In this document: positions 1-31,832 of the stretch, one piece after another
Layout of the letters: each line of letters opens with the position of its first letter
Numbering within the stretch: the first letter of the stretch is position 1
Virus record (IMG/VR): IMGVR_UViG_3300021963_000439
Location: 1 to 31,832 of that record
DNA from: a virus
Length of the DNA: 31,832 nucleotides
Strand: one strand, 5' to 3'
The notes under the pieces: generated by a model
Database searches by the model: none
What the model was told of the DNA's origin: nothing
The model's input: only the letters and a program-made list of their open reading frames with translations
Made by a program: the position numbers and the translations under genes

Positions 1-101
1 GCGAAGGATTTACAACCGTTTGGAACGCTGATAATGTACAAGTGCATCAGGCAGAGGTTATCAGTCCTAAACCTGTTGTTGAGGATGATTTACCATTTTA
101 A
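1..101 (+). CDS. C-terminal end of an SSB-type single-stranded DNA-binding protein (5' truncated)
   Basis: Only the last 32 codons are present, read from base 3. They end in the acidic tail VEDDLPF followed by TAA. An acidic tail ending in DLPF is typical of bacterial and phage SSB proteins, where it recruits partner enzymes to single-stranded DNA. The Bacteroidota DUF3127 proteins, which resemble SSB, can end the same way, so the exact family is open. The position before a helicase-methylase and primase module, and after an annealase and exonuclease if the genome is circular, fits a DNA replication or recombination role. The DNA-binding fold itself lies outside the window. Confidence 0.7.
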   Translation, partial: EGFTTVWNADNVQVHQAEVISPKPVVEDDLPF

Positions 102-111
102 TATTATTAAC

Positions 112-154
112 AACCGCTGCGGTAGTAAATTAATTTTTGCTACCAAAAGCGGTT
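112..154 (+). terminator. Two-part hairpin between the SSB-like gene and the helicase-methylase gene
   Basis: An outer stem AACCGCT (112-118) pairs with AGCGGTT (148-154), and an inner stem GGTAG (121-125) pairs with CTACC (140-144). The 3' side runs into a T-rich stretch (TTTAATTT). It ends 20 nt before the ATG at 175. It could terminate the SSB transcript or act as a leader for the next gene. The inner hairpin carries GTAGTAAATTAA, which recurs in two leaders on the other strand (27815-27862 and 28322-28372). Confidence 0.6.
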
Positions 155-174
155 TAATTTAACCAAAATATATT

Positions 175-2358
175 ATGAAAAACTATAATGAATTTTTAGA
201 AAGTAAAAGAAAAACATTTATTGAAAGTGGATTTGAAATTTCAGAAAACAAATTAAATCCTGCATTAAAAGATTTTCAAAAGTTTGGAATAAAAACTGCT
301 TTGTTTAAGGGCAAGTTTGCATTATTCTTTGATTGCGGATTAGGTAAAACATTTTGCCAATTAGAATGGTCAAAACAAGTATCTATTAAGACAAAAAAGA
401 AAGTTTTAATATTAGCGCCATTGGCTATTATTCAACAAACAAAAAATGAATCAATTAAATTTGGTATTGATTTAGATTTTTTTGATATTGATAATTATGA
501 GCAATTAAAAAATATAGATACTTCTATTTATTCTGGAGTTGTTTTAGATGAAAGTTCTATTTTAAAAGGTAGAGATGGTAAAACATCAAGCCTTATTATA
601 GAATTATTTAAATATACTCCATATAAACTTTGTTGCACAGCTACGCCATCGCCAAATGATCATATGGAGTTAGGTCAACATTCTGAATTTTTAGGAGGAA
701 TGAGTTATTTAGAAATGTTAGCGATGTTTTTTGTACATGATGGCGGAGAAACATCAAAATGGAGATTAAGAAAACACGCTAAAGATAACTTTTGGAAATA
801 TGTATCAAGTTGGAGTATAGCGATTGACAGTCCTAAAACTTTAGGTTTTTGTGGAGATGGATATTCACTTCCTGAAATAGAATATGTTGAACATATTATC
901 CCTGTTGAAAATTTAACTCAATCTTTATTTGGAGATGTTGCTGTTTCAGCAACTGATTTACATAAGGATTTAAATAGAAGCTTTGATTTAAGAATTGCCA
1001 AAACTATTGAATTAGTTACTTCAAATGATAATCAATGGATTGTTTGGGGATTAAAAAATAATGAAACTGATACACTTTCAAGACTATTATCAAATAGTGT
1101 AAATGTTCAAGGTTCTGATAGTCCTGATTATAAAGCTAAATATTTAAATGGCTTTGCTAATAATGAATTTAAAACACTTATAACAAAGACTTCTATTGCT
1201 TCTTTTGGAATGAATTATCAGCAATGTAATCAAATGGTTTTTATGAGTTATGATTTTAAGTTTGAGGCATTTTATCAAGCTGTAAGAAGATGCTATCGTT
1301 TTGGTCAAAAGAAAAAAGTAACTGTTCATATTCTTATTCCTGAAAGTCAAACAAATGTAAGAAGCACTATTTTAGAAAAAGAAAAACAACACTTTGAGCG
1401 TATTAAAGAAATGGCTATGTATAGCGCAGAAACTAATTATAAAACAGCAAAATCTAAAGTAAAAATTATGAATAAAGAAATCAAAACAGAAAACTACCAT
1501 TTAATAAATGGTGATTGTGTACAAGAAACAGCAAAGCTACCTGATAATTGTGCCGATATTATTGTATTTAGTCCGCCTTTTGCAGAATTATATGTTTATT
1601 CAGATAAAGAGGAGGATATGGGAAATGTAAGCGATTATAAGCAATTTGAAAAACATTTTAGATATTTAGTTCCTGAATTAAAAAGAGTTCTAAAAAGCGG
1701 CAGAATGTGTGCTATACATTGTATGGATTTACCAATACAAAAAGGTAAAGAAGGATATATTGGTTTGCGTGATTTTAGCGGAATGTTAATTGATTGGTTT
1801 CAGCAGGAAGGATTTATTTATCATTCTAAAGTTACTTTATGGAAAAATCCAGTGACAGAAATGCAAAGAACAAAAGCATTAGGTTTGCTTCACAAAACAA
1901 TAAAAAAAGATAGTATAATGTCAAGAGTAGGTATTCCTGATTATGTATTATTTTTTAGAAACGAAGGAGAAAATGAAACTCCAATAACTCATCAAGATAA
2001 AGACAGTAATAAAGGTGATTATTTACCTGTTGATTTATGGCAAAAATATGCTTCTCCAGTTTGGTATGATATTGATTATTCAAGAACATTACAATATAGA
2101 TCAGGTAGAGATGGTAATGATGAAAAACATATATGCCCATTGCAATTAGATACCATTGAACGAATATTACATTTATATTCTAATGAAGGCGAAACGGTTT
2201 TTAGTCCTTTTGGTGGTATTGGAAGTGAAGGATTTACAGCTATAAAAATGGGTAGAAAATCAATAAGTATTGAACTTAAAGAAAGTTATTTTAAAATTAA
2301 TGAAAATAATCATAAATCAATAGTAGAAGAAAAAAGTACAACATTAACTTTATTTTAA
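175..2358 (+). CDS. Helicase-DNA methyltransferase fusion (SF2/SNF2-like helicase plus beta-class N6A/N4C methylase)
   Basis: The 727-aa protein joins two enzymes. Residues about 30-400 are a superfamily 2 helicase: Walker A DCGLGKT (53-59), motif II DESS (125-128), motif III TATP (155-158) and motif VI around QAVRRCYRFGQ (368-378). Residues about 435-715 are an amino-methyltransferase with catalytic motif SPPF (466-469) ahead of the SAM-binding motif FSPFGGIGSEG (676-686), the permuted order of the beta class. The stretch HCMDLP and the segment near ICPLQLDTIERI match the phage DNA methylase family I know. An internal Met432 sits exactly at the domain junction and could start a methylase-only product. 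The methylase likely protects phage DNA from restriction, and the helicase may help it load or track. The target sequence cannot be read from the protein. It overlaps the next gene by one base (TAATG). Confidence 0.9.
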   Translation: MKNYNEFLESKRKTFIESGFEISENKLNPALKDFQKFGIKTALFKGKFALFFDCGLGKTFCQLEWSKQVSIKTKKKVLILAPLAIIQQTKNESIKFGIDLDFFDIDNYEQLKNIDTSIYSGVVLDESSILKGRDGKTSSLIIELFKYTPYKLCCTATPSPNDHMELGQHSEFLGGMSYLEMLAMFFVHDGGETSKWRLRKHAKDNFWKYVSSWSIAIDSPKTLGFCGDGYSLPEIEYVEHIIPVENLTQSLFGDVAVSATDLHKDLNRSFDLRIAKTIELVTSNDNQWIVWGLKNNETDTLSRLLSNSVNVQGSDSPDYKAKYLNGFANNEFKTLITKTSIASFGMNYQQCNQMVFMSYDFKFEAFYQAVRRCYRFGQKKKVTVHILIPESQTNVRSTILEKEKQHFERIKEMAMYSAETNYKTAKSKVKIMNKEIKTENYHLINGDCVQETAKLPDNCADIIVFSPPFAELYVYSDKEEDMGNVSDYKQFEKHFRYLVPELKRVLKSGRMCAIHCMDLPIQKGKEGYIGLRDFSGMLIDWFQQEGFIYHSKVTLWKNPVTEMQRTKALGLLHKTIKKDSIMSRVGIPDYVLFFRNEGENETPITHQDKDSNKGDYLPVDLWQKYASPVWYDIDYSRTLQYRSGRDGNDEKHICPLQLDTIERILHLYSNEGETVFSPFGGIGSEGFTAIKMGRKSISIELKESYFKINENNHKSIVEEKSTTLTLF

Positions 2359-2597
2359 TGCAAAAGAAATTAGCAAAGATATTTGTTTTAGTGGATTTAC
2401 TGGTTCAGGAAATAGATGAGCCAGTAATGACACCAACAAAGCAAACAAAAGAAATACAAGATAAGGCAAGGGAATTACAATATCTTTTAGAGCCTGTTTT
2501 AATTAAGTTTTATGACAATAAAGAAGTAACTAAATCAAATTTTTTTCAGATTATGCAAAATAAGTTTAATTACATTTTTAATAAAGAATATAAATAA
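2358..2597 (+). CDS. Small hypothetical protein (79 aa)
   Basis: I do not recognise this protein. It is 79 aa, mostly helical in composition, rich in Lys and Asn toward the C-terminus, with no Cys pairs, signal peptide or membrane segment. The ATG overlaps the upstream stop as TAATG, and the next gene starts one base after its stop, so it is almost certainly translated as part of the helicase-methylase operon. The tight spacing is the main evidence that it is a real gene. Its role is unknown; a small accessory factor of the DNA-metabolism module is possible. Confidence 0.7.
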   Translation: MQKKLAKIFVLVDLLVQEIDEPVMTPTKQTKEIQDKARELQYLLEPVLIKFYDNKEVTKSNFFQIMQNKFNYIFNKEYK

Positions 2598-2598
2598 T

Positions 2599-3072
2599 AT
2601 GAACAAACAAAACAAAGCACGTTATACCAAACTATTTATTGATGATAAACTAACACGTTATCCATCGTTTATAGGTCGTGAAAATACCATCCCGCCTCCA
2701 AACTTAAAAGAAGCCGGAGCTAATGATTTAACTCGATTAGTAATTGATTTTTTAAATATGAGTAATTGCCAGGCGGAGCGTATTAGTTCACAAGGTCAAT
2801 ACCGAGATGGTAAGAAGCAAATAACAGATGTAATAGGCCGAGTTCGCACTATTGGAAGCGGAGTTTGGACTCCAGGAACAAGCACAAAAGGAACTGCGGA
2901 TATTTCAGCAACTATTAAAGGCCATTCAGTTAAGATTGAGATTAAATGGGCAAAAGATAGGCAGTCTGATGCACAAAAGGAATATCAATTATCAATAGAA
3001 AAATCATTAGGAATATACATTATTGTTAAAACTTTTGATGACTTTATAGAATGGTTTGATAAATTTTATTAG
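2599..3072 (+). CDS. PD-(D/E)XK endonuclease, VRR-NUC or Hjc-like
   Basis: The 157-aa protein has a basic N-terminal half and a nuclease-like core at residues about 95-135. GTADISATI (Asp near residue 100) is followed by the IEIKWAKDR strand, which gives the D-(x)n-ExK pattern of the PD-(D/E)XK fold. QSDAQKEYQ then supplies the conserved helix with Gln and Tyr. This layout is usual for phage VRR-NUC and archaeal Hjc-type junction-resolving nucleases, which cut branched DNA. The position between a helicase-methylase and the primase-helicase agrees with resolving replication intermediates. The final codons overlap the -7 box of the next transcript (3070-3077). A general endonuclease of the same fold remains possible. 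Confidence 0.75.
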   Translation: MNKQNKARYTKLFIDDKLTRYPSFIGRENTIPPPNLKEAGANDLTRLVIDFLNMSNCQAERISSQGQYRDGKKQITDVIGRVRTIGSGVWTPGTSTKGTADISATIKGHSVKIEIKWAKDRQSDAQKEYQLSIEKSLGIYIIVKTFDDFIEWFDKFY

Positions 3073-3077
3073 ATTTG
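3070..3077 (+). promoter_or_regulatory. -7 promoter box TAGATTTG for the primase-helicase leader
   Basis: TAGATTTG is a full match to the Bacteroidota -7 consensus TAnnTTTG and covers the stop codon of the nuclease gene. No TTTG box lies at the ideal distance; the nearest, at 3055-3058, leaves an 11-bp spacer. The first hairpin of the leader RNA begins 4 nt after the final G, exactly as at 30410/30414, which supports a transcription start near 3081-3084. Confidence 0.55.
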
Positions 3078-3080
3078 TAA

Positions 3081-3170
3081 TTGTATTAATGGTGGAGCAT
3101 TATTACAAATTAAAGCACTTTAACAGTCCTATCAGGGCGGTACTCCACTACCAAACTGATAGGATTTTTT
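3081..3170 (+). ncRNA. Structured 5' leader with complementary hexaloops (copy 1)
   Basis: Hairpin P1 runs TTGTA-T-TAATG (3081-3091) against CATTA-T-TACAA (3098-3108), closing the hexaloop GTGGAG (3092-3097). After an 18-nt A-rich linker, P2 pairs TCCTATCAG (3127-3135) with CTGATAGGA (3156-3164). Inside it P3 pairs GGTA with TACC around the hexaloop CTCCAC (3143-3148), the exact reverse complement of the P1 loop. Six T follow at 3165-3170, and the primase ATG lies 9 nt further on. P2 plus the T-run looks like an intrinsic terminator, and the loop-loop pairing could modulate it. An alternative register, ATTTGTAAT (3073-3081) with ATTACAAAT (3102-3110), also exists. The same layout recurs at 30414-30500 with different loop sequences. 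I know no named RNA family with this form. Confidence 0.75.
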
Positions 3171-3179
3171 ATATAAATT

Positions 3180-5432
3180 ATGTATTACTTAAAACTTCTT
3201 GATAAATTCTCACTGCTTACAGTAGGAGATGACAAAATACCTAACTTCGGATGGAAGAAGTTACAAACTCAAAAGCTAACTAAAGAACAATTCTTAACTA
3301 ATTATCAATATTCAGGAGGTAAAACTTTTACTGATTCGGATGGTGTTATAACAGAAATAAAAGGAACTAAAAACGTTGGTATAATAACAGGTTTTGAAGA
3401 TTTAGAAGTTATTGATATTGATTTAAAAGTATTTTCAACAGCAAAAGAAAAAACAGACTTTTGGAATGAATATTTAGGTTATTTAAAAGATAACATTTTA
3501 GACTTTGAAGATAAGTTTGTTATTTACAAAACTATGAATGATGGTTATCATATTTTGTACAAATCAAAAAGAGTTGATAAAAACACAAAGATAGCCAAGT
3601 TGAAAGGCCATAATGAAGCCATTATAGAAACTCGAGGCAAATTTGGTTATGTTTTTATTTATGAAAATAATAAAGTATCTAAAAATGATTATTTAGGGAT
3701 AAGTTACATTTCTGATCAAGACAGGGAAATAGTTTGGAGCTTTTCAAAAATGTATAATTATATTGAAGAAATACCTATTGAGCCAAAAAAAGATAATAAG
3801 GTTTACAATATAGGTCAGTTAACTCCATGGGAAGATTATAATCAGAAAACATCAATTTTAGACCTTATAAGCGATAGTTTTACAATAGTAGGTAATCATT
3901 CAAAAAAATATGTTATTAAGCGTAATGGTGCTACTTCACCTCATTCAGGATATGTTTTTAAAGATAACGGATTTATGTATTTGCATTCAACAGGTTCTAT
4001 GTATGATGCAGAAAAAATATACACTCCTTTTTTAGTCTATTGTAAAAAATATCATGGTGATGATTTTAAGGCAGCAGCTTCAGATTTGTATAAACAAGGT
4101 TACGGATCACGTTTTGTTAAAGAAGTTGTGCCGATTGTTTCTGAAAAAATAAAATCTATTGAATTTCCTTTAGAGATATTTCCGGATGTAGTTGAAAAAT
4201 ATATTTTGCATTGTAAAGAACGTTTGATGTTAAACGAAGATTTTATGTCAGGCGCTTTGCTTTGGATGACTTCTATATTAATTGGTAACTCATTAAAAAT
4301 TGAAGCTAAAAAAGGATGGTTAGAAAGCCCAATTTTATTTATTGCTTTAGTTGGTCGAGCCGGATTAGGTAAAACTCCAAGCACAAAACCTATAATAGCT
4401 CCTGTAAAAAAGATTAATCAAAAGAAGATTGAAGATTATTTAAATAAATATAAAGAATATGAACGTTATATTGAAGCTACAAAAAAAGAACAGGCGGGAT
4501 TAGTGCCAATAGATAAACCACGAAAAAAACAAATACTTGCTGAAGATACTACTATTGAAGCATTAATAAACTTACATAATGAAAGCAATAAATCAATCGG
4601 AGTTTTTAAGGATGAACTCGATGGATGGTTTAAAGATATGAATAAATATAGAGATGGATCTGATAAACAAAAATGGCTATCTATTTGGAGCAATGAAAGT
4701 ATTATTGTTAATAGAGTATCACGACCTGATTTGTATATCGCTTCACCTTTTATTTCTGTTATGGGCGGTATTCAGCCAACTATATTAGATGAGCAGTTTA
4801 CTACTGAAAATATAGCGAATGGTTTTATTGATAGGTTTTTATTTTGTTATCCTGAAAAAATAACTTTTGAGCAGTTTTCATTAACTGATTTAGAAGAAAA
4901 TATCTCTGAATGGTGGAGCGATAGCATTATTAAAATAAGCGATAGCGTGGCGCAGTTTATAAAAAAAGATGAAAACGATAACATTATACCATTTATTTGT
5001 AAAATGTCAACAGATGGCTTTAAAACGTGGATTGCGATATTTAATACTTATTCTACATTACAAAATTCAGATGATGAAATAGAAAGTAATAAAAGCATGA
5101 TTGCAAAAATTAAAGTTTATATTCCCAGGTTTGCTTTGATTATACATTTTTTAGATTGTATGTTTTACTCTAAAGATATTCGAGAAACTTATGTAAGTAA
5201 AGAAACAATTTTAAAAGCTGATTTATTAGCTCAATATTTTATTAATCAATTTAAGAAAATAAAAATTGATAGTGCTGAAACATCAAAAATTAAATTAAAT
5301 ATTTCAACTGCTACTGATAATGAAAGTTTTGTTAAAAAATGTTATGATGAAAACCCGGATTTTAACCGTACAAAGATTGCTGAATTATTAGGTATTTCTC
5401 GTCAAACTATTTATAAATATTTAAAAAAGTAG
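3180..5432 (+). CDS. Primase-helicase (Prim-Pol domain plus DUF3987 ATPase, C-terminal HTH)
   Basis: The 750-aa protein appears to be the replication initiator. Residues about 1-200 resemble the bifunctional primase-polymerase fold: VIDID (77-81) supplies the paired metal-binding Asp residues, and DGYHIL holds the conserved His124. Residues about 230-310 match the linker seen in Bacteroidota primases (YTPF, then SDLYKQGYG). Residues about 330-600 are a DUF3987 ATPase with Walker A GRAGLGKT (392-399) and an acidic Walker B-like DELDGW (479-483). The last 26 residues form a helix-turn-helix (KIAELLGISRQTIYKYL). It should make primers and unwind DNA at the origin. The repeat array at 5442-5697 directly follows the gene, and the C-terminal HTH is a natural candidate to bind it. 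Its start is preceded by the structured leader at 3081-3170. Confidence 0.88.
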   Translation: MYYLKLLDKFSLLTVGDDKIPNFGWKKLQTQKLTKEQFLTNYQYSGGKTFTDSDGVITEIKGTKNVGIITGFEDLEVIDIDLKVFSTAKEKTDFWNEYLGYLKDNILDFEDKFVIYKTMNDGYHILYKSKRVDKNTKIAKLKGHNEAIIETRGKFGYVFIYENNKVSKNDYLGISYISDQDREIVWSFSKMYNYIEEIPIEPKKDNKVYNIGQLTPWEDYNQKTSILDLISDSFTIVGNHSKKYVIKRNGATSPHSGYVFKDNGFMYLHSTGSMYDAEKIYTPFLVYCKKYHGDDFKAAASDLYKQGYGSRFVKEVVPIVSEKIKSIEFPLEIFPDVVEKYILHCKERLMLNEDFMSGALLWMTSILIGNSLKIEAKKGWLESPILFIALVGRAGLGKTPSTKPIIAPVKKINQKKIEDYLNKYKEYERYIEATKKEQAGLVPIDKPRKKQILAEDTTIEALINLHNESNKSIGVFKDELDGWFKDMNKYRDGSDKQKWLSIWSNESIIVNRVSRPDLYIASPFISVMGGIQPTILDEQFTTENIANGFIDRFLFCYPEKITFEQFSLTDLEENISEWWSDSIIKISDSVAQFIKKDENDNIIPFICKMSTDGFKTWIAIFNTYSTLQNSDDEIESNKSMIAKIKVYIPRFALIIHFLDCMFYSKDIRETYVSKETILKADLLAQYFINQFKKIKIDSAETSKIKLNISTATDNESFVKKCYDENPDFNRTKIAELLGISRQTIYKYLKK

Positions 5433-5441
5433 GAATTTTAG

Positions 5442-5697
5442 TGTAAACTTTAGGTTTACAGTAGTTTACACTATGTTTACAGTTGTAAAGCATTGATTTT
5501 ATTGGTACTCACAAGGTTTTTATAGTGAGTGTAAACTGTAAACCCCTAAAAAACAAAAAAAATAAATTTATAAAAAATAAAAAAATAAATATTTTTATGC
5601 AGGTTTACAGTTTACAGTTTACACTTGCTTAAAAAGTCAATAAAATAAAGGGTTAAGACAATATTAATACTGTAAACTTAGTTTACACTGGTTTACA
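5442..5697 (+). repeat. Iteron-like array of 12 GTTTACA repeats; candidate replication origin
   Basis: This gene-free stretch between 5433 and 5712 holds 12 exact copies of GTTTACA or its complement. Forward copies start at 5454, 5464, 5475, 5603, 5610, 5617, 5681 and 5691; reverse copies start at 5442, 5530, 5537 and 5671. The next base makes six copies GTTTACAC and six GTTTACAG. Copies at 5530/5537 and at 5603/5610/5617 are head-to-tail with a 7-bp period. The clusters flank an A/T-only-like block at about 5548-5597, which would melt easily. A hairpin ACTCAC (5507-5512)/GTGAGT (5525-5530) lies inside. Repeats, an AT-rich block and an adjacent primase-helicase are the usual signs of an iteron origin. 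Operator sites for autoregulation are an alternative. Confidence 0.75.
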
Positions 5698-5712
5698 CTA
5701 AAACAAAAAAAT

Positions 5713-5934
5713 ATGATACAAATTGACAATCCATTTGAAAAAAAGCAAAAAAAAATAATTGAACAAAAAAATTGGAGCTTTAAATTTAAATTTTACATGA
5801 GTAAAAATAAAAGACCTTTTAGATTATCCGGTATTGAGTTAACAGACTCCGGATATTTAACAACGATTTTTTGGCTTGATAAAGAAAAATACGAAACATT
5901 CCCTTTTGAAAAAATAGAACCTTATTTATTATGA
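5713..5934 (+). CDS. Small hypothetical protein (73 aa)
   Basis: I do not recognise this protein. It is 73 aa, very rich in Lys and Phe, and its C-terminal half (LSGIELTDSGYLTTIFWLD and onward) looks like a small beta-rich domain. It has no membrane segment. It is the first gene after the repeat array, begins 15 nt after the last GTTTACA copy, and its stop overlaps the next start as ATGA, so it heads a four-gene operon with a DNA-binding-like protein and a cytosine methyltransferase. Its translation could be affected by any protein bound to the repeats. Confidence 0.65.
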   Translation: MIQIDNPFEKKQKKIIEQKNWSFKFKFYMSKNKRPFRLSGIELTDSGYLTTIFWLDKEKYETFPFEKIEPYLL

Positions 5935-6182
5935 TTTATACAGTTAGAAATATAGCAGAGTTTTGCGATGTAGATTTTGGATTTATAAGAAGAATAATTG
6001 ACTCCAATGAATTAAGACCTAAACTTATTTGCGGAAACGCAAATGAGAAAAAAGGATATAGCTTTTATCAGTTATTTATTATACAGTCTTTTTTAGAACA
6101 GCTATCTCAAAATAATTTACATTTTGATTTTGAGAATCAGGAAATTTATACAATTTACGAATCTAAACTTAACGAAATATGA
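5931..6182 (+). CDS. Small MerR/excisionase-like DNA-binding protein (83 aa)
   Basis: The N-terminal part reads YTVRNIAEFCDVDFGFIRRI then DSNELRPK, which follows the pattern of MerR-type or excisionase-like helix-turn-helix domains: a first helix that ends in a short turn, a recognition helix and a small wing. The rest is an amphipathic helix and an acidic tail. It overlaps its neighbours on both sides by ATGA junctions, so translation is coupled. Lying between the repeat array and a methyltransferase, it could regulate this operon or the origin. The assignment is by pattern only, and the missing typical residues of classic MerR proteins make a different small winged-helix fold possible. Confidence 0.5.
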   Translation: MIYTVRNIAEFCDVDFGFIRRIIDSNELRPKLICGNANEKKGYSFYQLFIIQSFLEQLSQNNLHFDFENQEIYTIYESKLNEI

Positions 6183-7138
6183 ATGTAGTATCACTATTTA
6201 ACGGAATGAATACCGGAAGACAAGCTCTTGAAAATGTTGGCATAAAAGTAAATAAATATTATTCAAGTGAAATTAAACCTTATGCAATAGAATTAACACA
6301 ACACCATTTTCCAGATACTATTCAAGTAGGAGACGTAACAAAATGGAGAGAGTGGAATATAGATTGGAGTACTATTGATTTAATATTAAGTGGAAGTCCT
6401 TGTCAAGATTTATCTGCCGCTGGTAAAAGAGCTGGTATTAATGGAAGTAGAAGTAGTTTATTTTTTGTTTTTGTAGAAATATTAGAACATATAAAATCAT
6501 TAAATCCTAAAGTATTATTTCTTCAAGAAAATGTAGGGAGTGCAGCTAAATTAGATGTTGGAATTATGAGTAGGGCTTTAGGAGTTTATCCAGTTAGAAT
6601 TAATAGTAGTTTAGTTACTGCTCAATTAAGAGATAGATACTATTGGAGCAACATAAGAACTAAACAAGATGGAATGTTTGGTGATATTATAACTGATATT
6701 CCACAACCAAAAGACAAAGGAATAATGTTTAAAGATATTATTACAAGTGGATATGTAGAAAAAATAAAAACTGGTTGTTTAATGGAAAGCATTAGCAGAG
6801 TTCAACATACTCAAAATGGAATTAAAAGTAGAGAAAAATTTGGGGTGCCTCAAATTTATGTAGATACTGACAAACATACTTGTTTAAACACCGGTAGTGG
6901 CGCAACTGAAAAAGCAAAACAAGAATATTTATTACATAGAAACGAAACAACAGGAATGATTACTTTGATTAAAGAAAATGAAAAAGTAAGAACAGTAAAT
7001 AAAATTGAAATGTGCAGACTTCAAGGTTTTCCCGATAATTATTGCGATATACTTTCAACTCCAAAAGCAGGAAGTTTACTTGGTGATGGATGGACTTTAC
7101 CAATAATAGAACATATATTTAAATTTATAAAACCATAA
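6179..7138 (+). CDS. DNA (cytosine-5-)-methyltransferase
   Basis: This 319-aa protein has the full C5-methylase motif order. Motif I is SLFNGMNTGRQAL (5-17), which binds SAM. Motif IV GSPCQDLS holds the catalytic Cys75. Motif VI is ENV (117-119), motif VIII QLRDR (149-153), motif IX RLQGFPDNYCD (near 274-284), and motif X ends the protein near GDGWTLPIIEHIF. The length is at the short end for the family, with a compact target-recognition region at about 165-265. The motif I variant resembles the DNMT3-like branch seen in phages. No cognate restriction enzyme gene lies nearby, so it is most likely an orphan methylase that protects phage DNA. The target sequence cannot be inferred. It is coupled to the gene before it by ATGA. 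Confidence 0.93.
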   Translation: MNVVSLFNGMNTGRQALENVGIKVNKYYSSEIKPYAIELTQHHFPDTIQVGDVTKWREWNIDWSTIDLILSGSPCQDLSAAGKRAGINGSRSSLFFVFVEILEHIKSLNPKVLFLQENVGSAAKLDVGIMSRALGVYPVRINSSLVTAQLRDRYYWSNIRTKQDGMFGDIITDIPQPKDKGIMFKDIITSGYVEKIKTGCLMESISRVQHTQNGIKSREKFGVPQIYVDTDKHTCLNTGSGATEKAKQEYLLHRNETTGMITLIKENEKVRTVNKIEMCRLQGFPDNYCDILSTPKAGSLLGDGWTLPIIEHIFKFIKP

Positions 7139-7140
7139 CT

Positions 7141-7383
7141 ATGAACTACCTATTATCAAAAGAGCATTTCATTGCTCACGACCAATTAACTAATGATTAC
7201 AAGAATTTAATTTGCCACTATGAAGATTTTAAAATATATCGAAAAGGCACAGCACAAAGCGATAAGGCAAAGATGAATTGCCATAAATATCTAATATCTA
7301 TACTTGCAAATAAAAGCATTTTAAAGATTGATAGTACTGCTGATGAAATGATGTTGGATGAGTTATTTGAAAGGATTAAATAA
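7141..7383 (+). CDS. Small hypothetical protein (80 aa)
   Basis: I do not recognise this protein. It is 80 aa, charged and probably helical, with a conserved-looking DELFERIK end and no membrane segment or metal site. The ATG follows the methyltransferase stop by two bases, so it is the last gene of this rightward operon. Its stop codon lies directly against the terminator hairpin at 7382-7413. The tight context supports a real gene. Function unknown. Confidence 0.65.
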   Translation: MNYLLSKEHFIAHDQLTNDYKNLICHYEDFKIYRKGTAQSDKAKMNCHKYLISILANKSILKIDSTADEMMLDELFERIK

Positions 7384-7413
7384 AAAAACCCCTCTCAATT
7401 TATGTGAGAGGGG
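7382..7413 (-). terminator. Bidirectional hairpin terminator between the two arms
   Basis: CCCCTCTCA (7389-7397) pairs perfectly with TGAGAGGGG (7405-7413) around a 7-nt loop. Seven A at 7382-7388 become a T-run on the minus strand, so it is a classic intrinsic terminator for the leftward structural arm. The same hairpin also stands right after the last rightward gene, so it can stop both transcripts. This is the strongest GC-rich stem in the window. Confidence 0.9.
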
Positions 7414-7465
7414 AATTCAACCTTAAACCAAATTATTATGAAGCTTCAAATATAAACAAAAATGT

Positions 7466-7960
7466 TTATATATCTTTATATTTTTTATAAGCAAAATAAA
7501 TCGGTATTAAAATCAAAAACCAAAGTAACCACCAATAAGACTCTTTTCGCTCTGTTTGTTTTACTTCTATTATTTTGTTTCTTTTAACCATCACTATACC
7601 CTCTTTTTTTGCGTTGTGTTGGATTTTTACATCTTTTGCGATACTTATATTGTTTTTCTTTTTTGAGTGTCTTATTTTAGCGTTTTTATACTCTTTACCA
7701 TCAATAGTAAAAGGTAAAGTATTATCAACCGGAACAATCTCAATTTCATCTGTTGTTGAGGTATCTATTAATTTAGTGTTGTCTGTTACCCTCGTTTCAG
7801 TTTCAAGAGTAATTTTTTCACTTTTTTGCTCTTGTTCTTTAGTTTCAGACTTGTTTACCTTTCGTGATCCGCAAGAGGTTAAAAATATTGCACCTAATAA
7901 AGCCAATATAATAGCTATTAGTAAAATGTTATTTCCGTTATTGTTTTCGCTTGTTGTCAT
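7466..7960 (-). CDS. Candidate unimolecular spanin (lipoprotein with C-terminal membrane segment)
   Basis: The 164-aa protein has a hydrophobic signal (residues 13-29) ending in a lipobox LTSC with the lipidated Cys30, a charged periplasmic stretch of about 110 residues rich in Lys, Glu and Thr, and a C-terminal membrane helix at about 142-158 (WWLLWFLILIPIYFAY). One end would be anchored in the outer membrane by lipid and the other in the inner membrane. That is the layout of unimolecular spanins such as phage T1 gp11, which fuse the two membranes in the last step of lysis. The gene is the last of the leftward arm, downstream of holin and M15 endolysin. The call rests on topology and position, not on sequence similarity. 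An unrelated membrane lipoprotein is the alternative. Confidence 0.65.
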   Translation of the reverse strand: MTTSENNNGNNILLIAIILALLGAIFLTSCGSRKVNKSETKEQEQKSEKITLETETRVTDNTKLIDTSTTDEIEIVPVDNTLPFTIDGKEYKNAKIRHSKKKNNISIAKDVKIQHNAKKEGIVMVKRNKIIEVKQTERKESYWWLLWFLILIPIYFAYKKYKDI

Positions 7961-7983
7961 ATTATTACTTTTTATGTAAATTA

Positions 7984-8004
7984 AAACCCTATTTTTTAGG
8001 GTTT
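7984..8004 (-). terminator. Hairpin upstream of the spanin candidate
   Basis: AAACCCTA (7984-7991) pairs with TAGGGTTT (7997-8004) around five bases. On the minus strand the stem runs into TTTTAATTT. It ends 23 nt before the ATG of the spanin candidate. It could partly terminate the lysis transcript, or protect or pace translation of the last gene. The same spacing of hairpin to start recurs at several other genes here. Confidence 0.55.
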
Positions 8005-8074
8005 ATCTTTAAACGATTAGTAACTTATAAATTACATTTCGTCTCTAATTTAATGAATATTTGGGACAAAATGT

Positions 8075-8121
8075 TGTATATAATATACATTATATTGCTT
8101 TTTGTATAAAATAATATACAT
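8075..8121. repeat. Pair of TGTATA-type palindromes
   Basis: TGTATAT-A-ATATACA (8075-8089) is a 15-bp perfect palindrome, and TGTATA (8103-8108) with TATACA (8115-8120) is a looser one. The two share the 11-bp direct repeat ATAATATACAT (8080-8090 and 8111-8121). They lie just downstream of the stop of the Cys-rich gene on the minus strand. They may be operator sites or weak transcript-end hairpins. No full TAnnTTTG promoter was found nearby. The remainder of the 7961-8122 gap shows nothing else clear. Confidence 0.4.
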
Positions 8122-8122
8122 C

Positions 8123-8350
8123 TTATAAATTGATTTGAACTTTACGTGTTGGACAGCTCATCTTATGTTCTCCCTCTACCTTATGGCAATACTTACATTT
8201 ATCATTAGGCCAAAACATATCGCAATTATCAGCATCATCTTCACGATTGAAACATCCCCAAGTTTGATATATTCCTGCTGGAGCTGTAAACCTATGGCAG
8301 TATTCTTTACTTGGACATAAACTATCGTTGCATTTTGAAATATCGGCCAT
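8123..8350 (-). CDS. Small Cys-rich, probably zinc-binding protein (75 aa)
   Basis: The protein has Cys residues in pairs and clusters: CNDSLC, EYC, WGC, DNC, CKYC and MSC, with several His. This suggests one or two structural zinc sites. The ATG at 8350 is preferred over a TTG three codons upstream because the TTG would overlap the stop of the preceding gene and ATG lies one base after it. I do not recognise the family. It lies in the lysis region between the phosphoesterase and the spanin candidate, is translated close behind the former, and may be a small regulatory or structural factor. Confidence 0.6.
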   Translation of the reverse strand: MADISKCNDSLCPSKEYCHRFTAPAGIYQTWGCFNREDDADNCDMFWPNDKCKYCHKVEGEHKMSCPTRKVQINL

Positions 8351-8351
8351 C

Positions 8352-9377
8352 TTACACAATTTTATAATTAATAATTCTAATATTTTTTAATTCGTAATTA
8401 CCATCGCTTCCAATTTTAGCATGAGCAAAACCATGATTATAATTGTTATAAGGCGAATATTCAGGCTCTAAACCGCAAAGGCATCCTGTTGACCAAGTTG
8501 TTGTAACTTCACCGCTTAAACTCTTTTCAGTATGTTCCGATGTTCTATGGTGATGACCAACTAAACAGCTCTCTTTTGCTTTCATAAATAAACCCCTCGC
8601 AGGATTAACAGGCGGAGCAAATCCACCAAACCATTCATGGCCATGAAGTATTGGAAGCTTTCCGGCTAAAGCCATTTGTTTATCTTTAACCAACGTAACT
8701 CCAAACTCTCTAAATCGTAAAAGTTGTTCAAGTTTAAAATCATCAATCCCTAATAACTCCGGAGCTTTAATCATCAAATAATCTTCATACCTTTTTTCGT
8801 GATTTCCTATTTTATAATAAATAGGGCATTTAAATAAGTCTTGCATCATTTTTAGAAACTCCCTAACCATTTCTAACTCTCCCGCCATATCTCTTAATCG
8901 TCTGTCTTTTGTAAATCTACTGCATTGGTAGAAGTCTGCTATATCACCATTTAAGTATATGGTATTGACTTTGTTTTCAAGTCCGTAATTAATCGCCAAT
9001 TCAAGTGCCTTATTGTCCTGGTAAGGGAAATGAATATCGCTTAAGATTAAAATATTGTTTTGTCCTTTTGGAATTATAAAGGCTTCACACTTTTCGTAAT
9101 CGCTTTCGGGTAAATCAATAATTTTGCTCATAGATTGTTTTTTTTGAGTTTCAGTACGTTCACCGGTTCTTGAAATAGGTGAACTATTTTTACCATTTTC
9201 GCCTCTATATCTTCTTACGTTGGTTCTTACAGTATCTAATGAACTAAAGTCTAATTTATGCTCATCATAAATCAATCTCGCAATAGCCATCGTTGTTGCA
9301 TTTGGGAACTTATTTATAAAAGTCAATACAATGTCTTTTTTGTAAGTGGCTGCGTTTTGATTCCCTTTTATACCCAT
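8352..9377 (-). CDS. Metallophosphoesterase (calcineurin-like) with N-terminal winged-helix-like region
   Basis: The 341-aa protein carries all metal motifs of the calcineurin-like family in order: DIH (114-116), GDIADF (144-149), GNHE (191-194), HGHEW (245-249) and GHHH (274-277). It should hydrolyse phosphodiester or phosphomonoester bonds with two metal ions. Residues about 10-60 (ending TVRTNVRRYRGENGK) look like a small winged-helix or homeodomain-like DNA-binding region, followed by a Ser/Lys-rich linker to about 85. Similar proteins occur in Bacteroidota phages. The substrate is unknown; nucleic acid is suggested by the N-terminal region. It follows the endolysin by five bases, so it is co-expressed with lysis genes although it is not a typical lysis protein. 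Confidence 0.9.
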   Translation of the reverse strand: MGIKGNQNAATYKKDIVLTFINKFPNATTMAIARLIYDEHKLDFSSLDTVRTNVRRYRGENGKNSSPISRTGERTETQKKQSMSKIIDLPESDYEKCEAFIIPKGQNNILILSDIHFPYQDNKALELAINYGLENKVNTIYLNGDIADFYQCSRFTKDRRLRDMAGELEMVREFLKMMQDLFKCPIYYKIGNHEKRYEDYLMIKAPELLGIDDFKLEQLLRFREFGVTLVKDKQMALAGKLPILHGHEWFGGFAPPVNPARGLFMKAKESCLVGHHHRTSEHTEKSLSGEVTTTWSTGCLCGLEPEYSPYNNYNHGFAHAKIGSDGNYELKNIRIINYKIV

Positions 9378-9382
9378 AAGAT

Positions 9383-9841
9383 TTAATCTTTAACCTCGAA
9401 GTGCATCCAATCAAAATTCTTTTCTCGGCCTAAACTTACAAAGCCATGCTTATAAAATATATCAATCATTGGCTTATATTCTATACGTGCAAATCGTGCT
9501 GTTTTAGATGTTTCTCTTAATAAATTACGACTTGGGTTTAAGTCAATAGCACAACCCCAACTATGCACACTTAATTGAGTGCCACCACGCATTAAACGAT
9601 AATTAAAGCAACCGCCATAATCATCAATTTTCAAATCGCAAATTGCATCCTGGCCATAAAACTCTAATATATCATTGAATATTGCCAAAAGTTTATCCGC
9701 AACTAATTTATGACAACTTATCTTTGTTACTTTTTTACCATCATAATACATTGGATAAGGCAAAGTAATTTGAGTAATATATCCTTTACCCTCTTTATTT
9801 GGAGTTCCATATTTAGCAATAAGTTGAGCTTGTGTTATCAT
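9383..9841 (-). CDS. M15-family peptidase, endolysin
   Basis: This 152-aa protein has the zinc site of M15 peptidases: [16 protein letters not shown] gives His93 and Asp100, and DWMHFE gives His147. The family cleaves peptide crosslinks in peptidoglycan as D-Ala-D-Ala carboxypeptidases or L-Ala-D-Glu endopeptidases. No signal peptide is present, so it would stay in the cytoplasm until a holin opens the inner membrane. It lies directly after two small membrane proteins, and its ATG overlaps the previous stop (ATGA). The single catalytic domain with no cell-wall-binding domain is typical for phages of Gram-negative hosts. Confidence 0.92.
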
Positions 9842-10164
9842 AAAAAAATTTTAATCAAAGCTGTCAATAATGCACCGGTTAACATAGTGATTGCGACTGC
9901 TAATTGTTTAAAGTATAATTCATATTTAATACATTTAACCTCTAAATTGTAGATTTTATTTTTTTGGATTTTAATCTCCTGGACCATTCCATTGTTTCCA
10001 TTCATATCATTACCAATTACAGCATTTTTTATGGCTGTAACATCATCCATAACTATATCGACTTTTTCCTTCAACTCGTAATAATGTCTTTCTGTTTTTT
10101 CTTGCTCGTACTCTAACGATAAAACTCTATCTTCTATTAATTGTGGCTTTACTTTCTTATCCAT
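9838..10164 (-). CDS. Coiled-coil membrane protein of the lysis cassette (XhlA-like)
   Basis: Starting from the ATG at 10164, the protein has 108 aa: a long charged helix with heptad-like spacing (about residues 10-80) and one C-terminal membrane segment (about 86-106, [17 protein letters not shown]). This form resembles XhlA-type lysis proteins, which act together with a holin. A GTG start at 10203 would lengthen it by 13 residues but would overlap the holin gene by 47 bases; the ATG leaves an 8-base overlap. It is coupled to the endolysin by ATGA. A holin, antiholin or spanin-like helper are all possible. Confidence 0.65.
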
Positions 10165-10366
10165 TTTCGTTTTGTTTTTGTGTCCTAAATAAAGAAAATC
10201 CACCTGCGCCTAAAAATCCTAAAAATACAAACTCTTTGACTTCAAATTTATTATTTACCAATGGCAAAAAAGCATAAGTAGTAGCTATAAAAAAACTGCT
10301 AAATGTCATCAATCTTTTTTGACTCCATTTGCCATTTGCAGTTAAAGTGTCTGTTAAGATTTTCAT
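10157..10366 (-). CDS. Putative holin (two membrane segments, 69 aa)
   Basis: The protein is short with two predicted membrane helices: about 19-37 (LMTFSSFFIATTYAFLPLV) and about 44-60 (EFVFLGFLGAGGFSLF), a short loop, and a charged C-terminus. This is a class II holin form. Holins make lesions in the inner membrane that let the endolysin reach the cell wall. Gene order is typical: holin, membrane helper, M15 endolysin. Its start overlaps the upstream stop by ATGA. The call is by topology and location. Confidence 0.7.
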   Translation of the reverse strand: MKILTDTLTANGKWSQKRLMTFSSFFIATTYAFLPLVNNKFEVKEFVFLGFLGAGGFSLFRTQKQNENG

Positions 10367-10794
10367 ATCACTATCGCTTCAGCTTGTTGGAATATTTCAT
10401 CAACTTGATCATCTGTCATTTGTGTAACCGATTGAATAAATAAAACAGTTTGAGAGTATCTTTCTACTGTTGTGCCATAGTTCCAAACGTTTTTAGCTGC
10501 TGTTTGTGTTGGCTCTTCTAATTGGTTTAATGCACTCTCAATAGTTGTTTCTAAATTCATTAACTTCAAAATAGTTCTTATTCTCCAAAGTTGCACCTCT
10601 GTTGGTGTTGCATCTTTAAATGCTTGGGCAATTTCTTGTTGTGTTGCACCTTCAATCCAAAATGTGCCATTCCATTTAGCTTTAATCAATTCAGTAGGCG
10701 GTGCAATAGTTACAAATAGTAAACCTTGCTCCTCAACTGCCTTTTGCGTGTTAAGACCTAAATAAAACCCGTTGTTGTCTATTATATATAGCAT
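10363..10794 (-). CDS. Putative tail-fibre accessory or assembly protein (143 aa)
   Basis: The N-terminus (LYIIDNNGFYLG) and the motif AKWNGTFWIEGAT are followed by a helical region (EVQLWRIRTILKLMNLE, then ALNQL). The pattern of a small aromatic-rich head and a helical tail is common in phage proteins encoded right after tail fibres, where they serve as chaperones or end pieces. Here it lies one base downstream of the large fibre gene and before the holin. I do not recognise a specific family, so the fibre link comes from position and general form. Confidence 0.5.
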   Translation of the reverse strand: MLYIIDNNGFYLGLNTQKAVEEQGLLFVTIAPPTELIKAKWNGTFWIEGATQQEIAQAFKDATPTEVQLWRIRTILKLMNLETTIESALNQLEEPTQTAAKNVWNYGTTVERYSQTVLFIQSVTQMTDDQVDEIFQQAEAIVI

Positions 10795-10795
10795 A

Positions 10796-13315
10796 TTATA
10801 TCTTTATAAAAATTTGCGGTAAATTTTGAACTGCTCCTAAAGTTATAGTTGGATTATTTGATAAATCAGCAGTTGCACCCGTTATTAATGGTCTAAAGTT
10901 AATTCCGTAAGTAGCAATAGAAGTTACTACATTCGGTTGATTTACTAAACCACCAATAAATGATGGATTTGTTCCAGCAGTATTTAAACCTCTAAAATGT
11001 AATGCTATCCAATAATTGCCTTTTTGAAGTGTTATGTTGTTTGTAAAAGTTATGTATTTTTGAGCAACTGCAAGTATACCAGTAGCAGTTGTTTCTTGGT
11101 GTAATTTAACTCCTGGCAACCCTGCATTTGTATCATCAAATATATATAGCGTAATAGTAGCAGAAGCACCATCATTAGCACCATTATGTAAAATTGCAAA
11201 ATCACTTATTGTTATTTCTTTATCAACATTAAATCTATTAAAAGCTACTGCACTATTTGTGTTATTTGCAGTTGAACCTATTACAACACTTGTAGATATT
11301 GTAGGCACTATATCAAATAAACCAAAATAATTAGTTGTAGTATTAAATGGATAGTTTGGATATGCGTCTGCTTTTAAAGCCAAAGCATCAAAAACAGCGT
11401 TTTGACTTGGTGCAACAGTTGTAACTCCATCCGTAATACTATCTTGAATTATGGTTTTATTTTTCCATAAATCAGTTGAACTTTCATAAATTAATGCTTG
11501 ATTGTTAGTTGGCGCATTACTTATTAAATCAACATCGTGTATCTCATCTAACTCATATCCGTTTTGTACCCTTACGTACATTCTACCAGCACTCCCATTA
11601 TTTGCTGTTGTAACAACTCCTAAATAAACTAAATGATTAGGCGCATAAGGTTTAACATTTGTAATTGTTCCTGCTGTTGCACCAAGATAAACAGGATCAC
11701 CATCAGCAAAAGTTGATGTTGGAAGTATGCTCAATCCATCTAATAAACCTTGCATCATTATCAATCCCTTTTGATTAGCTGCAATAGATGTAGATAAAAC
11801 TAAACCAACTGTTTGAGCAGAAGTAGCATCTGCTGAATTATTTGCTCTTTTTACGGTCATTCTATCTCCTGTGCCACCAAAAGCATATACAGGCATCCCT
11901 TTTGTTAAACTAACTGAATCTGCATTAGTAACATAAGCAAATAAACTATTTGGAGCAGTTCCTATACATTGAAATCCATTTGTTGTTGAATTGTAAATGC
12001 AAAGCATTTCGCCACCATTAATAATATCGCCACCTATTAAAACTCCATCATTATTTCTATAAAGAGTTATAGCTCCTAAAGAGTTAATATTTAATGTTGC
12101 TCCTGTTGTATTACCATTGGTAAATCGAATCAAATAAGCATCGCCATCTGCATAAGCAGCAACATCTGTAATTGTTGCGGTATATGTGTCAGTTCCTGCT
12201 GCTGTTGCGTGAGGTATTCCACTTCCGCCTGTTGGAATATCAGAAGTTAAAGCTATTGTGCCATCAGCATCAGGTAATAAAAAAGTTCTATTATCAGTTA
12301 ATAATGTTGCATCTAATTTTGCTATAAAATCATCATTATTTACAAAAGATAAAGAACTTGCTACTTTATCCGCTTTAAATATTTCTTGTGTTGTATGATT
12401 TTTAAAAGATAATCCTAAATCATCTTCCCAACTAAAATAACCATAATCTGCTGCTGCATTACTATATAAACCTAATGAATTTACTTTTACATCATTTGTA
12501 GTTGTATTTCCTTCATCGGTAACATCTTGAAGTGTTGGAATAGTTATGTCACTTAAAAAAGCAACTGTTTCTGTTTCACTTACAGGATCTTTAATAATAA
12601 TTTCACCAGCAACACCAGTAGGTTCTTCAACTCTTATTTTTAAATCTGTTGAAACTAAAGATTTTGTTAAAAATATATTTGTATCAGTATCTGCTATTAA
12701 ACTAATATTATCAGTATCAGTAGAACTTGTTATAGATGCTACATATTTATCTTGATAAATTTCACTTGACAATGTTCCATCAGCGTAAATTATACTTAAA
12801 TCTCCAACTCCATTAATAGTTGCATTATCTCCTTCTTCTAATACTTCTTGAAGCGTTGGAGTGCCACCGCCTGTTGAATTAATTACAGGATTTAAAGGAT
12901 CAGTATTATCAACTGCCGAACCGGTAACACTTTGAACTGTTCCGCTTAATGGGTTTATAGGTATCTCTACTGCTAACTCCCAATGGTCAGTTAAAGACAT
13001 TATAGCGTTTAAGTTTTCAGTACAAATTACATCCGGATATCCATTAATGTTTAAAAAAGTTCCAGCACCACATAAAAAGAAGCTTGGTAATTCAGGAACA
13101 TCCGGCAACTGTTGGCCATCCGTAACTGATAATGCTATATAACCAACACCGCCACTTACACCAATAGCAGTAGCAACTAAATCGACTAACTCTTGTACTG
13201 ATGCTTTTTCTAATACAGTTCCACTTGTGTGAGGAATTTTATTAGTTAAATTTAACGTTCCATCAGGAAGTTGGTCAACTCTTATTGTTGTAATTAATTC
13301 GGGATTTATTGCCAT
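10796..13315 (-). CDS. Large tail fibre / receptor-binding protein
   Basis: At 839 aa this is the largest structural gene. The first 30 residues (MAINPELITTIRVDQLPDG and on) closely match those of the next fibre gene upstream, so both likely dock to the same tail site. Middle parts hold repeated fibre segments that begin PTLQEVLEEG and PTLQDVTDEG, then a Thr/Gly-rich stretch with ADGDAYLIRFTNGNTTGAT typical of phage fibres. The last about 170 residues (from GLFDIVPTIST) look like a jelly-roll or carbohydrate-binding domain (NYWIALHF), the probable receptor-binding tip. The protein contains almost no Cys. It should bind host surface sugars or proteins. The tip region is expected to vary most between related phages. 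Confidence 0.8.
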   Translation of the reverse strand: MAINPELITTIRVDQLPDGTLNLTNKIPHTSGTVLEKASVQELVDLVATAIGVSGGVGYIALSVTDGQQLPDVPELPSFFLCGAGTFLNINGYPDVICTENLNAIMSLTDHWELAVEIPINPLSGTVQSVTGSAVDNTDPLNPVINSTGGGTPTLQEVLEEGDNATINGVGDLSIIYADGTLSSEIYQDKYVASITSSTDTDNISLIADTDTNIFLTKSLVSTDLKIRVEEPTGVAGEIIIKDPVSETETVAFLSDITIPTLQDVTDEGNTTTNDVKVNSLGLYSNAAADYGYFSWEDDLGLSFKNHTTQEIFKADKVASSLSFVNNDDFIAKLDATLLTDNRTFLLPDADGTIALTSDIPTGGSGIPHATAAGTDTYTATITDVAAYADGDAYLIRFTNGNTTGATLNINSLGAITLYRNNDGVLIGGDIINGGEMLCIYNSTTNGFQCIGTAPNSLFAYVTNADSVSLTKGMPVYAFGGTGDRMTVKRANNSADATSAQTVGLVLSTSIAANQKGLIMMQGLLDGLSILPTSTFADGDPVYLGATAGTITNVKPYAPNHLVYLGVVTTANNGSAGRMYVRVQNGYELDEIHDVDLISNAPTNNQALIYESSTDLWKNKTIIQDSITDGVTTVAPSQNAVFDALALKADAYPNYPFNTTTNYFGLFDIVPTISTSVVIGSTANNTNSAVAFNRFNVDKEITISDFAILHNGANDGASATITLYIFDDTNAGLPGVKLHQETTATGILAVAQKYITFTNNITLQKGNYWIALHFRGLNTAGTNPSFIGGLVNQPNVVTSIATYGINFRPLITGATADLSNNPTITLGAVQNLPQIFIKI

Positions 13316-13319
13316 ATTT

Positions 13320-13892
13320 TTATAATTTCATTATTTTTAACAATACCATATAAGGCTGCATATTATTTACTTTTGTTGGAATAGTGTTACCTGTAACATT
13401 AGTATAAGTTTTAGAAGCTGGTGTGCCAGATCCGGAAGCAACTACATAAGTATAAGGACTACCACCACCTCCAGCATTTGATACTGGTAATGTAATATCT
13501 ATACTTGGTAAATTCCCCGCAACCAAAGCCACTTCTTTATTGCCTCCAATAGCTTTAATAACGCTATAATTATTTCCATAACCAACTGAAACTAATCCGT
13601 CTAAATTTGGAGTTCCATTTTGACCATTACAAATAGCATAACCTTCGCATAATTCAACACCTAATCCTGTTCCGTCAAAATTGTCATCAATATAAGCTTG
13701 TGAAACCCATAAATCTTTAATCTCAAATTGAAAAGCGTTAGCGTTTATGTTTACAAAATCAACTAAATCTTGACCGCTTACTTGTTGTAAGTCAGTTCCG
13801 TTTTCAACTCCTATTTTAGAAGTTAAGTCTATTGTTCCTATTGGTAACTCACCAACTCGAATTGTGGTTATTTCTGATGGATTTATTGCCAT
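13320..13892 (-). CDS. Short tail fibre with collar-like domain
   Basis: The 190-aa protein has two parts. Residues 1-35 (MAINPSEITTIRVGELPIG and on) are paralogous to the large fibre, a shared docking segment. Residues about 60-190 match the phage tail collar pattern: EGYAICNGQNGTPNLDGLVSVGYG in two steps, a Gly/Ser loop and a conserved hydrophobic end (MQPYMVLLKIMKL). Such collar domains often cap fibres. It is coupled to the upstream tail-tube-like gene by TAATG and followed 4 nt later by the large fibre. It may be a minor or alternative fibre. Confidence 0.75.
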   Translation of the reverse strand: MAINPSEITTIRVGELPIGTIDLTSKIGVENGTDLQQVSGQDLVDFVNINANAFQFEIKDLWVSQAYIDDNFDGTGLGVELCEGYAICNGQNGTPNLDGLVSVGYGNNYSVIKAIGGNKEVALVAGNLPSIDITLPVSNAGGGGSPYTYVVASGSGTPASKTYTNVTGNTIPTKVNNMQPYMVLLKIMKL

Positions 13893-14404
13893 TATTCTGT
13901 TGTTTTAATAATTAATGTTGCAGTTTCATCTGTTGTTATTATTACATTAGGATCACCATCGTTTAATACAAATTCACCTAATCCTCTTGTTTGTGGTATA
14001 CCATAACCAACCATTGAACCACTAAAAGTTAAAAAGTCATCAACTGCCGAAGCCTCCGAAAGTTCTGTAATATAGCATTTACCATAATCAACTGTTGGAA
14101 ATATAGTGCCTTGTATTTTCCAATCTAAAAGCATTTTTTGTCGTTTCAACAGCTTTAGTTTATCGTAAGATGCAATGGTAAAAGTTCCACCCGCCACAAC
14201 TGTATTTATTTGTATTCCTTCAAATGATATACTATAACCTTGCATCATAGGTCTTGAAGTATTCCATCCATTGTTATCTCTTGTTGTAGTGGATAACATT
14301 TCCGCAGTTTCAGATATTGAATTACTTGTTAAACAACCTATTGGCAACCAATTACCTTGTTGCTTTATATATAAAATTCTATCGTTGCCATTGTAATATT
14401 CCAT
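13892..14404 (-). CDS. Second tail-tube-like protein, paralogue of the major tail protein
   Basis: The 170-aa protein shares a clear alignment with the tail tube gene at 21835-22278: ILYI at the N-terminus, then CLTSN, then ES/ML-STT, a later ISFEG-like strand and a YITELSEA/YITDLSA strand. Both fit the TP901-1-type tail tube fold. This copy sits before the fibre genes rather than before the tape measure and has an extra C-terminal strand region. It has its own -7 box TATATTTG 19 nt upstream. It may form a specialised ring at the tail end, serve as a fibre hub, or decorate the tail. Its sequence is divergent, so it is unlikely to be a simple duplicate. Confidence 0.75.
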   Translation of the reverse strand: MEYYNGNDRILYIKQQGNWLPIGCLTSNSISETAEMLSTTTRDNNGWNTSRPMMQGYSISFEGIQINTVVAGGTFTIASYDKLKLLKRQKMLLDWKIQGTIFPTVDYGKCYITELSEASAVDDFLTFSGSMVGYGIPQTRGLGEFVLNDGDPNVIITTDETATLIIKTTE

Positions 14405-14423
14405 ATAGTAACTTTTACAAATA

Positions 14424-14431
14424 CAAATATA
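14424..14431 (-). promoter_or_regulatory. -7 promoter box TATATTTG, leftward, for the fibre module
   Basis: On the minus strand this reads TATATTTG, a full match to TAnnTTTG, 19 nt before the start of the second tail-tube gene. No clear TTTG box lies at the expected distance. A mirror copy for the rightward portal genes is at 14476-14483. Confidence 0.55.
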
Positions 14432-14475
14432 TAATAAAATATCGTGTTATTTATAATCAGTCTAAATTATTTTTA

Positions 14476-14483
14476 TATATTTG
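14476..14483 (+). promoter_or_regulatory. -7 promoter box TATATTTG, rightward, for portal and MuF-like genes
   Basis: The octamer is identical to the one that serves the divergent fibre module at 14424-14431. It lies 20 nt before the portal ATG at 14504. The -33 box is weak or absent. Because the portal block is inverted relative to other head genes, it needs this promoter of its own. Confidence 0.55.
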
Positions 14484-14503
14484 TACTTATTAAAACTACT
14501 TTA

Positions 14504-15889
14504 ATGGCAAAGAATAGAATAGCGTTAGCTTGGGATGCACTTACAGGCTCAAATAAAAACCTTTTTAACCAAAGTATATATAAATTAGTAGGAGGTTTAA
14601 CTTCTACCTACAATGCTACTTTAGAAACTTTAATAATAAGAGGTTATGGCGAAAATCCCGATGTAAACGCAATTGTAAATCAACAAGCATCAAAAACAAC
14701 ATCCGTTCCTTATTATATTAAAATAATAAATGATGATGATGCTTATAAAAAGTTAAAAAAATATCCTAACAATCCAACATTTCAACAAAAGTTAGCAATT
14801 AACAAACTTAAAAAGAAAGCATACGATACCGATACCGAGTTACCTATGCCACTTGAAAGACCTAATGTTAATCAAAGTTGGAATGATATATTTTTCCTTT
14901 ACAAAGTATATCTTAAAGTTTGCGGGAATGTTTATTTTTATAAGCAAACTGTTTCTGAAGGAGCTAACGCCGGGAAGCCATTACAACTTTATATACTTCC
15001 TTCTCATTGGATGCAAATAGTATTGAAACCAAATGCATCTTTAATGAGTCTTGAAAATCCTATTGACTATTATATTATGCAACAAGGGAATCAATTAATA
15101 AAGTTCCCTTCTGAAAATATAATCCATATTAAACGATCTAATCCGTTTTATGATAATAGTGGTTCGCATCTTTATGGTTATAGCGAATTAATGGCAGCTA
15201 TTAGAAACATAAATAGTTCAAACAATGGAATAGATAATAATTCTAAAACAATGCTTAATAGTGGTGTTTATGGATTTATTCACGCTGGTGATGGATCAAC
15301 ACCATTAACAGCAGAACAAGGCCAATCTTTGAAGGATAGACTTGTTGAAATGGATAATGATAGCACAAGACTTTCAAACATAGCCGGAGCATCTGCCAAA
15401 TTAGGATTTACACGCATTTCACTTACAACCGATGAGCTTAAGCCTTTTGACTATTTAAGTTACGATAGACGAACTTTAGCGAATTGCCTTAACTGGAATG
15501 TAGATTTGTTAAACGAGGAAAAGAACGGAAGCGGATTTGGAGTTGATACAATGAACGAAGCTCGTAAACGAGTTGTAACTGATAATATCAAACCCGATTT
15601 AGATTTGTTAGCTGAATATCTTAATCTTGAATTTATACAAAAATTCAAAGGTTATGAAGATGCTGCTATTGAATGGGATATTTCAGAACTACCTGAAATG
15701 CAAACTGATATGGAAACCATGTCTAAATGGGTAAATAGTGTTCCTTTAACATTAAACGAAAGACGGGAAGTATTCAACTATGAGGAAATTGACGATGAGA
15801 TGATGAACGAGATTTATATCCCTACCGGAATAGTCAACTTAAACGATCCAACACTTAACACGTTAATGGATGGACAAACTACGTTATAG
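14504..15889 (+). CDS. Phage portal protein (HK97 type)
   Basis: Read from the ATG at 14504 the protein has 461 aa. It contains the familiar portal segments: LQLYILPSHWMQIV, DYYIMQQGNQLIKFPSENII with HIKRSNP, then LYGYSELMAAIRNI, and later the stem-like region with GFGVDTMNEARKR. The portal dodecamer forms the DNA entry vertex of the capsid and binds TerL. A GTG at 14444 would add 20 hydrophobic residues unlike any portal and lies ahead of the -7 box, so it is rejected. The gene is on the plus strand while terminase, protease and capsid are on the minus strand, about 8-10 kb away. It overlaps the MuF-like gene by 20 bases. Confidence 0.93.
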   Translation: MAKNRIALAWDALTGSNKNLFNQSIYKLVGGLTSTYNATLETLIIRGYGENPDVNAIVNQQASKTTSVPYYIKIINDDDAYKKLKKYPNNPTFQQKLAINKLKKKAYDTDTELPMPLERPNVNQSWNDIFFLYKVYLKVCGNVYFYKQTVSEGANAGKPLQLYILPSHWMQIVLKPNASLMSLENPIDYYIMQQGNQLIKFPSENIIHIKRSNPFYDNSGSHLYGYSELMAAIRNINSSNNGIDNNSKTMLNSGVYGFIHAGDGSTPLTAEQGQSLKDRLVEMDNDSTRLSNIAGASAKLGFTRISLTTDELKPFDYLSYDRRTLANCLNWNVDLLNEEKNGSGFGVDTMNEARKRVVTDNIKPDLDLLAEYLNLEFIQKFKGYEDAAIEWDISELPEMQTDMETMSKWVNSVPLTLNERREVFNYEEIDDEMMNEIYIPTGIVNLNDPTLNTLMDGQTTL

Positions 15890-16610
15890 ACAAGAAGTTC
15901 AAGCCTACCGAATAGTTAGAAGGAATGTTATTAAAATAGTTAACGCTATTCCATTTAATAATATGTCAAAGCTAACCTATGAAGCTTTAATTAATTCAAA
16001 TGTTACCCAGAAACAAATAAAGGATATGTATAAAGAGATTTATACTACTTTAGGCAATCCACAATATAAACGTATTAAAAGAAGCATAAAAGCTGAATTG
16101 GACTTTGAAACAATCATTGCCAACTGGCTTAACTCAAATATGGGTTTACGTATTGTTTCAGTTCATCAAACATTAATTGATGCAATAGTTGCTGTTATAG
16201 CCAATGGTTATGAGAATAACTTATCAGTTGAAGATATTACTCGAAACTTGCAAAGAAAGTTTGGATGGTATAAATACCAAGCTTTAAGAATAGCACGAAC
16301 TGAAACCACAACTGCAACTAATTTCGCTACTGTTGTAGCTGCACAAAACTCCGATTTTGTATTAGAGAAAACTTGGATAAGTGTACAAGATAACAGAACC
16401 CGTAAACCGCCTAATTCAATTTATGACCATTTAGATATGAATGGCGTTAAAGTTGATATTAATCAGCCATTCTTCACAAGTGGCGAAGAGATTATGTATC
16501 CAGGTGATCCAAATGCAAAGGCAGGAAATGTAATTAACTGCCGATGCAAAGTGGTATTTACTATTAAAGAAGATGAAAACGGATTACCAATAAGAAAAAC
16601 TATCCTTTAA
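15870..16610 (+). CDS. MuF-like head morphogenesis / minor capsid protein
   Basis: The 246-aa protein shows the signature of the phage Mu gpF family: ARTET (142-146), KTWISVQDNRTRKPP, a DHLDMNG segment, YPGDPN (210-215) and the final NCRC (223-226). These proteins sit near the portal and may enter the cell with DNA. The start overlaps the portal gene by 20 bases, so expression is coupled. The 3' end overlaps the convergent tail-tip gene by 11 bases (16600-16610), with no terminator hairpin between them. Its placement directly behind the portal is normal; the inverted orientation of the pair is not. Confidence 0.9.
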   Translation: MDKLRYRQEVQAYRIVRRNVIKIVNAIPFNNMSKLTYEALINSNVTQKQIKDMYKEIYTTLGNPQYKRIKRSIKAELDFETIIANWLNSNMGLRIVSVHQTLIDAIVAVIANGYENNLSVEDITRNLQRKFGWYKYQALRIARTETTTATNFATVVAAQNSDFVLEKTWISVQDNRTRKPPNSIYDHLDMNGVKVDINQPFFTSGEEIMYPGDPNAKAGNVINCRCKVVFTIKEDENGLPIRKTIL

Positions 16611-18816
16611 TAGTTGGCTTAACTGTGTTATTGCCATAATCAGGACTTATTGTATATTGAATATCTGCAATATCAGTATTATAAAATTCCAATAACTTAA
16701 CTTGTGATTTATTAGTTTTATAATCATAATCATATTCTATTGGCATAAATAACCCTGTAATATTATCAATAGTTATAACTGACATATAAGGTATTTGACC
16801 GAATATAGAACCCGAAAATACTTTGATAGGATTTGATTGTATTCTTAAATCATCCATAGCTGAAATTCCTAATAAAGGTAAACTTTCAAATTTATCTTTA
16901 CGAGTCCAAAAATCAGTTAATTCTACTAAATCTTCTTTATAAATTGAACCTATTAAAGTTGATATTCCATCACCATTAAATACTTTTTGATTTTCTTTAG
17001 TTATTGAACTTGGAGGTTGTGAACGAGTAACTGTGTGAAATTCTCCAACTATACCTGATTTAGCATTTTCATTATTTAAAAGCTGTACATAAGTGAAATT
17101 TGATAATCCTACTCTTTTATTTAATGGCGGTGCATAAACATATATTTTAGGACCATATATTGTTATTGTAACATCGCAATTATCAATCAAAGGAGGTAAT
17201 ACTAATTCATAATTTAAGAATCTTTCTGTTAAACTATAACCACCAAAATTAAAGCTTCTTTTTGAGTTAGTTGTAGTCCATTCGTTATTCATATTTAAAT
17301 AATAGCCATCGCTTGTAGATATTTGAAATATAAATAATTGTTTGGTATTTTTACTTGATAATTTTAATCTAAAACTTAAAATTTCATCTTGTGTAAATGA
17401 AGCAGGTGTTGAAGTAATAACTTCATAAACTCCTGTATATTGATCTGCACGAATTTTTAATCCAGAAGTTGAGCCATCGTTAAGAATAGATAAAACTATT
17501 TTATCATCTTCTATAATTGGTAAAGCTGGATTTACTGTCCAATCCTCAAAAACCAAATCTTCATTATGATTTAAATTTGGATTTAAAACTGATCCCTCTA
17601 AAAAGCCATATTGATAATTTAATCGATATGCTGATATTGCTCCTTTAACTTCGATTTGTTGATTGCCATCACAATGGTGAGGATAAAAGTTATTTATCTG
17701 ACTTCCTAAAACTGCATTTAAATTCTTTGTAAAACTTGTATTAGTATCTTGATTTATAAAAGTAGTATAACCATTTAATTGTAAATCGTTAGGTCTATAA
17801 ATCCACCAATTAGCATCCTGTTGTGTTATAACTGCCGAGAATAAATTTAACATCGAAGTTAATACCTCGTTGCAGTCCATTATAACAATATCGTTTTGGT
17901 CTTTTATAAATCGATCTGCACTAACATAAATATCTTTTAAAATATTTGTCCCGGCATAATCTACATAAGTTACTTCTGTACTGGTGTTAATTGTTAATGA
18001 TAATCTTGTTCTATCTAAACAACCTTTTATAACATCGTAAACCGACATTTTACCTGTAAACCTTAAACCATTACTTTGAACAAACGATAAGTCTTTTAAA
18101 GCACCTAAAACATCATTGCTTTCAATATTAACATACCAAGCATCGTTAACGTAACTTTGTTGGCATCCATCCGGTTTTATATATCCTTCAAATATAGTTT
18201 GAGTTCCTTTTAATAATTCAGTCTTATAGGTAAATTCATCTTCAAGTAAAAACTCATCAAAGGTTAATGTTTGATTTGCCTCTAAAGATAATTCTAAAGC
18301 TGTTCCTCTAATTGGAGTTAATATAGTATCAACACTTGACTTTTTAAGTGTAAATGTTCCATATATTTCAGATGCAGTACCTTGATAATTGCTTTTATAA
18401 ATATTTAGTGTATAATCATCAAAATATAAATAATACTTTAAATTAGTTCCAAAAGGTTCTACATCTTCAGTAGTTATAGTAATGCTGTCGTTAACATCAC
18501 CATCAATGGTAATAATAGCATCAGCTTGTATTAAAACTTCAATAGTGTTATTAACTAAACTATAACTTATTAAATCATTAATATAGTTTTCACGCAAAAA
18601 ACTTAATGTAATTTGTAAAGTTTCATCTAAAGAAGCTCCTATTGGAAGTTCGTAAAATTCTACTGGTGTATCACCATTAGGAATAAAATTAACTTTACAT
18701 TCGTTATAACCATTAGAGTAATAAATATCAAAGCCATCTACTTGAATAGAATATAAAAATCCTTGACCTGTTGTTATTGGCTGTGCGCTAAAATCTATTA
18801 TTATTTTTTTTGCCAT
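16600..18816 (-). CDS. Large tail-tip / baseplate protein (738 aa)
   Basis: The protein follows the tape measure gene with a TAATG overlap, the place where siphophages encode distal-tail and tail-hub proteins. It is beta-rich, with many Asn, Thr and Tyr, no membrane segment and very few Cys. The region about 150-260 (LKKSSVDTILTPIRGTALEL, then EGYIKPDGC) looks like a hub-type beta domain. A middle part (about 430-560) resembles an inserted carbohydrate-binding-like domain. I infer that it forms the tail tip that joins tube, tape and fibres. It could combine Dit and Tal roles, because no separate gene for either is seen. Confidence 0.7.
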   Translation of the reverse strand: MAKKIIIDFSAQPITTGQGFLYSIQVDGFDIYYSNGYNECKVNFIPNGDTPVEFYELPIGASLDETLQITLSFLRENYINDLISYSLVNNTIEVLIQADAIITIDGDVNDSITITTEDVEPFGTNLKYYLYFDDYTLNIYKSNYQGTASEIYGTFTLKKSSVDTILTPIRGTALELSLEANQTLTFDEFLLEDEFTYKTELLKGTQTIFEGYIKPDGCQQSYVNDAWYVNIESNDVLGALKDLSFVQSNGLRFTGKMSVYDVIKGCLDRTRLSLTINTSTEVTYVDYAGTNILKDIYVSADRFIKDQNDIVIMDCNEVLTSMLNLFSAVITQQDANWWIYRPNDLQLNGYTTFINQDTNTSFTKNLNAVLGSQINNFYPHHCDGNQQIEVKGAISAYRLNYQYGFLEGSVLNPNLNHNEDLVFEDWTVNPALPIIEDDKIVLSILNDGSTSGLKIRADQYTGVYEVITSTPASFTQDEILSFRLKLSSKNTKQLFIFQISTSDGYYLNMNNEWTTTNSKRSFNFGGYSLTERFLNYELVLPPLIDNCDVTITIYGPKIYVYAPPLNKRVGLSNFTYVQLLNNENAKSGIVGEFHTVTRSQPPSSITKENQKVFNGDGISTLIGSIYKEDLVELTDFWTRKDKFESLPLLGISAMDDLRIQSNPIKVFSGSIFGQIPYMSVITIDNITGLFMPIEYDYDYKTNKSQVKLLEFYNTDIADIQYTISPDYGNNTVKPTIKG

Positions 18817-20627
18817 TATCCTAAACCTAAAGTCCCTCCTAAACGTTTATTCGCATTAATTGTATTACTTAACACTCCGATAAGTTTTTGTCCGGATATC
18901 TCAAATACTACCGTTCCACCACCGCCGCCACTGCTAAAACCACTTGAAGAAAAACTTTGATTGTTTGCACCGCCACCGCCACCGCCTCTATTACCACCGC
19001 TTGAAGCAAAAGAACCTAATGCACCGGCAGCAGCTTTTAATGCAACTCCGACAGCAATAGCAGCAATACCCGCACCGATGGATATTGGTCCACCTGCTGC
19101 AATGGCTAAATCTAATTTTCCTTTTACTATTGCTAATGTTCCGTATTTAATTAATAAGTCACCCATGTCAGATAAAAACCCGGCGAACGCTTGAATTATA
19201 GTTGTTCCTATTGCAGAAAGTACATCGCCACCTGTTGCCAATGCATCACCTATTGCAGAGCCTAAATTGCTAAATGTATTTGCTATACTATTTGTAATTA
19301 ATTCATTTACAGAAGCATCAAAATCAATTAACACTTGTTTCATTAAGTCGGTTTGCTCTTTAACAATACCAGTAGCATTTTTAAAAGCAGTTCTTGTTCT
19401 ATCTTCAAAACCTGCCATTGTATCACCTAAACCGCTAATAGTACTAACAAATGGAGCAATAAAAGTAGTATCAAATTCAACTTTTTTAGGTTTTACTTTA
19501 GCCTTTTTCTCTTTAGGAGCTTCAGTATCACTAAAGAAATTAAAATTAAAATTCTTTGATATTTTAGCGGCATCTTCTTCAAACTTTTTAGCAATAGATA
19601 AATTAACTTTTGCAGCATTTTCATTTATCTTTATTTCTTCTAACTTTCTTTTCTTTTGTAAATCAATTAGTCTTTGTTTGTTTTGTTCTCTTACAAATGC
19701 CTTATTTGCTTCAGTATCTTCTCTTTCAGAAGTAGCTATATTTACTTTATCATTAAAACTTGCAAATTCAGCTAATTTTTTTACCCTTGTTTTTTCTGCC
19801 TCTAATTGTTTTTTTGCAGCTTCTTCTAAAGCTAATGTTGCAACAGCTTTATATAAAGTCATTTTTATATAAGCATCTGCATTTCTATTAAGAGATTTTT
19901 CCGCTTCTTCAATATTTTTTACTAAACCTGTTGTTTTACCAATAGTTTCATTGTAATGTTTAACAACTTGGTCTTTATTTAAAAAACCCTGTTTTGCTAA
20001 ATCAATTTCAGTTGTTAATTGGTTTACATTAGTAACAGCTTGTTGAACTCCCTCACTTGCATAAGCCTCATCATTTACTTTCTTTAAAGCATCTGAATAA
20101 GCGTTTGTGTTTCCTGTTATTTTATCAATAACATCGCCAACTGTCAAACCGCTTTGAGCCATTAAAGTCAATCCTGTTGTAAGAAGTGAAACACCTAATA
20201 GGATTCCACCAGGTCCAGCAATAGAACTTGCCAAAGCCTTTAATGCTCCGCCTGTGCTTCCAGTTTGAGCTTTTAAATATGAGAAGCTTTCAGCAGTAGC
20301 AGTAATGTTATTACCAATACCAATAATTCCATAAGGCGCATCTTGTGCTATTCTACTAAACTGCGTTAATGTATTTCCCGCATTGGCAACCTTTGGAGAT
20401 GCGGATGCAAAAGTTTGTCCTGTATCTTTTACAGCAGTTTTAAGGCTGTTTAAACTTGCCTTTGCATCTTTGATTTGGTTATTGATTTCTGTTGTATCTA
20501 AACCAACTTTTAACCTATCAAGTTTAATCTTTGATAGTTCTTTTATATCAAACTCAACTTCTTTGATTTTCTTTTCAAAGTCGGTAATGTCTGCTCCAAT
20601 CTCAACTGATAATTTACCTCCTGCCAT
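18816..20627 (-). CDS. Tail tape measure protein
   Basis: The 603-aa protein starts with a coiled-coil region (ADITDFEKKIKEVEFDIKEL) and then shows the Ala/Gly/Ser/Thr-rich character of tape measures. Hydrophobic segments lie at about 135-165 (PGGILLGVSLLTTGLTLMA) and about 510-545 (GAGIAAIAVGVALKAAAGAL), a long charged helix at about 250-360, and a Gly/Ser-rich region near 550-580. It directly follows the G/T chaperone pair, as expected. The length sets the tail length: about 90 nm by the usual ratio. Several hydrophobic segments may help DNA cross the host membrane. No lysozyme or peptidase motif was seen. Confidence 0.9.
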   Translation of the reverse strand: MAGGKLSVEIGADITDFEKKIKEVEFDIKELSKIKLDRLKVGLDTTEINNQIKDAKASLNSLKTAVKDTGQTFASASPKVANAGNTLTQFSRIAQDAPYGIIGIGNNITATAESFSYLKAQTGSTGGALKALASSIAGPGGILLGVSLLTTGLTLMAQSGLTVGDVIDKITGNTNAYSDALKKVNDEAYASEGVQQAVTNVNQLTTEIDLAKQGFLNKDQVVKHYNETIGKTTGLVKNIEEAEKSLNRNADAYIKMTLYKAVATLALEEAAKKQLEAEKTRVKKLAEFASFNDKVNIATSEREDTEANKAFVREQNKQRLIDLQKKRKLEEIKINENAAKVNLSIAKKFEEDAAKISKNFNFNFFSDTEAPKEKKAKVKPKKVEFDTTFIAPFVSTISGLGDTMAGFEDRTRTAFKNATGIVKEQTDLMKQVLIDFDASVNELITNSIANTFSNLGSAIGDALATGGDVLSAIGTTIIQAFAGFLSDMGDLLIKYGTLAIVKGKLDLAIAAGGPISIGAGIAAIAVGVALKAAAGALGSFASSGGNRGGGGGGANNQSFSSSGFSSGGGGGTVVFEISGQKLIGVLSNTINANKRLGGTLGLG

Positions 20628-20905
20628 TATGCTTTTATTTTTTCTTGATACTTTCTATATTCATTCATAAACCTTTCTCTCATTTCATCCGTTACACCTA
20701 CTTTAACTTTTTTATCATTATTCAAAGGCAAAAACGCTTCTTTGCGTTTAACCATCTTTTTTGGATCTTGATGCGGTGCAATGTAACTGGTCCACATTAA
20801 CTCCCTTAACTTTTGCCAATCGTATAAATCAATCCTTTTATATGCAAAAAGTCGAATTTGAAACTCCGCCCACGTCATATCGTAAACCGCTTCCAAACTC
20901 GACAT
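20627..20905 (-). CDS. Tail assembly chaperone, T part of a G-T frameshift product
   Basis: The 92 residues from the ATG at 20905 (with WAEFQIRLFAYKR and WQKLRELMW) resemble the T domain that phages add to the tail chaperone G. The reading frame stays open upstream to 20980, just after a TAA at 20981-20983, and in that frame reads NSNEKINWSEDVISF and on before the first Met. It is in the -1 frame relative to the G gene. I therefore think it is mainly made as a G-T fusion by slippage at the A10 run (20967-20976), and the ATG may not be used. The stop overlaps the tape measure ATG as TAATG. Confidence 0.8.
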   Translation of the reverse strand: MSSLEAVYDMTWAEFQIRLFAYKRIDLYDWQKLRELMWTSYIAPHQDPKKMVKRKEAFLPLNNDKKVKVGVTDEMRERFMNEYRKYQEKIKA

Positions 20906-20949
20906 TCTTAATTCACCAATGGCAAAAGAAATTACATCCTCGCTCCAGT

Positions 20950-21300
20950 TTATTTTTTCGTTACTATTTTTTTTTTGCTTTTATCTTCGGGAACATCCTT
21001 TGTTAATGATTCCATAAAGGCTTGAAAGAAACTTGTAACAACATCGCTATCCATTCCTACTTCATCAATCCAATCAGCAAAAGAATAAGCATCAAATGGA
21101 GCAAATTGCCCTTTACGCTTAAACCCATAAGCACAACTGTGAAACATAATTAACGGAATCCATTTAAATGGATTCTCTGCTAATTTAGCATCGATTTCAG
21201 TCATGGCTATTTTTTCGCTTTCGAGTAAGTTTCCTAAAAAACCTAATCCAAAATAGAAATCTCTATATTCACCTCCAATTTGAAGATTTATTTTTTTCAT
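20950..21300 (-). CDS. Tail assembly chaperone G
   Basis: This 116-aa protein lies between the tail tube region and the tape measure, where the gpG-like chaperone is encoded in siphophages. It has a short beta start (INLQIGGEYRDFYFG), a helical middle (WIPLIMFHSCAYGFKRKG) and an acidic/basic tail (DVPEDKSKKKIVTKK). Such proteins coat the tape measure during tail assembly. Its last codons hold a run of ten A, where ribosomes can shift by -1 into the T frame. The start is three bases after the preceding gene's stop. Confidence 0.85.
   Translation of the reverse strand: MKKINLQIGGEYRDFYFGLGFLGNLLESEKIAMTEIDAKLAENPFKWIPLIMFHSCAYGFKRKGQFAPFDAYSFADWIDEVGMDSDVVTSFFQAFMESLTKDVPEDKSKKKIVTKK
20967..20976 (-). 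other. Programmed -1 ribosomal frameshift site (A10 slippery run)
   Basis: On the minus strand the G frame reads AGC AAA AAA AAA ATA, followed four codons later by AAA TAA. A run of ten A offers the heptamer A AAA AAA. The T frame is open only after the TAA at 20981-20983, so slippage must happen between it and the G stop at 20950-20952, and the A-run is the only slippery site there. The direction (-1) and the gene pair match the conserved lambda G/GT arrangement. The fusion would be about 223 aa. Confidence 0.85.
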
Positions 21301-21303
21301 AAA

Positions 21304-21774
21304 TTATATTTGTTCAGCTTTCCAATATCCTCCTATACTTCCACCTGCTCCACTCCCAAAACCAATATATGTAAATCTATACATTTCATATTGTGCTAAA
21401 GTAACACTTGCTACAAATGTATTAAAAACTTCAAACATTCTATTAGTATTGCCTTCATTTGCTCTAATTTCAATATTGTTTGCAACTGAAATAACTAAAA
21501 TTTCTCTATTTATTTCTGTTGTAGCTGGTAAATATGCTTTACCACCACTAAAAGAACAAGAATTAGTATCATATGGCAAAACTTGAGGAGTTGCCGATAA
21601 TGTTATTGATCCTGATGTTTTTGCTATTACTATTGGAATTAAATCAATCTCTTGATCAACATAATCAACAATAGCCTTCATATTTGTTCCAACATCTGTT
21701 GGTGTTATGGCGTTAGCCGTCGTTTCGTTTGTAATTTGGCTATCAATTTGCGCCTTTAATTCTGCACTTGTCAT
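21304..21774 (-). CDS. Probable structural protein between tail tube and chaperone genes (156 aa)
   Basis: The N-terminal segment (SAELKAQIDSQITNETTANA, then ITPTDVGTNMKAIVDYVDQE) is a helical and loop motif that I associate with fibre or appendage proteins of Bacteroidota phages. The rest is beta-rich with many Thr, Ser and Gly and ends GGYWKAEQI. It lies between the tail tube and the G chaperone. It may decorate the tail or head, or form a short fibre. I do not recognise a named family, and its function is inferred only from position and composition. Confidence 0.6.
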   Translation of the reverse strand: MTSAELKAQIDSQITNETTANAITPTDVGTNMKAIVDYVDQEIDLIPIVIAKTSGSITLSATPQVLPYDTNSCSFSGGKAYLPATTEINREILVISVANNIEIRANEGNTNRMFEVFNTFVASVTLAQYEMYRFTYIGFGSGAGGSIGGYWKAEQI

Positions 21775-21834
21775 TTTATTAATTTTTTAAAGTTAAGCAA
21801 ATTCACTGCTAAAAACATTATCGAAAACGCTAGT

Positions 21835-22278
21835 TCAATCGTTAGGATCTGTTAATACTATTGCACCATCACCATCTAAAGTAAGTGAGAAAGTTGTAAC
21901 CTCATCACCACTTCCGAAAGTAGCACTTAAATCAGTAATGTAAGCATCACCGTAGTATTTAACAGATGTAGCATCATCAACGTTTGTATCAAGTTTCCAA
22001 GTTACTAACGTTTTGTTTTGTTGCAATAAAAACAAAGCATCATGTGAAGTTTTTGCATCATCACCTCCAACAGTAGTGGTATCGATATATTCTCCCTCTG
22101 CATCTATTGAATAGCTAAATGTTCCTGGCGTTTTCTTAACTACACCTGGAAAGCATTTAGTTGTGCTTTCAATCATTGCTAATGTTGTGTTTAATCCATT
22201 TGAAGTAAGACAAGCAACTGGCTTATAAGCCGATGTGTCCCAAATGTAAAGTATTCCTTTTTCGCCTCTTATTGACAT
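21835..22278 (-). CDS. Major tail (tube) protein
   Basis: This 147-aa protein is the expected tail tube subunit: it follows the tail terminator gene and precedes the G/T chaperones. It starts GEKGILYIWD, has CLTSN near residue 23, and a late YITDLSATFG strand, matching the TP901-1-type tube family and its paralogue at 13892-14404. Hexameric rings of it form the tail. A -7 box TATCTTTG at 22312-22319 gives it its own promoter, as often seen for highly expressed tube genes. The end (ALTDP-like IVLTDPND) has no extra Ig domain. Confidence 0.85.
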   Translation of the reverse strand: MSIRGEKGILYIWDTSAYKPVACLTSNGLNTTLAMIESTTKCFPGVVKKTPGTFSYSIDAEGEYIDTTTVGGDDAKTSHDALFLLQQNKTLVTWKLDTNVDDATSVKYYGDAYITDLSATFGSGDEVTTFSLTLDGDGAIVLTDPND

Positions 22279-22311
22279 AATTTCTATTTTTTATATATTA
22301 TTAATTTATTT

Positions 22312-22319
22312 CAAAGATA
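22312..22319 (-). promoter_or_regulatory. -7 promoter box TATCTTTG for the tail tube gene
   Basis: The minus strand reads TATCTTTG, a full TAnnTTTG match, 33 nt before the tail tube ATG in a 78-base gap (22279-22356). The same octamer serves the protease gene (26033-26040) and the leftward arm start (28597-28604). The gap holds no hairpin. A TTTG box at the right distance is absent. Confidence 0.55.
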
Positions 22320-22356
22320 ATAAAATTATTTATATTAATTCTAAATAAGTATTTTT

Positions 22357-22758
22357 TTATTGTAAAGTTAAAATAACTCTAATAAAACTTCTGTAAACCG
22401 TTTGTGTTGCTGTACTACTGTCTAAATTACTTGGGAACTCATATCTTCGGTTAACAACTGTATAACCATCAATAGTAACGTTTTCAATTAATGATAATAT
22501 ATTGTTTTCCATGTCATCGTTAACCAATCTACTTCCAACATTCCCCGCACCATTATAGATTTTTACAATATCTAAAAGAGTATAAGAAATCCATTGGTAA
22601 TTGCATTTAGTGGCTTTGTCAATCTCTTTATCTTGTGTTGAAATAATAACGTATTGAGTCGGATTATTATTACCGGTTACTTGCATATCATAACAATCGT
22701 AATCGTCTATTATTGCATCGTATAAAGCCTTCCTAACGTATTTATTTGGATTTACCAT
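22357..22758 (-). CDS. Tail terminator / tail completion protein
   Basis: The 133-aa protein has features of the gpU/DUF3168-like tail terminators: an N-terminal helix (YVRKALYDAIID), a beta segment (PTQYVIIST), a middle strand (WISYTLLDIVKIY) and a final FIRVILTL strand. It lies just before the tail tube gene and after the HK97 gp10-like gene, the normal place. Terminators stop tube growth and form the tail side of the neck. It overlaps the gp10-like gene by 17 bases. Confidence 0.75.
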   Translation of the reverse strand: MVNPNKYVRKALYDAIIDDYDCYDMQVTGNNNPTQYVIISTQDKEIDKATKCNYQWISYTLLDIVKIYNGAGNVGSRLVNDDMENNILSLIENVTIDGYTVVNRRYEFPSNLDSSTATQTVYRSFIRVILTLQ

Positions 22759-23170
22759 ATTTATCTAATACTTTTTTTAACTTGTCTAAATATTCTGTTC
22801 TACCTTGCAATAATGCCGGATATAAATAAGGTCTTGGCCTTAAATTAAGTTGCTTTATTCCTTTGCCTTTAAATTTAATCGCCTGGTCCTTTAACTCGTT
22901 TGGAACATCAACTAAACCACCTGTACCAAATTCAACAAATGGAGCATAAGGAGCAATAACTCCCCCAGCTTCTACCTTCCAATTTAATGGATTATCTTTT
23001 ATCGCTTGTATAGATTGTCCTAATTTACCAAAGTTTGCCGGAGCTAATTGCTTTGCGTTCTTTTCAATATTACGAGCAACTAATTCAGTAACTCCTTCAA
23101 TATCCTTTTCCGCTTCTTTTCCGTACTTTCGTATATTAGTTAAAACACTATTTAAGCCTTTTATTTCCAT
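22742..23170 (-). CDS. HK97 gp10-like neck protein
   Basis: The 142-aa protein shows the gp10 signature: GLNSVLTNIRKYGKEAEKDI at the start, a central VIAPYAPFVEFGTGG and a later RPRPYLYPALL. This family joins head and tail in the neck. It overlaps the tail terminator downstream by 17 bases and shares a base with the head closure gene upstream. The order connector, closure, gp10, terminator, tube is conserved. Confidence 0.88.
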   Translation of the reverse strand: MEIKGLNSVLTNIRKYGKEAEKDIEGVTELVARNIEKNAKQLAPANFGKLGQSIQAIKDNPLNWKVEAGGVIAPYAPFVEFGTGGLVDVPNELKDQAIKFKGKGIKQLNLRPRPYLYPALLQGRTEYLDKLKKVLDKYGKSK

Positions 23171-23496
23171 TAAGTTCTTTGAGTAGCTTGTATTTCAATA
23201 TCAATATTATCCAAATCAACATTTAAGATACTATCAATATTATATATTAGATCATTATATTTAATGAAATTATATTTGATAGTTAAATCCAAATTTACTC
23301 TATTTCTAACTGTGAATATAGTTTGAACAAAATTATCATTCTGACCATTTTCATTTAATCTCGATGAGTTTTTAGTCGTTACATTTGCCCATATTGAATA
23401 ATCAAAATCAGTAGTAACAACGTTACCACCATAGCCATCAGCAACCGTTGTAGTTTTCCACACTTCTATTGATTTAGTATATTTTCTTGGTGTCAT
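23170..23496 (-). CDS. Head closure protein (SPP1 gp16-like)
   Basis: The 108-aa beta-rich protein matches the phage head-tail joining family: an early IEVWKTTTVADGYGG, DYSIWANVTTKNSSRLNENG in the middle, FTVRNRVNLDLTIKY, and a final strand with IEIQATQ. It seals the head under the connector and gives the tail a docking surface. Both neighbours share a single base with it, so translation is coupled. Confidence 0.85.
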   Translation of the reverse strand: MTPRKYTKSIEVWKTTTVADGYGGNVVTTDFDYSIWANVTTKNSSRLNENGQNDNFVQTIFTVRNRVNLDLTIKYNFIKYNDLIYNIDSILNVDLDNIDIEIQATQRT

Positions 23497-23954
23497 TACA
23501 AAAATCGTCTGTTAACATCAATATTAGATAAGACAAAGTCAGGAACACTATTCATAGCGTTTTTAGTTTCTGAATTATAAAACCAAAAATTGATAAGCTG
23601 TAAGGCACTATCAATTAACTCCGAAGGAATATCCTCAACGCTTGTGTAACCAGTTGTTAAAGTAACCATATTATTAACCGTTGGAACAATAGCATATAAA
23701 GGCCTGTAAATAATATCTAACTCATCTATATTGTCGATTGGATAATCATAAACTCTAACTTGTTGCACTAAAGCACAATCTTTAAAATATACTTTATCAC
23801 GTGTTTTGAATATGTGATTTGTACGTTTCTCAATAAATGAAAGTGCAGAGTTTATCATTCCAGTTATTTCATCATCGGTAATAGTTTGCCCATCATCAAC
23901 TTTAAGATATAACTTGGCTTGTTCTAAAGAAATAACATCGGTATAATCAGTCAT
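23496..23954 (-). CDS. Head-tail connector (gp6-like)
   Basis: The 152-aa protein starts like gp6-type connectors: ISLEQAKLYLKVDD, then DDEITGMINSALSFIEKRT, followed by a beta part and a final helix with LIDSALQLINFWFYN. Such adaptors bind the portal ring from below and continue the DNA channel. It is the second gene after the capsid and precedes the closure protein with a one-base overlap. Confidence 0.88.
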   Translation of the reverse strand: MTDYTDVISLEQAKLYLKVDDGQTITDDEITGMINSALSFIEKRTNHIFKTRDKVYFKDCALVQQVRVYDYPIDNIDELDIIYRPLYAIVPTVNNMVTLTTGYTSVEDIPSELIDSALQLINFWFYNSETKNAMNSVPDFVLSNIDVNRRFL

Positions 23955-24124
23955 TATTTTTTGGTTTTAGTTTCTTTTACTTCCTTCACTTCCTTTACTT
24001 CTTTTATATAACCATAAGTAAGCATTCCTAAAGCTTGTTCTTTAGTTAGCTCAATAGTTTCATCTACCTTATAGGTTTTTTTATTAGAATGAGTGTAAAA
24101 TTGTTTTAATACTTTATATATCAT
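23954..24124 (-). CDS. Small protein with Lys/Glu/Val repeats (56 aa)
   Basis: The ATG at 24124 is preferred. A longer version from 24157 would start inside the terminator hairpin at 24136-24168. The N-terminal part (YKVLKQFYTHSNKKTYKVDE) is a small beta-like module with an ELTKEQALGML helix; the end is a tandem KEV KEV KEV KET tail, encoded by an imperfect 9-bp repeat. Similar short basic proteins follow capsid genes in many phages, but the function is unknown. It overlaps the connector gene by one base. Confidence 0.65.
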   Translation of the reverse strand: MIYKVLKQFYTHSNKKTYKVDETIELTKEQALGMLTYGYIKEVKEVKEVKETKTKK

Positions 24125-24135
24125 AATATTGTAAT

Positions 24136-24168
24136 AAAAAAAAGCCACCACAATCAAGTAGTGGCTTT
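24136..24168 (-). terminator. Intrinsic terminator after the capsid gene
   Basis: On the minus strand AAAGCCAC (from 24168) pairs with GTGGCTTT (to 24141), loop 12 nt, followed by eight T (complement of A at 24136-24143). It lies 19 nt after the capsid stop. It would end many transcripts after capsid and let some read on into the connector genes, giving more capsid than neck protein. The next ATG is 16 nt beyond the arm. Confidence 0.85.
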
Positions 24169-24187
24169 ATGTTAAAAATCTTAATGA

Positions 24188-25339
24188 TTATGCAGTTGCA
24201 GTAAAATCACCATAAACCAATGCTAATGGTTGCTCAACAGCTAACGCTACTTGTGCTTCAATACGAGCAGTAATGTTATTGTTTACAAAGTTAGATCCTT
24301 CAGTTTCTGAAAACTCTAAAGATAATCCTTCAGTAGTTACTTTGTTAACTCTTGTCCAATCACCTACATAGTATTTGTGAGCAGTTAACCAAGTTGCTTT
24401 GAACACTTGAACTCCTGCAACTCTTAAAACTCCACCTTCGTAAGTAACAGCAGACTCTAAATCCATTTTCGCAGTTTTCAAGATATCTAAATAATCAGTT
24501 GGTCTAATAACGATACCATTTACAGTATAGTTAGCATCTTCTAATTTACCAATCTCATTGATAAGCATTTCAGATTTAGTGCTTCCTGTTATAACTTCAG
24601 TTGAATCAGTAGCATCATTAGCTAATACAGTATTAAATGCAGCGTTTTCAGCTTTCAAGTAATCTCTTCTTAATAAATCAGGAATAGCTGAAGTTATGTA
24701 AGATAAGTTATTACGCATTTTTTTAGAGTAACGAGCAAAACCAGCAATAAAGTTTGTTGGAACATCAACAGCAGTAAAATCGTAATCTCTTTGGTTTTTA
24801 GCAGAGTTTTCAGAGTTTGCTCCGATTGATCCTTCACCAGCACCTTCAACTGTATAAGTATAAGTTCCGCCATTAATGTTGATGTTACCTGTTAAGTCAG
24901 CAACGTTTACCATTTGAGCAGGGAATTTAACTATATCAAAGTTATAATCTCTTGGCTCTTCTCCAGTTAAGTTTGCAGTTGTCATGTTTCCAACTGTTTT
25001 CAATCTTACTTTGTTGTTTTCGTGAACATTTGCAATTTTTTCAGCATTGTCTTTAATTACAGATTTGATAGCATCAACTCCTTTGTTAGCAGTTGCTTTT
25101 GCTCCTTCTTGTAATTTAACATCCAATTTGTCAGCGTGATCTTGAACCGCTTTTAAGTCAGCAGCAAATTTAGCTTCAAGTTGATTTTTTACGCTTTGTA
25201 ATTCTGCATCGAAAGTAGATACGATTTCCGCAGTTAATTTTGTTTCAAACGCTTCGATTGCGCTTTTTACTTCAGCAGATGTTTTAGTTTCTAATCCGCT
25301 TTTAATCTGTGCCAATTCGGCTAATAATTTTTCGTCCAT
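24188..25339 (-). CDS. Major capsid protein (HK97 fold)
   Basis: The 383-aa protein has an N-terminal coiled-coil segment of about 100 residues (ELAQIKSGLETKTSAEVKSA and on), rich in Ala, Lys and Glu, that acts as the scaffolding delta domain and is removed by the protease. The rest (about 115-383) shows HK97 capsid features: KFPAQMVNVADL near the start of the mature part, VPTNFIAGFARYSKKM, IPDLLRRDYLKAENAAFN and IVIRPTDYLDILKTAKM. It follows the protease gene by three bases. A strong terminator lies directly behind it. Confidence 0.93.
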   Translation of the reverse strand: MDEKLLAELAQIKSGLETKTSAEVKSAIEAFETKLTAEIVSTFDAELQSVKNQLEAKFAADLKAVQDHADKLDVKLQEGAKATANKGVDAIKSVIKDNAEKIANVHENNKVRLKTVGNMTTANLTGEEPRDYNFDIVKFPAQMVNVADLTGNININGGTYTYTVEGAGEGSIGANSENSAKNQRDYDFTAVDVPTNFIAGFARYSKKMRNNLSYITSAIPDLLRRDYLKAENAAFNTVLANDATDSTEVITGSTKSEMLINEIGKLEDANYTVNGIVIRPTDYLDILKTAKMDLESAVTYEGGVLRVAGVQVFKATWLTAHKYYVGDWTRVNKVTTEGLSLEFSETEGSNFVNNNITARIEAQVALAVEQPLALVYGDFTATA

Positions 25340-25342
25340 TTT

Positions 25343-26011
25343 TTATTTTAAATTTAACGAGTTTCTAAATTGTTTTAACGTGTCTAATAATATCGGCTCA
25401 TCATTTATAGTGGAAGTATCATCCGGCTGCATTGTGAGTGATTTTAATATTGTTTCAATCTGTCTTAATCTCTCATCTGAATAAGGCAAATTATAAGCTT
25501 TTGTAATAAGTTCCATAAGTCCGTAATGGCTTTGGATTGATTTTATATCCTGTACTGTTGACAACTGATTCGCTCCCCAAGATGATAAAAAAGAATATTC
25601 CATTAGCTTATATTCTTTGATAATGCTTTTATCTTTATTATCTCTTTGCATTACTCTATATCCAATGCTTAACTCTGCATTCAATCCAGTATCAAACATA
25701 AGCTTCACATCGGTAAACATATCTTTACCTAATGGCTTATTCATATTGAATTTAGTAGTAGTAAGTAAACCATAAGTATCTTTGGTATCAATAGCCAAAG
25801 GAACGCCAATCATCATTGTTGGATTATGATCCTTCAATACCCGGATGCGTTTAAAGTTTTCGTTTACGGTTTTATCAAATGAACCATAAGCGGAAATATC
25901 TCCATCGCTGTCTTTAAAGTTATAAACGTTAGCATAGGCAGTTATCACGCCTTTGGTTTCGTCTAACTCTTTTAAGTCGTAAGCTAATTGTTTAAACTCT
26001 ATATTATCCAT
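25343..26011 (-). CDS. Prohead maturation protease (HK97 type)
   Basis: The 222-aa protein has the prohead serine protease signature: GVITAYANVYNFKDSDGD, then LKDHNP with the catalytic His62, and LNAELSIGYR with Ser115. It cleaves the capsid delta domain and itself inside the prohead. The start is 21 nt after a -7 box TATCTTTG. In HK97-type phages the portal gene lies just upstream of the protease; here that place is an empty 72-base gap, and the portal is in the inverted block at 14504. Confidence 0.92.
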   Translation of the reverse strand: MDNIEFKQLAYDLKELDETKGVITAYANVYNFKDSDGDISAYGSFDKTVNENFKRIRVLKDHNPTMMIGVPLAIDTKDTYGLLTTTKFNMNKPLGKDMFTDVKLMFDTGLNAELSIGYRVMQRDNKDKSIIKEYKLMEYSFLSSWGANQLSTVQDIKSIQSHYGLMELITKAYNLPYSDERLRQIETILKSLTMQPDDTSTINDEPILLDTLKQFRNSLNLK

Positions 26012-26032
26012 TTAAATTAGTCTTTATAACGA

Positions 26033-26040
26033 CAAAGATA
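26033..26040 (-). promoter_or_regulatory. -7 promoter box TATCTTTG for protease and capsid
   Basis: A full TAnnTTTG match on the minus strand inside the gap between TerL and protease. It is flanked by TTAGTCT (26017-26023) and AGACTAA (26053-26059), an inverted repeat; the latter is part of the 11-bp quasi-palindrome TTTAGACTAAA (26050-26060). This could be an operator for control of capsid expression. The TTTG box is not at its usual distance. Confidence 0.55.
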
Positions 26041-26083
26041 TAAATTTTATTTAGACTAAATATAAATAAGATATATTTTTTTA

Positions 26084-27382
26084 TTAGAATGTAAAAAATG
26101 TTTGTTTTAAGTCAAAATAGAATCGCATGGCCAAAGCATCGGAATAGTCAGGTGAATGTCCTATTAATTCCTTTACTTTCTCTTTTGGAAGTATTCGCAG
26201 TTTACCATCCTGGTCAATCTTATCCCTTTTAACTTGTTCTAACTCTTTGCTTATTATATCTTGTACATCGGCATTGTTGCAATCGATAAATAGTTTATTC
26301 GCCTGGATCAGTTCAGCAAGTTTATAATAGCATTGCGTTTTTAGGTTTTGATACTCTACATTATTGTTTTCCTCTTTTAATGCTTTGGAATTATTTACAA
26401 ATCCTTTACAGCGGACAATATCCACAACACCACCACCAACACCATCTTCATCGGCAACCACATTAGACAATGGGACTCTATGTTTATTCATTAATGATTT
26501 GATTGCTTCGGCAGTTTCGGTAATACTTGATTTGTCTAAAGTAAATATTTCAATAACCCTAAAGCCACTCCAAACTAATATAACCATCTTATCACTTCCG
26601 TATCGAGCAATATCAGCACTAATATACATATCACCACTATCAACAAAGTCGTTAGTAAATATGTTCTGTATCTTATCAAAATCAATAAGCCTTGCAGGAT
26701 CATTGTCAAACTCCCAATTACCATAATATAACCTTTGCTTACTATTTTCATCTAAAGCGAGTAAACTATCTAAATATGATAATGGTAAGTTAGGATTGTC
26801 AGTTGGAAGCGATTGTATAAACTTTCTCGTTTCATTTATAGTTCCGGCAGCAGTAGGAAGGTAAAACTTTGAATAAGTCCAGTTCTTTGCCGGGTTGCAC
26901 GTTCCTAATATCTTTGGAGTAAGGTTAAACTCGTTTAGTTTATATCTTATCCTGGATGTAACTATTTGCCACGCTTTAAATGATATTTGATTGCACTCAT
27001 CTATAAAAGCTCCGGTTATCTCTAACGAACCTAAACTATCAAAGTTAGGATCAGCGGGATAGGAATATAAATCCTTTAAAAGTATTTCGCTTCCATTGGT
27101 CCAGGTTATCACTCCTGTTTGACTATTGTAGTTATAGGAAGTAGATAGTTTTAAATTAGATGTAAGTTCAAAGAAAGTGTTTAAAGTAGTTTCTTTTAAT
27201 GTCTTTAGCTTTGACCTTCCCATTAGCCAACGAGTGCCTGGATAGGTTTGACATTGTTCGATAAGCCATAAAACACCGAGAGCGGATTTGCCACCACCCG
27301 CAGCACCACCATAAAGTATTTCCTTTGTGATATTATCTTTAAGATAATAAACAGCGTGTTCTTGCTTAATTAATAGTTTCAT
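26084..27382 (-). CDS. terL: Terminase large subunit
   Basis: The 432-aa protein has the packaging ATPase and nuclease domains. Walker A is GGAAGGGKS (25-33) and Walker B is GAFIDEC (124-130). The nuclease acidic residues are in ISADIARYG (Asp257), DEDGVGG (from 311) and SPDYSDAL (near 415). It pumps DNA into proheads through the portal and cuts concatemers. It overlaps TerS by 17 bases, the usual tight coupling. The portal gene that normally follows is missing from this position. Confidence 0.95.
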   Translation of the reverse strand: MKLLIKQEHAVYYLKDNITKEILYGGAAGGGKSALGVLWLIEQCQTYPGTRWLMGRSKLKTLKETTLNTFFELTSNLKLSTSYNYNSQTGVITWTNGSEILLKDLYSYPADPNFDSLGSLEITGAFIDECNQISFKAWQIVTSRIRYKLNEFNLTPKILGTCNPAKNWTYSKFYLPTAAGTINETRKFIQSLPTDNPNLPLSYLDSLLALDENSKQRLYYGNWEFDNDPARLIDFDKIQNIFTNDFVDSGDMYISADIARYGSDKMVILVWSGFRVIEIFTLDKSSITETAEAIKSLMNKHRVPLSNVVADEDGVGGGVVDIVRCKGFVNNSKALKEENNNVEYQNLKTQCYYKLAELIQANKLFIDCNNADVQDIISKELEQVKRDKIDQDGKLRILPKEKVKELIGHSPDYSDALAMRFYFDLKQTFFTF

Positions 27383-27797
27383 TTGGTTTTATTCCACTAC
27401 CTAAACTAATAATGTTTGTAGTGATTTCACCGGAGTGTTCTGTTTGAATCCTATCGCTGTATTCTTTAGGCTTTAATTTAGAAAGTTCCCATTTCTTTGC
27501 ATCTATTTTTAACCTTTGAAGTTGAACCCATCCAGGATCAATTTTACCTGTAACCGGATCCCTTTGAGGTTCTTCCATATAATCACGTTCAATACTTTCA
27601 AATTTTACTTCAATCCTATCATCTTTTGCACGTGCGTATTGGTCGGAAAATTGTACATCTTCTTTTACCCATTCGTTAAAAGTATCTCTATTTATAGTTT
27701 TTAATTTTTTAATTGCAGACCGCAAAGAAGCACCATTTTCAATTTCTAAAATGATACTATTAAAGATTTTAGTCTTTTGTTCTTTACTATATGCCAT
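27366..27797 (-). CDS. terS: Terminase small subunit
   Basis: The 143-aa protein has an N-terminal helix-turn-helix (residues about 5-55, ASLRSAIKKLK, then TFNEWVKED) for DNA recognition, a central helical oligomerisation part (WVQLQRLKIDAKKWELSKLK) and the usual PKEYSDRIQTEHSGE near the end. It chooses phage DNA for packaging and activates TerL. A leader with two alternative hairpins (27815-27862) ends 17 nt before its ATG. Confidence 0.9.
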   Translation of the reverse strand: MAYSKEQKTKIFNSIILEIENGASLRSAIKKLKTINRDTFNEWVKEDVQFSDQYARAKDDRIEVKFESIERDYMEEPQRDPVTGKIDPGWVQLQRLKIDAKKWELSKLKPKEYSDRIQTEHSGEITTNIISLGSGIKPNETIN

Positions 27798-27814
27798 AAT
27801 TTTATATTTTTAAA

Positions 27815-27862
27815 AACCTACCACCGGAGCAGTAGGTTACCGGTAAATTTAATTTGCTACCG
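27815..27862 (-). promoter_or_regulatory. Leader with competing hairpins before TerS
   Basis: On the minus strand hairpin 1 is CGGTA/TACCG (27862-27858 with 27845-27841), with a 12-nt loop carrying GCAAATTAAATT. Hairpin 2 is AACCTAC (27838-27832)/GTAGGTT (27821-27815), followed by TTTTTA, terminator-like. ACCGG in the 3' arm of hairpin 1 can also pair with CCGGT in the loop of hairpin 2 (27844-27840 with 27827-27823), which makes a pseudoknot and breaks hairpin 1. The same arrangement occurs at 28322-28372. Confidence 0.6.
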
Positions 27863-27867
27863 TTTTA

Positions 27868-28302
27868 TTATATTAATTCTCCTATTTTACCTAATTCATT
27901 AATAACATCGGGATTATTATCATAATGTTTTGAAATGCCTAATTCTTTAATCTTTTCAATCTTTGCTTTATTAGATCCTGTTGCAAATATACGAGAATGT
28001 GGAATATTTAGTTTATCAGCTTTGCTATACATCATAGATTTAGATGAACGAGCTGAAATAATATAAACAATATTACCTTTATTTATTTCTTCTTGTGCTA
28101 ATTCCATTCCTTTAGCGGTTGACAAAGTTCCATCATAATCAAATGAAACTTTTATTTTTTCAGCTTTAGTTTCGGTCCAGGCTGATTGACAAACTGCATA
28201 ACGTTGCTGTACATCATATTCATCATTCATTTTTTCATCCTCCATACATCTTTGAATGAAGTCAGTTCTATTCTCGCTTGGAGTTGGGTTTGGTATTGGC
28301 AT
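27868..28302 (-). CDS. HAD-like phosphatase fused to a short phage N-terminal domain
   Basis: The 144-aa protein has two parts. Residues 1-43 (DFIQRCMEDEKMN and QQRYAVCQSAW) form a small domain widely found on phage head proteins, usually recognised as FI-RCM...M and QR-AVC-W. Residues 50-144 are a compact HAD fold: FDYDGTLS (53-60, with the nucleophile and acid Asp), IISARSS (motif II), Lys in SNKAKIEKI, and HYDNNPDVI (motif IV). It may remove phosphate from a nucleotide or protein. The fusion is unusual to me. It lies just ahead of TerS in the packaging region. Confidence 0.75.
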   Translation of the reverse strand: MPIPNPTPSENRTDFIQRCMEDEKMNDEYDVQQRYAVCQSAWTETKAEKIKVSFDYDGTLSTAKGMELAQEEINKGNIVYIISARSSKSMMYSKADKLNIPHSRIFATGSNKAKIEKIKELGISKHYDNNPDVINELGKIGELI

Positions 28303-28321
28303 AATAGTTTTTTAATACGTT

Positions 28322-28372
28322 AAACCTACTCTATTGCTAAAATAGGTAAAGAGTAACTTTAATTTACTACTC
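28322..28372 (-). promoter_or_regulatory. Leader with competing hairpins before the HAD-like gene
   Basis: On the minus strand hairpin 1 pairs GAGTA (28372-28368) with TACTC (28355-28351) around a 12-nt loop GTAAATTAAAGT. Hairpin 2 pairs ACCTA (28347-28343) with TAGGT (28328-28324). TACTCT (28355-28350) can instead pair with AGAGTA (28332-28327), giving a crossing alternative that disrupts hairpin 1. The design matches 27815-27862 with different stem bases. It ends 19 nt before the ATG. Confidence 0.55.
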
Positions 28373-28375
28373 CCG

Positions 28376-28591
28376 TTAATTTTTATTCATTAAGTTTCTA
28401 ATCGCTATATTTTTTTTAATCTCATCGTATAGTTCACCGTTGAATTCCAATATGAAATCAGTTCCATTTAAAACCAAACACATTGTTTCGCTGTCAATCA
28501 CATAACAACCATTCACATCAGAGATAACAAAATCAAAGTTTCGGTATTCCTGATCATGTTCAGTTTCTATTAAAACTCTCGGCTGTTTCAT
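28376..28591 (-). CDS. First gene of the leftward arm, hypothetical (71 aa)
   Basis: I do not recognise this protein. It has 71 residues with a regular beta pattern (FDFVISDVNGCYVID, then MCLVLNGTDFILEFNGE) and a short helical end (IAIRNLMNKN); it may be a small beta-barrel. Its ATG lies only 5 nt after the -7 box TATCTTTG, so the mRNA probably starts at or next to the start codon, as a leaderless transcript. It heads the whole late arm and could be an early regulator or packaging factor. Confidence 0.65.
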   Translation of the reverse strand: MKQPRVLIETEHDQEYRNFDFVISDVNGCYVIDSETMCLVLNGTDFILEFNGELYDEIKKNIAIRNLMNKN

Positions 28592-28596
28592 AAAAA

Positions 28597-28604
28597 CAAA
28601 GATA
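28597..28604 (-). promoter_or_regulatory. -7 promoter box TATCTTTG, start of the leftward arm
   Basis: A full TAnnTTTG match on the minus strand, with the final G 5 nt before the ATG at 28591. It stands back to back with the rightward promoter at 28628-28658, forming the divergent control region 28592-28679. The matching upstream box is weak, so it may need an activator. Confidence 0.6.
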
Positions 28605-28627
28605 ATTAAAAAATAATTATAAAAAAG

Positions 28628-28658
28628 TTTGGTAGTTAATTATAAATAACTATATTTG
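28628..28658 (+). promoter_or_regulatory. Strong rightward early promoter TTTG-N19-TATATTTG
   Basis: TTTG (28628-28631), a 19-bp spacer and TATATTTG (28651-28658) match the full Bacteroidota promoter. The spacer contains TTAATTATAAAT, which recurs in the promoter at 30380-30410 (15 of 19 spacer positions identical). TAATTATAAA occurs again at 28614-28623, just upstream. The start of transcription should be near 28663-28666. Confidence 0.8.
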
Positions 28659-28679
28659 CATATAACTAAAACAAAAATT

Positions 28680-28766
28680 ATGAAAACATTTTTATCAAAA
28701 CAAAAGTACCAAGTTTACGCAATTGGATTCATTGCAGTATATTTTTTAACCAGATTTTTATATTAA
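28680..28766 (+). CDS. Tiny membrane peptide (28 aa)
   Basis: An ATG 21 nt after the strong promoter starts a 28-residue peptide: a basic head (MKTFLSKQKY) and one hydrophobic helix (VYAIGFIAVYFLTRFLY). It is the first reading frame of the early transcript, and the next gene starts two bases after its stop. Small early membrane peptides can change host membrane functions or superinfection. Coding is inferred from promoter, spacing and composition; no family is recognised. Confidence 0.5.
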   Translation: MKTFLSKQKYQVYAIGFIAVYFLTRFLY

Positions 28767-28768
28767 TT

Positions 28769-28999
28769 ATGAGTATCAGAGCAAAGCAAAAATTCTATAA
28801 CCAAGCAGTAATACTTGGAATAGATTTAAAGGATTTGGATGTTGAGAAATTAGATTTTTCAGCACCACAGAAACACAAGAGCAGTTTTAAGAAACGAGCT
28901 TCAGAAATAAAAGAATTATACAACTATCGATTTCCGGTTTATGTAGAGCCAAGAAGTTTTGATTTCGGATTGTTTAACATTGAATTTAAAAGAAAATGA
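28769..28999 (+). CDS. Early hypothetical protein (76 aa)
   Basis: I do not recognise this protein. It is basic, 76 aa, with a helical start (AKQKFYNQAVILGIDLKDLD) and an aromatic end (DFGLFNIEFKRK). It has no membrane segment or Cys. It follows the tiny membrane peptide and overlaps the next start by ATGA, so it is part of a chain of small coupled early genes. A nucleic-acid or host-factor binding role would fit its charge but is a guess. Confidence 0.6.
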   Translation: MSIRAKQKFYNQAVILGIDLKDLDVEKLDFSAPQKHKSSFKKRASEIKELYNYRFPVYVEPRSFDFGLFNIEFKRK

Positions 29000-29109
29000 C
29001 AGATCAAGAAAAAAAAGAATTAGACTATGTCTTAAAGACAGCTATGCAAGTAGCATTAGGAATAGCAGTATTGTTTCTTGGATTACTAATTATAACTAAT
29101 CTATTATGA
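28996..29109 (+). CDS. Small membrane protein (37 aa)
   Basis: The ATG overlaps the preceding stop as ATGA, and its own stop overlaps the following ATG in the same way. The 37-aa product has a charged start (MTDQEKKELDYVLKT) and a single membrane helix (VALGIAVLFLGLLIITNLL). The two coupled junctions and the clean membrane helix support a real gene although it is very short. Its role is unknown. With the 28-aa peptide it is the second small membrane protein of this early operon. Confidence 0.6.
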   Translation: MTDQEKKELDYVLKTAMQVALGIAVLFLGLLIITNLL

Positions 29110-29429
29110 AGAAGTTAATATTAGACTCGATATTGGATTTTTGTAATGAGAACTATAATTGGTTTGATTATTATATTAACTCCAAAGGCTTTGAAATTTA
29201 CGATAATGATTTCAATGTTATTGCTGTTGTTGATTTTGAGGTTGAGGTTGAGGTGTATCGTAAGCCATGCACCGGTAATTATTTCAATCCGCCTGAAACA
29301 GGTGAATGTGATTTTATACTTTACGAAATAACTGTACACGAAGTTTATAACTCAAAAGGCAAATTACTGCCAAACTATAAATTGAAACTACAAAGCGAAT
29401 TGGATAACGTAAAAGGTAAAATAATATGA
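29106..29429 (+). CDS. Early hypothetical protein (107 aa)
   Basis: The protein has a helical start, a strand pair (FEIYDNDFNVIAVVDFEVEVE) that is cut here to short pieces by Asp and Glu, the loop CTGNYFNPPETGECDF and a final charged helix. The NPPE loop after a Cys is seen in small conserved phage proteins of unknown function. It is coupled by ATGA to the genes on both sides. No enzyme motif was found. The reading frame is strongly supported by these overlaps, but function is unknown. Confidence 0.65.
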   Translation: MKKLILDSILDFCNENYNWFDYYINSKGFEIYDNDFNVIAVVDFEVEVEVYRKPCTGNYFNPPETGECDFILYEITVHEVYNSKGKLLPNYKLKLQSELDNVKGKII

Positions 29430-29635
29430 CAGCAGTAGAATGGTTAGAAGATTGTTTAACAGAGCAATATCCAAATGGTAAATTTGTTTGGAATACAAGA
29501 GCAGATATAGAAGCTTTATTTAAACGTGCCAAAGAAATGGAAAAGCAACAGATAGTTGAGGCAAGAGTAAAAAAACCATTACAATCAGAATGGGATGAAG
29601 CAGAACAATATTACAACGAAACTTTTAACAAATAA
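29426..29635 (+). CDS. MTAVEWL-type early protein (69 aa), copy 1
   Basis: The protein begins MTAVEWLEDC and holds the helix KRAKEMEKQQIVEA. A shorter relative at 30024-30224 has the same start and the same AKEMEK helix, so the two are paralogues. I have the impression that small proteins beginning like this are widespread in Bacteroidota phages. The product is acidic and helical with no known catalytic motif. It is coupled by ATGA to the gene before it. Function unknown. Confidence 0.65.
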   Translation: MTAVEWLEDCLTEQYPNGKFVWNTRADIEALFKRAKEMEKQQIVEARVKKPLQSEWDEAEQYYNETFNK

Positions 29636-29638
29636 ATT

Positions 29639-30022
29639 ATGAAAACAAAAAATAGTTACCCAAGTTCAGAGTTTGAATCTAAAGATAGATGCCCATCTTG
29701 TGGAAGTTATTGTGATATTCATATAGATTTAGATGATAATGATAAATGTAATGATTGTAAAATTTTTAAAGACAATTTAGAAACTGCTTCTATTGATTAT
29801 AGAGATAAATCTGATGATGAAAATACAGATGAAGAAACAATGTTAATAAATGTAAATTGGTATGATAAACAAGAAGCATTTATAGCAGGTGCTAAATGGC
29901 AACAAGAAAGAAGTTATAGTGAGGAAGAAGTGATAGCATTTGGAGAGGATATATTTAAACATTATCTATTAGCACATTCCAAAGGAGTTAAAAATTTATT
30001 TGAACAATTTAAAAACAAATAA
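29639..30022 (+). CDS. Zinc-ribbon-like early protein (127 aa)
   Basis: The N-terminal half has CPSCGSYC and, about 17 residues later, CNDCK, a likely four-Cys zinc site. The C-terminal half has the helix EAFIAGAKWQQERSYSEEEV, a motif I see often at the ends of small Bacteroidota phage proteins. An acidic linker with many Asp joins the two. It starts three bases after the previous stop. Function unknown; a DNA- or protein-binding adaptor fits the zinc site. Confidence 0.65.
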   Translation: MKTKNSYPSSEFESKDRCPSCGSYCDIHIDLDDNDKCNDCKIFKDNLETASIDYRDKSDDENTDEETMLINVNWYDKQEAFIAGAKWQQERSYSEEEVIAFGEDIFKHYLLAHSKGVKNLFEQFKNK

Positions 30023-30023
30023 G

Positions 30024-30224
30024 ATGACAGCAGTAGAATGGTTATGTGAACAATATCATTTGAAACAAGATATAGAGATAGTTAAACAAGCCAAAGAAAT
30101 GGAAAAAGAACAATTAGAATATGCCTGGAACTCATCAGATCAAAACATGCGTTTTCAGTTTAGTAGTTCATCATATAAACCTATTACATTTAAACAATGG
30201 TTAGAAATTTTTAAAGAAGAATAA
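30024..30224 (+). CDS. MTAVEWL-type early protein (66 aa), copy 2
   Basis: The start at 30024 gives MTAVEWLCEQYHLKQ, parallel to the copy at 29426. A TTG at 30000 would add eight residues but overlaps the previous gene. The protein shares AKEMEK with copy 1, lacks the middle insert, and ends with a different helix (FKQWLEIFKEE). It is likely a diverged duplicate. It follows the zinc-ribbon gene by one base. Confidence 0.65.
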   Translation: MTAVEWLCEQYHLKQDIEIVKQAKEMEKEQLEYAWNSSDQNMRFQFSSSSYKPITFKQWLEIFKEE

Positions 30225-30225
30225 T

Positions 30226-30378
30226 ATGAAAAAAGAAAAAAATTTAGGAGGCAGACCTAAAGCATTTATAGACGATGTGGCGGTTGTATTGCCAATATCA
30301 GTTCCAAGCAAAGAACGTGAAAGATTGCGTATAAAATGGAACAAAGATTTAGATGAATTTAGAATTAAGAAAAAATAA
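30226..30378 (+). CDS. Small basic GGRPK protein (50 aa)
   Basis: This short gene, from the ATG just after the preceding stop, makes a 50-aa basic protein with LGGRPK near the N-terminus, then a strand (VAVVLPISVPSK) and a helix (ERERLRIKWNKDLDEF). A GRPK arm ahead of a strand and helix is typical of small ribbon-helix-helix type DNA-binding proteins of plasmids and phages. It could regulate the promoter that begins two bases after its stop (30380). The assignment is tentative. Confidence 0.55.
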   Translation: MKKEKNLGGRPKAFIDDVAVVLPISVPSKERERLRIKWNKDLDEFRIKKK

Positions 30379-30379
30379 A

Positions 30380-30410
30380 TTTGTTTATTAATTATAAATT
30401 ACTATCTTTG
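30380..30410 (+). promoter_or_regulatory. Rightward promoter TTTG-N19-TATCTTTG for the recombination operon
   Basis: TTTG (30380-30383), 19 bp, then TATCTTTG (30403-30410) give a perfect Bacteroidota promoter. The spacer has TTAATTATAAAT, nearly the same as in the promoter at 28628-28658. Transcription should begin near 30415, right at the start of the hairpin leader. Confidence 0.82.
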
Positions 30411-30413
30411 TAA

Positions 30414-30500
30414 AAGCATTGGTCAGAGTGCTTAAAACCGAAACATAACTATTCCCTCTGACACTACATACTGACCTATGTTTTGAAAGAGGGATTTTTT
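30414..30500 (+). ncRNA. Structured 5' leader with complementary hexaloops (copy 2)
   Basis: P1 pairs AAGCATT (30414-30420) with AGTGCTT (30427-30433), one T-G wobble, around the hexaloop GGTCAG (30421-30426). A 19-nt linker follows. P2 pairs TCCCTCT (30453-30459) with AGAGGGA (30488-30494); inside it P3 pairs ACATA with TATGT around the hexaloop CTGACC (30471-30476), the exact complement of the P1 loop. Six T (30495-30500) and an AT-rich 12 nt lead to the ATG at 30513. GTCAGAG (30422-30428) can also pair with CTCTGAC (30456-30462), which would block P2, an antiterminator-like option. The layout matches 3081-3170 element by element. Confidence 0.8.
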
Positions 30501-30512
30501 ATTTAAACTATT

Positions 30513-30728
30513 ATGAAAACACTATTTGAAAATTTAAAAGAAGAACACAAATTGCAGTTGGAAGTGATGAAAGAAGATTATCCATCCTCTTATGCTGCTT
30601 TGGTAAAAACATTACAAGACAACACTTTGTTTACGCTGCTGACAATATCGGAAGCATATACATTGCTAATTAACACGAGTAACAAAAGTTTTTCAGTAAC
30701 CAATTTAGCCGAACTATTTTATGAGTAA
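30513..30728 (+). CDS. Small hypothetical protein of the recombination operon (71 aa)
   Basis: I do not recognise a named family. The protein is helical and acidic with a start like other Bacteroidota phage proteins (LFENLKEEHKLQLE) and a second helix around LFTLLTISEAYTLL. It lies directly after the structured leader and overlaps the annealase gene by 8 bases, so the two are translated together. It may be a small partner of the annealase. No catalytic residues can be seen. Confidence 0.65.
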   Translation: MKTLFENLKEEHKLQLEVMKEDYPSSYAALVKTLQDNTLFTLLTISEAYTLLINTSNKSFSVTNLAELFYE

Positions 30729-31344
30729 TTTACCAAAAATTAATGATTTATATTCCGATAAACTTTCTATTCAGAAAGCGGATGTATTTGTAACTTTAAT
30801 GAATCAGCAACCTAAACAAGAATGGGTAAAAGACCATCCTTTTATAAGAGGTTATAAATACTTACCTATTGAAAGGATTGAATATTTATTAAAAACTATA
30901 TTCAAGTCTTATAAGATTGAAATTACAGGCCAAGGCACATCATTTAACGGTGTTTGGGTAACTGTTAGAATACATTATTTGCATCCGGTAAATGGCGAAT
31001 GGTTGTTTCATGATGGCATTGGTGCTTCGCAGTTACAAACTGCCAAAGGAACATCCCCTGCGGATTTAAACAATATCAATAATGGTGCTTTATCAATGGC
31101 CTATCCTGTTGCAAAAACAATAGCTATAAAAGATGCTGCGGATCACTTTGGTAAGTTATTTGGATCTGATTTAAACCGTGAGGATTTAATTAACTACGAA
31201 TTAGATTTGACATTGATTGAATTAACACCGGATCATCCTAATTGGAATAAGGTAAAAGAAGCTGTAAAAAGCGGTAACTATACGATTGAACAAATACGAA
31301 CTAAATACAATTTATCAGATGAAAACGCAAAACAACTTATTTAA
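30721..31344 (+). CDS. Putative single-strand annealing recombinase (Rad52/ERF-like)
   Basis: This 207-aa protein has features of Rad52/22- and ERF-type annealing proteins: an early helix and YKYLPIERIEYLLKTIF, a beta stretch (WVTVRIHYLHP), the DGIGA segment, then AYPVAKTIAIKDAADHFGKL and FGSDLNR, where a Lys-x-Asp-Ala-Ala helix and a Gly-Lys-Leu-Phe turn match the conserved pattern of these families. The C-terminal part (YTIEQIRTKYNLSDE) may be a small helical domain. It would pair complementary strands during phage recombination. The exonuclease gene overlaps its end by 26 bases, giving a classic exonuclease-annealase pair. Confidence 0.72.
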   Translation: MSNLPKINDLYSDKLSIQKADVFVTLMNQQPKQEWVKDHPFIRGYKYLPIERIEYLLKTIFKSYKIEITGQGTSFNGVWVTVRIHYLHPVNGEWLFHDGIGASQLQTAKGTSPADLNNINNGALSMAYPVAKTIAIKDAADHFGKLFGSDLNREDLINYELDLTLIELTPDHPNWNKVKEAVKSGNYTIEQIRTKYNLSDENAKQLI

Positions 31345-31832
31345 AGCACGAGCTTCCGCTTCAGGAAAGCTAATGACTGCTCCAAGAGCAAAGACTGAAA
31401 CATTATCAGAAACAACAAAGACTTATGTTTATGAGTGGTTAAAAGAAAGCATTTACGGAATTCGTAAAAATATCAATAACAAATATTTATCTAAAGGATT
31501 ATGGCTTGAAGATGAAGCTATCGATAAGACTATTGAATTATTAGATTTGTCCTTTGCTATTAAGAATGAGAAATTTTTTGAAGATGATTATTTTACAGGA
31601 ACTCCGGATTTAATTGTTGATGGTGTTGTTTACGACACAAAATGCAGTTGGGATTGTTTTACGTTCCCATTATTTGATAATGATATACCAACTAAAGATT
31701 ATTACTATCAATTACAGGTTTATATGCACCTTACAGGATGTAAAAAAGCATGTTTAGTTTATGTATTGTTGAACACTCCTGAAGAATTAACTTATGAAGA
31801 AAAACATAACTACGATGATATGGATGCGAAGT
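31319..31832 (+). CDS. RecB/YqaJ-type exonuclease, 3' truncated by the window
   Basis: Read from the ATG at 31319, 171 residues are present. LEDEAID gives the first acidic residue, FTGTPDLIVDG gives the GxPD motif, YDTKCSW gives the D-x-K motif, and YYYQLQVYMHLTG gives the Gln-Tyr helix of RecB-like PD-(D/E)XK nucleases. Such exonucleases resect DNA ends and hand the strand to the annealase encoded just upstream. The length so far is most of the usual size of about 200-250 residues. The frame overlaps the annealase stop by 26 bases. On a circular genome the SSB-like gene at position 1 would be a near neighbour. Confidence 0.85.
   Translation, partial: MKTQNNLFKARASASGKLMTAPRAKTETLSETTKTYVYEWLKESIYGIRKNINNKYLSKGLWLEDEAIDKTIELLDLSFAIKNEKFFEDDYFTGTPDLIVDGVVYDTKCSWDCFTFPLFDNDIPTKDYYYQLQVYMHLTGCKKACLVYVLLNTPEELTYEEKHNYDDMDAK

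Follow-up and report, generated by a model that had tools for sequence, protein, structure and literature searches.

The window analysed here, a stretch of 31,832 nucleotides, is the whole of virus record IMGVR_UViG_3300021963_000439, and it encodes the portal, capsid, prohead protease, terminase and tail tube of a tailed phage. An exonuclease ORF runs in frame across the ends of the record (31286–31832 joined to 1–99) with no end repeat; since this reading frame continues across the ends, the genome is probably complete and either circular or circularly permuted. Another ORF (175–2358) codes for a SNF2/ResIII-type helicase fused with an N6/N4 DNA methylase. The features of main concern are a gene at positions 3180–5432 on the plus strand, encoding a predicted replication initiator of 750 amino acids, and a dense cluster of short repeats after its stop codon, at 5442–5697.

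Domain structure of the putative initiator

The AF2 model of the protein (pLDDT 84) displayed the following features: (i) residues 1–195 form a PrimPol domain, which superposed on that of pRN1 ORF904 (Z 14.5, rmsd 3.0 over 160 residues; Foldseek E 8e-6) and whose Pfam Prim-Pol score was below the cut-off; (ii) residues 332–699, approximately the DUF3987 region (Pfam match to residues 354–694, E 7e-50), form an AAA+ helicase domain that superposed on MCM helicases (Z 15.3, rmsd 3.7 over 261 residues); and (iii) residues 714–749 form a C-terminal helix-turn-helix (HTH) with helices at 714–724, 730–737 and 741–749, for which both HTH_7 and HTH_8 scored above the Pfam cut-off. A PDB sequence search with a profile of the whole protein gave no relevant match, and the HTH alone returned only weak Fis/NtrC-like matches. 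The protein thus combines an AEP PrimPol with a DUF3987 ATPase, the two domains by which AEP primase-helicase initiators of the DUF3987 type are defined.

Architecture of the repeat cluster

Twelve exact copies of GTTTACA lie within these 256 bp, eight on the plus strand (5454, 5464, 5475, 5603, 5610, 5617, 5681 and 5691) and four on the minus strand (5442, 5530, 5537 and 5671), in full agreement with an initial annotation made from the sequence. Only ~0.06 copies would be expected in a region of this size (cluster log10 P −21.8). The whole window holds 20 copies against 7.2 expected, a total of at least 20 being reached in 0 of 100 shuffles, and this is the sole GTTTACA cluster of the genome. 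Every one of the 12 copies is followed by S and then T (GTTTACAST), and the even split into two variants noted earlier was recovered as six copies of GTTTACAC and six of GTTTACAG. The suggestion that GTTTACAC and the G-type copies represent two affinity classes was rejected, because three G-type copies, half of that class, owe their G merely to the first base of the next head-to-tail copy.

The copies are arranged six and six around a central AT block (5544–5602), a putative duplex-unwinding element that consists of A and T only between 5555 and 5598 and corresponds to the low-complexity block of the initial annotation. To its left are an outer array of four copies (5442–5481, spacing 12, 10 and 11 bp) and two inner head-to-tail copies on the minus strand (5530–5543); to its right are three inner head-to-tail copies on the plus strand (5603–5623) and three outer copies (5671–5697, spacing 10 and 10 bp). 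The 7-bp period that had been ascribed to the tandem copies is limited to the inner arrays (5530/5537 and 5603/5610/5617), while copies in the outer arrays are 10–12 bp apart, or about one helical turn. The spacing had also been considered unusual for iterons; the commonest spacing among 57 distinct relatives is 10–11 bp, which makes the array more ordinary than was supposed.

Each spacer between outer and inner arrays contains a further element. The left spacer carries an IHF-consensus site, AATCAATGCTTTA (5486–5498, minus strand), of a class enriched over the 57 origins, and the right spacer carries TCAATAAAATAAAGGGTTAAG (5637–5657, plus strand), which bears a weak resemblance to the TCAATGTTTATAAGGCTTAAC element of other origins. 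The longer inverted repeats found were the iterons themselves; none of the inverted repeats of the window was a single large stem-loop comparable to that of pRN1 (~100 nt), and the window gave no Rfam match, leaving a structured RNA unsupported. GC skew, which had been proposed as a check, was discarded as evidence for an origin, as it switches where the coding strand changes (~7.2 kb and 28.5 kb) and not at 5.5 kb. A C5-cytosine methylase gene (6179–7138) lies near the cluster; no more than 9 of the 154 related loci have a homologue, and it was ruled out as a conserved partner.

Conservation of the cluster in relatives

Scans of viral contigs yielded 155 distinct proteins with a complete C-terminus, the window's included. 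A significant cluster of short repeats was found beside the gene in 145 of these 155, and the remaining 10 are all encoded on contigs with 0–360 bp of DNA upstream of the gene. The initial annotation had held that loss of the repeats from close relatives with the same gene would speak against an origin; the repeats are instead a regular companion of the gene. The cluster is located either directly after the stop codon or ~240–1285 bp before the start codon, the upstream position being that of about half of the relatives. The repeat unit itself varies, with TGTTACA, TTTAAAC, TGTGAAA, TGTAAAG and TGCGAAC among the forms observed. A converse search for the triple array retrieved 12 viral contigs, of which 10 have a cluster of at least 12 copies and two have only three copies. 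The primase gene was detected by tblastn in nine of these 10 cluster contigs, the tenth being truncated, or its partial gene being already among the nine. Among the closest relatives, iteron letters were invariant only modestly more often than the other intergenic positions (90% vs 79% of columns, P 0.025). The named genomes with relatives are Psychroflexus and other Bacteroidota MAGs. One related locus (L035) has a second dense short repeat, AAGAGAA, in 9–12 copies at ~9189–9400, which is unrelated to the origin.

The layout was likewise shared. The 57 distinct relatives have a median of 13 copies in 257 bp, with the centre of the AT block at a median of 0.51 of the span and medians of six and six copies per side. 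A strict six-per-side rule was rejected on account of the range (2 to 12), as was a strict '<|>' orientation around the AT block, which was seen in just 30 of 57. The left and right spacers differ in length by no more than 2 bp in 24 of 48 origins, against 8.8 by chance; their being exact inverted copies of each other was barely above controls. Matches to the IHF consensus WATCAANNNNTTR number 28 over the 57 origins against 1.5 expected (18-fold), mostly in the spacers, and an element like TCAATGTTTATAAGGCTTAAC occurs in 27 origins against 11.4 expected; spacers often hold one such iteron-independent element each. Judged by the E. coli consensus, host IHF may bind at spacer sites such as 5486–5498. 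Clustered direct repeats and an AT-rich block adjoining an initiator gene, the features of an iteron-type origin, are therefore present in the window.

A residue-to-base code in the recognition helix

To relate the protein to the repeats, an alignment of the repeat profiles was built with no input from the proteins, after which all 750 protein columns were scored against the repeat bases with an adjustment for the entropy of each column (144 proteins, effective number 56). The three highest-scoring of the 750 columns were 746, 741 and 742 (z 8.5, 8.1 and 6.4), all of which lie in the recognition helix (741–749 in the model). In the window they are K746 (5415–5417), R741 (5400–5402) and Q742 (5403–5405), encoded on the plus strand within the codons of HTH helices 2–3 (residues 730–750; 5367–5429). 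Numbered on TGTAAAC, base 2 covaried with residue 741 (z 15.9), base 4 with residue 742 (z 6.4) and bases 6/7 with residue 746 (z 9.8/12.3), so that the order of the residues matches that of the bases. R741 occurs with G2 and L/V741 with T2; R742 occurs with G4 and Q742 with A4; and K746 occurs with AC and R746 with CA. Arginine is hence paired with guanine at both R741/G2 and R742/G4. Residue 741 probably reads base 2, residue 742 base 4 and residue 746 bases 6–7.

The association was also evident in 69 disjoint nearest pairs: the repeat core was kept in 38 of 38 pairs with identical residues at 741, 742 and 746, and was changed in 28 of 31 pairs in which these residues differ (P 2.5e-12). 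A code trained on the 144 loci was then applied to a hold-out set of 38 loci from three further scans. Scored at positions with a clear observed base, it predicted 120 of 127 bases correctly (94%). Guessing the majority base gave 81, copying the nearest relative by protein body gave 80, and 5000 shuffles of the HTHs gave a mean of 79.5 (maximum 96). Four of the 38 loci gave no bases because their repeats were palindromic or not placeable in register. In the hold-out material, the repeats of three loci with full flanks did not reach the cut-off for a cluster, and a further six loci were not placeable in register. An extra locus found by DNA pattern alone, L451, has the helix SRTMVHKYL and the repeat GTTTACA, as predicted by the code.

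Since the spelling of the repeat shifts in step with three residues across about 200 related phages, the tail of the protein predicts the DNA word of the probable start site. The initial annotation had proposed that the C-terminus of the enzyme binds the array, and the covariation of its recognition helix with the repeat bases argues for this. Specificity of the initiator for its iterons, a hallmark of iteron origins, is likewise indicated by the covariation and the hold-out prediction. What these data point to is specific recognition whatever its purpose, since covariation would also arise if the protein served autoregulation or partition.

Alternative explanations

Autoregulation is common among HTH proteins, and the upstream arrays of about half of the relatives would suit an operator through which this protein, or some other regulator, controls transcription with no part in replication. 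We regard this as improbable: in the window and in every downstream-type relative the array comes after the stop codon and differing genes lie beyond it, the 10–16 sites with their central AT block, equal spacers and IHF-like sites have the anatomy of an origin, and the DNA-reading domain is part of a fusion with a PrimPol and a helicase. The same fusion, which contains no recombinase domain, makes it very improbable that the site serves partition (parS-like), recombination or packaging, even though parS and recombination sites also have repeat arrays and HTH_7 is named for resolvases; a terminase or ParB gene adjoining the array was not found. The least probable reading is that another protein binds the repeats, for example the product of the HTH-like ORF 5931–6182 or of ORF 5713–5934, both of which adjoin the array in the window. 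Of 154 loci, only 12 have a homologue of the former and 11 one of the latter; the former is found in 7 of 59 downstream-type loci, in all 59 of which the primase is present. The repeats and the primase occur in all groups, and the base-specific covariation falls on the primase HTH; the two ORFs are thus largely refuted as binders.

Covariation could also reflect mere linkage, the HTH and the array moving as one recombining block. At downstream-type loci the array adjoins the HTH codons, and swaps between genes with 99% identical bodies were seen. At upstream-type loci, however, the array is ~2.5 kb from the HTH codons with near-identical DNA between them (L071/L068; also L055/L069). Between L071 and L068, both the upstream repeats and the HTH codons at the far end differ around ~1.2 kb of identical intervening gene DNA, which argues that HTH and repeats are not a single cassette. 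Linkage, moreover, predicts neither the residue-by-base order nor the accuracy achieved on held-out loci, and we consider it highly unlikely as the explanation. A comparison of the window with L007 showed copies altered in place inside a recognisable scaffold.

Proposed mechanism of initiation

Taken together, we interpret 5442–5697 as the origin at which a tailed phage of Bacteroidota type starts its replication, and the product of the adjoining gene as a self-loading initiator whose C-terminal HTH reads the iterons, with a probability of roughly 0.9. The candidate origin that the initial annotation placed next to a primase-helicase gene thereby gains much stronger support than expected from the clusters of the relatives and from the covariation of the HTH. 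In the mechanism that we propose, the HTH of the PrimPol/MCM-like helicase would bind each 7–9 bp iteron, and two helicase rings would assemble, one to the left and one to the right of the AT block. Bends at the IHF-like spacer sites may bring each outer array back against its inner array. Once the AT block had melted, both rings would load and move apart as they unwind the DNA, giving bidirectional replication, and the first primers for the host polymerase would be synthesized by the PrimPol domain. The presence of about six sites per side, exactly six and six in the window, suggests one ring per side, though two hexamers are only suggestive because the copies per side vary from 2 to 12.

Comparison with known systems

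The closest working systems are SaPI Rep and P4 alpha, by likeness of organization and not by family membership. As described in PMC7581432, the SaPI Rep origin has short iterons directly downstream of the gene (Ubeda 2007), SaPI5 Rep combines a primase with a helicase domain, and the C-terminal domain of SCCmec Cch2 was shown to bind its iterons, with two hexamers being proposed. Compared by these descriptions, SaPI Rep and Cch2 share with the window an initiator helicase of MCM-like type, an origin-binding domain at the C-terminus and iterons next to the gene, whereas their hosts and sequence families differ. Unlike SaPI, the family of the window also has upstream arrays, with ~10–16 copies around a central AT block and IHF-like sites in the spacers, and its reader is a three-helix Fis/resolvase-like HTH. 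The alpha protein of phage P4 is likewise a fused primase, helicase and origin-binding protein that reads iterons (cf. PMC4234260), but its primase is of the TOPRIM type and that of the window has the AEP PrimPol fold.

In pRN1 ORF904, the closest PrimPol by fold, a helicase and a C-terminal DNA-binding domain are also joined to an AEP PrimPol in one chain, and the origin adjoins the initiator gene (PMC4234260). The pRN1 helicase is described as SF3, however, in contrast to the MCM-like fold of the window protein, and the pRN1 origin is a 100-nt stem-loop without iterons (PMC4234260). In Kazlauskas 2018 (PMC5862659), a helicase function was predicted for DUF3987 and origin recognition for the C-terminal WH. 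PrimQH and other PrimPol-PV1 AEPs with DUF3987 have the same domain order as the window protein, a likeness of order; that work was a prediction without origin or iterons, to which the present analysis adds the site and the base code. In PLE RepA, the DNA-binding domain covaries with the origin iterons, origin swaps proved cognate specificity, and an origin-directed nuclease provides a selective reason for changing it (PMC8263062). RepA differs in being a RepA_N initiator without primase or helicase, with iterons of ~30 bp and few alleles (PMC8263062). The window therefore represents a kind of system already known, an iteron origin, with an unusually readable specificity code; new, so far as the surveyed literature shows, are the origin, its iterons and layout, and the family-wide predictive recognition code.

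Probable turnover of origin specificity, and significance

In four pairs of loci (L211/L300, L219/L203, L071/L068 and L269/L252), the primase bodies have 99% protein identity and both the HTH and the iterons are switched, which suggests a rapid turnover of origin specificity. We lean towards the view that this is a fast-evolving initiator family whose short HTH tail is an exchangeable reader of addresses that follows a simple residue-to-base code. Specificity would switch through some three residues together with all 10–16 iterons, even at such body identity, and the selective pressure would probably come from co-infecting relatives, from satellites or from nucleases directed at the origin.

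With this interpretation, a large and mostly uncultured group of phages gains an origin and an initiator, and the DUF3987 proteins, of unknown function in Pfam, gain a biological role. From three residues of the recognition helix, four iteron bases are predicted at 94% accuracy on loci kept out of training, and the roughly 200 natural initiator-iteron pairs amount to nature's own selection experiment. How an initiator and a dozen iterons can change specificity jointly without an inviable intermediate becomes a question approachable through pairs such as the window and L007, or L071 and L068.

Follow-up and report, generated by a model that had tools for sequence, protein, structure and literature searches.

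What are the two similar pairs of hairpins that precede the gene for a HAD-like protein and the packaging gene terS in this phage, and what might they do there? The window, which is the whole stretch of DNA analysed, is the virus record IMGVR_UViG_3300021963_000439 at its full length of 31,832 bases. Its host is a Flavobacterium-like bacterium, and the terminase region has, over part of the query, 71% DNA identity to Flavobacterium phage 11b and Cellulophaga phage phi10:1. On the minus strand the order is element A, HAD gene, element B, and terS follows. The HAD-like protein (27868-28302, 144 aa; PHROG 8630 nucleotidase, E 1.6e-5, and relatives) carries what we take to be a HAD motif, and terS (27366-27797, minus strand) matches Pfam Sf6_terminase (E 9.5e-23) and PHROG 1482. 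The arrangement A-HAD-B was met in the window only; in L204-L206 the HAD gene follows an A element and is itself followed directly by another terS.

Both segments are composed of a hairpin with a 5-bp stem and the 12-nt loop GYAAWTYAAANN (P1) and a longer second hairpin (P2). Element A, as modelled, spans 28308-28388 on the minus strand. According to sequence, folding and covariation its P1 (28351-28372) is GAGTA/TACTC with the loop GTAAATTAAAGT (28367-28356). It is followed by TTT and by P2 (28324-28347; sequence and RNA folding), a 10-bp stem with the order ACCTATTTTA-GCAA-TAGAGTAGGT and then TTAAC, leaving just three T after P2, the last stem base included. Element B (27800-27878, minus strand) has, by sequence and folding, a P1 of CGGTA/TACCG (27841-27862) with the loop GCAAATTAAATT (27857-27846), then GTA and P2 (27812-27837), a 9-10 bp stem with a TCCG tetraloop of the UNCG type, ACCTACTGC-TCCG-GTGGTAGGT, that runs into a T-run (27816-27812). 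Folding of the two sites gave minimum free energies (MFE) of -14.7 and -18.7 kcal/mol (z -2.2 and -3.1) with 10-bp P2 stems and 4-nt loops. The preliminary description had proposed a hairpin 1 with a 12-nt loop and a hairpin 2 on the minus strand at 28372-28322 and 27862-27815. Hairpin 1 is found at both sites (28372-28351; 27862-27841) and so is hairpin 2, but the latter folds as a 9-10 bp stem with a tetraloop and not as the 5-bp ACCTA/TAGGT stem with a large loop. The pattern GTAGYAAATTAAN{2,8}TAC matches three times in the window and not at all in the reversed control. Many relatives have an additional short outer helix, P0, which turns the element into a three-way junction, and MFE folding yields P0, P1 and P2 unprompted in L158 and L366. 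In element A, alignment A1 and the counting of pairs place the 3′ strand of P0 at 28315-28319 on the minus strand; the CGT at the beginning of this strand pairs with ACG at 28376-28374. These are the only three pairs in this copy, and P0 is not formed in its MFE structure.

Relatives were collected by protein searches with TerL (80 loci), the HAD-like protein (80) and the helicase-methylase (70) and by pattern scans for P2 (12 stretches), P1 (12) and the B-type P2 (2). A loose scan of the collected loci for a P1 with a 12-nt loop and then P2 returned 36 distinct sequences, all family members. The members of alignment A1 were gathered with a filter demanding P1 and P2 pairing, so the percentage paired in these two helices is partly by construction, whereas the kinds of pairs are not. 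The P2 scan ignored P1, yet the matches shown carry P1, with two exceptions, a contig of Collimonas that came out of the scan of genome contigs and L355, truncated where its contig stops; likewise, the P1 scan ignored P2, yet found L366 with the P2 ACCCGA/TCGGGT. The Collimonas genome (a MAG) gave the sole P2-pattern match in genome contigs and was judged unrelated; the model R1 found nothing in it.

The pairing is kept while the bases change. Across 36 rows and the three helices, double-sided changes occur in 13 of the 20 pairs, with 66 cells affected compared to 14.3 in shuffles (none of 500 reached the observed value) and at most 14 in slid controls. With 20 diverse rows, including two independently found members, 12 of 20 pairs are affected (42 cells vs 11.3 shuffled and at most 9 slid); these comprise all five pairs of P1, where every cell is paired, five of the ten in P2 and two of the five in P0. 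The 5′ arm of P1 can be GAGTA, CAGTA, CAGTC, CAGAC, CAGAG, CGGTA, CGGTC, CTATC or CAATC, each with the matching 3′ arm, and in the P1 loop A24, A25, T27 and A29-A31 are invariant in all rows. Of the three helices P0 is the weakest, with 66-69% of its cells paired; exchanges of C-G to A-U and of U-A to C-G are present, and type B has a different A/U pairing. At one P2 position U-G is the commonest pair (25 of 36 rows), as expected for RNA read on this strand. In the window, R1 rises above noise at A (89 bits) and B (66.2 bits) only, scores that are partly by construction because both are training rows, and the next-best non-member reaches 20.9. Among 79 TerL-relative loci 38 match with at least 56 bits (next 24.1), and among the 80 HAD loci five match with at least 85.9 bits (next 22.7); none of the 70 helicase-methylase loci exceeds 26.0. 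Two matches found through the leader protein (see below) are out of sample, L395 with 80.5 bits and the P1 CAATC/GATTG, and L392 with 46.4 bits. Covariation, held-out members and position thus strongly support one conserved structured RNA element family, as had been suggested from the differing stem bases with kept pairing; double-sided changes in homologues lie far above shuffled and slid controls.

Outside the collected loci, an exact scan of viral contigs for GTAGYAAATTAA...TAC gave at least 120 stretches; among the matches listed, those in the phage relatives L064, L110, L121 and L123 looked real, and all others were put down to chance. The whole records of phages 11b, Arctus_1, phi19:1, phi10:1 and LS06-2018-MD05 contain no R1 match at E ≤0.5. 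P12002L reaches 19.9 bits (E 0.078) only, and the weak matches in G014, G015, G018, G020 and W03 (15.7-21.5 bits) were treated as noise. A separate P1 filter that penalised G-U extensions missed most members and served as a specificity control only; it found nothing on the reversed sequence and nothing with six permuted motifs. Searched with Rfam 15, the window, L445, L366 and L158 gave nothing that reached a gathering score, and over 27780-28420 all matches at E up to 5 were far below the gathering scores. The element is therefore an RNA family in no RNA catalogue searched, and the literature searches, to which this statement is limited, found no account of it.

The hairpin at 112-154 on the plus strand had been described as a third relative, with 12 bases identical to the HAD leader. 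The identity is real: the 12-mer GTAGTAAATTAA is present twice in the window, at 122-133 on the plus and 28370-28359 on the minus strand, with 0.02 copies expected by shuffling, so that composition alone does not explain the sharing. Membership in the family does not follow, since the R1 score of 15.6 bits (E 0.6) is inside the noise and P2 is missing. In relatives the loop motif is lost (L288, L289, L351) or an unrelated hairpin is found instead (L301). Folding, R1 score and relatives show a terminator-like hairpin at 104-159 on the plus strand, strong and two-part (z -5.4), that lies after an SSB-like gene ending in DDLPF, presumably an SSB-like tail; it looks like a terminator. In L121, a 4562-base contig, element A and the SSB-gene hairpin are 3.6 kb apart, and joining the window ends 1-160 and 28308-31832 gives about 3.5 kb between the two; because these spacings agree, the window is probably a circularly permuted phage map. 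Further on the plus strand, the window encodes a fused helicase and N6/N4 DNA methylase (175-2358) and a C5-cytosine methylase (6179-7138). Just before the helicase-methylase gene L300, L304 and L307 have interlocked inverted repeats, GGTACTGGAACTACC ... GAGTTCCAGTCGTA inside GCCTTA...TAAGGC, which by eye are kept in all three and are perhaps another RNA element.

A crossing alternative pairing between the 3′ arm of P1 and the loop of hairpin 2 (TACTCT/AGAGTA in A; ACCGG/CCGGT in B) had been proposed to toggle terminator formation. With P2 as a 9-10 bp stem and a 4-nt loop, the partners AGAGTA and CCGGT fall partly or entirely within the P2 stem. The pairing breaks in divergent members: in half of the diverse rows, two of its six pairs fail. 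In the 36 sequences double-sided changes are seen in two pairs, a value reached by 194 of 500 shuffles; in the 20 diverse sequences the pair measure is reached by 237 and the covariation score by 55 of 500. The percentage paired (reached by 0 and 7 of 500) and the double-changed cells (0 of 500 in both alignments) are above shuffles, an excess that we put down to overlap with P1 and P2. Site B, with its T5 tail after P2, is called terminator-like (27835-27821), and site A is not. A toggle through this pairing is thus unsupported, as the pairing is not kept and only one site resembles a terminator. Two other pairings were tried and dropped by eye: a preQ1-like H-type pseudoknot of the P1 loop and the TTT linker, for which there is no space and which does not pair consistently in type B and L166, and a pairing of loop TTAAA with tail TTWA, whose registers do not covary.

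The element is always intercistronic and on the same strand as its neighbours, and in nearly all cases it is preceded by an ORF of 70-86 aa, the leader. In the window this ORF (28376-28591, minus strand, 71 aa; taken from the ORF list, with homologues that precede elements) has its stop at 28378-28376, overlapping the 5′ strand of P0. Generally, the 5′ end of the element lies a few nucleotides after the leader stop, which overlaps or adjoins the P0 5′ strand. The AF2 model of the leader protein has a pLDDT of 91.6 and shows five strands and a helix; its fold has no PDB match at E 0.001 and two uncharacterised viral matches, and three remote matches are named "Flagellar" or "Flagellar and Swarming motility". 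Upstream, five nucleotides before the leader ATG, the TAHHTTTG motif marks TATCTTTG (28597-28604, minus strand), the -7 box of what is predicted to be a primary promoter of the Bacteroidetes type. Of 40 distinct upstream sequences, 36 have the motif in the 40 nt that precede the leader ATG, compared to 3.2% of random 40-nt windows, and it mostly ends 4-5 nt before the ATG. In the available parts of two papers TAHHTTTG is given as the Flavobacterium -7 box (PMC6847099; PMC9723704), and going by the published spacing of -12 to -5 the leader transcript would start at the ATG or one base before it.

On the other side, the distance from the end of P2 to the next ATG is 16-25 nt across the family, with 38 nt in L359 as the exception; this range leaves out L020, L021 and L043, loose-filter hits that do not have the family features. 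The spacing is seen before several unrelated genes, including at least three kinds of small terminase, HAD-like, ParB-like, small lipoprotein-like and other genes, some labelled by eye. In L169/L367 and L368 the element lies directly between leader ORF and terS. Homing-endonuclease-like genes (HNH-like and GIY-YIG-like by eye) are inserted 3′ of terS in L169/L367 and L163/L364.

An element-blind search with the leader protein (about 70 aa) returned 59 loci, 41 of which (40 and L152) carry the element at the leader gene. In the other 18 the next gene is sigma-like (15), glycosyltransferase-like (2) or terS (1), assigned in some cases by sequence reading; six distinct loci were first classed as "other", and L417, L398 and L399 among them are sigma-like by reading. 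In the 17 of these 18 loci whose junction was listed, the next ATG either overlaps the leader stop or is about 1 nt away from it at most. The small sigma-70-like gene that starts at the leader stop (L391, L396-L399, L401, L404, L405, L407, L408, L414, L415, L417, L421, L432) gave Pfam Sigma70_r2 matches of E 9e-6 for one sequence, above the cut-off, and 4.8e-4 for another, below it. It is absent from all 14 element-bearing records searched and was detected in both positive controls.

We consider the element a cis-acting, post-transcriptional control RNA between the leader gene and the next cistron, a reading that we favour tentatively and at somewhat less than even confidence; it probably controls expression of that next gene, which is often terS. 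The frequent U-G pairs and the fixed orientation point to action on mRNA and not on DNA. The distance to the start codon is kept while the gene changes, which suggests that the second cistron is affected, and the loop is kept while the stem is rewritten, as would be expected if a factor reads the P1 loop. According to the available part of PMC6847099, Flavobacterium translates without Shine-Dalgarno sequences, and the structure of the mRNA close to the start tunes its translation. When a ribosome terminates on the leader ORF, its footprint would include the 5′ strand of P0 and the first part of P1, and P2 would border the region where ribosomes land for the next cistron. In this way the element could separate leader translation from initiation on HAD or terS, and a candidate factor reading the P1 loop might tune this initiation. 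In genomes that do not have the element, where the next gene starts at the leader stop, direct coupling would be possible. In the MFE structure of copy A the stretch ahead of the HAD start codon is single-stranded and P0 is absent, so a valve that is closed by default is not what we envisage. A bolder version, which we rate as rather doubtful, is a portable intercistronic RNA valve with its 12-nt loop read by a phage or host protein, replacing stop-start coupling; phages would then choose either the RNA or a sigma-like protein at one operon position. The element is more closely associated with the leader gene than with any one target, and a role in transcription or at the 3′ end would fit this as well.

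The first such role is that of a transcription attenuator: P2 would act as an intrinsic terminator ahead of terS and after the leader, and readthrough would be set by P1, either by way of a bound factor or by translation of the leader, this time without the crossing pairing. Site B, with a 9-bp stem, a UNCG loop and five T, was called terminator-like, and the position of the element about 220 nt from the predicted start site, after a translated leader ORF, is the classical attenuator layout. But most members, site A included, have a T3-T4 tail broken by A or C, site A was not called terminator-like, the crossing pairing is not conserved and no antiterminator overlapping P2 was found. As an account of the family attenuation is therefore unlikely; for the B-type copies it is possible. 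About as unlikely, in our judgement, is a role in mRNA processing or stability, in which the fold would mark a site of cleavage or protection, so that the leader portion of the transcript and the terS portion decay at different rates. The constant intercistronic, same-strand position, the stable stems and the many kinds of next genes would all agree with it, but a generic stabiliser does not need a P1 loop that is kept at most positions while the stem is rewritten.

Quite improbable is a cis-acting antiterminator RNA that binds RNA polymerase. The size of about 65-80 nt, the two stem-loops and the distance of about 220 nt from the predicted start resemble HK022 put as described in the available part of PMC9378689, and a strong terminator-like hairpin stands further down the late region at 24168-24141. 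On the other hand, the later genes have -7 boxes of their own (26040-26033, 22319-22312, 14431-14424), so the unit with the element may be leader-HAD-terS-terL only, and antitermination leaves the constant distance to the next start codon unexplained. The hairpin at 24168-24141 (minus strand, 11 bp, long T-run) comes right after the ORF 24188-25339, probably the major capsid gene, and before further late genes. A DNA-level site, either pac or cos, to be recognised by TerS, or a site of recombination where modules meet, would account for the proximity to terS in most relatives and for the genes after the element that vary between phages. We regard it as very improbable, as U-G pairs occur often in the stems, there are two copies in the window, and the element precedes non-terS genes in L361, L357, L392 and L162 and is far from terS in Muminvirus. 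A functionless chance likeness of AT-rich loops, for which the low GC content and the weakness of loop likeness alone (compare 112-154) could be cited, is negligible given covariation far above shuffled and slid controls, the gap between members and noise in 79 loci, and the held-out members.

A second setting was found among isolated Flavobacterium phages (46 records by DNA similarity), where R1 matches with 33.1-36.7 bits between two late genes. This copy has the stem GGGGCG/CGCCCC, the loop GTAATTTAAAAA as in L163 and L181 and a longer second arm, and ends about 15 nt before the next ATG. Judged by these sequence features it is likely a distant family member. Alignment of three isolated-phage copies showed two differences between them, a single-base deletion in the region of the stem and an upstream substitution, and such near-alike copies permit no covariation test; folding of the longer piece gave a z of -1.55 only. 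In Muminvirus the element lies far from terS. Within the second arm of the Muminvirus element (L445:776-860; MN812240 24575-24659) lies GGTTCGAGTTCC, similar to a tRNA T-arm. Since isolated phages have a likely related copy, the element can be tested in culture. Little is known of gene control in Bacteroidota phages, whose hosts do without Shine-Dalgarno sequences; a compact RNA with a readable loop, kept at a constant distance from the second cistron, would offer a way to learn how these phages set the level of their packaging genes. For annotation, the element is a new RNA family, with no matching Rfam 15 model.

Structured cis-acting phage RNAs are represented as a kind among the families of Rfam 15, none of which matches the element. 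The preQ1-I riboswitch is a small 5-bp hairpin with an 11-13 nt loop that is followed by an expression platform, and P1 with its 5 bp and 12-nt loop is alike; TTT directly follows P1, so there is no room for the preQ1-I H-type pseudoknot, and the Rfam covariance model of this riboswitch gave no match. Classical leader-peptide attenuators consist of a promoter, a short translated leader ORF and a hairpin before the operon genes. The element likewise comes after a predicted promoter and a leader ORF and before operon genes, but its leader is a conserved 70-86 aa protein with a confident predicted fold, type A copies do not have a good U-tract, and no antiterminator was found. HK022 put is, according to the available part of PMC9378689, about 70 nt long with two stem-loops, and putR lies about 270 nt from its start in a phage operon. 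Two stem-loops in about 70 nt are also true of the element, so size and layout agree. Binding to the zinc-binding domain of the RNA polymerase beta′ subunit is a feature of put. The phylum of the host differs, and the element is intercistronic, keeps a fixed spacing to the next start codon, has a conserved 12-nt loop and is followed by later genes with their own predicted promoters.
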